Shown here: piece after piece, positions 1-64,000 of the stretch
Layout: every line of letters starts with the position of its first letter
Position numbering within the stretch: position 1 is the stretch's first letter
Origin: Leptospirales bacterium
GTDB lineage: Bacteria; Spirochaetota; Leptospiria; Leptospirales; Leptospiraceae
Reading direction: 5' to 3'
Assembly: GCA_013297885.1 (NCBI GenBank)
Contig: JAAFIR010000016.1
Span: 1-64,000, forward strand
DNA: 64,000 bases
Made by a program: the position numbers and the translations under genes
Notes under the pieces: generated by a model
What the model saw: only the letters and a program-made list of their open reading frames with translations
What the model was told of the DNA's origin: nothing
The model's database searches: none

Positions 1-452
1 CTTGGACGTATCATCGAAGATTTTATTATCATAGGTTTGACTTTCATGATAAGGAAGAATCAGTTTTGAATAACTGAAATTTTTTTTAATCTGAAAAATT
101 TTTCTGAAATCGACAGAACTTTGAGAAACGAATAGTTATTCAGATTTCGGTCAGTTTTTTCGACACAGAAAGATTATTCGAAACAAAACAAGTTTTTCAA
201 AGCAAATAAGTCAATTATAAGCAGAAAAGTTTCTCAACAAGAGGCAATTTTTCCTAACTCTACAAAATCCCACAATACAAATATGCCTTACCAATGTACG
301 AAAGTTTATGAATTCTACTTTTTTAGGAAAAAGCCTTCCAACAAAATTCAAATTCTGCATAACTATTTGGATTTAGTTAGGTTATTCAACACAAAAAGGT
401 TTCACTTTACAATTGAAATTTCCCAACAAGACAAAGTTTCATTCAAAACAAT
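1..452. other. gene-free stretch at window edge
   Basis: I see no convincing gene here. A minus-strand frame is open from about 135 to the window edge but has no ATG, GTG or TTG start. A 69-codon plus-strand frame from 283 lacks a ribosome binding site and its last third lies inside the repeat that begins at 453. The stretch is A/T-rich with no tRNA-like or other RNA-like fold that I can recognise. Confidence 0.5.
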
Positions 453-597
453 GCAAAAGAGATCGACTCGGGGTCAAAATTTTTTTGTATAAAAAATTTT
501 GACCAGAGAGGAGAGCTCCCTTTTTTTGTGCTTTTCACTGACACATTTTTGAGTTAGCAAAAATATTACCACAAATCAGACACAAAAAAATTTGCCC
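453..597 (-). repeat. two-hairpin intergenic element, copy 1
   Basis: Read on the minus strand it starts GGGCAAAT at 597 and ends CTCTTTTGC at 453. Hairpin 1 pairs TTTTTTTGTG (581-590) with CACAAAAAAA (521-530 region). Hairpin 2 is a GGTCAAAAT...ATTTTGACC stem at 472-504, nearly the same stem as in the copies at 37.4 and 38.7 kb. The ends pair GCAAA with TTTGC, a covariant of the usual GCGAA/TTCGC closing stem. It lies just downstream of the DUF1801 gene. Confidence 0.8.
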
Positions 598-613
598 AAA
601 AAAAAGTTAGTCG

Positions 614-1018
614 TTATCGTTTTCTCATCATATCGACCATTGCCATTTTATCTTTTTTAGAGGTTGGCAGAGCTAGAGATTGCTTTAAAAAATCTTTTAT
701 AGCTTTTTCATTGATTTGTGCAAGTGTTTTTACAGGTAGATATCTAACTTGTTTACCATCACCCTGTAAAAGTTTATCTTTATCTTTGAGTAAAATTCCA
801 TATTCAAATCCAAAATCAACATATTCTTCATAAGGAAAAATTCCACATATATAACCACATTTTGGGTCTTTATATCCTAGACCTTTCCAAACAGGATAAC
901 CTTTTTCTTGAAAATTAGGAAACTCTGATGCGATAAAATCTCTAAGTGCATTTACTATATCAATAATTTTTTTGGTATGTTTATTTAAAATTTCTTCTAT
1001 TATTGGATCATCTATCAT
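614..1018 (-). CDS. DUF1801 domain protein
   Basis: A 134-residue soluble protein that fits the DUF1801 (YdhG-like) family in length and in its central pattern: an N-terminal helix, then FPNFQEKGYPVWKGLGY, a Cys-Gly-Tyr-Ile-Cys strand, a DFGFEYG turn and a GDGKQVRYLPVK segment at about residues 85-98. The biochemical function of the family is not established; it has the fold of small iron- or ligand-binding proteins such as frataxin/YjbR by superfamily assignment. There is no signal peptide. The start ATG lies 5 nt after the stop of the upstream ankyrin gene and the AAAGG before it overlaps that gene's end, so the two are probably co-transcribed. Identification is from pattern memory; no catalytic site can be pointed to. 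Confidence 0.75.
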   Translation of the reverse strand: MIDDPIIEEILNKHTKKIIDIVNALRDFIASEFPNFQEKGYPVWKGLGYKDPKCGYICGIFPYEEYVDFGFEYGILLKDKDKLLQGDGKQVRYLPVKTLAQINEKAIKDFLKQSLALPTSKKDKMAMVDMMRKR

Positions 1019-1023
1019 TATAA

Positions 1024-1662
1024 TTACCTTTTTTCAAACCTTCTTAACATTAAAATAATTTCTTTGAGTTTTAATTCTACAGCAATTTTGTAAGCAGTTT
1101 TGCTCTCTGCATTTTCTTGTTCAGTATCTGCGCCATACTTTAAAAGTAATGCAATTGTTTTAATATGATTGTTTTGTGCAGCCAATATAAGTGAGGACTC
1201 TTCATAAGTAGTAACATCATTTACGTTTGCACCATTTTGAAGAAGATAACGTGCAATTCCAACAAAACCATTTTTAGAAGCATCTAATAGTGCAGTCCAT
1301 CCATCAATTCCTTTATGGTTAATATCAGATTTGTTTTGGACTAAAATTTTAACTATGCTAAGATTACCACCACGAACAGCATATAACAAAGCATGATTTT
1401 CTTCATTATCTAACTGACTAATTTTAGCTTTTTTAGAAATTAAAAATCTCACAATTTCTGGATAACCTTTTTCTGAAGCAATCATTAAAGCAGTGGCATT
1501 TGCATTTTCTACTGAAGCAAAATTTACATTTGCACCATTTTCGATTGCTTCTTTAACTTTTTGCAAATTTCCTTCTTCGGCAGATTGAAATAAAATTGGA
1601 TTCCATGTTGAAGGAAAAATTGAAATACTTAAGAATAAGCAAATTAAAAAATTAATTTTCAT
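1024..1662 (-). CDS. exported ankyrin-repeat protein
   Basis: A 212-residue protein. Residues 1-18 form a short hydrophobic signal peptide with no clear lipobox Cys, so I expect a periplasmic location. The rest is five to six ankyrin repeats of about 33 residues, each showing the usual AAxxGxxxIVxxLLxxGAxVN pattern, for example around residues 28-50, 60-85, 92-118, 125-150 and 157-182. Ankyrin arrays bind other proteins; the partner cannot be read from the sequence. In many bacteria similar exported ankyrin proteins protect against oxidative stress or sit with catalase, but no such neighbour is seen here. It is followed after 5 nt by the DUF1801 gene. Confidence 0.85.
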   Translation of the reverse strand: MKINFLICLFLSISIFPSTWNPILFQSAEEGNLQKVKEAIENGANVNFASVENANATALMIASEKGYPEIVRFLISKKAKISQLDNEENHALLYAVRGGNLSIVKILVQNKSDINHKGIDGWTALLDASKNGFVGIARYLLQNGANVNDVTTYEESSLILAAQNNHIKTIALLLKYGADTEQENAESKTAYKIAVELKLKEIILMLRRFEKR

Positions 1663-1737
1663 GGAATAGAAAAATTATCAAAATAGAATGAAATCTATGA
1701 TTTTTAAAAACCTAGCCTTGTCTATAACTTCTTAATT

Positions 1738-3018
1738 TCATTCTAGATTTTTTAACCAAATATTTCTAAATTTACAATCTGAATCATACATATTAGCTTG
1801 TTTTTCAGGGTTAAAGTATCTATCTTTTCTGGGATCATTTCCAACACCCGCAATATAAGCCCAGTTTCCATAATTCGAATAAACATCATAATCAATTAGT
1901 TTACTTTCAAAATATTCTGCACCAAGACGATAATCCACTTTCAAATCATTTACTAAAAAACTTGCTACATTTTGTCTTCCTCGATTCGACATAAAACCTG
2001 TTTCGTTTAATTCGATCATATTCGCATTAATAAAATCAGAGTTTGTTTTTGCTTCTTTCCAAATTTTAAATCTTTCAAAATCTAAATTAGTATTTTTTAA
2101 AATATTACCAATTCCAGTTTTATAAAAAAATTTTTCTTTATGTTTGATAAATTGAAATCTAAAATAATCTCTCCATAAAAGTTCAAAAATTACCCAGTAA
2201 GTGGATTCGTTTTTTAAAACTTCTTCTTCAAATTTTTTTACTTCATAATGAATTGTTCTAGCAGAAATTAAACCTAATGTTAAAAATGTTGAAAATTTTG
2301 TGGAATAGTCTTTTCCAACTAAACCATTTCTTGTTTCTTTATAAGTTGAAATTTTTTGTTCTTTCCAAATATAATTCTCTAGATGAACTTTTACTTCTTT
2401 TTCTGTAGCTTCAAATGAAAATACAGAATTTTTATTTTTATTATAATTTTCTTTTTCAAAAAAATTGTTTTCTTTATAATCAAGTTTGATTTGAATTGGA
2501 ATTTTATTTGGAATAGAAATTGGTTTTCTAATATATAAATTTTTTTCTACTTTAGAACGAAACGAACTAAACACATCAGGAAGATTAATTATTTCAATTT
2601 GTAAATCATCTAGATGAATCAAACTTCCATCTTGGACTAATTCTAATTTGATGTTTGGAAATTTTATTTTGATTTCAGTTTCAAACTTAATTTCTTCATA
2701 AGCAAATTCTTTTTGTAAATAAATTTTTTCAATTTTATTCTCAAAAATTAATTTTTCTAAAATAGAAATTCTATTTCCAAAAAATTTATATAAGTTTAAA
2801 CTTATTGAACTCAAATTTTTTTCTAAATCTTCTAACGCTTCAATTAAAACATTTTTTCTGTGAATTGAAAATCTTGGAATATGAAACTTAGTTTCTTTTA
2901 ATAATTCTTCATCAAAAATAAAAATGGGTAAAATTTTTTCAGATTCTAAAAATGCTTTTTGTAAAGTCAAATTATCTTCAATTCTTAAATTATTTGTAAA
3001 TAGTAAAATAGAATTCAT
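1738..3018 (-). CDS. cryptochrome/photolyase, DASH type
   Basis: FAD-dependent blue-light protein of the cryptochrome-DASH clade, which repairs cyclobutane dimers mainly in single-stranded DNA. The N-terminal alpha/beta antenna domain opens with [15 protein letters not shown] (the photolyase WFRNDLRxxDN region). The C-terminal FAD domain (about residues 230-426) has [24 protein letters not shown], then [20 protein letters not shown], followed by the DRYFN-KQA motif, all diagnostic of the DASH group. At 426 residues it is at the short end for the group and stops soon after the last FAD motif. Its start overlaps the stop of the tiny DUF2256 gene (ATGA), a partnership often seen with cryptochromes and photolyases. 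Stop lies about 75 nt from the ankyrin gene start. Confidence 0.93.
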
Positions 3019-3152
3019 TTATTTCTTCTACATTTTTCACTACAATATTTTACTTCAGACCAATTTTTTTCTAAACTTTTTCTCCATGTAAAAGGAAGTT
3101 TACAAACTTCACAAATTTTTAATGGTAAATTTTGTTTTTTTACTTTTTTCAC
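3015..3152 (-). CDS. DUF2256 zinc-ribbon-like small protein
   Basis: A 45-codon gene. Reading the minus strand from GTG at 3152 gives [20 protein letters not shown], then [20 protein letters not shown], then CRRNK and a TGA. This fits DUF2256: two CxxC/CxxxxC pairs (Cys14, Cys17, Cys37, Cys41) around an FxWRKxWxxxWxxVKYCS core, which probably binds zinc. Genes of this family are commonly found beside cryptochrome/photolyase genes; function is unknown. Its stop overlaps the start of the cryptochrome gene by 4 nt (ATGA), so the two are translationally coupled. An overlapping ATG at 3154 is in another frame and hits TGA at once, so GTG is the only good start. Confidence 0.85.
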
Positions 3153-3218
3153 ATTTTTTAGACAGATTTAAAATGATTTATGATTTTAAATAAGTTATAA
3201 TTTTCTATTAGGGATTTT

Positions 3219-3306
3219 GGGCGAATTTTTGCTTAAGCAAAAACCGGGCTTTACGTTTCAATCTTTATTCATACCTCATAAAGGATTTCCACTTCAATCC
3301 CTTTCG
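3219..3306 (+). repeat. two-hairpin intergenic element, copy 2
   Basis: Starts GGGCGAATTTTTGC and ends CACTTCAATCCCTTTCG. Hairpin 1 is the perfect palindrome TTTTTGCTTAAGCAAAAA at 3226-3243, followed by the CCGGGCTTTACG middle block; hairpin 2 pairs ATCTTTAT with ATAAAGGAT. The closing stem CGAA/TTCG is kept but the last base is A instead of C. It sits between the DUF2256 start and the stop of the SH3 protein gene. Confidence 0.85.
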
Positions 3307-3361
3307 AATTAGTATTCAAAACTGAAAAATAAAAAAATAAATTTGTTTAAACTAGACTAAA

Positions 3362-4726
3362 CTAAAAAGTTCTATCCCAGTCAATTTTTACTTTTTTGTT
3401 TTTATGAATTGCATAAAGTTTATTATTTTCAATTTTTAAAACAACTTGAATTGGTTTTTGATTTTCAAAGTCTTCAATAAAAGTAGTAATAATTTGTCCA
3501 TTCTTGATTTTTAAATCAGAATAATGATCATCAAAAAAAGATTTTATAAATACTATTCCATTTTTTGTAAACTTAAAAATTGTACTACCAGACCCAGCTC
3601 TAGCCTCAACTGATTCAAAAATTAATTCCGGAATTTTATCATTATCAAAATCTGAAATCATAATTTTATTAAATTGATTAAATGCTTTATAAGTTATTTT
3701 ATTATTTTTTGTGAGAATTACTCCAACAGAATTTTGGCTATCACGGTCACCACAATAAGAAATTAGACAAGGGTTTTCAAATTTGATTAAATGAAGAATT
3801 CTATCTTTGCCAAGCGTATATTCTTTTTTTGTCATTTTGAAAAAATTAACATATTCAAATTTGTTTATATAAGTAAAAAAAACTTTTTTTAATAATGAAT
3901 CATTTCTCCATTTAGAATTTTCAAAGCTATATTTACTAAATTCTTCATAAGAAATTTTTTTTATTTGATTTGCCTCAATATATAAATTTTCAATTTTGTT
4001 TTTACTTATTTGATAATACTTCTTGCCTTTTAAAATAATTTCTGAATCTAAAGAATAATTTCCTTTTGGAAGAATTTTATTTTTAATTAACTTTTTATTT
4101 TTTTTTGTAAAAGAAATTTTTGAACCTTTTAGAGTAACTAAATGAAAGTGGTAATCTATTCTTTTTTCTTCTAATTTTGTTTTTAAACCTTCTAAATTAT
4201 CAGAATTTTCAGAAATCATAATATTTTCTTTTTTTAAATAATATTTTTCATTATTCAAATTAATTTTAATCCAACCATGCCTATAGTCAATTGCTTCCAA
4301 TTCATAAATTTTCCATTCATCTAAACTCATTTGAGTTTTGGAATCTAAAAAAGGTTTTGAATATAAATTTATTTTATTTGCGGAATAGAAATATTTTTTT
4401 GAAAATTGAAATTGACTTCTATCATTAAAACTAATTTCTTCATCCTCGGCTTCATCAGTTTTTTTATCTAATAAAATTGCCATATTTGAATCAATTTTCT
4501 TAATCTTTTTTCTTAAAGGTAATTTTAGATAAAGTTCATTTTCTTTATATTTAATTTTTAAAGTGTTTCTATTTTCTTCCAAAACCTCAAAACTTTCTTG
4601 GTATGGAATAAAACTTGGTTCATTCAATTCAGAATCTTTATACACTTTTAGTCCATTTGGATTTGTTACAAAATCTAAATTATTGGAATAAATTAAGCTA
4701 GTAATAAAAAATAAAAAGTATTTCAT
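3362..4726 (-). CDS. exported SH3-like domain protein with Ca-loop-like C terminus
   Basis: A 454-residue protein I do not recognise as a named family. Residues 1-14 look like a short signal peptide (MKYFLFFITSLIYS). Two stretches look like bacterial SH3 folds: about residues 20-70, and about 110-170 where NLYSKPFLDSKTQMSL and the HGWIKI segment are the typical n-Src and distal loops. The C-terminal third contains DFDNDKIPELIFE, an aspartate-rich loop like those of FG-GAP/EF-hand type calcium sites, followed by beta-rich sequence. I infer a periplasmic or surface-exposed protein that may bind wall or protein ligands. It stands alone on the minus strand, divergent from the lipoprotein gene at 4867. 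Confidence 0.7.
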   Translation of the reverse strand: MKYFLFFITSLIYSNNLDFVTNPNGLKVYKDSELNEPSFIPYQESFEVLEENRNTLKIKYKENELYLKLPLRKKIKKIDSNMAILLDKKTDEAEDEEISFNDRSQFQFSKKYFYSANKINLYSKPFLDSKTQMSLDEWKIYELEAIDYRHGWIKINLNNEKYYLKKENIMISENSDNLEGLKTKLEEKRIDYHFHLVTLKGSKISFTKKNKKLIKNKILPKGNYSLDSEIILKGKKYYQISKNKIENLYIEANQIKKISYEEFSKYSFENSKWRNDSLLKKVFFTYINKFEYVNFFKMTKKEYTLGKDRILHLIKFENPCLISYCGDRDSQNSVGVILTKNNKITYKAFNQFNKIMISDFDNDKIPELIFESVEARAGSGSTIFKFTKNGIVFIKSFFDDHYSDLKIKNGQIITTFIEDFENQKPIQVVLKIENNKLYAIHKNKKVKIDWDRTF

Positions 4727-4866
4727 TGAACTAATTGATTCTCATAATAATAATAATTCAAGAATATTTTGATTTGAAATTGGATTTTTAGTTTCTTGAC
4801 TAAAAATAAGTTATAATAATATTTTAATTTAAGCTAAGTTAAGTTGATTTTTTTTAAGGTAGTCTT

Positions 4867-5193
4867 TTGAAATTTTCAAATGTGAAACTAATTTTTCTTC
4901 TAATAGGAATTACTTTGATTAATTCAAACTGCAGTCCACCAATTCCAGTTTATGAAGATGGTCATCTTTATATCGAATCTTATTGTTCCAGTACATGTGA
5001 TACAGATAGATCGAAAATGGAGTTTAATTGTTTTCTACTTATCCTGCATTCTCAAAGCACTGATTCAAAAAATATTACTGAAGAAGAAAGAAACCATAGG
5101 AAAAAAAATAATGATAATGTTTCTTTTGCATATGCAGCTTGTATGCAGAAAGCCTCAGAATTACCAAAATGGCCAAGGAACAAAATTTTTTGA
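4867..5193 (+). CDS. putative lipoprotein with conserved cysteines
   Basis: A 108-residue protein whose N-terminal hydrophobic stretch ends in LINSNC at Cys21, a loose spirochaete-type lipobox, so it is probably lipidated. The mature part has several further Cys residues (YCSSTC, FNC, AAC), which suggests disulphides in the periplasm or on the surface. I recognise no family. The TTG start is supported by an AAGG six to seven bases upstream; an in-frame GTG six codons later is an alternative. The gene ends with TTTGA that overlaps the proposed TTG start of the next gene, so the two are probably one transcript. Confidence 0.65.
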   Translation: MKFSNVKLIFLLIGITLINSNCSPPIPVYEDGHLYIESYCSSTCDTDRSKMEFNCFLLILHSQSTDSKNITEEERNHRKKNNDNVSFAYAACMQKASELPKWPRNKIF

Positions 5194-6125
5194 ATATCAA
5201 ATACAATAAATTACATTTAAAAAAAATTTTACTTTTCATTTCTATTTTCCAGTTTAGCATAATTTTAATTTACTATTTTGAAAAGTATTTTTGGATTTTT
5301 GAATTAATTTCTAATTTTAAAATTTATTTTTTTTACTTTTCAATCCTAGTTTTATTAATTTTGATTTTTTTTAAGAACAAAATTTTAATTTTTATTAATT
5401 TTTTTATTTTTTTAAATTATTTTATTTCTATTTCCCCTTATTTTAAATCTTATAAAATTCAAAAGCACAAAAACACTTTAAAAATTTTTCATACAAATGT
5501 TGAAAAGAAAAATAAAAATTATAATTTATTACTAAACGAAATTGAAAAATTAAAACCTGAAATTATTATTTTACAAGAAATTGATGAAACATGGATTTTA
5601 AATATTTCAAATATTTTAAAGAACTATCCAAAACACAAATATTTAACCAGAGAAGATGCGTTTGGAATTGGTATTTTTTCAAAAATCGAATTGGATAATT
5701 CAGAAATTTTTTATTCCGAAGAAAATTTTCCAATTTTAAAAGCTAATTTTATTTTTCAAAATAAAAAAATTAACTTAATTTCGTTTCATCCAACTGCTCC
5801 TAAAAATTTTAAAAAATTTCAAGACAGAATAAAACTTTTAGATGAAGTTTCAAAAATTTCATCTTCACTTGAAACTAAAATTATTATTGGAGATTTGAAC
5901 TTAACTCCTTTTTCTTATATGTTTGAAGATTTTTTAATAAATTCAAATTTGAATTACCAAAAAGAATTTGGTTTAATAAAAACTTATCCAAGTAATTTTT
6001 CTTTTTTAGCAATTCCAATTGATCATTGTTTAACTAGTTTTAATCTTGAAATTACAAATTTAGAAAAAGGAAATTCAATTGGCTCAGATCATTTTCCTAT
6101 AATCTGTGAAATATCTTTAAAATAA
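5190..6125 (+). CDS. membrane-anchored endonuclease/exonuclease/phosphatase family protein
   Basis: About 311 residues. The N-terminal third has two or three hydrophobic helices (roughly residues 12-30, 42-62 and 66-85), then a soluble metal-dependent EEP domain. Its motifs are visible in order: HTNVEKKN (the N of the family), ILQEID (metal-binding Glu), SFHP, IIGDLNLTP (D-x-N) and IGSDHFPI (S-D-H) near the C terminus. This arrangement matches the membrane-linked EEP proteins found in many bacteria; the substrate (nucleic acid, phosphodiester or phospholipid) cannot be told. I chose TTG at 5190, which overlaps the upstream stop and has AAGGA about ten bases before it; ATG at 5169 and 5139 are in frame too. 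Confidence 0.82.
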   Translation: MNIKYNKLHLKKILLFISIFQFSIILIYYFEKYFWIFELISNFKIYFFYFSILVLLILIFFKNKILIFINFFIFLNYFISISPYFKSYKIQKHKNTLKIFHTNVEKKNKNYNLLLNEIEKLKPEIIILQEIDETWILNISNILKNYPKHKYLTREDAFGIGIFSKIELDNSEIFYSEENFPILKANFIFQNKKINLISFHPTAPKNFKKFQDRIKLLDEVSKISSSLETKIIIGDLNLTPFSYMFEDFLINSNLNYQKEFGLIKTYPSNFSFLAIPIDHCLTSFNLEITNLEKGNSIGSDHFPIICEISLK

Positions 6126-6300
6126 AGTTCCAGATCGAAGCGAGGTCCTCCCTGCAGCTTAGTCGCAGCACCAAGCCAAGCTATTTATTTTTGCAATTCC
6201 AAACCTTCAAAACGGTTTGGAATTATATTTTCTAAAGAAAATGATCAGAGCAGAGAGCTGTTAAATAAACAAAATCTTGGAGATGGAAAAATCCTTAAAA
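6126..6300. other. spacer between convergent genes with an 11-bp hairpin
   Basis: A perfect hairpin AATTCCAAACC/GGTTTGGAATT (arms 6195-6205 and 6214-6224, loop 8 nt) lies between two convergent genes and may end transcription from either side, though a clean T-run is missing. The stretch 6128-6180 is richer in G+C than its surroundings; on the minus strand it contains CGCTTCGATC, faintly like the 3-prime block of the dispersed elements, so it may be a decayed copy. Confidence 0.45.
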
Positions 6301-6864
6301 TTAAACCACTAACTTTCCTCTAAATCCTCTTGCAGCATAATAGGATTCTGCACCGTTATGGTATAAAAAAACTGTTTCGTAGCGTTTGTCACAAAACAAT
6401 GCTCCACCTAGTTTACGAATTGAACTTGGAGTTTTAACCCAGCTCGAAGTTTTTAAGTCAAAATTTCCAAACTTTTGTAGCTCTCTGTATTCTTCTTCTG
6501 ATAGAATTTCCATTCCAATTGAATTACAAATTTCTATTGCACTGTTTTTTGGTTTATTTTCTTTTCTAGAATTTAATGCTTCGTCGTCATAACAAATACT
6601 TCTTCTACCTTTTGGACTTTCTTCTGAACAGTCCACAAAAATAATTTCGTTTGGTTTTTTATCAAATACAACAACATCTGGTTCACCACCTGTTTCTTCC
6701 ATTTTGCTTAAAGAAAATAGTTTTTCAGGTTTTGATTCTAGTTTTGCTAAAACTTTTTCCCATTTAACACCATTATGCCGATTCGGGTTTTGTTCAAATC
6801 TAGTTTTTAAAATTTTTAGTAATGTTTCTTTTTCTTTGAGGGATAGTTCTGTTTTGGTTTTCAT
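6301..6864 (-). CDS. DUF4256 family protein
   Basis: A 187-residue soluble protein that matches DUF4256 over its whole length: an N-terminal Leu-rich helix pair with FEQNPNRHNGVKWEKV, then METGGEPDVV, FVDCSEESPKGRRSICYDDEAL, and a C-terminal VFLYHNGAESYYAARGFRG. The function of the family is unknown; it regularly occurs beside SRPBCC and DoxX genes. Here it is the last gene of a four-gene minus-strand cluster behind arsR, SRPBCC and doxX, 27 nt after doxX, so it is likely under control of the ArsR repressor. The conserved Cys and YHNGA motifs are possible functional residues but none is proven. Confidence 0.85.
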   Translation of the reverse strand: MKTKTELSLKEKETLLKILKTRFEQNPNRHNGVKWEKVLAKLESKPEKLFSLSKMEETGGEPDVVVFDKKPNEIIFVDCSEESPKGRRSICYDDEALNSRKENKPKNSAIEICNSIGMEILSEEEYRELQKFGNFDLKTSSWVKTPSSIRKLGGALFCDKRYETVFLYHNGAESYYAARGFRGKLVV

Positions 6865-6891
6865 GGCATTATTACCTTGTTCTAATATATT

Positions 6892-7272
6892 TTATAAAGT
6901 TAAATTTACTTTTCTGCTATCTGGTCTAGTGAAGTAGGATGTAAGAATTAAAAGTAGCAATAAAGTTGGTCCAAAATATTCTCTTGCAGAATCTTTTACT
7001 GCTATATGAGAAATGATTGCTCCAGTCATTAAAAAAAAGAATCCAGCATAAGCCCATTCTTTTAAAATAGGAAACTTTGGAATTAAAACCGCTATCACAC
7101 CTAAAAATTTCCAGACACCAATAATTGTTAAAAAATAAATTGGATAACCAAGTTTATTCATTTGAAGAATCACATCCTCATTTTTCATCAATTGAATAAC
7201 CCCAGTTGAAATCATTCCTAAACTTAGCCAAAGTGTTGATACCCAGTAGATTATTTTTTTTGTTTTAGACAT
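6892..7272 (-). CDS. DoxX-like membrane protein
   Basis: A 126-residue protein with four predicted transmembrane helices, at about residues 9-27, 45-65, 71-91 and 98-115. The pattern GxxKFLGVIAVLIP in the second helix region and the short loops fit the DoxX/DoxX-like family, small inner-membrane proteins whose role is often tied to redox or thiol stress but not fixed. Its start overlaps the end of the SRPBCC gene by 8 nt, so the pair is translationally coupled, and DUF4256 follows 27 nt later. In other bacteria the same ArsR-SRPBCC-DoxX set is a conserved cluster. Confidence 0.85.
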   Translation of the reverse strand: MSKTKKIIYWVSTLWLSLGMISTGVIQLMKNEDVILQMNKLGYPIYFLTIIGVWKFLGVIAVLIPKFPILKEWAYAGFFFLMTGAIISHIAVKDSAREYFGPTLLLLLILTSYFTRPDSRKVNLTL

Positions 7273-7738
7273 TTTTGTTCTCCTCTAACATTATTTGTTC
7301 TAATTTATTATATGCCATATTGATTCCAAATTCAAATGGTAATTTTAACAATTCATCTCGATCTTTTAAAGATTGAAAAATAATTTTTGTATCTAATTTA
7401 CATAAGTTTTTTCCAAGCTTTTCAAAACTCATTGTTTCTAATTGTACTGGTAGATGAGTATTCTTCATTTCAAATGTTCTAATAATTTTTTTATCTTGAA
7501 TCACTTCATGGAATGTTCCGTGGAAAATTTGATTTTGATCTTTTGAAATTTTAGTTTCGAACTCAAAACTTCCATGGTTTTTTAAGTCGAATTTTTTCAC
7601 TTTTGTTCCCATCCATTCTTCAAGTAATTCAGGAATCGTAAATGCTTTAAAAACTAAATCTACTGAAATTTCAAATTCTCTTATAATTAAAATTTCTTGT
7701 TTATTTGGTTCTGAAATAATTTTAGTTTTGTTTTCCAT
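7265..7738 (-). CDS. SRPBCC (AHSA1-like) domain protein
   Basis: A 157-residue protein of the START/Bet v1-like SRPBCC superfamily, AHSA1 subgroup. It begins EILIIREFEISVDLVFKAFTIPELLEEWMG, the typical first strand and helix of the fold, followed by HGSFEFETK, FHGTFHEVIQDKKIIRTFEM and a C-terminal helix GINMAYNKLEQIM. These domains enclose a hydrophobic pocket for a small ligand; the ligand is unknown. Stop codon and next start overlap on both sides (TAATG-type junction with arsR at 7738, 8 nt with doxX), showing tight co-translation with the repressor and the DoxX protein. Confidence 0.88.
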   Translation of the reverse strand: MENKTKIISEPNKQEILIIREFEISVDLVFKAFTIPELLEEWMGTKVKKFDLKNHGSFEFETKISKDQNQIFHGTFHEVIQDKKIIRTFEMKNTHLPVQLETMSFEKLGKNLCKLDTKIIFQSLKDRDELLKLPFEFGINMAYNKLEQIMLEENKNV

Positions 7739-8064
7739 TATTTCCTCTTCTGTTTGTATTTTTTCATTACAGATTCTAATTTATTAAATTTATCATCCCA
7801 AAATTTTCTGAAATTTTCTGTAAAATCTTCAACTTCTTTTAAATTATTTGAATTGAGTTTATAATAAATTTCTCTTCCAGTTTTTACTTTTGTAACAAGT
7901 TTACATTCTTCTAAAATATGTAAATGTTTTGAAACTGTTGGTCTAGCAGAATCAAAACTAGATGCAATTACTCCAGCTGTTAAATTTTGTGAAGCCAGTA
8001 AAATTAAAATAGCTCTTCTCGTTGGGTCTGCAATTGCTTGAAATACATCTCTTCTTATTTTCAT
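7738..8064 (-). CDS. ArsR-family transcriptional repressor
   Basis: A 108-residue winged-helix regulator. It starts with [23 protein letters not shown], the classic ArsR opening, and the recognition helix is in [19 protein letters not shown] (about residues 41-59), followed by a wing [13 protein letters not shown]. It lacks the Cys-x-Val-Cys metal site of ArsR/SmtB, as expected for the SRPBCC-linked subgroup. It heads the cluster arsR-SRPBCC-doxX-DUF4256 and probably represses it: two 14-bp direct repeats lie directly upstream (8067-8107). The last codons are very basic (KKYKQKRK). Confidence 0.92.
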
Positions 8065-8066
8065 AA

Positions 8067-8107
8067 TTTAGCCATTTGACTACGTTTTAAATATGTAGCT
8101 ATTTGGC
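8067..8107 (-). promoter_or_regulatory. probable ArsR operator, tandem direct repeat
   Basis: On the plus strand TTTAGCCATTTGAC (8067-8080) and TGTAGCTATTTGGC (8094-8107) match at 11 of 14 positions, 27 bp centre to centre, directly before the arsR start. The spacing is about two and a half helix turns. This arrangement suits a dimeric autorepressor of the arsR operon; binding is inferred. Confidence 0.6.
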
Positions 8108-8207
8108 AACAATTTAATTAAATTTTTATATCTCAGAATAAATTTATTCAATTTAAAAATTAAAACTTATCCTTGACAAATATTGTAGTTTGAATAAAAA
8201 ATTAAAT

Positions 8208-8807
8208 ATGAAATTAATTATATTTTTTCTTTTTACAACATTTATTTTTTCAAATGAAAAAGGTGTTTGTTTAATTTGGGTTGAAGGTGATGGGCAAAGC
8301 TTACAAGAATGCAAAGAGTCCAATGTTAGAGAGTGTTCTAAAAACAAAAAAAGTATTTCGAATATGCAGACTACTTTTTCTAATTATAAAGGTAAAATTT
8401 TTAAGTCTTCAAGTGATGATCAAAATGTTATTGAATTTTTAGAAAACAAAGACAAAACTCATTGTGAAAAATTATTTGTTAGTTCAGCAAGAGATTATGA
8501 AAATACAATGTCTGATAATTGGGGTTATTTTGTTTATTCTGATTTAATAAAAGTTGGTGAAAAAGCATTTGTTTATGGGAATAAAATTATTTTAAGAGAA
8601 AAACCATCAACTAAATCAAAAAAACTGAACACCTTAGACAATAATTTAGAAATTAAAATTTTAGATAAATCCAAAGAGAAAGAAAAACTTCCTAAATCTT
8701 CAAAAGCTGCTTTTTGGTTTAAAATTAAAATTAGTGAGCAAGTTGGTTGGGTTTATGGACAGTTTATTCACCCAGATCCAAATAGCAAAGAATCACTGGG
8801 TTTATAA
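8208..8807 (+). CDS. exported protein with C-terminal SH3 domain
   Basis: About 199 residues from ATG 8208 (an in-frame TTG at 8190 is possible but adds nothing to the signal peptide). Residues 1-15 are a signal peptide (MKLIIFFLFTTFIFS) without a lipobox Cys. The middle (about 15-125) has four Cys residues and no family I recognise. The C-terminal 75 residues read as a bacterial SH3 domain: FVYGNKIILREKPSTKSKKLNTL, then FWFKIKISEQVGWVYGQFI, the usual NVRxxPSxxSxxL...GWVxGxxI pattern. I infer a periplasmic protein that binds wall or a partner. A TTGACA lies at 8173-8178 but no good -10 follows. The DUF2809 gene follows after 20 nt. Confidence 0.75.
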   Translation: MKLIIFFLFTTFIFSNEKGVCLIWVEGDGQSLQECKESNVRECSKNKKSISNMQTTFSNYKGKIFKSSSDDQNVIEFLENKDKTHCEKLFVSSARDYENTMSDNWGYFVYSDLIKVGEKAFVYGNKIILREKPSTKSKKLNTLDNNLEIKILDKSKEKEKLPKSSKAAFWFKIKISEQVGWVYGQFIHPDPNSKESLGL

Positions 8808-8827
8808 AACAATTACTTAGATAAATA

Positions 8828-9196
8828 TTGTTTCATTTTAACTTTAAATATTTTATTTCTTTAGTGTTATGCTTTTTATTTTTAATAATTATTTTTTATT
8901 CTAAAAATTTATTTATTAGAGGCTTTCTGGGTGATGTGGTTATCATCAGTTTTTTTGTTTTTGGTATAAAAACATTTTTTCCGATTAAGCTATTTAAAAT
9001 TAGTATTTTTGTTTTGTTGTTTGCTTTTTTTGTTGAGTTTACACAATATTTTAAAGTTCTAAAATTCTTACAAATACAAGAAAATCTTTTTACAAAAATA
9101 ATTTTTGGGTCAACATTTGATCCATTTGATTTAGTAGCTTATTTTATTGGATTTATAATCAGTATTTTATTGGGGAAATTTATTATTGAGAAATAA
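8828..9196 (+). CDS. DUF2809 family membrane protein
   Basis: A 122-residue protein with four hydrophobic helices covering most of its length (about 9-27, 33-48, 54-70 and 98-117). The conserved DUF2809 features are RGFLGDVVIISFF after helix 1, AFFVEFTQYF in helix 3 and IIFGSTFDPFDLVAYFIGF before helix 4; the polar residues in these motifs (Arg, Asp, Glu, Gln, Asp) sit inside the membrane region and are probably functional. The family's role is unknown. The start is TTG at 8828, the only start near the first helix; 20 nt separate it from the upstream SH3 protein, so it may be co-transcribed. Confidence 0.8.
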   Translation: MFHFNFKYFISLVLCFLFLIIIFYSKNLFIRGFLGDVVIISFFVFGIKTFFPIKLFKISIFVLLFAFFVEFTQYFKVLKFLQIQENLFTKIIFGSTFDPFDLVAYFIGFIISILLGKFIIEK

Positions 9197-9388
9197 ATAT
9201 AGTCTTTATTTTTTTTAAAATTTCATCTAATATCTAAAGTCTATTTATCTTATTTATTTATAAATTTACAATTGAGTTTTAATTAAGAAATATATTTAAT
9301 TTTTCATCATAATTAATAAATATAGATTTTAAAACTTTATTGTAACTTTTCGGAGAATTTTCAAAATTAAATATAAGAATTAAACTCG
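9197..9388. other. A/T-rich spacer without visible features
   Basis: Between the DUF2809 and GNAT genes. I see only A/T-rich sequence with no convincing promoter pair, hairpin or small gene. Confidence 0.4.
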
Positions 9389-9988
9389 GTGAAACAAGAT
9401 AATCTAAACCTAAATGTTCAGTTAATCGAAACTAAAATTACTGATAAAGAAAAAATTTTTAATTGGTTAGCAAATTCAAATCTAACTTCTGAAATGCTTG
9501 GACCTCCAATTTTTCCAGATAATCCAGTTCCTTCTTGGAAAGAATTTGATGAAGATTATTTGGATTATTTTTTTGATGGATCAGAAAAATTTAACGGAAG
9601 ATGTTTTATAATTTTATTCGAAAATGAAGAAGTGGGTCAAATCAATTATAACCCTATTGATCAAGAAAATAAAACTACTGAACTAGATATTTGGCTTAAA
9701 GATAAAAAATTTACAGGCAAAGGAATTGGAACAAAAGCGATTCAAATTTTATGCTCTTTTTTATTTGAAAAAATGGATTGTAAAAAAATTATTATTCAAC
9801 CTTCTGCTAGAAATACTAATGCAATTAAATCATACAAAAAAGCAGGATTTAAAATTCTAAAACAAATTCCTAAAGATTTTGAACTGGATTATTTTGATGG
9901 AGTATTATTGGAATTAAATAAATTTTCTTCATATTCAATCAATTCCAGCGAACTCTATGGTTCGACAAGCTCACCAACCGAATTTTGA
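9389..9988 (+). CDS. GNAT-family N-acetyltransferase with repeat-derived tail
   Basis: A 199-residue acetyl-CoA-dependent acetyltransferase. The acetyl-CoA loop is seen in KKFTGKGIGTKAIQILCSF (about residues 109-127; R/QxxGxG/A motif as GKGIGT), and motif B in ARNTNAIKSYKKAGFKIL. The N-terminal part, with SEMLGPPIFPDNPVPSWKEF, resembles the aminoglycoside 6-prime acetyltransferase and RimJ/RimL style groups, but the substrate is not predictable. The GNAT fold ends near residue 180 (FDGVLLELNKF). The last ~18 residues come from a repeat-like DNA segment (see 9959-9980) and probably have no role. Start is GTG; no strong ribosome binding site is seen. The dispersed element at 10001 follows. Confidence 0.85.
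   Translation: MKQDNLNLNVQLIETKITDKEKIFNWLANSNLTSEMLGPPIFPDNPVPSWKEFDEDYLDYFFDGSEKFNGRCFIILFENEEVGQINYNPIDQENKTTELDIWLKDKKFTGKGIGTKAIQILCSFLFEKMDCKKIIIQPSARNTNAIKSYKKAGFKILKQIPKDFELDYFDGVLLELNKFSSYSINSSELYGSTSSPTEF
9959..9980 (+). repeat. short GAGCTTGTCGAA-type repeat inside the GNAT C terminus
   Basis: The bases from 9959 read GGTTCGACAAGCTCACCAAC (then CG), a near-palindrome around AGCT with GGTT/AACC ends, and are G+C-richer than the gene around them. They encode the GSTSSPTE tail. The core GAGCTTGTCGAA is one I recall as dispersed in many bacterial genomes; only one copy was noticed in this window. Confidence 0.45.
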
Positions 9989-10000
9989 TTTTAAGAAGTA

Positions 10001-10122
10001 GTTGAAAGCCCGGTTTTTCCTACCTAACCCAATTTTATTTGTATTCGATAATATTTTTGTTTCGTCCCTTTTCCCTGCAGGGAAGGGAAAGAGGGTTAGG
10101 TTAGGTGGAAAAAAATTCGCCC
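10001..10122 (-). repeat. two-hairpin intergenic element, copy 3 (3-prime truncated)
   Basis: On the minus strand it starts GGGCGAATTTTTTTCC at 10122 and reaches the middle block CCGGGCTTTCAAC at 10001, but I find no second hairpin or CCCTTTCGC end, so the 3-prime third is missing. Hairpin 1 is long and is made almost wholly of the second repeat family (10021-10108). It fills the space between the convergent GNAT and receiver genes. Confidence 0.7.
10021..10108. repeat. second repeat family, copy A (TTAGG-ended)
   Basis: CCTAACCC at one end and GGGTTAGGTTAGG at the other frame a TCCCTTTTCCCTGCAGGGAA hairpin. It shares the ends, the CCCTTCC/GGAAGGG core and an AATACAAA...AAATTGGG stretch (minus strand) with the copy at 17649-17769. 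Here it forms the first arm of a two-hairpin element. Confidence 0.6.
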
Positions 10123-10127
10123 AAGAA

Positions 10128-10552
10128 TTATTTAAAAGTTGGATTTATTTTTTCAATAGCAATTTTTGTTTTTTCTAAAACTTTTTCTCTTTTGATTGGT
10201 TTGACCATATAATCAATTGCACCGTTTTCCATGAGACTTTTGATTACACCTGGCGAATTTTCTTCAGAAATGAAAAATATTTTAGGTAAAATTCCACCCA
10301 TTTCTTTTAATTCCCAAAAAGTAGCATATCCATCCATTTCTGGTAGAGTAACTTCCATAAAAATCAAATCAACTAGTTTGTTATCTTCGTATAATTTTTT
10401 TAATTCTTTACCAGTTTCAGCTACACCAATAATGCTATAACTTTCTGATTCAAGAATTTGTTGCAATTGTTTTAGCTGAAACTTTGAAGGCTCAGCTATA
10501 ATTACAGAATAAGGTCTGCCGTTTGGTGAAATTCCTTGTGGTTGGTATTGCA

Positions 10553-10553
<1 letters not shown>
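10128..10553 (-). CDS. atypical receiver-domain protein (phosphoacceptor Asp replaced by Glu)
   Basis: A 141-residue single CheY-like receiver with a 15-residue N-terminal extension. The fold is clear: SVIIAEPSKF at strand 1, VDLIFMEVTLPEMDG at strand 3, KIFFISEEN at strand 4 and YMVKPIKREKV at strand 5 with the conserved Lys-Pro. The phosphoacceptor position of the MDxxMPxMDG motif is Glu (GAA, clear in the DNA), and the acidic pair before it is Ala-Glu instead of Asp-Asp. Glu often mimics phospho-Asp, so this may be a constitutively active or phosphorylation-independent receiver. It has no output domain. Its ATG overlaps the leuB stop (TAATG), so it is the last gene of pgm-argD-leuB-receiver. 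Confidence 0.88.
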
Positions 10554-12847
<2,294 letters not shown>

Positions 12848-12855
<8 letters not shown>

Positions 12856-14623
12856 TCAAATCCACCAAATCCATAAATTCTTTTTCTGAGTTTTTTAACT
12901 CTACTTCAAGGATTTTTTTTAGCTCAGAAATTTCACTCTCATTTTTTGGAAAAACTTTTGATTGAAATGAAGAATAAAGTTTTATCTTAGGCTCAGTGCC
13001 AGATGGTCTAATTGTGAGCTTTCCAGAATCTTCTAATAATAATTGAATTACATCTGAAGTAGGTAGACCATTAAATACAGATTTTAAAGCAGAACCTTTT
13101 GCAATTTTATTTTTAAAATCTAAAAATCCAATTACTTTTCTAGTTCCAATTAATTTGCCTAGAATTGAATCAGAATTTTTTCTCAAATTTTCTAAACTAT
13201 CTTTGATTTTTTGTTTTCCAGATTCTCCTTTTAGAGTAATGGACTTTAAAGATTCAAGATACAAACCATATTTTAAATAAATTTCATCTAAGTATTTTAG
13301 TACATCTTTTTTTTCTGATAGAATTTCTAAAAATAAAAGTGTTGAGGAAAGAGAATCTTTATCTCTTAATAAATCAATTGGAAGATAACCATAAGATTCT
13401 TCTCCTCCAAATAAAAATTTCTTCTTTTTATCTTTTTCAAGCTTAGTCATTTCAGCTCCAATGAATTTAAAGCCAGTGAGTAAATCTTTTAATTTGATTT
13501 TATTTTTTTTGGAAATTTTTTCTTGAAGCTCAGTTGTGACAATTGTTTTAAAAATATAATAATCAAACTTTCTTGGTTTTGAATTTATTTTTTCAGCTAA
13601 ATAAGCACACATGATGCTACCAATTTGATTTCCATTTAACAGTTCGTATTCTCCTTTTGAATTTAAAATTCCAATTCCCATTCTATCTGCATCAGGATCT
13701 GTTGCTACAAATACTTTTGCTTTTTTTTCTTTGGAAAATTTTTCAGATTCAACTAGTGCTTCTTTTTCTTCAGGGTTTGGAAATTTGACAGTTGGAAATT
13801 CTCCATTTGGTTTTTCCTCGGACGGAACTAAAAATAATTTTTTGTAACCACCTTTATTTAAAAGAGCTTTCATATATTCCCCACCCGTTCCGTGAAGAGG
13901 TGAATAAACAATTGAATAATCTCTATCTTTTGGTTTTAATGATTTATTATAAATTTCAGTTTTTAAAACTTTAGCAATATAAGAATCAAATACTTTTTTA
14001 TCAATAAGTTTAACATATTTTTTATATTCTGGCGAATTTGTTTTTAGAATTGGAATTTCTGACCAGTTTGAAATTTTTTCAATTGTAGAAATAATTTTAC
14101 TATCGTCTGGCGGGACTAATTGTCCTCCATCTTGTAAATAAGCTTTAAAGCCATTGTATTCAGGTGGATTATGGGAAGCAGTAATTACAATTCCTCCAGC
14201 TGATTTTAATTCTCTAACAGCAAAAGAAAGAAGTGGGGTTGGTGCAACTTTTGGAAATAAAAAAACTGTTACTTTGTTTGCTGCAAATACTCCTGCAGAA
14301 ATTTCTGCAAATTCTTTAGATCTTCTTCTAGAATCATAAGCAATTGCAATTGAGATTTTTTTGCCTTTAAATTTTTTTGTGAGATAATTACAAAATCCAA
14401 GTGCAGCCCGACCAACAGTGTACTCATTCATTCTACCAATTCCAGAACCAATTACTCCTCTCATTCCACCTGTTCCAAATTCTAATGGAATAGAATAACT
14501 TTCAATTTCTTGAGAGGTTTTTCCTTCTTTAAATTCTGCTAAAACTTTTTTGGCTTCGTTCCTGATTTGTTCAGAAAAAGGCTCCCCTGTCCATGCTGCA
14601 ATCAATTCTTCTTTACTGGTCAT
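12848..14623 (-). CDS. phospho-sugar mutase (phosphoglucomutase/phosphomannomutase)
   Basis: A 591-residue alpha-D-phosphohexomutase, the long form (about 570-600 residues) typical of PgcA-like phosphoglucomutases. The phosphoserine loop is [22 protein letters not shown] (about residues 140-161), the Mg-binding loop [10 protein letters not shown], the sugar-binding GGEESYGYL and the phosphate-binding [12 protein letters not shown] near the C terminus; all four active-site loops are intact. It interconverts glucose-1- and -6-phosphate, and possibly mannose phosphates, feeding glycolysis and envelope sugars. It is the first gene of a four-gene minus-strand operon with argD, leuB and a receiver protein. 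Confidence 0.93.
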
Positions 14624-14731
14624 TTTAATCCCTCAAATCCAAATTTACAGAATGTTTTATTTAAGGGAATAAAATTTTAAGAAGATAAATATCAATTTTT
14701 TTTTAAATTTAATTGACTACAAATAGTTGTA

Positions 14732-14753
14732 TAACATGATGTAATACATGTTA
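14732..14753 (+). promoter_or_regulatory. palindrome over the vapB start, likely operator
   Basis: TAACATG (14732-14738) and CATGTTA (14747-14753) form a perfect 7-bp inverted repeat with an 8-nt spacer that covers the vapB start codon. Ribbon-helix-helix antitoxins normally bind such palindromes and repress their own operon. Confidence 0.55.
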
Positions 14754-14996
14754 GCACTTAGAATTCCATTTAAACTAGAAAAAAGACTGGAAGAGTTTTC
14801 TTTTGAATTAAAAAAAACTAAATCTGAAGTTTTAAGATCAGCTCTGGAAGAATACCTAGAAAAACACAATACCTCAAAATCAGCTTTTGAACTTGGTGAA
14901 GAGTTTTTTGGGAAATATGGAAGTGGTGTTTCTGACAATTCAATAAATTACAAAAAAAAGCTAAAAGAAAAATTAAATGCAAAACACTCTTCTTGA
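14748..14996 (+). CDS. vapB: ribbon-helix-helix antitoxin (VapB-type)
   Basis: An 82-residue protein. The N terminus LALRIPFKLEKRLEEFSFELKKTKSEVLRSALEEYLEKH is a ribbon-helix-helix (CopG/MetJ-like) domain: a beta strand for DNA contact, then two helices with the KTKSEVLRxAL turn. The remaining 40 residues are polar and likely form the toxin-binding tail. It overlaps the PIN toxin gene by 20 nt, the usual antitoxin-first arrangement. A palindrome over its start codon (14732-14753) probably mediates autorepression. No ribosome binding site is evident upstream, so the mRNA may be nearly leaderless. Confidence 0.85.
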   Translation: MLALRIPFKLEKRLEEFSFELKKTKSEVLRSALEEYLEKHNTSKSAFELGEEFFGKYGSGVSDNSINYKKKLKEKLNAKHSS

Positions 14997-15390
14997 TGCA
15001 GGACCTTTAATAGCATTATTTGACAATTCAGATAATCATCACAAGAGACTGTTAAATTTTTTTAAAACATATAATGCAAAATTTCATTCCACTTGGCCAG
15101 TGATTACTGAAGTGATGCATTTTTTAAATTTTAATCCGAACGTTCAATCAGATTTTTTAAAATGGCTACAAAAAGACCCAATTTCAATAAACCCACAAAA
15201 TAAAAACTCACTTGAAAAAATTAGAAATTTGATATTAAAATACCAAAATGTTCCAATGGATTTGGCTGATGCAAGTCTTTTATTATTATCTGAAGAAGAA
15301 GGAATCAATCATATTTTAACTCTTGATAAAGATTATATAGTTTATAGAATAAAGAAAAAAAAATTTATTTATGTTTTACCTAATTCTTAG
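14977..15390 (+). CDS. vapC: PIN-domain toxin (VapC-type ribonuclease)
   Basis: A 137-residue PIN-domain endoribonuclease, the toxin partner of the RHH gene just upstream. The acidic metal-binding residues of the active site are all visible: Asp in LLDAGPLIALFD (residue 7), Glu in TEVMHFL (about 43), Asp in DLADASLLLL (about 97) and Asp in TLDKDYIVY (about 115). VapC enzymes cut tRNA or rRNA when the antitoxin is lost; the exact target cannot be read here. Overlap of 20 nt with vapB indicates coupled translation. The downstream neighbour hppA has its own spacer of about 130 nt and is probably separate. Confidence 0.9.
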   Translation: MQNTLLDAGPLIALFDNSDNHHKRLLNFFKTYNAKFHSTWPVITEVMHFLNFNPNVQSDFLKWLQKDPISINPQNKNSLEKIRNLILKYQNVPMDLADASLLLLSEEEGINHILTLDKDYIVYRIKKKKFIYVLPNS

Positions 15391-15520
15391 AACCTTTTAG
15401 CAAGAATAAAATTTTCTAAATTGAATAAGCTCAACTATCTTATATAAAAAAGCCTTGACCAGATGGATTTTCCGAAAAATTAATCTTGTATCAAACAAAT
15501 TAACTAGGAAAGGTTTTTTA

Positions 15521-17641
15521 ATGGAATCAGTTTCAATTATTATAGCTATGTCCATCCTAGCCCTTCTCACTGCTGTATTTTATGCAACAAAAGTAGTGAA
15601 AATTAAAGTCGGCTCAAGTGATGGAAAAGATACCCCAGAAGATATAAAACTTAAAACAATATCAGGTGCAATTGCAGAAGGTGCAATGGCATTTTTAGTA
15701 AGAGAATACAAAGTAATCAGTTATTTTATTATTGTAATGGCAATTGTAATTTTCTTTTTATTAGATAATAAAAAAACTGAAAATATAAACGAAGGCCTTT
15801 ATACTGCAATTGCATTTGTAATTGGTGCAATTATTTCTTGTTTCAGCGGATTTGTTGGAATGAAAATTGCCACAATGGGAAATGTTAGAACTGCACAAGC
15901 TGCAAAAGAAAATATTTCCAAAGCATTTAGAGTAGCATTTGATTCTGGTGTTGTAATGGGATTTGGTCTCATTGGAATGGCGATCCTTGGACTAATAGCA
16001 TTATTCCTCATTTTTACAGGTGCATTCCCGAATGTGGAAAAACATATTTTAATGGAAGCTCTTGCTGGATTTGGTCTTGGTGGTTCTTCTGTTGCACTCT
16101 TTGGTCGTGTGGGTGGTGGAATTTATACCAAAGCTGCTGATGTTGGTGCTGACCTTGTTGGTAAAGTAGAAAAAGGAATTCCTGAAGATGATCCTCGTAA
16201 CCCTGCAACAATTGCAGACAACGTGGGAGATAATGTGGGTGATATTGCTGGAATGGGTGCTGACCTTTTTGGTTCTGCAGCTGAGGCAACTTGTGCTGCA
16301 TTAGTAATTGGTGCAACTTCTGCAGCTCTTAGTGATAATTTAAACGCTTTACTTTATCCAGTTTTAATTTCTGCATTTGGAATTCCAGCTTGTTTAGTAA
16401 CCATCTTTTTTGCAAAAGTAAAAGAAGGTGATTCAGTTGAAGGAGTACTCAAAAAACAACTTTGGATTTCAACAATCATCACTGCAATTGTAATGTATTT
16501 TGTTACAATGAGATTTATGCCCGAGACTTTTGAAATCGCTGGAAAACAAATTACCCAAATGGGAATTTATATTTCTTTAATATTTGGTTTATTCTCTGGA
16601 ATGTTAATTGGTGTTATCACTGAATATTACACTTCTCATTCTTACAAACCAGTTCGTGAAGTTGCTGATGCTTGTAATACAGGAGCTGCAACAAACATCA
16701 TTTATGGAATTGCACTTGGATACAAAAGCTCTGTGCTACCAGTTGTACTACTTGTAATTACAATTGTAGCTTCTTCTAGTCTTGCAGGAATGTATGGAAT
16801 TGCAATTGCAGCTCTTGGTATGATTTCTACAATTGCAGTTGGACTCACAATTGACGCTTATGGTCCTGTATCTGATAACGCTGGTGGAATTGCTGAAATG
16901 GCTGAACTAGGTAAAGAAGTTAGAAATAGAACTGATATGCTTGATGCTGCTGGAAATACAACTGCTGCTGTGGGTAAAGGTTTTGCAATTGGTTCAGCTG
17001 CTCTCACTTCACTTGCACTGTTTGCTGCATTTATTACAAGAGCAAAATCTCAAGATGCAACAATTTTAAGTATTGAATTACTTGATCCACTAGTTTTTGG
17101 TGGACTACTATTTGGTGCAATGTTACCATTTATTTTTTCTGCATTTACAATGAAGTCTGTTGGGGACGCTGCCAAAGATATGGTTGAAGAAGTTAGAAGA
17201 CAATTCAGAGAAATTCCCGGTTTAATGGAAGGAACTGGTAAACCAGATTACAAAAAATGCGTAGATATTTCTACAACTGCTGCTCTTCGTGAAATGATAG
17301 CTCCAGGTCTTCTTGTGCTACTTTCTCCAATTGTTATGGGTTTTCTTTTTGGAATCAAACCATTAGCGGGAATGTTAGCTGGTGCATTAGTTAGCGGTGT
17401 AGTGCTTGCAATAGCTTCTGCAAATTCTGGTGGAGCTTGGGACAATGCAAAAAAATTCATTGAAGCTTCTGGAAAAAAAGGAACTGATTTACACAAAGCT
17501 GCTGTTGTTGGTGATACTGTTGGTGATCCATTCAAAGACACTTCAGGTCCTGCAATCAACATTCTAATCAAACTCATGGCAATTACTAGTCTTGTGTTTG
17601 TAGAATTTTTTGTTTCTCATGGTGGACTTTTAGTTAAATAA
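15521..17641 (+). CDS. hppA: K+-dependent membrane pyrophosphatase (ion-pumping)
   Basis: A 706-residue polytopic inner-membrane pump that couples hydrolysis of pyrophosphate to H+ or Na+ export. The catalytic motif is [22 protein letters not shown], followed by [24 protein letters not shown]; the C-terminal DNAKKFIE and [14 protein letters not shown] are intact. [20 protein letters not shown] has Ala where K+-independent enzymes have Lys, so I class it as K+-dependent. Whether H+ or Na+ is pumped is not decided. I start it at ATG 15521, preceded by AGGAAAGG at good spacing; the longer frame from 15455 has no support. The protein is exceptionally rich in Ala and Gly, and its codons are less A/T-extreme than the neighbours. 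Confidence 0.95.
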
Positions 17642-17648
17642 ATCATGA

Positions 17649-17769
17649 CCTAACACCAAAATTTTTTGAAAAATTTGACTTCCTTCAATTCCCCTTCCAT
17701 CGCAGGAAGGGGATAAAAATTTTAGTTACTAAATACAAACCAAATTGGGGTTAGGTTTAGGTTAGGTGG
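17649..17769. repeat. second repeat family, copy B (TTAGG-ended)
   Basis: CCTAACACC at 17649 and GGGGTTAGGTTTAGGTTAGG at 17747-17766 frame a perfect CCCCTTCC/GGAAGGGG hairpin (17691-17698 and 17705-17712). It shares its ends, the hairpin core and an ACTAAATACAAA...AAATTGGGG stretch with copy A at 10.0 kb. It abuts the two-hairpin element that begins at 17768. The hairpin followed by ATAAAAATTTT may also help end hppA transcription. Confidence 0.6.
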
Positions 17770-17910
17770 GCGAATTTTTTTGTGGGTTGAAATTTTTAGA
17801 AGTTAAATTTTTTTTATAATAACACCCAAAAAAAAATAGCGAAGCGTGCTTTCTGCTACTATCAAAAAATTACATTTGTAATTTTTTGATACCGCTTCCA
17901 TCAGTTTCGC
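17768..17910 (+). repeat. two-hairpin intergenic element, copy 4
   Basis: Starts GGGCGAATTTTTTTGTGGGTT and ends CAGTTTCGC. Hairpin 1 pairs TTTTTTTGTGGGTT with AACACCCAAAAAAA (about 17775-17835). The middle block is GTGCTTTCTGCTACT. Hairpin 2 is a perfect 14-bp stem ATCAAAAAATTACA/TGTAATTTTTTGAT with a TT loop at 17861-17890. The ends pair GCGAA/TTCGC. It lies between the convergent hppA and serA genes. Confidence 0.85.
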
Positions 17911-17961
17911 TAGTTGTTTTAAAATTTTTTTTTGTGAATCAAAAACTTTCTTTAAATAATT

Positions 17962-19182
17962 TTAATACAAAATCCTAGTTTTGATACTAAAAGAGTGTTT
18001 TGAAATTTCTTCCCTAACTTTGTCCCCAATATTTTTGTTTACATCCATTATCAAATATCCAATTTCAGAAGTTGTTCCTAAAAATTGTGAATTGATATTT
18101 GCTCCTAAATCAGATACAATTTTATTGATGTCTCGTAAAAAACCCGGTTGGTTTTTGTGTACAGATAAAATTCTATAATTTTCTTTTAGCAGTGGAAGTT
18201 CTAAATTTGGAAAATTTACTGAAAAAGAAGTTGAACCATTATTGATGTAACGAATTAATTTATTTGCAACCTCAGAGCCAATATTTTTTTGAGCTTCTTC
18301 AGTGCTTCCGCCCACATGTGGAGTTAAAATCACATTTGGTAAGTTTTGTAGTTCAGATACAAATGGATCTTTATTTGATTTTGGCTCTTCAGGAAACACA
18401 TCAATTCCAGCTCCAGCAATATGACCAGTTTTTAAAGCATCAGCTAAATCAGGAATAGAGACAACTTTTCCACGAGATAGGTTAAGTATATAAGAACCTT
18501 TTTTCATCTTCGAAATTTCTTTTTTTGTGAGAAGATTTACTGTGTCTTCAGATTCTGGAACATGAAAAGTGATAAAGTCAGAATTTTTTAATGCTTCTTC
18601 GTATGTATCACAAGTTTTTGCATTTCCAAGAGGAAGTTTGGTTTGAATATCAAAATAGATCACGCTCATTCCCATTGATTCAGCTAGTACAGAAACTTGT
18701 GTTCCAATATGACCATAACCAATTATGCCAAGAGTTTTTCCGCGTACCTCAAAACAGCCTGTAGCAATTTTATTCCACTTTCCCAAGTGAGCATCTCTAG
18801 ATTGATCACCAGCTTTGCGTGCAAGCATGATAATTTCTGCAATCACAAGTTCTGCTACAGAACGAGTGTTGGAATATGGAGCATTAAAAACAGAAACTCC
18901 TTTTTTTTCAGATTCAGCTAAATCTACTTGATTAGTTCCGATACAAAAACATCCAATTGAAAAAAGTTTATTTGCATTTTCTAAAACTTTTTTTGTAACA
19001 TTAGTTTTGGAACGAATTCCTAAAATATGAACATCTTTGATTTTTTCAGAAAGTTCATCTTCTAATAGTGCATCTTTTAATAAAGTTACATTAAAGCCGT
19101 CATTTTTAAATAAATTTAAAGCATTCTCATGAATGTTTTCTAAAAGTAATACATTGATTTTTTCTTTAGGATATGAAGTCAT
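17962..19182 (-). CDS. serA: D-3-phosphoglycerate dehydrogenase
   Basis: SerA oxidises 3-phosphoglycerate with NAD+ in the first step of serine synthesis. The 406-residue protein is the E. coli type with one C-terminal ACT domain. Seen: IGCFCIGTNQVDL, the NAD fold GKTLGIIGYGHIGTQVSVLAESMGM (about residues 148-172), LNLSRGKVV with the substrate Arg, GAGIDVFPEEP, and the catalytic His in LTPHVGGSTEEAQ. The ACT domain begins near residue 330 (YRILSVHKNQPGFLRDINKIVSDLGANI), so feedback control by serine is likely. It is a single-gene minus-strand unit, divergent from the fmt cluster. Confidence 0.95.
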   Translation of the reverse strand: MTSYPKEKINVLLLENIHENALNLFKNDGFNVTLLKDALLEDELSEKIKDVHILGIRSKTNVTKKVLENANKLFSIGCFCIGTNQVDLAESEKKGVSVFNAPYSNTRSVAELVIAEIIMLARKAGDQSRDAHLGKWNKIATGCFEVRGKTLGIIGYGHIGTQVSVLAESMGMSVIYFDIQTKLPLGNAKTCDTYEEALKNSDFITFHVPESEDTVNLLTKKEISKMKKGSYILNLSRGKVVSIPDLADALKTGHIAGAGIDVFPEEPKSNKDPFVSELQNLPNVILTPHVGGSTEEAQKNIGSEVANKLIRYINNGSTSFSVNFPNLELPLLKENYRILSVHKNQPGFLRDINKIVSDLGANINSQFLGTTSEIGYLIMDVNKNIGDKVREEISKHSFSIKTRILY

Positions 19183-19272
19183 AAGGATAATTTTTTTAAA
19201 ATCTTTTTCTTGTAATTATTTTTTTATTGATTTCTAGTTTTATCTAATAAGTCTAAAAATTAAGGAAGATCC

Positions 19273-19797
19273 ATGAGATACTTATTTATTTTAATTTTAA
19301 TCCAACTTATTACTTGCTCCAGTCCTGATTTAATTCAAGAACCAACCCTAGACCAAACTACAATACACTCAGAAACTGTTTGTACAGAATTAGTTTGGTA
19401 TTCACCATTTTGTTCAAAAAATAAACCAAAATCAGTTTCTTTTAAAGGAGTTTTTCAAAATACTTCTTTTGAAAAAAAATACTTTCTTGATTATGTTTTA
19501 GATAATTCTGATATTGATATTCCTCTTGGACTATCAATTCAAATTGATGGAACTTTTTATAACTTAAAAAAAATGGCGACTGATTATGTAGATATTTTTA
19601 AAATCACATCTGAAATTTCAGAAGATGTATTAATTAAAATTGTATCCTCAAAAAATAATTTTGTAATTTCCTATTCTAGTAGAAAAGATACTTTTAATTA
19701 CCAATTAACAGATTCCAAGTCTAAACAACTTGCTGAACAAGCCGATTTTATTTTGAAAAAAATGAAATCTGTTGGCAAAATGAAAATTATGAAATAA
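19273..19797 (+). CDS. putative lipoprotein upstream of fmt
   Basis: A 174-residue protein with a short signal peptide ending in LITCSS (Cys15), a spirochaete-style lipobox. The mature part is polar, with two more Cys near the N terminus (VCTEL, PFCSK) and alternating beta-like strands; I recognise no family. The start is well supported by AAGGAAG seven bases before ATG. Its TAA stop overlaps the fmt start (TAATG), so it opens the long plus-strand operon, and expression is tied to fmt. Confidence 0.7.
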   Translation: MRYLFILILIQLITCSSPDLIQEPTLDQTTIHSETVCTELVWYSPFCSKNKPKSVSFKGVFQNTSFEKKYFLDYVLDNSDIDIPLGLSIQIDGTFYNLKKMATDYVDIFKITSEISEDVLIKIVSSKNNFVISYSSRKDTFNYQLTDSKSKQLAEQADFILKKMKSVGKMKIMK

Positions 19798-20735
19798 TGA
19801 AAATTGGTTTTTTTGGCACACCAAATCATTCGAAAAAATTATTAGAATCTATTTTTAATGCTGGGTTTGAAATTTCTTTTGTAGTTACAAATATGGACAA
19901 ACCATTTGGCAGAGATAAAAAAATTACAATGAGCCCAGTAAAAATTTTTGGATTAGAAAAAAAAATAAAAGTTTTACAATACATAAATTTAAAAGATGAA
20001 AATACAATTTCTGAAATTACAAATTTGGAAGCGGATATTTATATCATTTTTGCTTTTGGACATATAATCCCAAAAAAAATTTTTTCTCATCCAAGACTAG
20101 GAAGTATCAACCTTCATGGAAGTTTGTTACCTGAATATCGTGGTGCATCTCCAGTTCAACAAGCACTACTGGAAGGAAAAGAAAAAACTGGAATAAGTTT
20201 GCAATACATCACTGAAGAATTAGATGCTGGTGATATTATTCTTTCTAAAGAAATTAAAATTGAAAAAGAAGATAATTCAGAAACTCTATTAGAAAAATTA
20301 ACCTCACTTGGCATTGAAGCGATTTTAGAAATTTTAAATTCTAATCCAAAAGAAAAATTAAATGCAATCATGCAAGATCATTCTAAAGCAAGTTTTTGTA
20401 AAAAAATCAAATCAGATGATAGGAAATTAAATTTAGATCTAGATTCAATATCTTTATTTAACCAATACCGTGCATTATATCCGAATTATATACCTTATTT
20501 AAATTTTAGAAATTCTAGAATCAATATACATGAATTTAGTTTAGATGAATCAAATGTAACAATAAATTCTGAAACAGGTAAAATTCATTTTTTTAATAAA
20601 AAATCTATAGGAATAGTTTGTAAAGATAAAAGAGTTTTAGTTCTTGAAAGAGTTCAGCCTGAAAATAAAAAGGTAATGCAAGTTTCTGATTTTTTAAATG
20701 GAATGAGAATTATGGAAGGAGAACAATTTTCTTGA
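19797..20735 (+). CDS. fmt: methionyl-tRNA formyltransferase
   Basis: Fmt formylates the Met on initiator tRNA using 10-formyltetrahydrofolate. The 312-residue length is normal. The N terminus reads MKIGFFGTPNHSKKLLESI, followed by TNMDKPFGRDKK, and the catalytic segment INLHGSLLPEYRGASPVQQALLEG (about residues 106-129) with the conserved Asn, His and later Asp in LDAGDII. The C-terminal OB-like domain (from about residue 205) is present but weakly conserved. Stop overlaps the TTG start of the PASTA gene by 4 nt (TTGA), and it is coupled to the lipoprotein gene upstream. No def gene is adjacent. Confidence 0.96.
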   Translation: MKIGFFGTPNHSKKLLESIFNAGFEISFVVTNMDKPFGRDKKITMSPVKIFGLEKKIKVLQYINLKDENTISEITNLEADIYIIFAFGHIIPKKIFSHPRLGSINLHGSLLPEYRGASPVQQALLEGKEKTGISLQYITEELDAGDIILSKEIKIEKEDNSETLLEKLTSLGIEAILEILNSNPKEKLNAIMQDHSKASFCKKIKSDDRKLNLDLDSISLFNQYRALYPNYIPYLNFRNSRINIHEFSLDESNVTINSETGKIHFFNKKSIGIVCKDKRVLVLERVQPENKKVMQVSDFLNGMRIMEGEQFS

Positions 20736-21727
20736 AAGAAATTTTAGAAAAACTTAAAGTTTTACCAACAATGGGTTATGTTTTATTTATATCAGCAGGG
20801 TTAACTCTTTTTTTTATATCAGCATTTTTAGTTGTCTTACTTAGAACAAAATCCAATTCAACAATTATTATGCCTGAAATTGTAGGGCAAGAATATATTG
20901 AAATTCATAATGAACTTCAAAGACTAAGATTAAAAGTAAAATTAGATACCAAGCGTATTCCAGAAAAAAATGATGGAGAAATTTTATCACAATCAATTCC
21001 AGCTGGAAAAACTATAGAAGCTGGTTCAAAGTTATATTTAGTTGTTAACAAATCAATTGATAAACTCCAAATGCCTGACTTAAAAGGCCAGTCACTTTCA
21101 AATGCAAAAGCCAAATTAGAAAAAATTCTTGCTGGAGACACATTTGTAAATTTAGAAATTGGTGGAATTACTTACATTAAAGCTATTGAAGGACAAACTC
21201 CAGAAACTGTGGTTGGACAAATTCCTGAATCAGGAAAAAATATTACTACCAAAGAAAAAGTTTTTTTATTAGTAGTTGAACCAAGTTTTAAAGAAAAATC
21301 TTCGCTTAACACAAACTACTCTGGACAATTATTTCCTTTAGCTACAAATTCATTATTCATTTCAAAAACTCCTTATGAAGTTTCAGAAATTATTTTAACA
21401 AAATCCAAAAATGAATCTGGACTTATTGCTGAAGATAAAATTTTAGAAGATGGTAAACATGATTTAAAAGTTTTTTACTACCAATATGAAAACAAAATAA
21501 ATTCTGGATTTGAAAAAATTTCTTATAAAATAAGTGATTCAAAAGAATATAAATTAATAGAAGAAAATCTTGATGACAAAAAAGAAAAAACTATATTTGA
21601 AAATTTAAAATTCTCTAAAGACCAAATTTTTAACTTTGTATTATATAGGGAAGGCAATATCAAAGTTAGTTTATATGATATGAATGGAAATAGAGAAAAA
21701 ACTTTTACATTTAAGAGGGATTTATGA
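20732..21727 (+). CDS. membrane-anchored PASTA-domain protein
   Basis: A 331-residue protein with one transmembrane helix at about residues 15-38 and a periplasmic part. Two or three PASTA domains follow: [23 protein letters not shown] with [23 protein letters not shown] (about 47-113), then [19 protein letters not shown] with [26 protein letters not shown] (about 116-190). PASTA domains bind peptidoglycan fragments. There is no kinase or transpeptidase domain, so it may be a wall sensor or anchor. The last 140 residues are beta-rich without a recognisable family. The TTG start overlaps the fmt stop, and its stop overlaps the rpe start (ATGA). Confidence 0.88.
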
Positions 21728-22371
21728 TTCAAGTTTCAGCTTCTATTTTAGCTGCCCCATTAACTTCACTTTCAACTGTTATACCAAAATTAAAACAAAA
21801 TGCTATTGATTTAATTCATTTGGATGTAATGGATGGTAATTTTGTTCCTCAAATTAGTTTTGGAGAAGCATTATGTAAAGAAGTTAAATCACTCACAAAA
21901 ATTCCACTTGATATTCATTTAATGGTAAACAACCCCGAAAAAGAAGTTCCAAAATATTTCGCCCTTAAACCTCAATATATAACATTTCACATTGAAGCTA
22001 CAAATTTTCCAATCAGGCTCGCTGAAGAAATTAAAAAACAAGGAATCAAAGTTGGAGTTGCAATTAATCCTTCAACTCCTGCAAGTAGAATTAACACAAT
22101 ATTGCCATACATGGATTTGCTTTTATTAATGACAGTAGAGCCTGGTTTTTATGGCCAAAATTTTATTAAAACTGGACTAGAAAAAATTAATCGTGCTAAA
22201 GAAATTATTGGAAGCTACCCTATTGTTATTGAAGTTGATGGTGGAGTCAATTTAAACAACATCGAAAGAATCTCTGAATTTGGTGCAAAAATTGTTGTCG
22301 CTGGTTCGGCATTATTTCATGATGGAAAAGCAAACGAAAATGCTTTGAAGCTTAAAAAGTTGACAAAATGA
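21724..22371 (+). CDS. rpe: ribulose-phosphate 3-epimerase
   Basis: Rpe interconverts ribulose-5-phosphate and xylulose-5-phosphate in the pentose phosphate pathway. The 215-residue TIM barrel has [12 protein letters not shown] at strand 1, [18 protein letters not shown] with the catalytic Asp and metal His, [26 protein letters not shown], and the second catalytic Asp in [14 protein letters not shown], then VVAGSALF for phosphate binding. All key residues are present. The ATG overlaps the PASTA gene stop by 4 nt, and rpsP follows after 34 nt. Confidence 0.96.
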
Positions 22372-22405
22372 GCAATTCTAAAATTTTAACATTGAGGTAT
22401 CAATT

Positions 22406-22660
22406 TTGGTTAAATTAAGACTACAAAGAACAGGTTCAAAAAACTCTCCACATTACAGAATTGTGGTAGCAGATAGCCGTTCTCCAAGAGATGGAAGATT
22501 TATTGAAATCGTTGGTGGTTATCATCCAATTAACAAAGCAAACCAAGTAGAAGTTCATGAAGAAAAAGTTGTAAGCTGGTTAAAAAAAGGTGCACAACCT
22601 ACAAACACTGTAAAAAATATTTTTAAAAAAACAGGTGTTTGGAAAAAATTCAAAGGTTAA
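22406..22660 (+). CDS. rpsP: 30S ribosomal protein S16
   Basis: S16 stabilises the 5-prime domain of 16S rRNA in the small subunit. The 84 residues are of standard length and read [40 protein letters not shown] and the C-terminal [19 protein letters not shown], matching the family throughout. The start is TTG at 22406 with GAGGT about eight bases upstream. It leads the conserved block rpsP-khpA-rimM-trmD-rplS. The khpA start lies 3 nt after the stop. Confidence 0.97.
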
Positions 22661-22662
22661 TC

Positions 22663-22899
22663 ATGCAAGCTGAAAATGTTTTAAAATATGTGGTTTCTTT
22701 CTTAGTAGAGAAACCTGAAGAAGTTTCGATTCGAGAAGTAGAAGGTGAAAAAAATTCTATTTTAGAACTAAAAGTTGCAGAAACAGATATTGGAAAAGTG
22801 ATCGGAAGAAACGGTCGCATTGCAAAATCATTAAGAACTCTTGTAACAGCAGCTAGTGCAAAAGAAGGAAAAAACTTTACCCTCGAAATTGTCGATTGA
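22663..22899 (+). CDS. khpA: KH-domain RNA-binding protein
   Basis: A 78-residue single KH domain of the KhpA (YlqC) type, an RNA chaperone-like protein that in Gram-positives pairs with KhpB/Jag. The RNA-binding loop [19 protein letters not shown] (about residues 41-59; GxxG as GRNG) is intact. The real start is ATG 22663, preceded by AAAGG; the longer frame from 22639 runs inside rpsP and has no support. Its end overlaps the rimM start by 11 nt. The place between rpsP and rimM is the usual one. Confidence 0.95.
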
Positions 22900-23404
22900 T
22901 TCTTTTTTATCTATTGGCAAAATCGTCTCTACTTTTGGTTTAAAAGGTTTACTAAAACTGAACCCAAGCGGTGATGTTTTATCAAATTTAAAAAAAAACA
23001 ATAAAGTTTACTTTTCGAAAAATCATTTTTTAGAAATTGAAAAATTAACAAAACATAAAAATATTTTTTTAGCATGTTTTAAAGAAATTGATTCTATTGA
23101 AAAAGCAGAACAACTAATTGGAAAAGAAATTTTCATTCCAAATGAACAAGCAATTTCCTATCTCAAAAAAAATGAATTCTACCAATTCCAATTAATTAAT
23201 TTTAAACCAATTTATAGAAATGAAATATTACAAGATTATTCATTAACGGAATTTATTGACAATCCTGCTCATCCAATTTTATTATTTAAAAATTCTGAAA
23301 CTGAAATTTTAATTCCTTATATTAATAACTTTGTTGGAAAAGTAGATATCGTGAATAAAACAATTGAAATTCATAATTGGGAAGATTGGTTTGTTGAGGA
23401 TTAA
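22889..23404 (+). CDS. rimM: 16S rRNA processing factor RimM
   Basis: RimM assists 30S head assembly and binds S19. About 171 residues from TTG 22889. The N-terminal RimM domain has [24 protein letters not shown], and [20 protein letters not shown] (about residues 62-81); the C-terminal PRC-barrel like part includes [31 protein letters not shown]. Conservation is lower than usual and the linker is Lys/Asn-rich, in line with the base composition. The start is uncertain: TTG 22889 overlaps khpA by 11 nt, GTG 22856 by 44 nt, and neither has a clear ribosome binding site. It overlaps trmD by 11 nt. Confidence 0.9.
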
Positions 23405-24044
23405 TTTTATTACTTTATTTCCAAAAAGAATAGAATCTTATTTTGCTGAAGGACTTCCAGAAAAAGCACTCAAAAGAGGCATTCTTGATTTACATACAAT
23501 CAATTTAAGAGACTATTCAAATGATAAACATGATAGGGTTGATGACACAGTATATGGTGGGGGTTCTGGAATGCTTCTTAAGGTGGAGCCTTTTTTTCTT
23601 GCCCTAGAATCTCTTGGTGAGAATAAAGGACTAGTTATTGCACTAAGTCCTTCAGGAAAAAGTTTTACACAAAAGACTGCAAATCAATACCAAAATTCAT
23701 ATTCAACTTTTACTTTACTTTCAGGTTATTATGAAGGGTTTGATCATCGTATAATTGAACATTTAGTTGACGTAGAACATAGCCTTGGAAATTATGTTTT
23801 ATCAGCAGGAGATTTACCTGCTTTATGTATCGCAGATTCCATTTTGAGGCTCCACCCAAATTTTATGCATGATAGTGTTGGAAGTTTAAGAGATGAATCT
23901 CATAATGAAGATGGAGTTTTAGAGTATCCTCAATACACTAAACCAGCTTCATTTAATAACTGGCAAGTTCCAAAAGTATTAATGTCAGGCAATCACCAAG
24001 AGATTGCGAAATGGAATGAGAAAAATAGAAAAAAATTTATTTAA
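23394..24044 (+). CDS. trmD: tRNA (guanine-N1)-methyltransferase
   Basis: TrmD methylates G37 of tRNAs using S-adenosylmethionine through a knotted SPOUT fold. About 216 residues from TTG 23394 ([27 protein letters not shown]). Seen: the substrate loop [31 protein letters not shown], the knot [32 protein letters not shown] with the catalytic Asp, and the C-terminal [24 protein letters not shown]. It is slightly shorter than E. coli TrmD. The frame extends upstream to 23364 but that part lies in rimM and is not family-like. rplS follows after 11 nt with its own AAGG. Confidence 0.96.
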
Positions 24045-24055
24045 GAAGGTATATC

Positions 24056-24496
24056 ATGAACCAAGAGATCGCTAAATTATTCCAAGAAGATGTTGAAAGA
24101 AGAAGAATCAATTTTTCAATTGGAGATACTGTTAAAGTTCATTATAAAATTGTTGAGTCAGGAAAAGAAAGAACTCAAGTTTATGAAGGAGTGGTAATTG
24201 CAATTCAAAACAAGGCAAATGATAAAACTTTTAATGTTAGAAGAATTTCATATGATGTTGGAGTTGAAAGAATTTTTCCAATTTATTCACCAAAAATTTC
24301 CAAGATTGAATTAGTAAGAAAAGGTTCTGTAAGAAGAGCAAAATTATTCTATTTGAGAGAAAAATCTGGTAAGTCTGCAAGAATTAAAGAACTTAGAGGT
24401 GGACAAGCAATTGTTCAGGCAGAGAAGAAAAAAGAAAAAGAATCTGAAGCAGCAATTGCTGCTGTAGCTAAACCTCAAGCAACTGTAGCTGCATAG
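24056..24496 (+). CDS. rplS: 50S ribosomal protein L19 with extended C terminus
   Basis: L19 sits at the subunit interface of the ribosome. Residues 1-118 match the family: [53 protein letters not shown] and [20 protein letters not shown]. The last ~28 residues ([23 protein letters not shown]) are a low-complexity Lys/Glu then Ala/Val tail beyond the usual end; such tails are seen in some spirochaete L19s. It has a good GAAGG before ATG. Its TAG stop overlaps the only reachable upstream start region of rnhB. Confidence 0.96.
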
Positions 24497-25167
24497 ATTT
24501 ATTTCAAAATAATTCAAAGTTTTTTCCACTAGAATTTGATTTTAAAGATAATCAAGTTCTAGCTGGAATTGATGAAGCTGGTAGAGGACCCCTAGCTGGT
24601 CCGATTTCAATCTCACTTGTGTGTTTTTCCAGAATTAAGTTAAATGATATTTATTCGGGAAAAATTTTAAAAAAGTTAAATGACTCAAAAAAACTAACCG
24701 AGTTTGATAGAGAATCTCTTTTTATCGATATTTACAAAAATGCAGAAAAAGTAGTTCATCAATTTTTATCAAATAATTTTATAGACAAGTTTGGAATTGC
24801 AGAAGCAATTTTTGTTGGAATAAAAAAATTAATTTTAAAATCAAATTTAAAATCGCCCATTTTATTAATCGATGGAAACTATAATTTTAAAAAAAAACAA
24901 GCTGAAAATAATTTTTATTTCAACTATCATTCGATTATAAAAGGAGATGAAAAAATTGCGTCCATTTCAGCAGCATCTATTATTGCCAAAGTCAAAAGAG
25001 ATAGATACATGAATAAGCTGTCAGAAAAATTTCCAGAATATTTATTTTCTGAACATAAAGGTTATGGCACAAAAAAACATATTGAATTAATTTCAAAGTA
25101 TGGATATTCTAAACTTCATAGACTGAGTTTTAAATTAAAAAAAAATGAAGATAAACCAAGTTTTTGA
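24493..25167 (+). CDS. rnhB: ribonuclease HII with no canonical start codon
   Basis: RNase HII removes ribonucleotides and RNA primers from DNA. The catalytic core [17 protein letters not shown] is encoded at about 24560-24610, with [47 protein letters not shown] and [12 protein letters not shown] downstream, so all acidic catalytic residues exist. But the frame upstream, back to a TAA at 24469, contains no ATG, GTG or TTG; the first canonical start (GTG 24619) would remove the DEAGRG motif. I place the start at ATA 24493, overlapping the rplS TAG. Alternatives are another non-standard start or an indel in the assembly. It overlaps the next gene by 23 nt. Confidence 0.8.
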
Positions 25168-25867
25168 ATTAATAAAAATAAATAAAATTTTAATAAATCT
25201 AGATAATCATTGGAAAGATTTTTTTTCTAAAACAGATTTAATTAAAAATGCTAAAATTGAGACTATTTATAAAAATAATGGAATTGGACTCGATATTGCA
25301 GGAAAAAAACTATTTATTCCAAATTCACAGAGTTTATTTAAAAATGAATTTATTGATTTTAAAGTTAATAAAAAAGAACCTCAAGTAGAGTTAGAAATTA
25401 TAAAAAGAAACTATTTGGAAAATGAAAAAGAAACTATTTCAAGTTTTGGAAAAAATTCATACAAAATTTTTGATTCTTTTTTGGAAGGGAAAGATATTGA
25501 AGAGACAAAATTATTTAAACTCTTAAATTCTTTTTTTCCTGAATTAGAATGGAATGAAAAAACAAAATTTTTTGAATGGGAATTTTTAGATTCAAAAGCA
25601 AATGGATATTCAGGAAGAAAAAAAGATCAAAATTTTTTTTTTATGGAAATTGATTTAAAAAAATTAGGAAGTTTAGAAATTTATTTTTTTTTTAAAAAAG
25701 AAGATTTATCTGATATGAGAATACATATATTTTCAAAAAAAATTACGTCTTATATACTACTTGTGAAAGATATTGAAATATTAAAAAAAAGTTTTTTTGA
25801 AACAGGATTAGAACTAAATTTTATCAATATTTACTTCAATGATGAAAAGAAAGAGTGGTTAATATGA
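25145..25867 (+). CDS. YlqG/FliK-like protein
   Basis: A 240-residue soluble protein, very Lys/Asn/Phe-rich. I do not recognise it by direct family match, but the C-terminal stretch FFMEIDLKKLGSLEIYFFFK...MRIHIFSKK...LKKSFFETGLELNFINIYF (about residues 165-230) follows the pattern of the FliK C-terminal domain (LGxLEIxL...VxF...LxxxLxxxGLxLxxVxV). It also stands between rnhB and a small FlhB-like gene, exactly where Bacillus has ylqG (FliK-like) before ylqH (FlhB-like). I infer a FliK-related partner of the FlhB-like protein, perhaps acting in flagellar export-specificity or a related process. It overlaps rnhB by 23 nt and the next gene by 4 nt (ATGA). Confidence 0.6.
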   Translation: MKINQVFELIKINKILINLDNHWKDFFSKTDLIKNAKIETIYKNNGIGLDIAGKKLFIPNSQSLFKNEFIDFKVNKKEPQVELEIIKRNYLENEKETISSFGKNSYKIFDSFLEGKDIEETKLFKLLNSFFPELEWNEKTKFFEWEFLDSKANGYSGRKKDQNFFFMEIDLKKLGSLEIYFFFKKEDLSDMRIHIFSKKITSYILLVKDIEILKKSFFETGLELNFINIYFNDEKKEWLI

Positions 25868-26115
25868 TAAGTGTTGCATTAAAATTTCTTCCTGAAAAAG
25901 ATATTGCACCTAAGATTATTGCTTCTGGGGAGGGATTTTTGGGAGATAAAATTTACCAAATTGCAAAAAAAAAGAATATTCCAATTCATAAAGACCCGAT
26001 ACTTTCTAAAGCTCTTTCAAATTTGCCAATTGACTCAGAAATACCAGTATCACTTTACAAAGCTGTTGCTTTAGTATTTGCTTTTGTTTACAAAATAGAA
26101 AATAGATTGAAATAG
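25864..26115 (+). CDS. FlhB C-terminal-domain homologue (FlhX/YlqH type)
   Basis: An 83-residue protein equal to the part of FlhB that lies after the NPTH autocleavage site: ISVALKFLPEKDIAPKIIASGEGFLGDKIYQIAKKKNIPIHKDPILSKALSNLPIDSEIPVSLYKAVALVFAFVYKIE. FlhB is the substrate-specificity switch of the flagellar export gate; free-standing copies (FlhX, YlqH) can replace the cleaved fragment in some bacteria. No membrane part is present. The ATG at 25864 overlaps the upstream stop; the earlier in-frame GTG at 25855 is less likely. Together with the FliK-like gene it makes a two-gene switch-like module behind rnhB. Confidence 0.9.
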   Translation: MISVALKFLPEKDIAPKIIASGEGFLGDKIYQIAKKKNIPIHKDPILSKALSNLPIDSEIPVSLYKAVALVFAFVYKIENRLK

Positions 26116-26160
26116 AAATGGCATATTGAGATATATAATTTTTGGGGTTAATTTTAAAAA

Positions 26161-27324
26161 ATGAAGAGTATTAAAGTTTCAGAACTAAAAGTTGGAACAG
26201 AATTTTCTAAACCTCTATACTTAGATAAAGATTCAGTTTTTATCAATGCCCACACTAAAATTTTACAAACTGATATTGATAGACTTAATAAATTTGGTTT
26301 TAAAGAAGTTTTGACATTAGGTGAATTAATAGATAATAAATTTAATATTCAACTAGATACCAATTTAGGTTATGCAAACTCTGAAGCAGAATTTAAAACA
26401 ATTCAATTAAAAACATCATATATTCAAATTCAAAAATACGTACCTTTATTTGAAGAAATTTTTAAAGAATCTTACCCCATAGTGCAAAGTATTTATAGAA
26501 AAATTGCTGATGAAAAACCAATTGAATTAAATACAATTCGAGATTTAGCTGAAAAAATTGTAGATCATGTTAAGTTAAATCCTCATATTGCTTATTGCAT
26601 CATTTCACATGAAATAACTGGCTACTATCTTTATAATCAAGTTTTGTATTCTACTTTTTTTGCAAATTTAATTGGTCAATTAGCAGACTACTCCAAACCA
26701 AAACTGATTGAGCTTGGGATGAGTTCACTTTTAGCAGATATAGGTATGGCAAAAATTCCTTCAGTCATTTCTGAAAAAAATGCTTCTTTAACTGAGGAAG
26801 AATTTAAAGTTATAAAAAAACATCCACTCTTTGGATATCAAATTTTAACTAAAGTTATGAAGTTGAAAAATAGTCTTGCACTTATTTCTCTTCAGCATCA
26901 TGAAAATTTTGATGGAACTGGTTATCCACAGAAATTATCAAAAAAAGATATTGATGAAACTTCTAGAATCTTCACTGTCGCAGATACTTTTTCAGCATTC
27001 ATTTTGGATAGACCCTGGAGAAAAGCAACCTTGCCTTATGAAGCTATGAAAAGTATGATAAGCACAAACAATCATAAATACGATTTAACTTATGTCAGAT
27101 TATTTTTAAATAGAATTGCAATGTATCCAACAGGATCTTGGGTAGAACTTTCTGACAACAGAAAAGCAATTGTAATAGAAGCCAATAACCAAAAACCACT
27201 AAGACCTAGTATAATGATTATAAAAGATCAAAATTCAAATAAATTAAGAGAACCAATTTTTGTAAATTTATCTGACGATGAAAAATTTTTTATTACAAAA
27301 GCAATTCTAAGAGAAACTTTATAA
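26161..27324 (+). CDS. degenerate HD-GYP domain protein
   Basis: A 387-residue protein with an N-terminal region of about 60 residues (SIKVSELKVGTEFSKPLYLDKDSVFINAHTKI) common in HD-GYP proteins, and an HD-GYP domain at about 140-300. The GYP part is well kept: KKHPLFGYQIL and LQHHENFDGTGYPQKLSKKDID, then VADTFSAFILDRPWRKA. The HD part is LLADIGMAKIP where HDIGK is expected: the metal-binding His is Ala (GCA, clear) and the Lys is Met, so cyclic di-GMP hydrolysis is doubtful and it may only bind the nucleotide or a partner. A C-terminal PilZ-like or beta segment follows (GSWVELSDNRKAIVIEANNQKPLRPSIMII). It has its own spacer of 45 nt. Confidence 0.85.
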   Translation: MKSIKVSELKVGTEFSKPLYLDKDSVFINAHTKILQTDIDRLNKFGFKEVLTLGELIDNKFNIQLDTNLGYANSEAEFKTIQLKTSYIQIQKYVPLFEEIFKESYPIVQSIYRKIADEKPIELNTIRDLAEKIVDHVKLNPHIAYCIISHEITGYYLYNQVLYSTFFANLIGQLADYSKPKLIELGMSSLLADIGMAKIPSVISEKNASLTEEEFKVIKKHPLFGYQILTKVMKLKNSLALISLQHHENFDGTGYPQKLSKKDIDETSRIFTVADTFSAFILDRPWRKATLPYEAMKSMISTNNHKYDLTYVRLFLNRIAMYPTGSWVELSDNRKAIVIEANNQKPLRPSIMIIKDQNSNKLREPIFVNLSDDEKFFITKAILRETL

Positions 27325-27386
27325 TAAAATTTATATAATTTTAATTTAAATACTTTAGTAGAACTTGCCTACTTTTTGGAGATTTT

Positions 27387-27728
27387 ATGGATTCTAAAAT
27401 TAGTAATGGAAAAATTGGAGAAACAAAAGCAGTTTCTTTCTTAAAAACATTAAATCATATAATTTTAGAAACAAACTTTAGAAATTACCAAGGTGAAATA
27501 GATATAATCTCAATTAATGGAGAAAAGTTATTCTTCTCTGAAGTAAAGACTTGGAAAACTGATTTTTCTCCATTAGAAACTTTTACTCATAAGAAAATTT
27601 CTAAAATGAGAAATTTAGCTGATTTTTTTTTTCAAAAGAATCCGAAGTATTATAATAGGTATTTTGTTTCTTTTTGTTTAATTGAAGTCAAAGAAGAAAA
27701 TGTGAATTTTTATACAGATTTATTTTAG
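27387..27728 (+). CDS. YraN (UPF0102) family nuclease-like protein
   Basis: A 113-residue protein of the YraN family, a restriction-endonuclease-like fold often found in the rplS-rnhB region. Seen: KIGETKAVSFLKTLNHIILETNFRNYQGEIDIISINGEKLFFSEVKTWK, which holds the family core GExDII...FxEVKxR, with Glu, Asp, Glu and Lys as the PD-(D/E)xK site (about residues 38-56). The C-terminal part is shorter and diverged. Members are linked to DNA uptake or DNA repair, without a fixed role. ATG has GGAG eight bases upstream. Confidence 0.9.
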   Translation: MDSKISNGKIGETKAVSFLKTLNHIILETNFRNYQGEIDIISINGEKLFFSEVKTWKTDFSPLETFTHKKISKMRNLADFFFQKNPKYYNRYFVSFCLIEVKEENVNFYTDLF

Positions 27729-27764
27729 CAGTACTGATTGTTTTCAAGGATGAAAACTTAGTTT

Positions 27765-27780
27765 GTTACAGGGAAGTAAC
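27765..27780 (+). promoter_or_regulatory. hairpin with the ribosome binding site in its loop
   Basis: GTTAC (27765-27769) and GTAAC (27776-27780) can pair and leave AGGGAA, the ribosome binding sequence for the ATG at 27784, in the loop. This could modulate translation of the small unknown gene; the stem is only 5 bp, so it may be chance. Confidence 0.35.
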
Positions 27781-27783
27781 TAG

Positions 27784-27987
27784 ATGGAAAATGTTTTTAG
27801 TAAAACAGCTTCAATTATTGAAATTGAAGATTTTGGACCAGATCCAATTCTTCTCCGAAAGAGAGGGGTTGCCAGAAAAATGAACGGTAAGTTTGAAGTT
27901 TATAAAAAAAGAATTAATAATCCAACTTATGTTGATTATGCTATTAATAAAATTGCAGTTGAATTAACACATTTTCTTTCAAAATGA
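27784..27987 (+). CDS. small conserved-looking protein of unknown function
   Basis: A 67-residue hydrophilic protein without signal peptide or membrane helix. I recognise no family. Two parts look structured: an acidic N-terminal half (SIIEIEDFGPDPILLRKRG) and a basic middle (ARKMNGKFEVYKKRI), followed by an amphipathic C-terminal helix. The start has AGGGA at proper distance and its stop overlaps the HAD start (ATGA), so it is a genuine gene in an operon with the HAD hydrolase. An RNA- or protein-binding adaptor role is possible but unsupported. Confidence 0.6.
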   Translation: MENVFSKTASIIEIEDFGPDPILLRKRGVARKMNGKFEVYKKRINNPTYVDYAINKIAVELTHFLSK

Positions 27988-28652
27988 ATTTTTCAAAAAT
28001 TAAATATATTGCATTTGATATTGATGGGACTTTGTTTTCTTCAGAAGAAATTATTTTAGATACTTATATTGAGTCGATTCAAAATTTTGTAAAAAAATAT
28101 AATAAACCAAATTTAATTATCCCAACAAAGGAAAAAATTCTTGAACAGGTTGGTCTTCCAGTAAAAACTATTTTTCAAAACTTACTTCCAGAACAAACGG
28201 AATCTCAAAGAGATGAAATTTCTGATTCGGTTTTAGTTTTACTAACAAAAAAAATTGAATCGAAAAAAGGTATTTTATATGATGGGGTTTTCGAGATAAT
28301 AAATTATTTAAAATCAAAAAATTATATATTAGTAGTTGCTTCAAATGGCAGACTAAAATATATTTCTAGCATTTTAACAACATATAAATTAATTTCTTGT
28401 TTTGAAGAAATTTTAACAATTGATTATATAAAAATTAAAACTAAAGGTGAAATTTTAAAATCTTATCAAGAAAAATATAATTTTAATTCTGATGAAATTT
28501 TAATGATAGGTGACAGAGACTCTGATTACCAAGCAGCAAAATATATTTCTTGTCCATTTGCTTATTGTGAATTTGGTCATGCAAATATAAATGAAGTTTC
28601 TGAATTTTTAATTTCATTAAAAAAAATTCTAGACTTAAAAAACTATTTTTGA
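27984..28652 (+). CDS. HAD-superfamily hydrolase, phosphoglycolate phosphatase-like
   Basis: A 222-residue soluble phosphatase. Motif I is [14 protein letters not shown] (nucleophile Asp about residue 12), motif II VASNGRL (Asn-Gly where Ser/Thr is usual), motif III the Lys in the region KIKTKGEIL, and motif [16 protein letters not shown] (about residues 175-188). An alpha-helical cap lies between motifs I and II, as in the Gph/PGP subgroup. The substrate is likely a small phosphate ester; phosphoglycolate is only a guess. It is coupled to the 67-residue unknown gene by an ATGA overlap and followed after 34 nt by cheR. Confidence 0.85.
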
Positions 28653-28686
28653 GAGTTTAAAAAAAGTTTTAAAACAAGGTCGACAA

Positions 28687-29547
28687 GTGGCAGAATTATT
28701 TACTGGAATCATAAATATTGAAGATAAAGAATTTAATTATCTTAAAGATTTAATTTATCAACAAACTGGAATTGCTTTAGCAAGTCATAAAAAAATAATG
28801 CTTCAATCTAGATTAAATGTTAGACTTAGAACTAACCAAATTCCGAATTTTGTTGAATATGTAAAAAAACTTCAAACTGATAAATCTTTTTTTGAAAAAG
28901 AAGTTTTAGAAATTATTAATAGAGTCACAACTAACAAAACAGATTTTTATAGAGAAAATCATCATTTTGAATATTTAAAAAATACTTTCTTACCTAAAAT
29001 GGAAGAACTGGCAAAAAATAATTTCAAAAAGAAAATTAGAATTTGGTGTTCTGCAGCTTCAACTGGAGAAGAACCTTATACTATTGCAATTACTCTTTTA
29101 GAATATTTTACTGATAAACCAGGTTGGGATTTAAAAATTATTGCAACTGATATTGATACAAATGTTTTAGCTACTGCAGAAAAAGGATCCTATAAAGAAG
29201 ATCGTATGTCACCTGTTAAACCAGAACTAAAAAATAAATATTTTTTAACAGTTTCAGATGGAAAAACAAAAGAGTTTCAAGTTAAACCAATTTTAAAAGG
29301 CTTAATTGAATTTAAAAAATTAAATTTGCTTGAGTCACCTTATTTATTTAAAGAACAATTCGATTTGATTTTTTGTAGAAATGTAATAATATATTTTGAT
29401 AAACCTACACAAACTAAAATTTTTTATGAATTTGAAAAAGTACTTTCAAAAGATGGAATTTTAATTATTGGTCATTCTGAAACTTTGTTTGGAATTTCAG
29501 AATCATATAAATTTTTAGGTCAAACAGTTTACCAAAAAAAATCATGA
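28687..29547 (+). CDS. cheR: CheR-type chemoreceptor methyltransferase
   Basis: CheR transfers methyl groups from S-adenosylmethionine to receptor glutamates. The 286-residue protein has the N-terminal helical domain ([32 protein letters not shown], about residues 18-50) and the catalytic domain with [19 protein letters not shown], the SAM-binding [21 protein letters not shown] (about 118-138), [19 protein letters not shown], and the active-site [18 protein letters not shown] (about 222-239). The start is GTG 28687 with AAGG upstream; it overlaps ddl by 4 nt. No other chemotaxis gene is adjacent. Confidence 0.95.
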
Positions 29548-30593
29548 AAAAAAATATTGGAATTTTATTTGGTTCCGACTCAACTGAACATGAAATTTCG
29601 ATTAAATCTACAGAATTTATTTTTAATACATTAGATAAAAATAAATACAATTTAAAATTAATTTATTTAGATAAAAAAAATAATTGGTATGTTCCAAAAA
29701 GCTTTACAAATTATTTTCCAAATATAAAAGAAATTTTTAAAAACCCTTTAGAAAAAGTATCAGAAATTTTTCTTTCAGAATTTATTCAATTAAATCCCTT
29801 ATTAGACTTTGACTTAAAATTAATTCTAAATGAAATTGATTTGTTCTTTTTGGGACTTCATGGTGGAATTGGAGAAAATGGAGTTCTTCAGGCTTTTTTA
29901 GAATTTTATAAAAAGCCCTACACTGGTTCTAAATTTTATGCTTCCAGTTTATCTATGGATAAAGAAAAATCAAATTTAGTTTTTTTAGCTTCAGGATTTA
30001 ATGTAGCAAAGTTTATAAATTTAGAAAAAAAAGATTTTTTAAAAAAAGAAGTTAATTTAAAATTCCCATTATTTATAAAACCCAATCGTGGAGGATCTAG
30101 TGTTGGAGTTAGTAAAGTTCAATCCTTAGAGGAACTTAATCAAAAACTAAAAATACTTTTTGAATCTGAATTTGAAATTTTAATACAAGAATTTATTTCT
30201 GGAACTGAAGTATCTTGTGGTATACTAGAAAATTTAGATGGAAGCATAACAAAACTATTTCCAACAGAAATTATACCTGAAAATGAATTTTTCGATTATG
30301 AAGCAAAATATATTTTAGGTAAATCAAATGAAATTACACCAGCGAGAATACCAGATAACTTAATCGAAATAATTCGTGAGCTCGCTGAAAAAGCTCATAA
30401 AGTTTTAGGTTGTAGAGCTTATTCCAGAACTGATTTTATAATTAAAAATGATATACCTTATATTTTAGAAACAAATACTTTACCTGGTTTAACAGAAACT
30501 AGCTTAATTCCAGCACAAGTCAAATATTCTGGGCTTAATATGAAAGATGTTTTAGATAAAATAATTTTACATTCAATAAAAGAAAATATTTGA
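29544..30593 (+). CDS. ddl: D-alanine--D-alanine ligase
   Basis: Ddl makes the D-Ala-D-Ala dipeptide of peptidoglycan using ATP. The 349-residue protein has the N-terminal [20 protein letters not shown], then [29 protein letters not shown], the catalytic Ser-Tyr region [10 protein letters not shown], the ATP-grasp loop [28 protein letters not shown] and the metal-binding [19 protein letters not shown]. All expected residues are present. It is coupled to cheR (ATGA overlap). The last codon and stop overlap the -35 box of the higA promoter. Confidence 0.96.
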
Positions 30594-30618
30594 CAATACT
30601 ATCGTTTCATAATAGTAT
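30590..30618 (+). promoter_or_regulatory. higA promoter with overlapping operator
   Basis: TTGACA (30590-30595), a 17-nt spacer and TAGTAT (30613-30618) make a good sigma-70 promoter. ATACTAT (30596-30602) and ATAGTAT (30612-30618) form an inverted repeat that fills the spacer and -10, a typical repressor site. The left part ATACTATCGTTT and the right AGTAT recur with identical spacing upstream of murA (37353-37375). Confidence 0.7.
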
Positions 30619-30635
30619 CGTATAAAGAGAGTATA

Positions 30636-30920
30636 ATGAAAAAAATTATTCATCCAGGTAAAATTTTAAAAAAAGACTATATTGATAAAAATAAACTAAC
30701 AATTTATTCAGTAGCAAAAAATTCATTTTTAAGCCAAACTAGACTTAGCGAAATCATAAACGGAAAACGCTCTATTACAGTTGAAACTGCTTTAAAACTT
30801 GGAAAATTTTTTGGAATTAAACCAGAAATATTTCTACAACTTCAACTCGAATTTGATATAGAAAATGCTTCTAAAGAATTTCAGAAAGATTTATTTTTAA
30901 TAAAAAAATTAGAAAAATAA
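30636..30920 (+). CDS. orphan HigA-type antitoxin/regulator
   Basis: A 94-residue helix-turn-helix protein of the HigA/VapI addiction-module antidote family: IHPGKILKKDYIDKNKLTIYSVAKNSFLSQTRLSEIINGKRSITVETALKLGKFFGIKPEIFLQLQ is the family signature (HPGExL...xxPxxxLxxxxxSxxRLSxILxGKRxITxDTALRLxxxFG). HigA normally follows a HigB toxin of about 90 residues, but here ddl ends only 42 nt upstream and there is no room for one. The regulator therefore appears toxin-less. Its promoter carries an inverted repeat, and a near copy lies upstream of murA. The TAA overlaps the SDR gene start (TAATG). Confidence 0.88.
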   Translation: MKKIIHPGKILKKDYIDKNKLTIYSVAKNSFLSQTRLSEIINGKRSITVETALKLGKFFGIKPEIFLQLQLEFDIENASKEFQKDLFLIKKLEK

Positions 30921-31840
30921 TGTCATTACTCTCTTATTTAAAACCAAAAGGTAAAAATGGATTTGGTTATGGTTCAACAGCAAAAGAAGTAACTGAGGGA
31001 ATTTCATTAAATGGAAAAACTTTTTTACTTACTGGATGTAATTCTGGTATAGGAAAAGAAACTCTCAGAGTTTTAAAACTTAGAGGTGCAAATATAATTG
31101 GATCTGCTAGGACTAAACAAAAAGCAGAAGAAGCATTAAATGAAATTGGTGGTGGACTTGGTTTAGAAATTGAACTTTCCAATCCTTCTTCAATTATAAA
31201 ATCAACTGAAGAAATAAAAAAACAAAATATCAAACTAGATGGTATCATCTGTAATGCAGGGATAATGGCTCTTCCTAATTTAGAAAAATCTTTTGGATAT
31301 GAACTTCAATTTTTCACGAATCACATTGGGCATTTTTTATTTGTTACAAATTTACTAGATTCTCTTCAAGAAAATTGTAGAGTTGTTGTTTTAAGTAGTG
31401 CAGCTCATTTTATTGCTCCTAAAGAAGGAATTGATTTTGATAATTTAAAAGCTGAAAAATACTATTCTCCTTGGACATTTTATGGTCAGTCAAAATTTGC
31501 AAATTTAGTTTTTGCAAAAGAACTAGCTCGAAAATTTCAAGGAACAAACAAACTTTCTTTTGCAGTTCACCCTGGTGTTATAAAAACAAATCTTTCAAGA
31601 CATTTTAATCCAATACTCAATTTATTGTATTCATTAACTGAACCAATTTTCTTAAAATCTATCCCTCAAGGGGCAGCAACCTCAACATATTTAGCTACAA
31701 ATAAATTGTTATCAAACGATTCTGGTTCTTATTTTTCTGATGTGAATAAAGCTCGAGAAAGACCTGATGCAAATTCAATTGAAATTGGAAAAAAACTATG
31801 GGAAGTATCTGAAAGAATAATTAAGGAGTGTATAAAATGA
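30920..31840 (+). CDS. short-chain dehydrogenase/reductase
   Basis: A 306-residue NAD(P)-dependent SDR of the retinol-dehydrogenase/WW-oxidoreductase-like subgroup. Cofactor loop: KTFLLTGCNSGIGKETLRVLKLRGA (TGxxxGIG, about residues 33-57). ICNAGIMALP is the NAG motif, VVLSSAAHF holds the catalytic Ser, and YGQSKFANLVFAKEL the catalytic Tyr-x-x-x-Lys (about residues 188-192). HPGVIKTNLSRH is typical of the group. The substrate, probably a lipid or hydrophobic alcohol/ketone, is not known. It is coupled to higA by TAATG and to the VOC gene by ATGA, so the HigA-type regulator may control both. Confidence 0.9.
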   Translation: MSLLSYLKPKGKNGFGYGSTAKEVTEGISLNGKTFLLTGCNSGIGKETLRVLKLRGANIIGSARTKQKAEEALNEIGGGLGLEIELSNPSSIIKSTEEIKKQNIKLDGIICNAGIMALPNLEKSFGYELQFFTNHIGHFLFVTNLLDSLQENCRVVVLSSAAHFIAPKEGIDFDNLKAEKYYSPWTFYGQSKFANLVFAKELARKFQGTNKLSFAVHPGVIKTNLSRHFNPILNLLYSLTEPIFLKSIPQGAATSTYLATNKLLSNDSGSYFSDVNKARERPDANSIEIGKKLWEVSERIIKECIK

Positions 31841-32223
31841 AAAGAGCTACAGGAATTGGTGGGATTTTTTTTAAAAGTTCTGATCCAAAAAAAACTAAAG
31901 AATGGTATAAAACACATCTTGGTTTTAATACAGATGATTACGGAGCCAGTTTTACATGGAGAGAAGATTCAAATCCTGAAAAAACTGCAACAACAGTTTG
32001 GACACCATTCAAACAAGATACAAAATATTTTGAACCTTCAAAAAAAGATTTTATGATCAATTTTAGAGTGGAAAATATTGAAGAATTAGTTAAAGTTTTA
32101 AAAGATGAAGATGTTCAAGTTTTAGATGAAATCGCAACTTATGATTACGGTAAATTTGTTCATATTTTAGATAATGACGGAAATAAAATAGAACTTTGGG
32201 AAGCACCTTTTGAAGATAGTTAA
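31837..32223 (+). CDS. VOC-family (glyoxalase/dioxygenase-like) protein
   Basis: A 128-residue protein of the vicinal-oxygen-chelate fold. It begins ATGIGGIFFKSSDPKKTKEWYKTHLGF, the standard first beta-alpha unit, and ends YDYGKFVHILDNDGNKIELWE, with the metal-ligand Glu in the last strand and a His in the preceding one. Two paired beta-alpha-beta-beta-beta units make one VOC domain; members include glyoxalase I and ring-cleavage enzymes, and the substrate is not predictable. ATG 31837 overlaps the SDR stop and has AAGGAG at good distance; the frame extends to 31828 but that start is weaker. It ends the higA-SDR-VOC unit. Confidence 0.88.
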   Translation: MKRATGIGGIFFKSSDPKKTKEWYKTHLGFNTDDYGASFTWREDSNPEKTATTVWTPFKQDTKYFEPSKKDFMINFRVENIEELVKVLKDEDVQVLDEIATYDYGKFVHILDNDGNKIELWEAPFEDS

Positions 32224-32289
32224 AATTCAAATAATAATGAAAGTGGAATTAGCTTTTAATATTATTTATAAAAAAGTTCTTAAAGACTA

Positions 32290-32434
32290 GCGTTAAGGAT
32301 AGAAAAGGCAATCTGCGAAGCAGATTGGTCTGATTTGCAAAGCAATGAAGACGATACCCTTTTCTAGCCTGACCTTTCATTTACTACTGTTTCAGTGAAT
32401 TATCTTATGAAAATTTAAATGAAAGGTAACGCCC
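32290..32434 (-). repeat. two-hairpin intergenic element, copy 5 (GCGTTA variant)
   Basis: On the minus strand it starts GGGCGTTACC at 32434 and ends CTATCCTTAACGC at 32290. Hairpin 1 pairs ACCTTTCATTTA with TAAATGAAAGGT; the middle block is CAGGCTA; hairpin 2 holds an AATCTGC/GCAGATT stem (CAATCTGCGAAGCAGATTGG on the plus strand). The ends pair GCGTTA with TAACGC, the most divergent covariant in the window. The spacer from 32224 to 32592 holds this element and a TTGACA at 32530-32535 without a clear -10. Confidence 0.8.
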
Positions 32435-32592
32435 TAATTCTATAAGTTAAAAACCAAAAAAAGCTTGTTAACAAATTTCGAGAAAAAAGCTAAAATATAA
32501 CTCAAATTTTCAATATACTTCTCAAAATATTGACAGAAATAGACGACATAAAATATTGGATGTTCAGACTAAAATCTGATTCTAAGGAATAA

Positions 32593-33051
32593 ATGAGCCA
32601 AAATCAAGACTTTCAAATCTCTAAATTAATTGAACTAGCAAGAACCAATAAATATGAAATGAGTTGTGCCGGTTTTGCAGCACTTGATAAAATTGACAAA
32701 TTGCCGATTAATCAAAAATTTAAAACAAGAAAAAATGCAGTTCAAGCTCTTATGGTACTTTCAGATAAACTCATCAAATTTGACTATTTTTCTCTAGAAG
32801 AAAGAAAAAAACTTCAAATTGAAACTGGAATGTCTGATTCTCCTTATAAACATGGTGGAAGAAATTTATTTACTGCTCCTAAAGTTGAAGAAGATCTAGA
32901 AGAAGATTATATTCCGCAAGAAGAAGAAAATGAATTTTTTGTAAATGAAGATGGTGAAGTTATCGCTTCAAAACCAACAAAGAAATCAGCAGAAGAAGAT
33001 GATGATGATTTTGAAGATGAAGAAGAAGAACTTGAGGAAGATGAAGATTAA
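32593..33051 (+). CDS. acidic-tailed small protein, possible RNA polymerase omega subunit
   Basis: A 152-residue cytoplasmic protein in two parts. Residues 1-95 are mixed, with ELARTNKYEMSCAGFAALDKI and then TRKNAVQALMVLSDKLIKFDYF. This layout (a helix with ...NKYEMxxAGxAAL, a short linker, then KNAVQALxxLxxxKI) resembles the omega subunit/Rpb6 fold, but the match is from pattern only. Residues 96-152 are extremely acidic (EEDLEEDYIPQEEENEF; EEDDDDFEDEEEELEEDED), an unstructured tail. If omega, it would help assemble RNA polymerase; otherwise unknown. Start ATG 32593 has AAGGAA just upstream. The DUF115 gene begins 2 nt after its stop. Confidence 0.5.
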   Translation: MSQNQDFQISKLIELARTNKYEMSCAGFAALDKIDKLPINQKFKTRKNAVQALMVLSDKLIKFDYFSLEERKKLQIETGMSDSPYKHGGRNLFTAPKVEEDLEEDYIPQEEENEFFVNEDGEVIASKPTKKSAEEDDDDFEDEEEELEEDED

Positions 33052-33053
33052 TT

Positions 33054-34396
33054 TTGGAAAATTTTGAATTTAATATTCAAAACAATTTTTTAAATTTATT
33101 TTATAAACCCACAAATTCATATGTTCATTCCAAATATAACCCTGAGATCGAAGCAGATCGTTCATTATTAAATCGTAATTTCTCTTCAAATTCAAAAATT
33201 ATTTTTTTTGGATTTGGAGTTGGGTATTTAATTGAAAGTTTTTTAAAAAAATTTGGTTCAGCATTTGATATAATTTTGATAGAACCAATTTTAAATTTAC
33301 TAGAACATGAGGAATTAAAAAAAAAATTATTAATTTTGAATTAATTTTTAATTCATTTAAAATTTATTATTCTAGTGAAATTGAATTTATAAATTTAAAA
33401 AACTGTAAACTAATTACATCCCCTTTTTATCAAAAAAATTTTCATGAAGAATATAATTTGATAAAAAATAACACTTCCTTAAATAAGAGTATAAATGATT
33501 CCACTAAGGATTTTTTTTCAAAAATTTGGTATAGAAATTATTTAAAAAACTTGAAGTTAATATCAAAAAAAGAAAAATCTGGTTTTATATTTGAAAATTC
33601 TTTTCAGTTTCAAAATAAATCAATTTTATTTATAGGAGCTAGTCCTATTCTTGAAGAAGAAATTGAATTAATTAAAATTTATCAAAATTCTTTTTATCTC
33701 TTCTCCTCTGATACTTCTAGTAATACTTTAATTCAAAATGGCATTAAACCTGATTTAGTTATTTCTATTGATTCATCAAGAGGGACGATTTATCATTTCC
33801 AAAACTTACCAAAAGAGATTCCAATCCTAACATGGCTTGGTGGAAATTCAGAAATTTTTTATTTAGATAACCCAATTTTTATTTTTCTTTCAAATTATCC
33901 TTTAGATCAAATTTTATCAAATGTATTGTTTAAAAATCAAAATCTTATTTTGGATAATCCAACACTTAATGTTTCAGGAATATCAAAATCAATTGCAATT
34001 AAATTTTTAGCAAGTCAATTAGTATTATCTGGTATTAGTTTTCAAAAATATAAAGGTAAAACTCATGCAAAGGGAACAGGTTATGAAAATTATTCACTTA
34101 GTTTTATAAATAGAAAATTTCCTTTAGAAAATTATAATCCAATAACTTATAAAAAAGAGATTAGCAAAAAAAATGAATTAGCTTTATTTCATCTATTAGA
34201 TAAAGAAAAAATTTCTGTAGAATTTTTAAAAAATATAAATGAATTTGAAAAAATTTCAAAAAATAAATTTTTAAGTATTCGAATCACAGAACCAGAAGAA
34301 AAACAATTTTTGAAATTCATTAAATTAAACCAGATTGAAATTCAAAACTCACTATCATTAACTAAAAAGAATTTTCAAAGATTTTTAATAGACTAA
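33054..34396 (+). CDS. DUF115 (MptE-like) protein, one gene broken by a -1 frameshift at a poly-A run
   Basis: Two frames, 33054-33344 and 33458-34396, are pieces of one gene of about 447 codons. Adding one A to the ten-A run at 33317-33326 joins them: the frame then reads on through LKKKIINFELIFNSFKIYYS and the spacer without a stop into the second frame. The product is a DUF115/6-hydroxymethylpterin pyrophosphokinase-like protein: IWYRNYLKNLKLISK, then KSILFIGASPILEEEIELIK and LIQNGIKPDLVISIDSSRGT are the family core. Such proteins act as motility-associated factors or glycosyltransferase-like enzymes near flagellin genes. The break may be an assembly error, slippage-tolerated expression, or true inactivation. 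Start is TTG. Confidence 0.82.
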
Positions 34397-34432
34397 ATTT
34401 TTTATTTATAAACTTGTCTAAATAGGATAAAA

Positions 34433-35335
34433 ATGAGAGAAAAAAAAATTGAAATAGCTTTAGCAATTGCAGGTGGAGGTTGTAAAGCTCTATATGCATT
34501 AGGTGTTGGTTTTAAACTTAGAAAATGGGGAATTTCTATAGTAGAAATCTCTGGTGTTAGCGCCGGTTCAGCAATTGGAATGATGATTCTTTCAAAAAGA
34601 GAAGAAGAAGGAATTGAATATTTTGAAGAAATTTTGAGGCGTAATAATCGAAATTTTAGACCTTGGGAATTATTATTAGGAAAAAGACCCTGGCCCCATG
34701 AAAATATGTACAAACGAACTCTAAGATATTCAATTGATTATGAAAAAATCCAAAAAACAAAAGTAAAGTTTTTTGTTCAAGCAATCAAAGCATTTCCAAG
34801 AAAAAATAAAATTCAAAATTATTGGAATAAATTAAGATTAATTCCAAGAACAATGAGGGCAGTTATTTTAGATGATAAAGATTTAGAAAATGGTATTAAT
34901 CCCACTAGAGTCCAAAAAATTATTGAAGAATGGAATCTCACTGAAGTTCTTTATACAAATAAAGATTTTTTAAATCATGAATTAATTGAACAAATTATAA
35001 TGAACTCTTCTTCTATACCTCCAGTGATTAGCTTTCAAAAGATTAATGAAGAATATTATTTAGATGGTGGTCTCACAAATAATCTATTGCTTGAACCATT
35101 TTCAACTGGTTTAAAAAAAATTGGAATCTATTATGAAAATACAACAATTTTAACAAAACCAAAAAATATTTTTAAAAATACATATTTAATAAAACCAGAA
35201 AAAGGATTACCAATTACTACTTTTGATTATACAAATTCAGTAGGAGCTAGAGAAGCTTTTGAGCTAGGAAAAAAAGATGCAGAAAATAAGAAAGATGAAA
35301 TTTATAAATTCTTGAGACAAAAATGGGAAAAATAG
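34433..35335 (+). CDS. patatin-like phospholipase
   Basis: A 300-residue serine hydrolase of the patatin/RssA fold acting on acyl esters of phospholipids. Oxyanion loop IAGGGCKALYALGVG (about residues 12-26), nucleophile elbow GVSAGSAIGM (Ser of GxSxG at about 44) and catalytic Asp in YYLDGGLTNNLL (DGG, about 213) are all present. No signal peptide or membrane segment is visible, so it is cytoplasmic or delivered by another route. It overlaps the LmbE-like gene by 13 nt, pointing to coupled expression. Confidence 0.92.
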   Translation: MREKKIEIALAIAGGGCKALYALGVGFKLRKWGISIVEISGVSAGSAIGMMILSKREEEGIEYFEEILRRNNRNFRPWELLLGKRPWPHENMYKRTLRYSIDYEKIQKTKVKFFVQAIKAFPRKNKIQNYWNKLRLIPRTMRAVILDDKDLENGINPTRVQKIIEEWNLTEVLYTNKDFLNHELIEQIIMNSSSIPPVISFQKINEEYYLDGGLTNNLLLEPFSTGLKKIGIYYENTTILTKPKNIFKNTYLIKPEKGLPITTFDYTNSVGAREAFELGKKDAENKKDEIYKFLRQKWEK

Positions 35336-36006
35336 TTTGTATCGGAGCTCATCCTGATGATGTCGAACTTTCTATGGGTGGAACTATTGAAGTTTTAAAA
35401 AAAGTTGGACATGAAATTTTACTTCTTGATTTAACCAATGGTGAACCAACTCCTTTTGGAAGTATCGAAATTAGAAAAGAAGAAAGTAATAAAGCAAAAA
35501 ACATTTTGGGTGTTGAAAGAATCACACTTGATATACCAAATCGTTATATAGAAGATTCAATTATCAATCGAATTAAAATTTCAGAAGTGTTTCGTGAATT
35601 TAAACCAGAATATATTTTTACACATTATGAATTTGATTCTCATCCAGATCATATCGCTGCTAGCAAACTTACAGATGCTGCAAAATTTTATTCAAAACTA
35701 ACAAAATGTGAAATTAAAGGAGAGCCATTTTTTCCAAAAAAAGTTTTGTATTATTTTCCAAATCATATCAAATTAAATTTAGAACCGAGCTTTATTGTAG
35801 ATATTTCTGAATTTATGGAAATCAAAAAAAAAGTTTTAGAATGTTATGAATCTCAATTTATAAAAAAAGGATCTGGAGTTTTAATTGAAGAAACAAAAGA
35901 AATTAATCGCTATTTTGGAATAAGAATTGGAGTAGAATATGGTGAAGCATTTTATTCACGCGAAACAATAGCAATTAGAGAATTTGCAAAAATATTTGGA
36001 ACTTAA
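35323..36006 (+). CDS. LmbE/PIG-L family deacetylase (BshB1-like)
   Basis: A 227-residue zinc-dependent N-acetyl-sugar deacetylase. Zinc and catalytic residues: VCIGAHPDDVELSMGG (HPDD, about residues 9-12), LDLTNGEPTPFGSIEIRKEES, and EFDSHPDHIAASKL with the third His. The GSIEIRxEE stretch and the DSHxDHxAASKL motif are like BshB1, which removes acetate from GlcNAc-malate in bacillithiol synthesis, but no bshA or bshC is in the window, so the substrate stays open. Start overlaps the patatin gene by 13 nt. Convergent with murA, which ends 4 nt away. Confidence 0.88.
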   Translation: MGKIVCIGAHPDDVELSMGGTIEVLKKVGHEILLLDLTNGEPTPFGSIEIRKEESNKAKNILGVERITLDIPNRYIEDSIINRIKISEVFREFKPEYIFTHYEFDSHPDHIAASKLTDAAKFYSKLTKCEIKGEPFFPKKVLYYFPNHIKLNLEPSFIVDISEFMEIKKKVLECYESQFIKKGSGVLIEETKEINRYFGIRIGVEYGEAFYSRETIAIREFAKIFGT

Positions 36007-36009
36007 TTT

Positions 36010-37311
36010 TTATTCTGTAAACCTTTCAATATCAGCCCCAATACTTCGAAGTCTTAAATCAATATTTTGAAATCCTCTATCTACTTGTCCAATATTATGT
36101 ATAAAAGTAGATCCTTCAGCTGATAGAGCAGCTATTATCATAGCCATTCCCGCTCGTATGTCTGGACTAGCTACCCTACTCCCATATAACTTTGATTTAC
36201 CGATTACAATTGCTCGATGTGGATCACATAAAATGATTTGAGCTCCCATTGAAATAATATTATCCACAAAAAATAATCTAGACTCAAACATTTTTTCATG
36301 AATCATTACAGTTCCTTTACATTGAGTTGCTGTGACTAAAGCAACAGATGTCATGTCTGCCGGAAAACCTGGCCAAGGCGAATCGTCTATTTTGGGAGTT
36401 GCACCATGATAGTCAGGAATAATCTCCATTTTTTGATCTTTGGGTACTAAGATTCCATTGTCTTGGTAACGAATCTCAATTCCAAGTTTTTGATACACCA
36501 TTCTAATCATTCTCATATCATTTTGATTTACATCATGAATAAAAAGCTCTCCACCAGTAACTGCAGCAAGTGAAATAAAACTTCCAATTTCTAAATAATC
36601 TGAACCGATTCTATGTTGATGTAAGTTTCCATTTTTAGGGGAAAGTGAAGTCACCCCTTCTATTTCTAAAACATTTGAACCTATTCCTGAAATTTTTGCA
36701 CCTGCAGAATTTAAAAAATTACAAAGAGCTTGAACATGTGGCTCTGAAGCAGCATGACGAATAATAGTTTTTCCTTCAGCAAGGCAAGCTGCCATCACTG
36801 CATTTTCAGTACCTGTTACTGAAGCTTCATCAAGTAAAATATCTGCACCTTTTAATTTTTCAGCTTTAATATCATAACCATCTGGAAAAACTTCAACTAC
36901 TGCTCCCAAAGCTTGTAATGCTTGTAAATGAGTATCTAGTCTTCTTCTTCCAATTTTATCTCCACCGGGCTTTGGTAAAAAAACTCTTCCTGTCATTGCA
37001 AGAATGGGTCCCGCTAAAGTAACAGCTCCACGAATTTTGCTACATAAATCGATTGGCAAATCAGATTTTAATTTTTCTGGTTTTTCAAAAATAAATTTTC
37101 CATCACTTTCTGAATTTACTTTAAAACCTAAAAATTTTAATACATCTATTAACATCAACACATCTGCAATCATTGGAATATTGTCTATTTCAACTTTTCC
37201 GTTTATCATACACACTGCACCTAAAATCGGAAGTGCTTCGTTTTTATTACCTTGTGGAGTGATGCTCCCTGATAATGGATTTTTTCCATTTATTTTAAAA
37301 TAAGAACTCAT
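36010..37311 (-). CDS. murA: UDP-N-acetylglucosamine 1-carboxyvinyltransferase
   Basis: MurA transfers enolpyruvate from PEP to UDP-GlcNAc, the first committed step of peptidoglycan. About 433 residues from ATG 37311 ([16 protein letters not shown]); a TTG at 37326 adds MDYTF only. Seen: [15 protein letters not shown] with the catalytic Lys, [21 protein letters not shown], and the substrate Asp in [24 protein letters not shown]. The loop that normally reads PGGCxIGxRPxDLH has Asp instead of Cys (GGDKIGRR), the change known to make MurA insensitive to fosfomycin in Mycobacterium, Chlamydia and Borrelia. A HigA-type site lies upstream (37353-37375). Convergent with the deacetylase gene. Confidence 0.96.
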
Positions 37312-37352
37312 AAAAGTATAATCCAAAATGAAAGCAATTTGTCAAACTAGAA

Positions 37353-37375
37353 ATACTCTTGTTAAACGATAGTAT
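37353..37375 (-). promoter_or_regulatory. higA-operator-like site upstream of murA
   Basis: On the minus strand ATACTATCGTTT (37375-37364), 6 nt, then AGTAT (37357-37353). This equals the higA promoter site (30596-30618) in the 12-base left part, plus one further A before it, in the right AGTAT and in the spacing. It ends seven bases upstream of a TTGACA (37345-37340). I infer that the orphan HigA may bind here. Confidence 0.55.
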
Positions 37376-37383
37376 TATCTTAA

Positions 37384-37489
37384 GGGCGAATTTTTGCAAC
37401 ACAAAGTTTTTGGTTGCAAAAAACGGACTCTCGTTTTGGTCAATATTTTTTATTACAAAAAATTTTGACCCCACTTCGATTCCTTTCGC
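37384..37489 (+). repeat. two-hairpin intergenic element, copy 6
   Basis: Starts GGGCGAATTTTTGCAAC and ends TTCGATTCCTTTCGC. Hairpin 1 pairs TTTTTGCAAC with GTTGCAAAAA; the middle block is CGGACTCTCGTTTT; hairpin 2 is GGTCAATATTTTTT...AAATTTTGACC at 37438-37470, close to the one in copies 1 and 7. Closing pair GCGAA/TTCGC. It lies between the divergent murA and hydrolase genes, which are otherwise separated by about 300 nt without another gene. Confidence 0.85.
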
Positions 37490-37626
37490 TTGATAAATTA
37501 AAATTTGATTTAAGAATCAATAACTGTAATTCTATTTTACTTTTTAGAAAAAAAAGTTCATTTTAATATATGTTTGACAATAGAGTAATCTGCTTGTTTT
37601 CTAGCTAAAAAAGAGGGTTTTAGTTT

Positions 37627-38592
37627 ATGAAAAAAAGATACTATTTTTTATTAGTATTGGTTGCACTAGTTATTTTTATTTTGAGTGGTCCAAAAGTTGA
37701 TCAAAGTTACAAAATAAAAGAATTTTCTATAAGTGAAAATTTAGATGATTATATTCAAAAATCAGAATCAAAATATTCTGATATTCGTCCAAATACAGAA
37801 AAAAAAATTATTTGGTCTGATGAAAAAACAAAAACTCAAACAGAATTTGCAATTTTATATCTTCATGGTTATGGTGCAACTAGAATGGAAATTAATCCTG
37901 TTCCAGATGAACTAGCAAAATCATTAAAAGCAAATTTATATTATACAAGACTAGCAGGACATGGAAGATCTGATGATGCAATGGGTGAACAAACTGTGAA
38001 TGACTTATTAAACGATACAGTTGAATCATTTAAAATTGCAGGTAAACTTGGAAAAAAAATTATCATAATTGGAACATCAACTGGTGCAACACTTACAACT
38101 TGGTATTTAGAGGAATCAATTAGATCTGAAAATATAGCAGCAAGTATTTTTGTTTCCCCAAATTTTTGGCCTCATGACAAAAGTAGTAAAATTGCAATTA
38201 TGCCATGGGGAAAACAAATTGTAGAATTAGTTTTGGGTAAATATCGTTCTTGGACTCCGAGAACAGAAGAGATAAAAAAATATTGGACTTATCGTTATCC
38301 AGTTCAAGGTGTGATAACTTTGATGGGATTAGTTGATCTAGTTAGCAATGTTGATGTTTCAAAAATTAAAACTCCACTTTTAATTTTCTATTCAACTAAA
38401 GACGATGTGATAGATCCTTTATTAGTTGAACAAAAATTTTCTAACTTCGGATCACCAAATAAAAAACTAGTTGCTGTTGATGATTCTGAAGATATCAATA
38501 ATCATGTACTTGCTGGAAACATCATGTCTCCTTCTACCAATCAAAAAGTTATTCATACTATGTTAGAATTCATAAATACAATTCAAAAATAA
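37627..38592 (+). CDS. membrane-anchored alpha/beta hydrolase (lipase-like)
   Basis: A 321-residue protein with an N-terminal hydrophobic helix (about residues 4-20; signal anchor) and an alpha/beta hydrolase domain. Oxyanion strand AILYLHGYGATRMEINPV (HGYG), nucleophile elbow IIIGTSTGATLTTW (GxSxG, Ser at about residue 153), Asp in YSTKDDVIDPLL (about 260) and His in NNHVLAG (about 295) give a complete triad. It resembles monoglyceride lipase or carboxylesterases. TTGACA at 37574-37579 precedes it and AAGAGGG is the ribosome binding site. It is a single-gene unit bounded by two repeat elements. Confidence 0.88.
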   Translation: MKKRYYFLLVLVALVIFILSGPKVDQSYKIKEFSISENLDDYIQKSESKYSDIRPNTEKKIIWSDEKTKTQTEFAILYLHGYGATRMEINPVPDELAKSLKANLYYTRLAGHGRSDDAMGEQTVNDLLNDTVESFKIAGKLGKKIIIIGTSTGATLTTWYLEESIRSENIAASIFVSPNFWPHDKSSKIAIMPWGKQIVELVLGKYRSWTPRTEEIKKYWTYRYPVQGVITLMGLVDLVSNVDVSKIKTPLLIFYSTKDDVIDPLLVEQKFSNFGSPNKKLVAVDDSEDINNHVLAGNIMSPSTNQKVIHTMLEFINTIQK

Positions 38593-38689
38593 TTTAATTT
38601 TTTTGTTTTCCACTTTAAGATATTAAAAAGCGAGTTGTGTTAGTTACTAAGAGACAAAACCTAGCCTAGCTTGTTACTGCAAATCAAAA

Positions 38690-38864
38690 GCGAAACGGGA
38701 TTGAAGCAGAGGTCAAAAAAATTTTTCATAAATTTTTTTGACCGAACTGAAAGCCCAGTTTTTGCCGAAAACAAAAAGTTTACAAACCCTTCAAGAATTT
38801 GTACTTAGTTTGTTCAAATACATAAAACTGTTTGTAGAAATAGTTGATTTGCAAAAATTCGCCC
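38690..38864 (-). repeat. two-hairpin intergenic element, copy 7
   Basis: Minus strand: GGGCGAATTTTTGC from 38864 and TTCAATCCCGTTTCGC ending at 38690. The long hairpin 1 has GCAAA/TTTGC arms with a partly unpaired middle; the middle block is CTGGGCTTTCAGTTC; hairpin 2 is GGTCAAAAAAATTT/AAATTTTTTTGACC (38711-38743). Closing pair GCGAA/TTCGC. It fills much of the 507-nt space between the hydrolase and acyl-CoA ligase genes; the rest (38865-39099) is A/T-rich with a TTGACA at 38939-38944 lacking a good -10. Confidence 0.82.
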
Positions 38865-39099
38865 AAGCCTTAAATAATTATACTAGCTTCAAAAAATAAT
38901 GATATTCCAAAAAAGGGAACTAAATTTAGCAATCTTAATTGACAAAAATTTATTATAAACCTGCTGGCAAAAGTAATTACCCATTACTTTGTTCAAAAAC
39001 TTCATTTTTTTTCCAAAAATTTAAAAATCACTTGATAATTTTTTTTTTCTTTTTTTCCTTGATAAAGCTTAGTCAAAGCATTAGGTATGGGAGTAATTT

Positions 39100-41028
39100 A
39101 TGGCTAATAATTTAGCAGAAGTTTACAAAGAAGCTAGTGAGAAGTTCGGTTCAAATCCAGCTTTTTTTCAAAAAAATGAAAGTAAAAAATACCAACCAAT
39201 ATCATATAAAGATTTATATGAAACAGGTAGGAATTTAAGCGAAGCCTTAATTGAACTTGGGGTTGAAGCAAGAGATAAAGTTGGTTTTATTGCGGACCAT
39301 AAAATAGAATGGGCAATTGTTGATGCTGGTGTTTTAATGACTGGAGCTGCTGATGTTCCAAGAGGAACAGATGTAACAGATGCAGAAATGGAATACATTT
39401 TAAATCATGCAGAAGCAAAAGTTGTATTTTTAGAAAATGATAAAGTCTTAGAAAAATTTAATAAAATTAAATCTAAAATCCCTAACGCTAAAACAATTAT
39501 CATTATGGATAAAAAATCTGAAGCAAAAGGTGTTTTAAAACTTTATGATTTGATTGAAAAAGGTGCTGCACTTAGAGCTAAAGGTATAAACAAAGTTGAT
39601 GCAAGAATTGCAGACATTAAACCAGATGATTTATTTACTTTGATTTATACTTCAGGAACAACTGGTCAACCAAAAGGTGTGATGCTCATGCACTCAAACA
39701 TGATTTATCAAGTTAAAGAAGTTTTACCTTTATTAAAAATTACAGCTAAAGATAGAGTACTTTCAATTTTACCAGTTTGGCATATTTTTGAAAGAGTATT
39801 TTTGTATGGTGCTGTAGCTTGTGGTGGTGCAACATATTTTACAAATGTAAGAGATTTAAAATCTGATTTTGCTGAAGCAAAACCAACTTTTATGGCTTCT
39901 GCTCCAAGACTTTGGGAATCAATTTATTTAGGAATTTACAATAGATTAAATGATCCAAAACAAACTCCACCTGCCAGAAAAGCAATTTTTAATATTTCTT
40001 ATTTTTTCTCGAAACATTTTCATGCTGCTACTCGTTTCCTTGCAGGAAATGAAGTTGACTATGTTGGAAGAAATCCCATTGAATCTTTATTAAAAGGAAT
40101 TTATTCGTTAGTTGTTGCTATATTAACTTTTATCCCATACAAGTTTTTTGATGCAATAGCTCTTTCAAAAATTCGTATGGCAACTGGTGGACATTTAAAA
40201 GCTACTTGTTCAGGTGGTGGTGCTTTACAAAAACATGTTGATGTTTTCTTTAACGATATAGGTTTAAAAGTTATCGAAGGTTATGGAATGACAGAAACTG
40301 CTCCAGTAATTTCTTGTAGAACTTTTGATCGTTTAATTCCAGGATCAGTTGGTCCAATCGCACCAAATTGTGAAGTTCAAATTAGAGACTTAAGTGGTGG
40401 TTCTGTTCTTACTCATGTAAAAACTGACGGAACAATAACTGGCAAACGAGGTGCTAAAGGTGTTGTTCACATCAAAGGACCTCAAGTGATGAAAGGTTAC
40501 TACAAAAATCCTGAAGCAACAAATAAAGCTCTTAAAGACGGTTGGATGGACACCGGGGACATTGGAATGATCAATTTCAAAGATGCATTAACTCTCACTG
40601 GTAGAGCAAAAGATACGGTTGTGTTACTAGGTGGCGAAAACGTAGAACCTGTTCCAATCGAAGACAAGCTTTCTCAATCAGATTATATTAGTCAAGTTAT
40701 GGTAATTGGACAAGATCAAAAAAATCTTGGCGCAATCATCATTCCTGATTTTGATAAAGTAAAAGCTTGGGGAAAAGATAATGGTGTCTCTGAACAAGAG
40801 CCAGCAAAAATCATTGAAAACCCAAAAGTTAGAGATTTATTTAAAAAAGAAATTAAAGACTTAAATTCATCCAAAAATGGTTTTAAATCTTTTGAACAAG
40901 TTACACCTTTCTTTTTAATTACCAAACCTTTTGAAGTCGGTGACGAATTGACAAATTTATTCAAATTAAAACGTCATATCATCACTGAAAAATACAAAGA
41001 ACAAATCAAAAAAATCTACTCAGATTAA
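39100..41028 (+). CDS. long-chain acyl-CoA ligase
   Basis: A 642-residue AMP-forming ligase that activates long-chain fatty acids with ATP and CoA. ATP-binding P-loop [21 protein letters not shown] (about residues 186-206), the motif [16 protein letters not shown] (about 397-412), [10 protein letters not shown] (about 480-489) and the downstream lysine region [13 protein letters not shown] are intact. The architecture matches the FadD15/FAA-like branch common in spirochaetes, which live on long-chain fatty acids. It has GGGAG ahead of ATG and stands alone between two repeat elements. Codon use is less A/T-extreme than in many neighbours, as expected for a highly expressed gene. Confidence 0.94.
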
Positions 41029-41044
41029 TTGATTTTGTTTTTTG

Positions 41045-41142
41045 GGGCGAATTTTTGCTAAAGCAAAAACCGTGCTTTTCGCTACTTCTGAATCCTCGGA
41101 TTAAAATCCGAGGCTATTCAGAAACGCTTCAATCACTTTCGC
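41045..41142 (+). repeat. two-hairpin intergenic element, copy 8
   Basis: Starts GGGCGAATTTTTGC and ends CGCTTCAATCACTTTCGC. Hairpin 1 is TTTTTGCTAAAGCAAAAA; the middle block is CCGTGCTTTTCGCTACT; hairpin 2 (41087-41122) nests TCTGAAT/ATTCAGA around CCTCGGAT/ATCCGAGG. Closing pair GCGAA/TTCGC. It begins 16 nt after the ligase stop codon. Confidence 0.87.
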
Positions 41143-41209
41143 ACTATATTTCCAAAAACAAATTTTTTCGCACACTTAAAAATATTTTTTTAAATCGTAA
41201 AATCCAAAC

Positions 41210-43216
41210 TTGAAATTAAATCCAGAACAAGACAAAGCAGTAAAACATTTTGAAGGACCAATGCTTATTTTTGCTGGAGCTGGTTCGGGCAAGACAAGAG
41301 TTATTACTAATAGAATTATACATTTAATCAAAAATAAAAATATTGAACCTTCAAAAATTGTAGCTCTTTCATTTACAAATAAAAGTTCAAAAGAGCTTCG
41401 AGAAAGAGTGAGAAAAATGATTCCGTCAAAAGAAACAAAAGGACTTATACTTTCCACATTTCATTCTCTTGGTTTAAATTTTTTAAAAAAACATATTGAG
41501 TTATTAGGATATCATTTGAATTTTTTACTTCAAACACCATCTGATACTGAAGGAATAATTTTAGATTTATTAAAATCAAAAAAAATTGACACAGAAGAAA
41601 TTCAAATTCCTTTAATTCAATCCAATATTTCAAAAGTCAAAAATATTGGACAAGAATATTTTGATATTATGCAAAGTTCAGATAATATTCATTTTCTAAG
41701 TACTGTTGAAATTTATGAAGACTATAATAAAGTGATGAAGTCAATGAATTCAATCGATTTTGATGATTTGATTTTATTGCCTATAAAAATTTTAAGAGAA
41801 AATGAAGAAGTAAAAAAGTCATACCATAAAAAATTTAATTTTTTTATGGTCGATGAATTCCAAGACACAAATAAAACACAGTATGAACTCATAAAGTTAT
41901 TAATTAATAAAAACAATAATTTATGTGTGGTTGGAGACGATGACCAAAGTATATACGGATTTAGAGGTTCTGATGTTAGTCTGATTTTAAATTTTGAAAA
42001 AGATTTTAAAAATGCAGAAACAATTAGGCTTCTACAAAATTACCGATCAAATGATAAAATTTTAAATGCAGCGAACTCAGTAATCAAAAATAATTCTGGA
42101 CGAAAAGAAAAAACTCTGTGGACTGAAATTATTTCTGATGAACTTCCTAAATATGTAGAAAGATTAGATGAAAAAGATGAAGCAATCTTTTTGGCTGATG
42201 AAATTGAATATGAAATGAAAAAAAATCATATTGAAGGAAGTCAAATTTCAGTTTTATTCAGAACCAATTACCAATCTAGACCAATTGAAGAGGAGCTTCG
42301 CATCAGAGGAATTCCCTACAAGTTAATTGGTGCATATAATTTTTTTGATAGAAAAGAAGTAAAAGATTTAATTGCTTATATCAGAGTTGTAGCAAATCAT
42401 AACGACGAATTAGCACTACTCAGAATATTAAATTATCCAAAAAGAGGAATTGGACAAACATCCATTTCTAAAATTGGGGAAAAATCTTTTGAAAAGGAAA
42501 TCCCAGTTTTTCAAGTTTTAGAAAATCTTTGTCATGAACAGGGATATATTCTAGATATAAAAAAAAATACTGCTTCAAAAATTTATGAATTTTTAGAGTT
42601 AATTCAAAAATATAGAACTGAATTTTTTGGCTCAAATAAATTAACTGAAACATTAAAAAAATTCATAAAAGACATCGGGTTTGAAAAAGAATTTTCTTTA
42701 GAAGAATCAAATGAAAAAGTAATTAAAGCTAGAATGTTAAATTTATCCGAATTTATAAACATGATGTATTATTTTGAATCTGAATGGGACGAAAAACAAA
42801 AACCAACTTTATTCGATTTTTTACAAAGACTTTCAGTATTAACTTTAGATGAAGAACCTGAAAAAAAAGAAAGAGATGAACGAGTTCAATTAATGACAAT
42901 GCATCTTTCTAAAGGTTTAGAATTTGATGTAGTATTTTTAATTGGACTAGAGGAAGGAATTATTCCAAGTAGCAGAACAATTGATGAATCAAATATTGTA
43001 GATGAAGAAAGAAGATTATTTTATGTCGGCATGACCAGAGCAAAAAAAAGATTAGTTTTAACACGTGCAAAAGAAAGAAGAAAATATGGGGAAATGTATT
43101 CAACAGAATCCAGTAGATTTATTTCCGAAATTTCAAAAGAATATTTAAATGATTTAAATATTCAAAGTCCTGATTCTGAATTTGATTTTTTAAAATCACT
43201 TGAGAGTTTAAAATGA
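41210..43216 (+). CDS. UvrD/PcrA/Rep-type ATP-dependent DNA helicase
   Basis: A 668-residue superfamily 1A 3-prime to 5-prime helicase for repair or replication restart. Motifs: Q motif LNPEQDKAV, I LIFAGAGSGKTRVITNRI, Ia LSFTNKSSKELRERV, II FMVDEFQDTNKTQ, III VVGDDDQSIYGFRG, IV LLQNYRSNDKIL, V VQLMTMHLSKGLEFDVVFLIGLEEGIIP, VI EERRLFYVGMTRAKKRL. The length is nearer Rep/PcrA-like short forms than E. coli UvrD, and the C-terminal tail is short, so I leave the symbol empty. Start is TTG 41210; no ATG is available upstream. It overlaps the AsmA-like gene by 4 nt (ATGA). Confidence 0.92.
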   Translation: MKLNPEQDKAVKHFEGPMLIFAGAGSGKTRVITNRIIHLIKNKNIEPSKIVALSFTNKSSKELRERVRKMIPSKETKGLILSTFHSLGLNFLKKHIELLGYHLNFLLQTPSDTEGIILDLLKSKKIDTEEIQIPLIQSNISKVKNIGQEYFDIMQSSDNIHFLSTVEIYEDYNKVMKSMNSIDFDDLILLPIKILRENEEVKKSYHKKFNFFMVDEFQDTNKTQYELIKLLINKNNNLCVVGDDDQSIYGFRGSDVSLILNFEKDFKNAETIRLLQNYRSNDKILNAANSVIKNNSGRKEKTLWTEIISDELPKYVERLDEKDEAIFLADEIEYEMKKNHIEGSQISVLFRTNYQSRPIEEELRIRGIPYKLIGAYNFFDRKEVKDLIAYIRVVANHNDELALLRILNYPKRGIGQTSISKIGEKSFEKEIPVFQVLENLCHEQGYILDIKKNTASKIYEFLELIQKYRTEFFGSNKLTETLKKFIKDIGFEKEFSLEESNEKVIKARMLNLSEFINMMYYFESEWDEKQKPTLFDFLQRLSVLTLDEEPEKKERDERVQLMTMHLSKGLEFDVVFLIGLEEGIIPSSRTIDESNIVDEERRLFYVGMTRAKKRLVLTRAKERRKYGEMYSTESSRFISEISKEYLNDLNIQSPDSEFDFLKSLESLK

Positions 43217-45399
43217 AAAAATTTAGTTTCAAAAATAAAGATGTTTTATTTTTTTTACAGACAAATTTAAAAAAATTAGAATTTTTAAAATCAAAAAGAA
43301 TCTTAATCACTTTTTTAAGTATTTTATTCATTTTAATAAGTTTAATTATTTCAAAAAAAATCTTTGAGACAAATTTTAAAGAAAAAATAAATTTATTTCA
43401 ATTAAAAAATTCTTATATCAAAGATATCAAACTTAATTTTAATAAAGCTGCTGAAATCGGAATTTCAAATTATTCAATTTTTAATGGAATAATTTTTGAG
43501 GACATTAAAATTTCTACTGAAGAAGATTTCTCAAATAATAAAATATTTTTTTCCTCTGAAAGAATGGACATTCAAGTAGAAAACAGAAATGAATTAAAAA
43601 CTATAAAAAAAATTATTTTTTATAACTCTAAGTTAAAAATCAATTTTTCAAATACTGAAAACGAAAAATTTTTAAAATATATTTTTGATTTAAATCCTTT
43701 GGAGGTTGAATTTCAAAATTTTGAAATTAAATTATTTAAAGATGAAAAAGAGTATTTTAAAACTTCTGAAAATTTTAGTTTAAAAATGAATAGAGAAAAT
43801 TCTCAATATAGTTGGATAATGAATGATTCAAAATTTTTTCTAAATACTTTTTCAGGAGAAGGAAAAATTTCGAAACTCGAAAATGAAATTTTTTCAATTG
43901 GAAAATTTAATTTAAATCAATTTAAAATTATTAATTTATCTGGTTTTTTTAATGAACTTACGAATTTAAATCCAGAAAATGGTGATTTAAATGGTGTTAT
44001 AGATTTTCAAATTTCACCAACTGAAACTAAACTTGATGGAAATGTAAATATATTAGATTTTAAAGGGGAATTATTCCAATTTAATAATATTGGTTCAAAA
44101 GAATTTAACTTAAACTCAAAATTTTCTTACTATAAAGAACAAATAGGTAAAAATTTTGAATCTTATTTTAAAAAAACCCTATCAAATCCTGATTTTGTTT
44201 TAGATCAATTAGAAACAATTTCAGAATCAAATTTGAAAAAAATAAAGATTAATTTTAGAATTGATGATTTAAAAAATTTAACTTCGAAATTAAATTTAGA
44301 AAATCGTTTAAATGTATCTGGAAAAATTGATCTAAAAGTTGAGTTTGTAGAAACAGGTAAACTAAATGATTATTATTTAGTAAATGGACTAGGTGAAGTA
44401 AAAAATTTTTATTTAGAAAGTTTTTCACCGAAATTAAAAATATCAGACTTTAATATGGATTTTTTTTGGAATAATGAAAAATTGAATATGAATAGTATTG
44501 GAAAACTGTTTAACAAAAATTTAGAATTTAATTTAATTTCTGATCTAAAATTTCAAAAGAATTCTGATACTAAAAAAATTTTTATTTCCTCAACTTCAAA
44601 ATTTGATTTAAAATATTCAAAACTTATTTTAGAGGATTTTTATTCAATCTCTGAATCAATTTATAATTATATTTATGATGATATTAAAGAAAGACAAGAA
44701 AAAATGCTTCCAGAATCTTATTTAGTTTTAGATCCTTTTTATAAATTTTTAGTTGAAAATGCCAAATTAATTTCAAAAATTGAAATTTCTGAAATTGAAA
44801 AAAATGAATTAAATGTAAATTATGGAAAATTTTTTTTAGACTCAAAATTAGAAAATGGAATTGCTAATATAAATTTTTTAAAATCTGAAAAAGAAGCAAA
44901 CTTTGGCTTTAAAAGTACAATTTATATTGATAGAAAAATTCCAACTGTTGATTTTAGACTAGAAATAGAAAATCTTTTTTTAAATCATAAATTGTTTGAG
45001 TTTTGTGATTCAATTTTTTATACAGATTTTTTAAATTTTCAATTTACATTTACTTCAGCTGGAAATAATTTTTCAGATTTTTATGCAAATAAATCAATTG
45101 CTGGTATATTTGAAGCAAACTCATCAGTATTTATCAAAAATGATAATTATTCCGATAAAATTTCTATAATGGAAAATTTAAAATCTCAAAAAAATCTTTC
45201 ATTAAAATTTGCGTTTAGTGGTTATTCACAGGATTTGTATATTAATAACTTAAACTTAAATTCTGATGAATTACAAATTTTTGGTAATTCTTTAACTCTT
45301 AGAGGTGAACAAGGTTATAATTTTTCTGGTCAAGTTAAGAATAAACCGTTCAATTTAAATTTTTTTAAAAAAGGTGATCAATGTTACAAAAAAAAATAA
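43213..45399 (+). CDS. AsmA-like protein, possible bridge-type lipid transporter
   Basis: A 728-residue protein with one N-terminal transmembrane helix (about residues 28-47) and a long, regular beta-rich periplasmic part, in which short amphipathic strands alternate (for example IDFQISPTETKLDGNVNILDFKGEL and IDLKVEFVETGKLNDYYLVNGLGEV). This layout fits the AsmA/TamB superfamily, whose members form hydrophobic grooves carrying phospholipids between the two membranes. Family assignment is by architecture and pattern only. Composition is extreme: mostly Lys, Asn, Phe, Ile, Ser. It is coupled to the helicase (ATGA) and overlaps the next lipoprotein by 19 nt. Confidence 0.6.
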   Translation: MKKFSFKNKDVLFFLQTNLKKLEFLKSKRILITFLSILFILISLIISKKIFETNFKEKINLFQLKNSYIKDIKLNFNKAAEIGISNYSIFNGIIFEDIKISTEEDFSNNKIFFSSERMDIQVENRNELKTIKKIIFYNSKLKINFSNTENEKFLKYIFDLNPLEVEFQNFEIKLFKDEKEYFKTSENFSLKMNRENSQYSWIMNDSKFFLNTFSGEGKISKLENEIFSIGKFNLNQFKIINLSGFFNELTNLNPENGDLNGVIDFQISPTETKLDGNVNILDFKGELFQFNNIGSKEFNLNSKFSYYKEQIGKNFESYFKKTLSNPDFVLDQLETISESNLKKIKINFRIDDLKNLTSKLNLENRLNVSGKIDLKVEFVETGKLNDYYLVNGLGEVKNFYLESFSPKLKISDFNMDFFWNNEKLNMNSIGKLFNKNLEFNLISDLKFQKNSDTKKIFISSTSKFDLKYSKLILEDFYSISESIYNYIYDDIKERQEKMLPESYLVLDPFYKFLVENAKLISKIEISEIEKNELNVNYGKFFLDSKLENGIANINFLKSEKEANFGFKSTIYIDRKIPTVDFRLEIENLFLNHKLFEFCDSIFYTDFLNFQFTFTSAGNNFSDFYANKSIAGIFEANSSVFIKNDNYSDKISIMENLKSQKNLSLKFAFSGYSQDLYINNLNLNSDELQIFGNSLTLRGEQGYNFSGQVKNKPFNLNFFKKGDQCYKKK

Positions 45400-45758
45400 T
45401 CCTATTTTCAATTATTCTCATGTTTTTCTGTAAAGATAATTCAAAAAATGAAATTTTATTTCAAAAATTTGATACTTCTAAATTTGACGGAATGAAATGG
45501 AAAATTCTTCCCTCAAATAATGAATATATTAGTTTTGAAAAAGATAAAACTTTTCATTTAAAGGAAAATCAAAAAATTCTGCTTTATGTTTGTGAAGACA
45601 ATAGAGGCTTAAGATTTCAGGTTCATGAATATGATACAACTCCACTTGGATATTTCTTATTTATTGAAAAATCACAATCTTCTTGGGGTGGAGTATTTGA
45701 TGATAAAGTTGTGAGATTAGAACTACTCACCGAGATTCGTAAATCAATTCTAGAATAG
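45381..45758 (+). CDS. putative lipoprotein
   Basis: A 125-residue protein with a signal peptide ending LMFFCKDN (Cys17), a likely lipobox. The mature part is a small beta-rich domain with one further Cys (LLYVCEDNRGL) and no recognised family. It overlaps the AsmA-like gene by 19 nt, so the two are probably expressed together and the lipoprotein could be an outer-membrane partner of the AsmA-like bridge; that is inference. Its last 32 nt overlap the end of convergent lpxB, unusual but with both reading frames credible. Confidence 0.68.
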   Translation: MLQKKIILFSIILMFFCKDNSKNEILFQKFDTSKFDGMKWKILPSNNEYISFEKDKTFHLKENQKILLYVCEDNRGLRFQVHEYDTTPLGYFLFIEKSQSSWGGVFDDKVVRLELLTEIRKSILE

Positions 45759-46881
45759 TTTCTGATGCTTTTTTGCTAGCATTTTTTCCTAAACTTTTTT
45801 TTACTTTAGAAAGATTATTTTTCATTTCTGAATAATAATCTTTATCAGTAAAAAGTCTTAAAACTTCTTTAGAAATATTTTCTTTATTACAGTTGGATTG
45901 AATCAATTCTTTACAAATTTCTTTTTCAGATAAAATATTAACTAGACCGACATATTCAGTTAATACCATAGCTTTTCCAATTAAATAAGAAATTGTGCTT
46001 AATTGATAAATGATAACCATTGGTTTTTCAAAATAGGCGACTTCTAAAGTGGCAGTACCTGAAGCTACAATTACTACATCTGAATTTTGTATACATCTTG
46101 CTGTTTTATCAAAATAATAATCAATTTTTAAATCATTGTAATTTTCTAAAATCGAAAAAATATAACTCTCTTCACTTGAATTAATATTAGGAAGAAAAAG
46201 TTCCAATTCCTCATTTGTCTTTTGTTTTATAATTCTTAATGAATCCAAAATAGGTATTAATAATCTTCTGATTTCACCTTTCCTAGATCCTGGCATAATA
46301 CATATTTTTCTTTTATTTTTTGAAGTTTTAAAATCTTTTTCAATTTTTAACTTTTCTTCCATTCTATCTGAAAGAGGGTGACCAACAAATCTAGAATTAA
46401 TATTGTATTTATCATAAATTTTTTTTTCAAATGGAAATAATAACAAAATCAAATCAACCAATTTTTGAATTTTAAAAATTCTTTTAAATCTCCAAGCCCA
46501 AATTTGTGGTGAAACATAAAATATAATTTTAATATTTTGTTCTTTTAATTTTTCAGCTAAATACAAATTAAAACCTGGATAATCGATTAAAATTGCATAT
46601 TTAATATTTTTTAGTTTTGCTTCATCAACTAAAGATTTAGCAATTTTTTTTAGTGGAAAATATTTAGTAAGTATACCAGTGAAACCAATTACAGAAAGAC
46701 TTTCCATTTCAAATTTAGAAACCATTCCTTGTTTCTTCATTTCTTTTCCACCAATTCCAAAAAATTGAAATTCTTTTGGTAAACTCCGCATTAAATCTGC
46801 ACCGAGTAAATCACCTGAATGTTCACCAGCTATTATTAAAATCTCTTCAGATATTTTTTTTTTCTTTTTTATAGATACCAT
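45727..46881 (-). CDS. lpxB: lipid-A-disaccharide synthase
   Basis: LpxB joins UDP-2,3-diacylglucosamine and lipid X to form the lipid A disaccharide at the inner membrane. 384 residues: ILIIAGEHSGDLLGADLMRSL at the N terminus, FGIGGKEMKKQGM, ESLSVIGFTGIL, AILIDYPGFNLYLAEKLKEQNIKIIFYVSPQIWAW, ICIMPGSRKGEIRRLLPI and VIVASGTATLEVAYFEKPMVIIY, all standard. The start overlaps lpxI by 35 nt and its end overlaps a convergent lipoprotein gene by 32 nt. It shows the cell makes lipid A, so it is diderm with LPS. Confidence 0.96.
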   Translation of the reverse strand: MVSIKKKKKISEEILIIAGEHSGDLLGADLMRSLPKEFQFFGIGGKEMKKQGMVSKFEMESLSVIGFTGILTKYFPLKKIAKSLVDEAKLKNIKYAILIDYPGFNLYLAEKLKEQNIKIIFYVSPQIWAWRFKRIFKIQKLVDLILLLFPFEKKIYDKYNINSRFVGHPLSDRMEEKLKIEKDFKTSKNKRKICIMPGSRKGEIRRLLIPILDSLRIIKQKTNEELELFLPNINSSEESYIFSILENYNDLKIDYYFDKTARCIQNSDVVIVASGTATLEVAYFEKPMVIIYQLSTISYLIGKAMVLTEYVGLVNILSEKEICKELIQSNCNKENISKEVLRLFTDKDYYSEMKNNLSKVKKSLGKNASKKASETILELIYESR

Positions 46882-47692
46882 ATTCTTCTTTATTAAAACT
46901 TATAAAGTTAATTTTGTATTCATTTGCTTTATAAATAAATTCTTTTGGATTTATTACAATTGTTTCACCTGAGCGAATTGCAATTGTATCAAGTTTAAAC
47001 TCTTTCATTGTCTCAAGCGTTTTTATACCTATAGTGGGTAAATCAAATCTATAATCTTGATTTGACTTTGTGCTTTTGCAAACTACTCCTCCTTTAGATT
47101 TCGAATATTGTCCACCTCTTTTAATTGCTTCATCAGTCCCTTCAATTGCTTCTAAAGCCAGAACCATTTTGTTAGTTACAATCACTGTTTGTCCAATATC
47201 CAATGTAGCCAATTCTTTTGCTAACTTCATCCCATAAACTATATCTTCAAATTTTTCTTTGGAAAGTTTTGAAGATGTATATTTTCCTTCAGTTAAAAAT
47301 AACGAATTCAAATAAGTTTTCTGAGAAATAATTTCAATTCCTTCTTTTAAAAATTCTCCCGAAGCAGTAGAAAAAAAAGAATAATCGTTTTTGTTGATCA
47401 TTTTTGCAATTAATGTAATTGCTTTTAAATCATACCGAAAAGTTTTTAGTATGATATCCTTATTCACTTTACCTAAAAGCAAAAGTCTATTTACATTATT
47501 TATTTTACAAGTCTTAATAACTTTTCCTATTTGAGTTATATAAACCGGTATTGTTCTACTTTTAAATTCACCTTCATAAAACTCTGATTCATTTATTGAT
47601 AGAAATATTGGATCTTCATTATTTGCAATAGCTTCTTTCATTGCAATATGTGGAAGTTCACCAGCTCCAGCTAATATAGCTAAACGACCCAT
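46847..47692 (-). CDS. lpxI: UDP-2,3-diacylglucosamine pyrophosphatase, LpxI type
   Basis: LpxI hydrolyses UDP-2,3-diacylglucosamine to lipid X, the step before LpxB; it replaces the unrelated LpxH of gamma-proteobacteria. The 281-residue protein opens GRLAILAGAGELPHIAMKEA, has VNRLLLLGKVNKDIILK, VTNKMVLALEAIEGTDEAIKRGG (about residues 172-194) and DLPTIGIKTLETMKEFKLDTIAIRSGETIVINPKE, the DUF1009/LpxI signature. It overlaps lpxB by 35 nt, so the pair acts as one unit. Its ATG follows the fmdB stop directly. Confidence 0.95.
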   Translation of the reverse strand: MGRLAILAGAGELPHIAMKEAIANNEDPIFLSINESEFYEGEFKSRTIPVYITQIGKVIKTCKINNVNRLLLLGKVNKDIILKTFRYDLKAITLIAKMINKNDYSFFSTASGEFLKEGIEIISQKTYLNSLFLTEGKYTSSKLSKEKFEDIVYGMKLAKELATLDIGQTVIVTNKMVLALEAIEGTDEAIKRGGQYSKSKGGVVCKSTKSNQDYRFDLPTIGIKTLETMKEFKLDTIAIRSGETIVINPKEFIYKANEYKINFISFNKEEYGIYKKEKKNI

Positions 47693-47980
47693 TTAAGATT
47701 TGTTGGTCGGTGTTGTTGAACTACTCGAGCTAGTGCTATTTTGGCTAGAACTATTATTTGAACTTGTTTCAGTTTTAGAACTTGAATCTGAAGAAGATTT
47801 TTTATAATCTGTTACATAAAATCCACTTCCTTTAAAAATAATCCCACTACCACCTGAAATCATTCGACTCACTGAACCTTTTTTTTCACAAAGACACTCT
47901 TTTAGATGTTCAGCACTCATTGGTTGAAAGTATTCAAATACTTTATCACATTCATTACATTTATAATCATATGTAGGCAT
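47693..47980 (-). CDS. FmdB-family zinc-ribbon protein with Ser-rich tail
   Basis: A 95-residue protein. Residues 1-40 are an FmdB zinc ribbon: MPTYDYKCNECDKVFEYFQPMS...ECLCEKKGSVSRM, with Cys8, Cys11 and a later Cys pair (about 29 and 31). The following GSGIIFKGSGFYVTDYK is also typical. The last 35 residues are nearly all Ser, Thr, Asn and Gln, a low-complexity tail. FmdB-like proteins are proposed regulators; function is not fixed. It heads the fmdB-lpxI-lpxB run with no gap before lpxI, so it may be co-expressed with lipid A genes by position only. Confidence 0.88.
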   Translation of the reverse strand: MPTYDYKCNECDKVFEYFQPMSAEHLKECLCEKKGSVSRMISGGSGIIFKGSGFYVTDYKKSSSDSSSKTETSSNNSSSQNSTSSSSSTTPTNKS

Positions 47981-48064
47981 AGTTCTATTTTTTTTTAATC
48001 ATGTAAAAATTTCAAGACATTTTAATCATTGACTAAATTGAGAATTGAAATAATTTAAAAAATA

Positions 48065-49216
48065 TTGTTTAGCAAGTTTTTAAAATTTATTTCTAGAAAT
48101 ATAGTTCGTTCAACATTTTTTTTTCTAAGCTTTGTCATAGTTATAGTCTCGTTTTTTGTTTATAAAAAAATTCAAAATAGAACTAAACTTGATAAAAAAA
48201 TTTCTTATGGTGAATCTGTAAATTTTTTAGTTGTTGCTGGTTCAGATTCTGAAAATTTATTTTCATTGTATATAGAATTATTTCCGAAGCAGAAAAAAAT
48301 TGCTCTTTTTTATATAAATCCATATATTTCTATTGATGAAAAAAAAATAAAAGATGAAACTTTACCTTTTTTAAAAACAAAATTGGAATTCTTAATAGAT
48401 AAAAATATCGAATATACATTTAGCATCAAAGAAAATGATTTTTATAGAATTATTGATATACTTGGTGGAGTTGAAATCTTTCTAGACCCTTCAGTTTATA
48501 AACTGGATAAATCTTTAGTTGAAAATTTAGAGTCTAGATTTAATTCTAAAGAATTAAAAAATTTCCTAAAACTAAAAGAGTCACCTACCCCATTAGATTA
48601 TTTAGAAAGATTAACAAGGCAAGAAACAATTACTTTAACGGTATTAGATTTAATTTATAATGAAAAAAAACAAATTCCAAAAGAATGGATTTATTTTTTT
48701 TATAATTTTTTTGATACAAACTTAAATGCTAATGAGATTTATTTTTTATTCACTTATTTAACTGAAAATAAATTTGCTACTTCAGTAACAGAAATGTCCT
48801 CTGAAATTACTGAAATAACTATCGGCAAAGAAAAAAAACTTGAACTTAAAATTAAAAATGACAAAGTAAATATAGCTTATAATAAATTTATTTCAGATTT
48901 TAAATCTGATGATTTTGGTGATGGAGAATTTTCAAGAATTGAAATTCTTAATGGTACTGAAACTGCTGGTTTAGCAAAAAGGGCAAAAAATTTTTTAAAC
49001 GATAAAAGATTAAAAGTTTTAAGTACAGATAACTCTTCAATTGCAGGAGTTAAAGAATCAATCATAATTGATAAATCGGGAAATTCAGAGTATATAAGAA
49101 AAACTTCTGAATTTTTGGGAATAAAAAAAATTAGACATGCAATTCATAAAGAATCAGGTTTAGATGTAACTATTATTTTAGGAGAAGATTTTGAAATCAG
49201 AAAAGATAAAAAGTAA
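48065..49216 (+). CDS. LCP-like protein with LytR C-terminal domain
   Basis: A 383-residue protein with an N-terminal membrane anchor (about residues 14-34). The following region, VNFLVVAGSDSENLFSLYIELFPKQKKIALFYINPYISI and FYRIIDILGGVEIFLD, has the LytR-CpsA-Psr pattern but lacks the Arg/Asp residues of the active site (normally GSDSR...RSDTI and IPRDT), so it is probably not a working phosphotransferase. Residues about 290-380 form a LytR_C domain (SRIEILNGTETAGLAKRAKNFL...DKSGNSEYIRKTSEFLGI), which is complete. rsfS begins within its last codons (26-nt overlap). TTG start. Confidence 0.78.
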   Translation: MFSKFLKFISRNIVRSTFFFLSFVIVIVSFFVYKKIQNRTKLDKKISYGESVNFLVVAGSDSENLFSLYIELFPKQKKIALFYINPYISIDEKKIKDETLPFLKTKLEFLIDKNIEYTFSIKENDFYRIIDILGGVEIFLDPSVYKLDKSLVENLESRFNSKELKNFLKLKESPTPLDYLERLTRQETITLTVLDLIYNEKKQIPKEWIYFFYNFFDTNLNANEIYFLFTYLTENKFATSVTEMSSEITEITIGKEKKLELKIKNDKVNIAYNKFISDFKSDDFGDGEFSRIEILNGTETAGLAKRAKNFLNDKRLKVLSTDNSSIAGVKESIIIDKSGNSEYIRKTSEFLGIKKIRHAIHKESGLDVTIILGEDFEIRKDKK

Positions 49217-49646
49217 AAAGAAACTTAGCAGTTTAGACAAAGAGCTGGGTTTAAAAGAAACAAAACCTAAAACTAAAAGTTCCAAAAAAGATAATACTTC
49301 TGAAAGAAAAAAAATTATCAAAGATATAGTTAAAAGTCTGAATGAAAAAAAATGTGAAGATATCATCGCGCTGAATTTAGAAAATGTAAATTCTTATCTT
49401 TCTATTTTTGTTATTGCGACTGTTGCAACCAGCACCCAAGCAAAATCTGTAGTAAGAGAATTAGAAAAAAAAACTAAACATCTCAAAATGGGAGCTGGAA
49501 GTTTAGAGAAAAAAAATTCTCCTGAAGAATCTGGTTGGGCAATTTTAGATTTAGGAGAAATCATTCTACATGTTATGACAAAAGAAGTTCGAGCATATTA
49601 TGATTTAGATAAACTCTGGGGTGATGCAGAAAAAATAAAAATCTAA
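49191..49646 (+). CDS. rsfS: ribosomal silencing factor RsfS
   Basis: RsfS binds L14 on the large subunit and blocks subunit joining when nutrients fail. Of 151 residues, about 38 are a Lys/Ser-rich N-terminal extension ([26 protein letters not shown]) not typical of the family; the core follows: [48 protein letters not shown], then [33 protein letters not shown] (about residues 113-146). The start may instead lie further in. Gene pairing with a LytR-type gene is common. It converges on sufT with a 4-nt overlap. Confidence 0.93.
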
Positions 49647-49963
49647 TCAAATATTCCAAGTTGCATTTTTGCATCTTCAGAAGCCATTAGTCTTGGATCC
49701 CATTTGGGATTCCATACTATTTCTACATTTGAATCTTTGACACCTTCAACTTTCATTGAGTTTGATAGAACTTGAGATTTTAAACTTGGACCTGCTGGGC
49801 ATGCCATACTAGTAAAAGTCATTTTTATGTTTGCAATCCCTTCTTCATTTATTTTTATTTCATAAATTAAACCAAGATCTACAATTTTAATGTCTAGTTC
49901 TGGATCTTCAATTTCTGATAATGCTTCATAAATTGCTTTTTCTAAAATACTATTTAATTCCAT
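49643..49963 (-). CDS. sufT: SufT/MIP18-family Fe-S maturation protein
   Basis: A 106-residue DUF59 protein: [89 protein letters not shown]. The conserved Asp-Pro-Glu and the Cys in TSMACP fit SufT-type factors that help deliver iron-sulfur clusters. It is the last gene of the suf operon and overlaps sufU by 14 nt, which supports the role. It ends against rsfS (4-nt convergent overlap). Confidence 0.88.
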
Positions 49964-50378
49964 TTTTTTCTCCTATAATAAATTTTTCTATAAAATGAAA
50001 AGGTAAAAGAACACATTCTTTTCTAGTTGGATATTCTTGAAATTTGTTTAAATAATCTAAATTGGATTTTGATTTTTCCGAGATAGAAAATTTTTTTTTA
50101 AAATTTTGAACAATACTAATTACAGTTTCAAAATCTTTACCTTGAATTTCTTCCAGTAAAATACTTGTGCTAACTTTTGAAATTGAACAAGACTCGGATT
50201 GAAAAAAAATTTTACTTAAAAAGTTATTTTGGTAATCTAAAAAAAAATGAATTTCATCACCACAAAGTCTATTTAAAATTTTATCTTCTTTTAAAAAACT
50301 TATTGGTTTTAAATTCCATTTTGAGTGATTAAGATGAGATAAAAAAAAATCATCTGCAAAATTATCTTTTAGCGACAT
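49950..50378 (-). CDS. sufU: SufU-type scaffold/sulfur-relay protein
   Basis: A 142-residue SufU/IscU-fold protein, diverged. The three Cys ligands are recognisable: [11 protein letters not shown] (the CGD motif, about residue 39), [14 protein letters not shown] (about 64) and [16 protein letters not shown] (about 121). In SufU-type proteins these bind zinc and take sulfur from SufS. It lies directly after sufS with a 17-nt overlap and before sufT. SufU-type spacing between the first and second Cys (about 25 residues) is kept. Confidence 0.85.
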
Positions 50379-51603
50379 TGGAAAAAATACCTATCACCTG
50401 TTTTAAACCTTCAATTAAAGCATCAACTTCTTCAACTGTGTTGTACAAATAAAAACTAGCTCTACATGTTCCAAGTATTTCCATTTTTCTCATAAAGGGT
50501 TGGCAACAATGATGACCAACTCTTATCGCAATTCCTAATTCATCTAAAATTGAACCAACGTCATGATGATGAACAGATCCAACATTAAATGAAATTACAC
50601 CACCTCTTTCATCTGTATTATTAGTTCCATAAAGTTTTATTACATCCATTGATTTTAACTTTTCTAGAGCATAATTAACTAAACTAACTTCATGATCATG
50701 AATATTTTTCATTCCAACTTTATTTAAATAATCTATTGCTTCTGAAAATGCAATTACACCTGAAATATTTGGAGTCCCTGCTTCAAGTCTTGCAGGGAGT
50801 TCAGCGTAAGTTGAATAAGTATTGTGAACTTCGGAAATCATATCACCACCACCCATCCAAGGGGGCATTTTTTCTAAAATTTCTTCTTTGCCATATAAAA
50901 CACCAACTCCAGTTGGACCTAACATTTTATGTGCAGAAAAAACATAAAAATCAACATCCAACTCTCTAACATTTGTTTTGATATGAGATGCACCTTGAGC
51001 ACCATCAAGTAAAAATAAAGCACCCACATCGTGGGCTTTTTTTATAATAGGTTTTATAGTATGAATTGTTCCTGTGGCATTAGACATTTGCGAGCAAACA
51101 ACTAATTTTGTTTTATAATTAATTATATCATCTAAATTTTCTAAGTTTAAAGTTGAATCTTCATTTAATGGAACAAATTTTAATATAGCACCTTTTTCGT
51201 TAGCTAACATTTGCCATGGAACGATATTTGAATGGTGTTCTAGTTCATTTAAAACAATTTCATCTCCACGACTAATATTTTCTCTACCCCAAGTTTGTGC
51301 TACAAGATTAATGCTTTCAGTTGCGTTTCTAGTAAATATCACAACTTTAGCACATTTAGCTCCTATAAACTCAGCAACTTTTATTCTTGTTTTTTCATAA
51401 CACTCAGTTGCGTATTGAGACAAATAATAAATTCCCCGATGGATATTTGCATTTTCTTCTTGGTAGTATTTACCAATTGCATCAATTACTTGAAATGGTT
51501 TTTGAGAGCTTGCTGCTGAATCTAAAAAAACTAAATTTTTACCATTCATTGTAGTATTTAGAATTGGAAAGTCGGTTCTTAATCTATATGGATCTAAACT
51601 CAT
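50362..51603 (-). CDS. sufS: cysteine desulfurase
   Basis: SufS takes sulfur from cysteine with PLP for iron-sulfur cluster assembly. The 413-residue class V aminotransferase-fold enzyme has [53 protein letters not shown], the PLP Lys in [20 protein letters not shown] (about residues 220-239), [11 protein letters not shown] and the active-site Cys in [11 protein letters not shown] (about 366). The Cys occurs as a Cys-Cys pair. It overlaps the Rieske gene by 4 nt and sufU by 17 nt. Confidence 0.96.
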
Positions 51604-51908
51604 TCTTCCTCCAGAATTATTTCAATAATATTTTCTTTTTCAATGATTTTAAAAATCTTAATATTTTCTGTTGCCGGCATACAAAGAGCTTCACCAGTTT
51701 CTAAATTAAATTTTGCTTGGTGCCTTGGACACTCTATGCAAGAATCAAAAATTTTACCATTTGAAATAGGTTCTCCATCATGAGTGCAAATATCTTCAAA
51801 TGCAAAATATTTATTGTTCAGTTTCAAAATTGCAATGGAGGATTCGAGAGTGTTATAAATTTTAATCCCTGAGTTTAAATCTGATTTTAAAATTTGTATA
51901 TTATTCAT
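51600..51908 (-). CDS. Rieske-type ferredoxin in the suf operon
   Basis: A 102-residue protein with a [2Fe-2S] Rieske centre: [42 protein letters not shown]. The ligands are C-T-H (about residues 41-43) and C-P-R-H (about 60-63), separated by 16-17 residues as in ferredoxins of dioxygenases. It lies between sufD and sufS with 4-nt overlaps on both sides, so it is integral to the operon and probably supplies electrons or is a client of the Suf machinery. No oxygenase partner is in the window. Confidence 0.93.
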
Positions 51909-53068
51909 TTTTTTTGTTTACCAATTAATTCTAAAAGTATAACTTCTTTTAATTCTTCATCAGAAATCTTATCTAATATTTCTTTAATAAAACCCTCAAT
52001 AATTAATTCTTTAGCTTCATTCTGATTTATTCCTCTAGATAGTAAATAAAATAATTGTTCATCATTTACTTCAGAAACTGTAGCACCATGTGAACACTTT
52101 ACATCTTCAGAAAATACTTCTAATTTTGGCATTGACTCAGCTCTAGCTTTTTTGTTTAAACTTAAATTATGATTTACTTGGCTAGCTTCAACTTTTTTTG
52201 ATTCAGATGGAATATGTAAATTTCCAGTGAATATATGATGAGATTTATCGTTTACTAAAGTGCGGTATTTGATTGAAGAATTTGTTTGTGAAGCTAAATG
52301 ATTTTCTTTAAATTCTAAATCATGAAATTCTGATCCATTTAAACTTCCTACACCAAAAACAGAAATTTCTGAATTTTCTCCCTTTAATCTATTTTCAATT
52401 AGAGTTTTTCCTTTATAACCACTTAAATAATAGTGATTAAGTTTTAAGCTGGAATTTTTATTTTGTTCAGTGAATAAATTTCTAACATGGATATCTGTTT
52501 TTCCGAATGAAGCAATTTCAGTAAATTCAACACTAGAATTTTCCTCTATTTCAAGATAAGTAAAAGGTAAAACTAAACTTAAATCAGAATTTTGTGATTT
52601 TATTTTTTCAATAATTTCTAAAGATTTATTTTTCTCCACAGAAAGAATTGTCATTTTAAAAAAAGAATTTTTATTTGAATCAAATTTATCTTCAATCATC
52701 AAATTTTCAGAAATGTTTGGAAAATATGAAATTTGGTTTGATAATGAAAACTGAAGAAGAGCAAAAAAATCATTTTTATACTCTCTTAATATATGTTTTA
52801 AATAGTATTCAAATTTTTTATCAATTTCTTGCTCTATATTAAAGTAACTAAATTCATTTTTAAGTAATTCTTTTAGATTTAAATTTCTTAGTGAAATTTT
52901 TCTCCAAGATTCCATTTCAGAATTTGGAAATTTTGATTGGAATAATAATTCAAGTGCATCTAGTTGAAATTCTTTAGTTACTAAATCAATTGATTTGTTT
53001 TGAATAAATTCTTTTAGGTTTTCATAACTGAATGGAAGTAACTCAGAAATTTTTATGCTGTTACCCAT
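51905..53068 (-). CDS. sufD: SufD-like component of the SufBCD scaffold
   Basis: A 387-residue protein of the SufB/SufD beta-helix family, low in conservation in its N-terminal half (helical, with [18 protein letters not shown]). The C-terminal core has [91 protein letters not shown], with the conserved His and the Cys. The length and the [13 protein letters not shown] motif indicate SufD more than SufB. It overlaps sufC by 16 nt. No sufB is found in this window. Confidence 0.88.
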
Positions 53069-53790
53069 TCATAACCTTGCTCTTCCAATTTAAATGCTAA
53101 AGATTTATCTCCACTTAACTGTATTTTTCCATCAATAAAAACATGGATAAAATCAGGAACAATATAATTTAACATTCTTTGGTAATGAGTGATTAATAAA
53201 ATTGCATTTTCAGAATTTTTATTTTTCAAAATTCCTTCACAAACAGTTTTTAAAGCATCAATGTCAAGTCCAGAATCAGTTTCATCTAAAATAGAAAGTG
53301 CAGGTTTTAAAAAACTCATTTGCAAAATTTCATTTCTTTTTTTTTCACCACCAGAAAAACCATCATTAACATATCTAGCAACAAAAGAATCATCCATTTT
53401 TAATAACTTCATATTTTCTTTTAATTCTTTTTTAAATTCTTTTATTGGAATATCTTTACCATTGACATTTTTTAAAATTGTTTTTAAAAAATTACCAACT
53501 GTGATTCCCGGTAAAGGAGTTGGGTATTGAAAAGATAAAAAGATTCCTAATTTGGCCCTTTCATCTGTTTTTAATTCAAGGATAGATTTTTCTTTAAATA
53601 AAATATCTCCTCCTGTAATTTCGTAATTTGGGTGACCCATGATTATATTAGATAAGGTACTTTTGCCTGAACCGTTTTTACCCATGATCGCATGTATTTC
53701 ACCTGAGTTGATACATAGGTTGATTCCTTTAAGAATTTCTTTACCATTAATATTGGCTTTCAAATCAACAATTTTTAAAATTTCAGACAA
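53053..53790 (-). CDS. sufC: SufC ATPase
   Basis: The ABC-type ATPase of the SufBCD iron-sulfur scaffold. 245 residues: Walker [19 protein letters not shown] (about residues 35-52), Q-loop [19 protein letters not shown], signature [15 protein letters not shown], Walker [17 protein letters not shown] and switch His in [10 protein letters not shown]. The KKRNE and DSGLD forms are SufC hallmarks. The start is TTG, with AGGAG at ideal distance in the leader. It is the first gene of the operon here; the leader 53791-53890 shows a short CTTCTCTCTTGAAG-like fold but no certain Fe-S regulator site. Confidence 0.95.
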
Positions 53791-53890
53791 AATTAACTCC
53801 TATTAACCAAACTTCTAAATATTAGACTTTCTTCAAGAGAGAAGTATTTACTTTTTCTAACTTATACTTAAAGAGAAGAATTAAAAATAT

Positions 53891-55132
53891 TTAAGGCTCA
53901 AAATTTATTTTGGAAATAATTACAAATTGATTGTTTATTGAATAAGAGAATTGTATATATTTACATTGGTTTTCAATATCATATAAGACTTCTGAAAAGC
54001 TCCAATTCTTTTTGTGAAAATATGTTTCAGCTTTATGTTTAACAAAAAAAGGTTTCCAAGCAAAATTAAAATCTTTTAATTCATCTTTAATAAACCACTT
54101 TTTATCTTTTTTAAAATAAATTGGGCTTTGTTTATAACCATAAAAATCTGTTACAAATATTTCATAAGTAGAAATTGGTAATTTTTCAGTTATTTCATTG
54201 ATTAATTGATTTAAACCAGATTTTGAAATTATTTTCCAATTAATTTCTTTAAATAATTTTTCATAAGAATTAATGTAGGAATCAAGTAATTTTTGTTGTT
54301 CTATAAGTTCAATAAATCTCATTCCAGAGAATTTTTCTAAACTACTTTTTAACTCTTCTGAATAAGTCGATTTATATTGAAAAGATGAATTTGCTTTAGA
54401 AAAGTAAAAACCTTGTAGAAGAGTTGCACCCATTTTAAATGCTAAATTTAATTCTTCTTCATTTTCAATTCCTTCAAATAGTAGTTCTGAACCTAGTTTT
54501 GCAGATAATTCTGCAAGTGAACTTAATACTTGTAAAAAAGAATTACTATTTAAAGAACGCCTCATGATTTTTATATCAACTTTAATTATATCAGGATGGA
54601 TATAACCAATTCTTTCTAAATTAGAAAACCCAGCACCAACATCATCAATAGCAATTTTAAATCCATACTCTTTAAAAATGGTAATCATCGTTAAAAGTCT
54701 TTCTAAACTTCCTTTAAATTCTTCCTCTGTTATTTCAATTATAATTTTATTTTGATTAACATTGTATTTTTCTACTAACTGGACTATATGAAATCGAATA
54801 GGTTCAAGAAGTTCTTCTTTATGTAAATTATCCAAAAGACTTGGCATCATATTAATAAATAATCTATTTTCAGAACTTGAATTTTTTAGGTGTTTAATTG
54901 CTTTATCACGAATAATTCTGTCGATTTGAATTCTTTCAGTTAAACTCACATTTTCATCATGAAAAATTGCTCCAAGAGATTTTATTTCGTTTTTATCTGA
55001 AGTGTAATATCTTCCAAGGACTTCATATCCATAAATTTCTCGAGATATTGTATTTAATATAGGTTGAAAATGAGGTATAAAATTTTCGTCAGTTAATGAA
55101 ACACCTTTTAAATGTTGAAAACTTTTAAACAT
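53891..55132 (-). CDS. EAL-domain phosphodiesterase with YkuI-like C-terminal domain
   Basis: About 413 residues from ATG 55132; GTG 55180 adds 16 residues. An EAL domain for cyclic di-GMP hydrolysis covers about residues 15-245: YGYEVLGRYY (EVL for EAL, Glu kept), LFINMMPS, IIIEITEEEF, AIDDVGAGFSNLERI, PDIIKVDIKIMRR, LLFEGIENEEEL and GATLLQGFYFSK, so metal and catalytic residues are present and it may be active. The C-terminal 150 residues (TYEIFVTDFYGYKQSPIYFKKDKKW, NFAWKPFFVKHKAETY) resemble the PAS-like YkuI_C domain. It is divergent from the ATPase-HDOD gene across about 130 nt. Confidence 0.88.
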   Translation of the reverse strand: MFKSFQHLKGVSLTDENFIPHFQPILNTISREIYGYEVLGRYYTSDKNEIKSLGAIFHDENVSLTERIQIDRIIRDKAIKHLKNSSSENRLFINMMPSLLDNLHKEELLEPIRFHIVQLVEKYNVNQNKIIIEITEEEFKGSLERLLTMITIFKEYGFKIAIDDVGAGFSNLERIGYIHPDIIKVDIKIMRRSLNSNSFLQVLSSLAELSAKLGSELLFEGIENEEELNLAFKMGATLLQGFYFSKANSSFQYKSTYSEELKSSLEKFSGMRFIELIEQQKLLDSYINSYEKLFKEINWKIISKSGLNQLINEITEKLPISTYEIFVTDFYGYKQSPIYFKKDKKWFIKDELKDFNFAWKPFFVKHKAETYFHKKNWSFSEVLYDIENQCKYIQFSYSINNQFVIISKINFEP

Positions 55133-55263
55133 ACTTATTAGAGTATAATTTTTCAATTTTTGGTAAACGATTAATTTCACTATTTACTCTAGAAAATTAA
55201 TTTTTGAATTGCAGTTTGCATAGGGATTCTGAATAAGTAAAACTACACTAAGTTTGCAGATAA

Positions 55264-56742
55264 ATGATTAATTTAAGAGAAATAGTTAACTCAAGTAATA
55301 CAATTGAGTATCGTTACAATTATATTGATGAACAAGATTTAAGATATATTTTTGCTACATTAAATCATATTTCTAATAAATTACAAAAGTCTTATTTATC
55401 AGAATATGTTTTTGTAATTTTAAAAGAAATGTTAATTAATTCTATCCGTGCTTGTGCAAAAAGACATTATTTTAAAATAAATCATTTAGATATTAATTCT
55501 GAAAAGGATTATGAAATTGGAATTGAAAATTTTAAAGATGAAGTTATTTTAAATTGGTCTGAGAAAAAAGACTTTTTGAAAGATAGTGAATACTATGTAA
55601 AATTAAATTTTTTTTATGATGAAGATAATTTAAAAATTTTAATTATTAATAATGTAAACCTATTAAAAATTGAAGAAAATAGAATTCAAACAAGATTAGA
55701 AGCAGCAAATAAATTTAATACTATTTTAGAAGCATTTCAAGATTTTTCTGATACTCAAGAATCAGCTGGTCTTGGAATTGTGATGGTTATTTTATTACTT
55801 AGAAATTTGGGTCTTACTAAAGAAAATTTAAAAATCTATTCCGAAAATAATCAAACAATTACAGAGATTAATTTTCCAAATAATATTTTTGAAAAAGAAA
55901 TTATTTCAGAAGTTAAAGATAAAATTATTTCAAATATCCAAATGCTCCCTTCTTTACCAGATTCTTTAAGAAAAATTATGGATATTTGTAAATCAGAAAA
56001 TTTAGAAATGATTAAACTTGCATCTGAAATTGAAAAAAATCCTTCACTAAGTGCTGATCTATTAAAATTATCCAACTCAACAAGTTTCATAACTAGAGTT
56101 ACAGTTAAAAATATTTTACAAGCTACAAAAATTGTTGGCTCAAATAATATCTTAAGTATGTTATATGCTGTTAGTTCTTATAAATTAATGAAAGAAAAAT
56201 ATCCCAAAATGGAAAAAGAATGGGAACATGCAAATAAAACTTCAATCTTTGCATCTAAAATTGCCCGTGAAAATAATTTTTCAAAATTTGCTGAAGTTAT
56301 TGCTGTGGGTGGACTTTTACATGATGTAGGGAAAATTTTACTTTTATCTATTGAGTCTGATTTAATGAAAAAAATTTCAATTTTATTAAAAAATAAAAAT
56401 ATTGAATCTTCTAAAGTTTTGGAGGAAAGTTTTATTGGAATTTCTCACACTGAAATAGGTAGAATGCTTGCGACAAAATGGAATTATCCTGAAGAATTAA
56501 TTGAGATGATAAATTTTCATCACACTCCATCGATCTCCAATGAAAAATTTAGAACTCATGTTGAAATAGTTTATCTCGCAAATGTTTTTGCTAATTATGA
56601 TAAAATTACAAATAATTTATTAATCTATGATATTGAAATATTACACAAATATGGAATTTCGAATCATAATGAATTTCTTGAAAAACATGTACAACTAGAA
56701 AAGTTTTACCTTGCCAATAAATCAAACCCAATTTTTGATTAA
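55264..56742 (+). CDS. histidine-kinase-type ATPase domain fused to HDOD domain
   Basis: A 492-residue cytoplasmic signalling protein. The first ~210 residues look like a GHKL ATPase fold without a phosphorylated His: an N-box EMLINSIRACAKRHYF (about residues 55-70) and a glycine box SAGLGIVMVILLLRNLGL (about 167-184). Residues about 220-440 are HDOD: MLPSLPDSLRKIMDICKS, LASEIEKNPSLSADLLKLSNS, GGLLHDVGKILLLSI and MLATKWNYPEELIEMINFHHTP. HDOD proteins act as regulatory hubs, sometimes with cyclic di-GMP. An EAL gene sits divergently next door, which suggests one local pathway. The ATPase assignment is by pattern only. Confidence 0.75.
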   Translation: MINLREIVNSSNTIEYRYNYIDEQDLRYIFATLNHISNKLQKSYLSEYVFVILKEMLINSIRACAKRHYFKINHLDINSEKDYEIGIENFKDEVILNWSEKKDFLKDSEYYVKLNFFYDEDNLKILIINNVNLLKIEENRIQTRLEAANKFNTILEAFQDFSDTQESAGLGIVMVILLLRNLGLTKENLKIYSENNQTITEINFPNNIFEKEIISEVKDKIISNIQMLPSLPDSLRKIMDICKSENLEMIKLASEIEKNPSLSADLLKLSNSTSFITRVTVKNILQATKIVGSNNILSMLYAVSSYKLMKEKYPKMEKEWEHANKTSIFASKIARENNFSKFAEVIAVGGLLHDVGKILLLSIESDLMKKISILLKNKNIESSKVLEESFIGISHTEIGRMLATKWNYPEELIEMINFHHTPSISNEKFRTHVEIVYLANVFANYDKITNNLLIYDIEILHKYGISNHNEFLEKHVQLEKFYLANKSNPIFD

Positions 56743-56762
56743 TTTTTTTATCAAGAGTTTTA

Positions 56763-56938
56763 GGGCGATTCCGTTTTTAAAAATAGAAGTTAAAATATAA
56801 TTTTAAATCTATTGTATAATCAATAACTTCTATTTTCAAAAACTGACCGGGCTTTTTGCTCCAATCTTTTGAAATCTACTGATTTAATAGAAAATTTTTA
56901 TTTTTAAACAAAAGGATTTCCGCATCAATCCCTATCGC
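56763..56938 (+). repeat. two-hairpin intergenic element, copy 9 (GCGAT variant)
   Basis: Starts GGGCGATTCCGTTTTTAAAA and ends CATCAATCCCTATCGC. Hairpin 1 pairs TTTTTAAAAATAGAAGTTA with TAACTTCTATTTTCAAAAA; the middle block is CCGGGCTTTTTGCTCC; hairpin 2 pairs ATCTTTTG with CAAAAGGAT. The ends pair GCGAT with ATCGC, another covariant. It lies between the convergent HDOD and HD-hydrolase genes. Confidence 0.83.
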
Positions 56939-56968
56939 TTTAATTGAGTTGAAAAATAGGATTTGTTT

Positions 56969-57400
56969 TTATAATAAATTTTTCAGCTCTTCATATGCTT
57001 TTAAATATTTAGTTAGTCTTTTAGTTTCGTATTCACCAATTTTTGAAAGACGTTTTATATCCATATTATCTTCAAGATCATTTAGTTTCACCCTAATTGC
57101 TAGAGGATTTTTTTTAATTCGATTGATAAATTCTTCGTAAGGTTCCCCTTCGGAAGTTTTTGTGAGACATTTTAGTGCATCCAAAATTTTTTCTGGAATT
57201 CCTGCTTTTTTTAAATCTTCAAAAGTATATTTTGAATCTTCAACGACATCATGTAATATTCCTGTAATTTTTTCTTCATCATTTTTTCCTCTTAACCCAA
57301 CTCTTATCACATGAAAAATATAGGTTTCACCATTTTTATCAAATTGATTTTTATGTGCATCAATTGCAATTTCAACTGCTTTGTTTAAAATTTCTTTCAT
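56969..57400 (-). CDS. HD-domain hydrolase, (p)ppGpp-hydrolase-like
   Basis: A 143-residue single HD domain of the SpoT/Mesh1-like type. The motifs are AIDAHKNQFDKNGETYIFHVIRVGLRG (HxGQxxKxGxPYxxHxxxV), ITGILHDVVEDSKYTFEDL with the HD pair at about residues 50-51, and IRVKLNDLEDNMD (VKxxDxxxN) at about 103-115. These are the residues that hydrolyse (p)ppGpp in SpoT-family hydrolases, so a stand-alone alarmone hydrolase or a nucleotide phosphohydrolase is likely. It reads toward the repeat at 56.8 kb and is divergent from the phosphatase gene at 57448. Confidence 0.87.
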   Translation of the reverse strand: MKEILNKAVEIAIDAHKNQFDKNGETYIFHVIRVGLRGKNDEEKITGILHDVVEDSKYTFEDLKKAGIPEKILDALKCLTKTSEGEPYEEFINRIKKNPLAIRVKLNDLEDNMDIKRLSKIGEYETKRLTKYLKAYEELKNLL

Positions 57401-57447
57401 ATTAAAACCTTACTTGACAATTTATTTTGAACTAGGAAATTATAGAA

Positions 57448-59121
57448 ATGAATTTTTTTAAAAAACTTTTTTTAGTTATTCTGATTTTTTTGAACAATGA
57501 ATGTAAAAAACCAAATGAAATTGAATCGATCAATCGTTCAAAACGAGAAGACATTGATTTATATTTAATACCAAATAAATTTAATATTTTAGAAACTAAA
57601 TGGCTTAGTACAAGATATGATTCTCATTTTGATAAAAAAGATCTAATTGAAAATTTACAAAAATATGGAAGAACTATTGCTGATTTAAAAAATAATCCTG
57701 AATACAATTTTCGTGAAAAAGATTCTGTAATTACTTTAAACGTTGGTAAAACCTCTCATTCAACTGCTTATGATTATGATACAAATATTCCAATTATATT
57801 TTATGGCAAAAAGTTTTTTTTGGAAAAAGAATTTAAAGAAGAAATCCACCAACAAAATATTGTTCCAACTTTAGCTAAAATTTTAAAAATTAGAAATCCA
57901 AATGGAGTAGAAACAAAAAGTTTAAACGAAACTTTAAAACCTTCTTGGTCAGAAAATTTACCAGAAATGATTGTTACAGTAGTAATTGATCAAGGTGGAC
58001 AACAACTTTACTCAGCTCACCGAGACACTCCAGTTTTTATTAACCAATTAAAAAAATCTTCTAGTTATTTTCCAAATGCTAAAGTTGGACATTTAGATGC
58101 GCATACTGCAGTGGGTCATGCTGCAATTGGAACTGGAGCTTATCCAAATAAAAGCTCTGTTGTGGGAAATAGTTTTTTTAGAATCAAAGATGGAAAATTT
58201 TTTAAATCTGAAATTTACGCTCTAGAAGATAAAAAAGTTGAACCAACTGAACTACTCACAGAAACTTTAGCAGATGTATTTGACCATGAACATAAAAATG
58301 AATCTGAAGTGGTTTCTCAGTGTTATGCGTTAAGAGCTTCAATTGGAATGGCTGGGCATGGAAGTTTTCCAATTCCAAATTCAAATTATGTTGGAGATAA
58401 AGATTTTGTATATTGGTTGTCTTCTTCAGAAGTTTCTTGGATAACTGATAATAGGTACTATTCTCTTCCACAAAATTCTAGCAGATTTAGTCCACTTACC
58501 TACTTTCAAACTCATCACAAAGAAGGCTGGGCTGGATTAAAACTAACTTCAAAAGAAGAAGCAACCAAATCTTGGCCAGTTTTAATGGCTTCTCCTTCAG
58601 AAGTAAAAATGGAAACTGATACATTTATCAATGCAATTGAAACTGAAATTATTGCAAAGAAAAAAAATTTGGACCAACACACAGATTTTGCCTATTTAAC
58701 CCTCAAAGCATCAGATGCAGCAGGGCATCAATTTGGCTGGGAATCAATTGAAGCAAAAGAAACTTTTAAAGAAATTGATAATAATGTAAAAAAAATTTAT
58801 GAGTTTTTAGAAAAAAATTATGGAGATAAATTTATTTTAATTATCACTGCAGATCATGGTTGTGCCCCTCTTCCAGAAATTTCTGGTGGGTCTAGGCTCA
58901 CAATTGAAGATTTTTTTGAACAAATAAATTCACTTTTACCAAAAGATAGAGATAAAAATAAAAGTTTAATTAAATTTATGACAGTGGCTCAAATTTCTTT
59001 AGATAAAGAAGTCATGAAAGAATTTAATATTTCTGAAGAAAAAATTAAAGAAAAGATTTTATCTATAAAAGTAGATAACAAACTTTTTTTTAAAAAACTG
59101 TACACCAAAAAAGATTTATGA
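57448..59121 (+). CDS. alkaline-phosphatase-superfamily lipoprotein with rearranged part order
   Basis: A 557-residue protein with a lipobox-like end to the signal sequence (LNNECKK, Cys19). The catalytic core lies at residues 170-490: MIVTVVIDQGGQQLYSA (metal Asp), AHTAVGHAAIGTGAYPNKSSVVGN with the Thr nucleophile, ASDAAGHQFG and LIITADHGCAPLPE. Oddly, residues 85-170 (KTSHSTAYDYDTNIPIIFYGKKF, VPTLAKILKIRNPNG) look like the piece that usually ends PafA-type phosphatases (HGSxYxYDxxVPLIFYG...APTLAxxLxI..PxG), so the order seems circularly permuted. The thioesterase gene follows with a 4-nt overlap. Confidence 0.85.
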   Translation: MNFFKKLFLVILIFLNNECKKPNEIESINRSKREDIDLYLIPNKFNILETKWLSTRYDSHFDKKDLIENLQKYGRTIADLKNNPEYNFREKDSVITLNVGKTSHSTAYDYDTNIPIIFYGKKFFLEKEFKEEIHQQNIVPTLAKILKIRNPNGVETKSLNETLKPSWSENLPEMIVTVVIDQGGQQLYSAHRDTPVFINQLKKSSSYFPNAKVGHLDAHTAVGHAAIGTGAYPNKSSVVGNSFFRIKDGKFFKSEIYALEDKKVEPTELLTETLADVFDHEHKNESEVVSQCYALRASIGMAGHGSFPIPNSNYVGDKDFVYWLSSSEVSWITDNRYYSLPQNSSRFSPLTYFQTHHKEGWAGLKLTSKEEATKSWPVLMASPSEVKMETDTFINAIETEIIAKKKNLDQHTDFAYLTLKASDAAGHQFGWESIEAKETFKEIDNNVKKIYEFLEKNYGDKFILIITADHGCAPLPEISGGSRLTIEDFFEQINSLLPKDRDKNKSLIKFMTVAQISLDKEVMKEFNISEEKIKEKILSIKVDNKLFFKKLYTKKDL

Positions 59122-59552
59122 CTTCAATTTCTGACGGATACTTTGGAATTTATGGAAAAGATGTTGAAAAAGTTTTTAATGATTCGATACAATTAAAAAC
59201 TTATGGAATGAGACTTGATTTTAAAACAAATGAAATTTTAGTTATCATAGACCCTATCATGGAATTTCATCGAGGTGGTGTGGGACGATCTGCAATGAAT
59301 GGAAGCACAATTGCAGCAGCATTTGATTTAGGAATTGGTATGTCCATATATCTCACAGAAATCAAAGCAAATGTTGGCTCTGGTGTTGCTAGAATGGAAA
59401 TCAAATATCATAAACCAGTAGATGGAAATATAGCCATTTTTAAATGTAAAATTGAAAGTATCAAAAAAAATTTAGTTTATTGTTCTGGGGTTTTACTTGA
59501 TGAAAAAGAAAATCTTTGTGCATCTGCTACAGGGACATTGGTTGTGAAATGA
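59118..59552 (+). CDS. hotdog-fold thioesterase, PaaI-like
   Basis: A 144-residue soluble hotdog-fold protein. Seen: GMRLDFKTNEILVIIDPIMEFHRGGVGRSAMNGSTIAAAFDLGIGMSIYL, in which HRGG..MNGxTIAAAFD corresponds to the HNxxGxxHGGxxxxLxD active loop of PaaI-type thioesterases (His-Arg-Gly-Gly, then Asp), then VARMEIKYHKPVDGNIAIFKCKIE and GVLLDEKENLCASATGTLVV. It likely hydrolyses an acyl-CoA; the acyl group is unknown. The ATG overlaps the phosphatase gene stop by 4 nt. Confidence 0.85.
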   Translation: MTSISDGYFGIYGKDVEKVFNDSIQLKTYGMRLDFKTNEILVIIDPIMEFHRGGVGRSAMNGSTIAAAFDLGIGMSIYLTEIKANVGSGVARMEIKYHKPVDGNIAIFKCKIESIKKNLVYCSGVLLDEKENLCASATGTLVVK

Positions 59553-59588
59553 ATGATTAAATTATAAATTAATTTTTTTTGATTTTTG

Positions 59589-59623
59589 GGGCGAATTTCT
59601 AAAATGTTGACGATGTCAACATT
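59589..59623 (+). repeat. truncated two-hairpin element (5-prime end only)
   Basis: GGGCGAATTTCT at 59589 is the usual 5-prime start, followed by a perfect 9-bp hairpin AATGTTGAC/GTCAACATT (59603-59623). No middle block or CCCTTTCGC end follows; instead the sequence runs directly into the NHL pseudogene. It marks the 3-prime end of that broken gene. Confidence 0.6.
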
Positions 59624-60029
59624 GCTATCCATTCCCCAGAAGTATTTCCAACTAATGAAGTAACTTGAGCTGTCGCAATCTCAATTTTTCTTATTCTAGT
59701 CCCTTAACCCAAGCAACTTATAAACTGGTTCCATCAGTAGTAATACCAGCAGGATCTCTAAATCTTGAAGCACTTCCAATACCATTTGTTGCTTTAGGGG
59801 AAGATTATGGGTCACGATTTGAATTAGTGATTGGAATTTCTTCTGAAGTATTATTTTGTAACACAAGCCAAGCAGTGTCCAAATCAGAAACTGTTCCACC
59901 AATAGTAAAAGTTGGTACTGGTGTTGAACCTATCCAATCTTGTCTAATGGCTAGTAAACCCAAAGGGAACGGAAACAAAGATTTTTTTTTTGCGGAGCAT
60001 AAAAGAAAAATTCTCCAAAACTTTTAATC
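59624..60029 (-). pseudogene. decayed NHL-repeat lipoprotein
   Basis: Reading the minus strand from about 60024, one frame gives LLCSAKKKSLFPF (a lipoprotein-like start), then GSTPVPTFTIGGTVSDLDTA, WLVLQNNTSEEIPITNSN, and stops at a TAA. A shifted frame then reads ATNGIGSASRFRDPAGITTD, GTSL, a stop where Tyr is expected, and a further shifted frame gives RIRKIEIATAQVTSLVGNTSG. Together they are the start of a TIGGTVxGL...LVLQNN module and one NHL repeat (GTGxxxxFxxPxGIxxDGxxLYVAD...RIRKI..T..VTTLAG), as in Leptospira surface lipoproteins. At least two frameshifts and a stop make it a remnant, cut at its end by a repeat element. Confidence 0.78.
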
Positions 60030-60119
60030 AGATAATTCTATTCTTTTTTAAACTTTCTCAACAAATATTTCCAAGAAAAAAAGACTTTCTTAAAATTTTG
60101 GGTAATTAAATTTTACAAT

Positions 60120-60953
60120 ATGAATGATTTTCTAAAAAATTTAGAGCCCTTTTTTATCCCTCGTGAAGTTCCTGTTACTTTTTTTAAAACTTTACTTGAA
60201 GCAATTTATAAAATCGAAATCACTGGGGAAGAACATGTTCCAAAAACTGGTGGGGCTGTTTTAGTTTCTAATCATACTGATAGTTTAGATATTCCAATTC
60301 AAGGTGTGTATTTTCCACGAAAAATAACTTTTCTAGGCAAATATGAAGTTTTTACACCACAAGAAGCTTTTATACAATTTTTAAATGATAAAAATAATCC
60401 TTTGCTTTCACATCCGAATGTTTCAATTTTAAAAAATTTTTTAATAGATAGTTTAAATCAAGTTGGTTCTATTTATTCCAAACAACTTCAATTATGGGGC
60501 GGAATGCCAATTATCCGAAATTACCATGGAGAAGACGCCAAATCTGCAGTTAATTATTATGAAGAGCTTGAAAATTATATGGTTTCGATTTTAAAATCAG
60601 GTGCAATCATTTCAATTTTTCCTGAAGGAACAAGAACACTATCAGGTGTAATGGGAAGGTTTAAAGCAATGGCTGCAAAAATCGCAATTAGAGCTGGGGT
60701 GCCTTTAATACCAAGTGGAATTTCAGGAGCTTGGAATATGTCCTCACCAAAAGCAGTTCTATCTGGAAAAGCAAAAAGCACTTTGATTCAATACAATATA
60801 GGTGTACCAATTCTTCCTGAAGCATTTCCAAAAGAAGAATCAGAAAAAAAAGCATCCAAATTGTTAACAGAAGAATTAGAAAAAAGAGTTTATTTTTTAA
60901 GTAATCATTCTGAACGAAGAGGAAAGCCAAGAAGATTTGCAACGAAACTATAA
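60120..60953 (+). CDS. plsC: 1-acyl-sn-glycerol-3-phosphate acyltransferase-like protein
   Basis: A 277-residue PlsC-fold acyltransferase that probably makes phosphatidic acid. The catalytic motif is LVSNHTDSLDIPIQG (NHxxxxD, about residues 53-59), the FxxR-type block LWGGMPIIRNYHGEDAK (about 126-142), the acceptor-binding ISIFPEGTRTLSGVMGRFKAM (about 164-184) and AIRAGVPLIPSGISGAW. There is no strong membrane helix. The start is ATG 60120. The C-terminal tail is basic (HSERRGKPRRFATKL). The gene stands alone; related acyltransferases may act on other acyl acceptors, so the symbol is by family only. Confidence 0.85.
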   Translation: MNDFLKNLEPFFIPREVPVTFFKTLLEAIYKIEITGEEHVPKTGGAVLVSNHTDSLDIPIQGVYFPRKITFLGKYEVFTPQEAFIQFLNDKNNPLLSHPNVSILKNFLIDSLNQVGSIYSKQLQLWGGMPIIRNYHGEDAKSAVNYYEELENYMVSILKSGAIISIFPEGTRTLSGVMGRFKAMAAKIAIRAGVPLIPSGISGAWNMSSPKAVLSGKAKSTLIQYNIGVPILPEAFPKEESEKKASKLLTEELEKRVYFLSNHSERRGKPRRFATKL

Positions 60954-61139
60954 TGAGATTAAAAAACTTTTCTTAACTATTAATTTATTTTGCTCAATCA
61001 TAACTGATAAAATGTTAAAGGGAAAAATTTTTTGAATAATGAGGAAATGGAAAACTTCTATCTTTTGCACAAATATAAGATAAACCTTCATAATCTTTTT
61101 GAAAGTAAAACTTAAAAAAGGAGTTCTAAACTAAAATCT

Positions 61140-61562
61140 ATGTATTTATTTTTTAAAGCAATTCACATTATTTCTGTTATCTCTTGGATGGCAGGACTAT
61201 TTTACATTTGGAGAATTTTTGTTTATCACTCTGAAACTGATTCTGTAGAAGTAAAAAAAACTCTATCGATTATGGCTGAAAAATTATATCGAATTATCAT
61301 TAATCCTGCTATGATGGTTTCAGTTTTATTTGGTGGAATTTTATTTTATCTTCAGTGGAATTCATTTTCAAACATGATTTGGATTTGGGCAAAAATAGTT
61401 TTTGTAGTATTGATGATTGGAAACCAACATATGGCAAATTTTTATAGAAAAAAATTGGACTCTGGTGAAAAATTTAATTCTAAAAGATTTAGATTATTAA
61501 ATGAAGTCCCAACCATTCTAATGATCACAATTGTTTTTTTAGTGATTTTTAAATCTTGTTAG
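61140..61562 (+). CDS. hemJ: protoporphyrinogen oxidase HemJ
   Basis: HemJ, an inner-membrane heme protein, oxidises protoporphyrinogen IX in heme synthesis where HemG/HemY are absent. The 140-residue protein has four membrane helices (about 3-22, 55-75, 81-100 and 121-138). Family marks are FFKAIHIISVISWMAGLFYIWRIFVYH with the His near residue 9, LYRIIINPAMM, and WIWAKIVFVVLMIGNQHMANFYRKKLDSG with the second His (about 97) and Lys. No other heme gene is next to it. The last base of its TAG is also the first base of the repeat element that follows. Confidence 0.92.
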   Translation: MYLFFKAIHIISVISWMAGLFYIWRIFVYHSETDSVEVKKTLSIMAEKLYRIIINPAMMVSVLFGGILFYLQWNSFSNMIWIWAKIVFVVLMIGNQHMANFYRKKLDSGEKFNSKRFRLLNEVPTILMITIVFLVIFKSC

Positions 61563-61693
61563 GGCAAATTTTTTTTGTAGCGACTTTGCTAAAGCAATTC
61601 ACTACAAAAAAAAACGGGCTTTTTCGTGGCTTCGGTCTCTTATCGGGCTAAAGCCACTAAGAGACTGCTTCGCACCACTACAATCCCTTTTGC
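61562..61693 (+). repeat. two-hairpin intergenic element, copy 10 (GCAAA variant)
   Basis: Starts GGGCAAATTTTTTTTGTAG and ends TACAATCCCTTTTGC. Hairpin 1 pairs TTTTTTTGTAG with CTACAAAAAAA, with an inner TTTGCTAAAGCAA; the middle block is ACGGGCTTTTTCGTGG. Hairpin 2 pairs GGTCTCTTA with TAAGAGAC and carries an inner GGGCTAAAGCC loop. The ends pair GCAAA with TTTGC. It fills exactly the space between the hemJ stop and the stop of the convergent sulfatase-like gene, 3 nt short of the latter. Confidence 0.87.
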
Positions 61694-61696
61694 TGG

Positions 61697-63934
61697 TCAT
61701 TCGTGAATATAACCCCAACTTTTTAAAATTGACCGCACTTCTTCACCAACAATTTGATTTGCTGTTTCATAAGAATTTTTATTAATACGACTGGGATTAT
61801 ATATCCAAGGTAAATTAGTTTTTTCAATACCAATTGGTCTTTCTGAAACAGAAATTAGTTTTTCTGAATTTTCTTTATTTCCTTTTAGTACTAATCCCCA
61901 TTTTCCTACACGATAATTGACTAATTTATTATCTTCATAAATTGTAATATCAAAACTAGAATCAAATTTTACAGTTTTAATTGTTAATTCTGAAAATTTA
62001 TCAAATTTATCTCTTTTAAAACTAAGAGTTTTTTTGGACTCAATTTCCGTAGAAACTTCTGAGGTTGACCATGCAGAATAAATATCACCTGAAAGAAAAA
62101 TTTTTCCATAATAAGATTTTTTATCAGGTAAAATAATTTTAAATGTATTTAATTCCAATGAATTTTCATTTAAAAGATTTCTATATTTTTTTAAAAGTTC
62201 TTTGTCAGAAATTAAATTGATTTTTTCATCAAAATCGTTTTCAATATCATATATTTCTTCTAATTCTTTTCCTATCAAAACTCTTCCAGAAATTTCAGAA
62301 TTTGTATAAAACGGATACCTTCTTATGTATTTAAATTTTTCGGAACGTATGGACTCAGAAAGTCTTCCTTCTGTATAAATCAATTTTTCTTTTGCATTAT
62401 CTAAACCAAAAATATTTGTACTCAAGTCAATCCCTCTGTATTCAAAACCTCTTTTATTTATATTAGAAAGTCCTAATATAGTTGGAGCTAGACTTAAATG
62501 AGAAGTTTGAAAATTTAATTTTTGATTAATAATTTTTTCTTTTTGTTTTGAACTAGGTTTAATAATTAATGGGACATGAATTTCTTCGTCATAATGAGTT
62601 ACACCATGACCATATTTTACTCCATTCACACCATTAACCAAAGCAGTGTGATGGTCTGAAAATAATTCTCCATGATCTGAAGTAATAATTAACATAGTGT
62701 TATCATAAAGTTTTTTATCTTTTAGCTTTTTAATTAATTTTCCAATTTCAAAATCAACTTGATTTACCTCAGCCAAATATCTTTTAATTGTAGGATTTAT
62801 TTTGTTTAAATTTTCTTTTGGTGAATTTTTTTCTAGGTTTGATAAAATAATTTTAGGTGGAGTATAAGGTCCATGTGGAGTATTATAATTGATGTGTAAA
62901 AAAAAAGGATTTTCAAATTCTCTATCTAAAAATTCTAAAGATGAATTTGTAATTTTTTCAGTGTCATCAATATCTTTTCCAATTTGAATTAATTCATGAA
63001 AACCGATATCTAAACCAATTCCAGTATAATCCAAAAAAAATACATTATTCATTATACTTGCTGTATAAAATTTTTTTTCTCTTAAAAAATTGATTAAACC
63101 TTTTTTTGGACTGGTATAGAATATTTTTTTTTGTTCGGGTCTAACTTCAAAATTTGTATTTCCAATTCCTAAATTCGAGGCATATTCTGAATAGAACATA
63201 GAAGTCATTGAAGGTTTAGTCCAGTTAGCATTAACAAAATGTGAAGTAAACAAAATTGATTCTTTAGATATCTCATCTAAATTGGGAGTTGTAAAAAGTA
63301 AAGATCCATTTGAACTCAAAGAGTCGTAACGCATAGCATCAACTACTATCAAAATAATATTTGAGAATTCTTTTTTTTGGTTTGCGGGAGTTAAAATTGG
63401 ATGACCCAAAAAAAGGTAAGAATCATTTGAGTTCCATATAAATTTTAACTTTTTATCTATTCTTAAAATTTTTTTAAATGGATTCCATTTCTCATGATTT
63501 TCAACAAGCTCTGAATTTTCTTCATCTAAAATCCCATCAATTTCAATTGCAAGCCTGCCGGCTTTTTCACCTTTAGCAGATAAAATTCCAAAACATAATT
63601 CCAAGTTGTACACATCTTTTTCAATATCAAATTCTATACTCGAATTTGGGCTTAATAGAATTGCATCTTTTGATTCATTTTGAAAAATTGTTTTGTCAGT
63701 ATTAAAAGTAATTTGGGAATTAATAAATCTTTTTTCTGGTAATTTTGAATAACGTGCAGTATTCTTTTTTAAGTGAAAATTTAAATCTTTTTTTTCATCA
63801 AATTTAAACCCAGTTATTTTAGCTTTATCTAATATTCTAGCTAAGTCAATTGTTTTGGATTCTTTTTTTACAAATTCAACTTCTTTATTTTGACAAGAAA
63901 GAAAAAATAAAATCAAAAAAATTCTAAAAGTCAT
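61697..63934 (-). CDS. sulfatase-fold lipoprotein
   Basis: A 745-residue protein with a signal peptide ending FFLSCQNK (Cys14, lipobox). About residues 180-560 form an alkaline-phosphatase/sulfatase domain: FSNIILIVVDAMRYDSLSS (metal Asp), HFVNANWTKPSMTSMF, the HINYNTPHGPY loop, MLIITSDHGELFSDHH and GHGVTHYDEEIHVPLII. The modified Cys/Ser of true sulfatases (C/S-x-P-x-R) is replaced by Thr (W-T-K-P-S), as in phosphoglycerol or phosphoethanolamine transferases, so it is more likely a phosphohydrolase or transferase at the cell surface. The first 180 and last 180 residues are beta-rich and unassigned. Confidence 0.85.
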   Translation of the reverse strand: MTFRIFLILFFLSCQNKEVEFVKKESKTIDLARILDKAKITGFKFDEKKDLNFHLKKNTARYSKLPEKRFINSQITFNTDKTIFQNESKDAILLSPNSSIEFDIEKDVYNLELCFGILSAKGEKAGRLAIEIDGILDEENSELVENHEKWNPFKKILRIDKKLKFIWNSNDSYLFLGHPILTPANQKKEFSNIILIVVDAMRYDSLSSNGSLLFTTPNLDEISKESILFTSHFVNANWTKPSMTSMFYSEYASNLGIGNTNFEVRPEQKKIFYTSPKKGLINFLREKKFYTASIMNNVFFLDYTGIGLDIGFHELIQIGKDIDDTEKITNSSLEFLDREFENPFFLHINYNTPHGPYTPPKIILSNLEKNSPKENLNKINPTIKRYLAEVNQVDFEIGKLIKKLKDKKLYDNTMLIITSDHGELFSDHHTALVNGVNGVKYGHGVTHYDEEIHVPLIIKPSSKQKEKIINQKLNFQTSHLSLAPTILGLSNINKRGFEYRGIDLSTNIFGLDNAKEKLIYTEGRLSESIRSEKFKYIRRYPFYTNSEISGRVLIGKELEEIYDIENDFDEKINLISDKELLKKYRNLLNENSLELNTFKIILPDKKSYYGKIFLSGDIYSAWSTSEVSTEIESKKTLSFKRDKFDKFSELTIKTVKFDSSFDITIYEDNKLVNYRVGKWGLVLKGNKENSEKLISVSERPIGIEKTNLPWIYNPSRINKNSYETANQIVGEEVRSILKSWGYIHE

Positions 63935-64000
63935 TAGTCTAATTTAACAACACAAAGTAAATTGCAATAATTGTTTTTTTATTTTCTAACTCTAAGGTTG
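63935..64000. other. window edge, no feature seen
   Basis: A/T-rich leader upstream of the sulfatase-like gene on the minus strand; no reading frame, hairpin or promoter that I can support before the window ends. Confidence 0.3.

Follow-up and report, generated by a model that had tools for sequence, protein, structure and literature searches.

A Maf-like DUF115 gene divided between two reading frames at a conserved poly-A run in the Leptospiraceae

The split gene, its product and its neighbours

The window, namely the whole stretch of 64,000 nucleotides that was analysed, derives from a genome of 4.6 Mb in 72 contigs and harbors a gene that is divided between two reading frames at a run of ten A's (Table 1). 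The position given for this run in the initial annotation is exact, and the two open reading frames that were proposed there to be joined when the run is read as A11 do yield a single stop-free frame from 33054 to 34396. The same frame is obtained when the run is read as A8, while none is obtained with A7, A9, A10, A12 or A13 (lengths of 7 to 13 were tried).

Table 1. Features in and around the split gene, with their positions in the window
Feature	Position	Strand	Remarks
Upstream co-directional gene	32593..33051	+	152 aa, acidic tail; probable divergent RNA polymerase omega subunit
N frame (zero frame)	33054..33344	+	TTG start, 96 aa, TAA stop (33342-33344) 15 nt past the A run; Maf N-terminal-like
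TTG start codon	33054..33056	+	Aligns with AUU/AUC behind an AGGAG Shine-Dalgarno site in three congeners
A10 slippery run	33317..33326	+	Zero frame TTA AAA AAA AAA TTA; in-frame A_AAA_AAA inside; A10/A10/A11/A10 in relatives
C frame	33311..34396	+	-1 relative to the N frame, open from 33311; remainder of the Maf N-terminal domain and MptE-like domain; reached only via a frame change
Gene-finder ORF in the C frame	33458..34396	+	TTG 131 nt past the run; start not conserved
Downstream neighbour, patatin-like phospholipase (context only)	34433..35335	+	PF01734, 87 bits

The fragment encoded in the N frame aligns with positions 84-148 of the Pfam profile Maf_flag10_N (PF20157; Bitscore: 17.7, under the cut-off of 23.5), while the translated C frame matches the MptE-like family (PF01973; Bitscore: 67.9; cut-off: 34.6), and the two domain matches follow each other in the order expected of a single gene. 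A profile built from the C region of the family furthermore matches the Maf glycosyltransferase of Magnetospirillum (PDB 5mu5; E-value: 9.5e-8), as well as the HPPK/MptE protein of Methanocaldococcus, and 5mu5 was also the best match in a Foldseek search with the model of an intact ortholog (E-value: 4.3e-13; TM: 0.54/0.42). The product of the split gene is a short DUF115/Maf-like protein, which in kind most resembles the Maf flagellin glycosyltransferases. It shares the PF01973 domain with the Magnetospirillum protein and appears to have the same overall fold, but would reach only ~450 aa, as compared to 632-666 aa for solved Maf structures, and requires a frameshift to do so, while its Maf-type activity and substrate are presumed. 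By analogy with Maf, we infer that it may glycosylate flagellin or a different protein of the cell surface. The designation "DUF115 motility-type" in the initial annotation is therefore borne out by the PF01973 and 5mu5 matches as regards the family, whereas its second element draws solely on the similarity to Maf. Two further DUF115 paralogs, of 591 and 606 aa, are encoded in the window genome and are unsplit.

The split gene begins 2 nt past the stop codon of the upstream gene, which is located directly 5′ of nearly all of the orthologs examined, although it was not seen for G027 and G026. Searches of PDB, Pfam and NCBIfam with a sequence profile of the upstream protein yielded no match, and the omega family PF01192 was found over its cut-off in none of the four genomes of the order that were tested, as opposed to 14/14 controls. 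The AlphaFold model of the protein is of low confidence (pLDDT 61), and its top Foldseek matches in PDB are mostly RNA polymerase omega chains, with E-values of about 1 or more. In view of these weak but consistent fold matches and of the missing PF01192 matches, the upstream protein is considered to be a probable divergent omega subunit.

The 5′ end of the split gene itself is unusual in the three congeners of the window (G001, G002 and G003), where no ATG, GTG or TTG codon occurs in the first 57-64 codons. At the position of the TTG start of the window, an AGGAG motif is followed by ATT in two of these genomes and by ATC in the third, and the codons after the ATT or ATC are under purifying selection (pN/pS: 0.19-0.29). 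A canonical start ahead of the conserved HS motif is likewise absent from 9/24 orthologs. A 5′ end without ATG, GTG or TTG was noted at loci L010, L011, L012 (reverse strand), L013, L015, L017, L018, L020 and L030.

Conservation of the frame step and the case for a single gene

A DUF115-type match is present in all 61 genomes searched, comprising the window genome and 60 relatives. The informative set consists of seven orthologs within the family of the window, with the three congeners joined by G005, which belongs to a second genus, and by G004 and G006, which represent other genera of the family. The strain comparison recommended in the initial annotation revealed the same split at the same site in all three congeners and in the second genus: in G001, G002, G003 and G005, as in the window, the N- and C-terminal parts lie in different frames, separated by a -1 step at the A run, and the same frame correction is needed. 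The run reads GTA-AAA-AAA-AAA (A10) in G001 and G002, GTA-AAA-AAA-AAA-A (A11) in G003 and TTA-AAA-AAA-AAA (A10) in G005. The additional A in G003 is derived from a substitution, in that the next codon begins with A, such that the frame step is unchanged. The zero-frame stop codon begins 15 (window), 9, 9, 2 and 12 nt past the run in the five split genes, and the C regions of the split relatives share 40-48% identity with that of the window. The orthologs of G004 and G006 each form one open frame, of 473 and 492 aa, respectively, and the order-level orthologs that were read are also unsplit, at about 415-567 aa, save for one fragment at a contig edge. The relatives are metagenome assemblies, and their run lengths are consensus values.

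In a rpoB tree the three congeners group with the window (support: 95/96), G004 and G005 branch next in an order that the tree leaves unsettled, and G006 falls outside, while a test of the split genomes as a clade was uninformative (p-AU: 0.62). Given this placement and the single frame of G004, the split was either gained once and subsequently lost in G004, or its gain was common to the genus of the window and G005. The KKK tripeptide encoded at the run is specified in the relatives by AAA codons alone, after a codon ending in A. The probability of this arising by chance from codon use is ~0.16-0.23 for each of the four relatives (small samples), and as such AAA-only coding lends some support to a conserved run, though little when taken alone. 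The frame step is the stronger evidence.

The first ATG, GTG or TTG in the C frame is located 131, 101, 614, 235 and 272 nt past the run in the window, G001, G002, G003 and G005, respectively, and in G002 it falls inside the catalytic domain. Both frames are nevertheless under purifying selection (pN/pS about 0.2-0.5), including C-frame codons 1-33 past the run (pN/pS: 0.31-0.51 among congeners, as compared to 0.29-0.40 further on). Selection on codons that precede any canonical C-frame start argues for one gene with a frameshift, and the interval 33054-34396 is very probably a single gene that is functionally read across the run by means of a conserved programmed frameshift. That it encodes two proteins, a short N-terminal one and an independently initiated MptE-like one, is most unlikely. 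While gene finders would call two ORFs, and the apparent use of near-cognate starts in this gene makes reinitiation past the N-frame stop conceivable, no conserved start is found by the junction, and G004, G006 and the order-level orthologs that were read have a single frame. Moreover, in the AlphaFold model of the unsplit G004 protein (mean pLDDT 81), the junction corresponds to residues 91-96, at the start of a helix (residues 91-106) in the N-terminal α/β domain, and the split thus sits within a helix of a single domain. Relatives with two true separate proteins, which the initial annotation named as a refutation, were not found in this set: the split genes have no usable C-frame start near the junction, and in two further genera of the family the protein is encoded in one frame.

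Homopolymers are error-prone and the congeners are metagenome-assembled genomes, such that a sequencing or assembly error, or else a decaying pseudogene, might be suspected. An assembly error was rejected, as the split recurs across independent assemblies. The five assemblies derive from different samples and are divergent, yet share the same frame step, the selection described above acts on either side of the run, and the core MptE-like motifs are intact, so that error or decay is an explanation to which we give hardly any credence. Reads that would show A11 in place of A10, the other outcome envisaged at the outset, are likewise made very unlikely by an out-of-frame state that is conserved in three congeners and another genus. 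A long homopolymer near the 5′ end of a gene whose product may modify the cell surface or the flagellum would also suit phase variation, with replication slippage altering the run length and thereby switching the gene on (A11, A8) or off (A10) among cells, as happens at the homopolymer tracts of known phase-variable genes. Maf genes of Campylobacter are known for such tract variation. However, all five genomes are out of frame, where a switch would have been caught in the "on" state somewhere, and the sole change in length, the A11 of G003, arose by substitution and leaves the frame step as it was. No on/off difference is seen among the five consensus assemblies. The suggestion that changes in run length switch the gene on and off is thus not upheld by these genomes, and we regard phase variation as very improbable.

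Slippage by the polymerase or the ribosome

If the split gene is read across its run, either RNA polymerase or the ribosome may change the frame. Avoidance of homopolymers was evaluated in 1,146 ORFs of at least 200 aa within 1.95 Mb (42%) of the genome, against synonymous-codon shuffles, following a first computation on 1.24 Mb. The ratios of observed to expected A runs in these ORFs are 1.15 (A7), 1.23 (A8), 1.02 (A9), 0.36 (A10), 0.06 (A11) and 0.05 (A12 and longer), and those of T runs are 0.62 (T9), 0.25 (T10) and 0 (T11 and longer). The in-frame heptamer A_AAA_AAA is enriched within A7, A8 and A9 runs (1.51, 1.66 and 1.24, respectively), and as such gives no indication of a cost in translation. 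Slipping by the ribosome should make this heptamer costly at any run of at least seven A's, and its enrichment therefore speaks against such slipping. A length threshold in the avoidance of runs has been taken as a sign of a slippage-prone polymerase (Baranov et al. 2005; PMC1088944), although the avoidance of A10 and longer runs in ORFs can reflect replication slippage too.

Programmed -1 ribosomal frameshifting, by which the ribosome would slip back one base on A_AAA_AAA and continue in the C frame, has several points in its favor. A step of exactly -1 is needed in all five genomes, and overlapping A_AAA_AAA heptamers lie in the zero frame within the run of each of the five split genes. The Lys-tRNA of Escherichia coli is shift-prone on A-rich heptamers (PMC4066793), and a transposase-like gene pair in the window genome makes the same -1 step at an A9 run. 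An upstream Shine-Dalgarno-like stimulator, a downstream structural stimulator, or both are usual, though not obligatory, in genes with programmed -1 ribosomal frameshifting. Here, a Shine-Dalgarno-like GAGG just upstream of the run is found in only one of the five split genes, that of the window, and structure downstream of the run beyond that of shuffled sequences is found in none of the five (z: 0.02, -0.15, 0.48, 0.96 and -1.31), on which ground a stem-loop stimulator was rejected. Since runs of A7 to A9 are not avoided and are enriched in A_AAA_AAA, avoidance sets in at A10, in the manner that a slip of the polymerase governed by run length would predict, and conserved stimulators are lacking, RNA polymerase slippage appears to be the likely mechanism on these sequence-based grounds, and ribosomal frameshifting the unlikely one. 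Sequence features of slippage-decoded genes are furthermore present at the locus, with an A/T homopolymer of about nine or more at the junction, an early stop in the zero frame with a conserved continuation in the other, and conservation across species (five genomes, two genera), both frames being under selection. The initial annotation's central proposal, that slippage on the A run rescues a single DUF115 gene, is thus supported, with the polymerase rather than the ribosome being what we infer to slip.

Under the favored mechanism, RNA polymerase would slip on the conserved A10 or A11 run. Transcripts that have gained one A, or lost two, would place both frames in register and be translated into a full-length DUF115/MptE-like (Maf-type glycosyltransferase-like) protein of roughly 450 aa. 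Transcripts of templated length would yield a truncated product of ~96 aa, ending inside the N-terminal domain, and the predicted outcome is a reduced dose of full-length enzyme. The truncated product, which would have an incomplete N-terminal domain and no MptE-like domain, is probably inactive, as judged from the modelled fold. In tssM1 of Citrobacter rodentium, transcriptional slippage on an A11 run takes place at 20-25% and both products are needed (PMC4256274). At a rate of this order, enough full-length protein to be of use could plausibly be made. A near-cognate start and a frameshift seem to occur together in one gene, and both of them would lower its output. It could be envisaged that the AUU/AUC start of several orthologs and RNA polymerase slippage constitute a double brake and that, in view of the omega-like neighbour, slippage reports the state or the make-up of the polymerase. 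This is a decidedly improbable extension, but if true, the output of a surface or flagellar modification enzyme would be tied to the fidelity of transcription.

Comparison with known systems and other runs in the genome

As in tssM1, the zero frame of the split gene ends soon past an A10 or A11 run, the full-length product requires one more A, and a long continuation lies in the other frame. In tssM1, which is a different gene in another phylum, slippage and the need for both products have been shown. The truncated form predicted for the split gene would stop within a domain and probably has no use, but the site is kept across two genera. RNA polymerase slippage on a homopolymer also determines the choice of product in dnaX of Thermus thermophilus (A9) and mxiE of Shigella (PMC1088944), both of which are different genes. 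In dnaX slippage leads to the shorter form and in mxiE to the longer one, as is proposed for the split gene.

In genes of the A/T-rich Blochmannia genome, ancient poly-A frameshifts have reportedly persisted while species diverged, and selection acts on either side of them. These frameshifts (Wernegreen et al. 2010) are cited in PMC3812077 and PMC3711429. The split gene likewise has a homopolymer frameshift that has outlasted the divergence of species and is flanked by sequence under selection. However, Blochmannia are reduced endosymbionts, whereas the gene described here resides in a 4.6-Mb genome that avoids runs of A10 and longer.

Literature searches for slippage together with Leptospira, or for Maf-type glycosyltransferases together with frameshifts, returned nothing relevant, and in the main text of a large frameshift survey (PMC3711429) neither Leptospira nor DUF115 appears. 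The mechanism is of a known kind, while the gene and the clade of spirochaete relatives are new, in that no earlier report was found in these searches. To our knowledge, there are few chromosomal, non-transposon genes of bacteria in which the slippage site itself has been kept by evolution, and most reports of slippage known to us concern single strains, insertion sequences or reduced endosymbionts. In the present case, an out-of-frame A10 or A11 has been retained over more than 50% amino acid divergence in a lineage with a 4.6-Mb genome that otherwise avoids such runs, and this conserved site offers a way to test what a slippage-decoded gene is for. A practical consequence is that annotation will break the split orthologs into two pieces or call them pseudogenes, and will give them incorrect starts as well.

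A scan for frame changes at A/T runs of at least nine, covering the same 1.95 Mb (42%) of the genome, returned 23 places under this loose criterion. On visual inspection, most of them look like neighbouring genes that each carry a start of their own, unconvincing frames or, in one case, a transposase-like OrfA/OrfB pair. The split DUF115 gene was judged by eye to be the only convincing internal chromosomal split with conserved domains on both sides within the 1.95 Mb, and a split at an A10 run is more than a chance event. The OrfA/OrfB pair (window genome G000, contig C17, 72417, reverse strand; locus L075, 12417), with its A9 run and -1 step, is likely a second case of frameshifting in this genome. 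Another A10 run is found within the window at 46854-46863 on the reverse strand, at a place where two genes overlap in different frames, and it occupies codon 276 of 281 in one gene and codon 6 of 384 in the next. By their motifs the two gene products look like LpxI and LpxB, and a slip on this run could fuse or truncate these LpxI-like and LpxB-like proteins.
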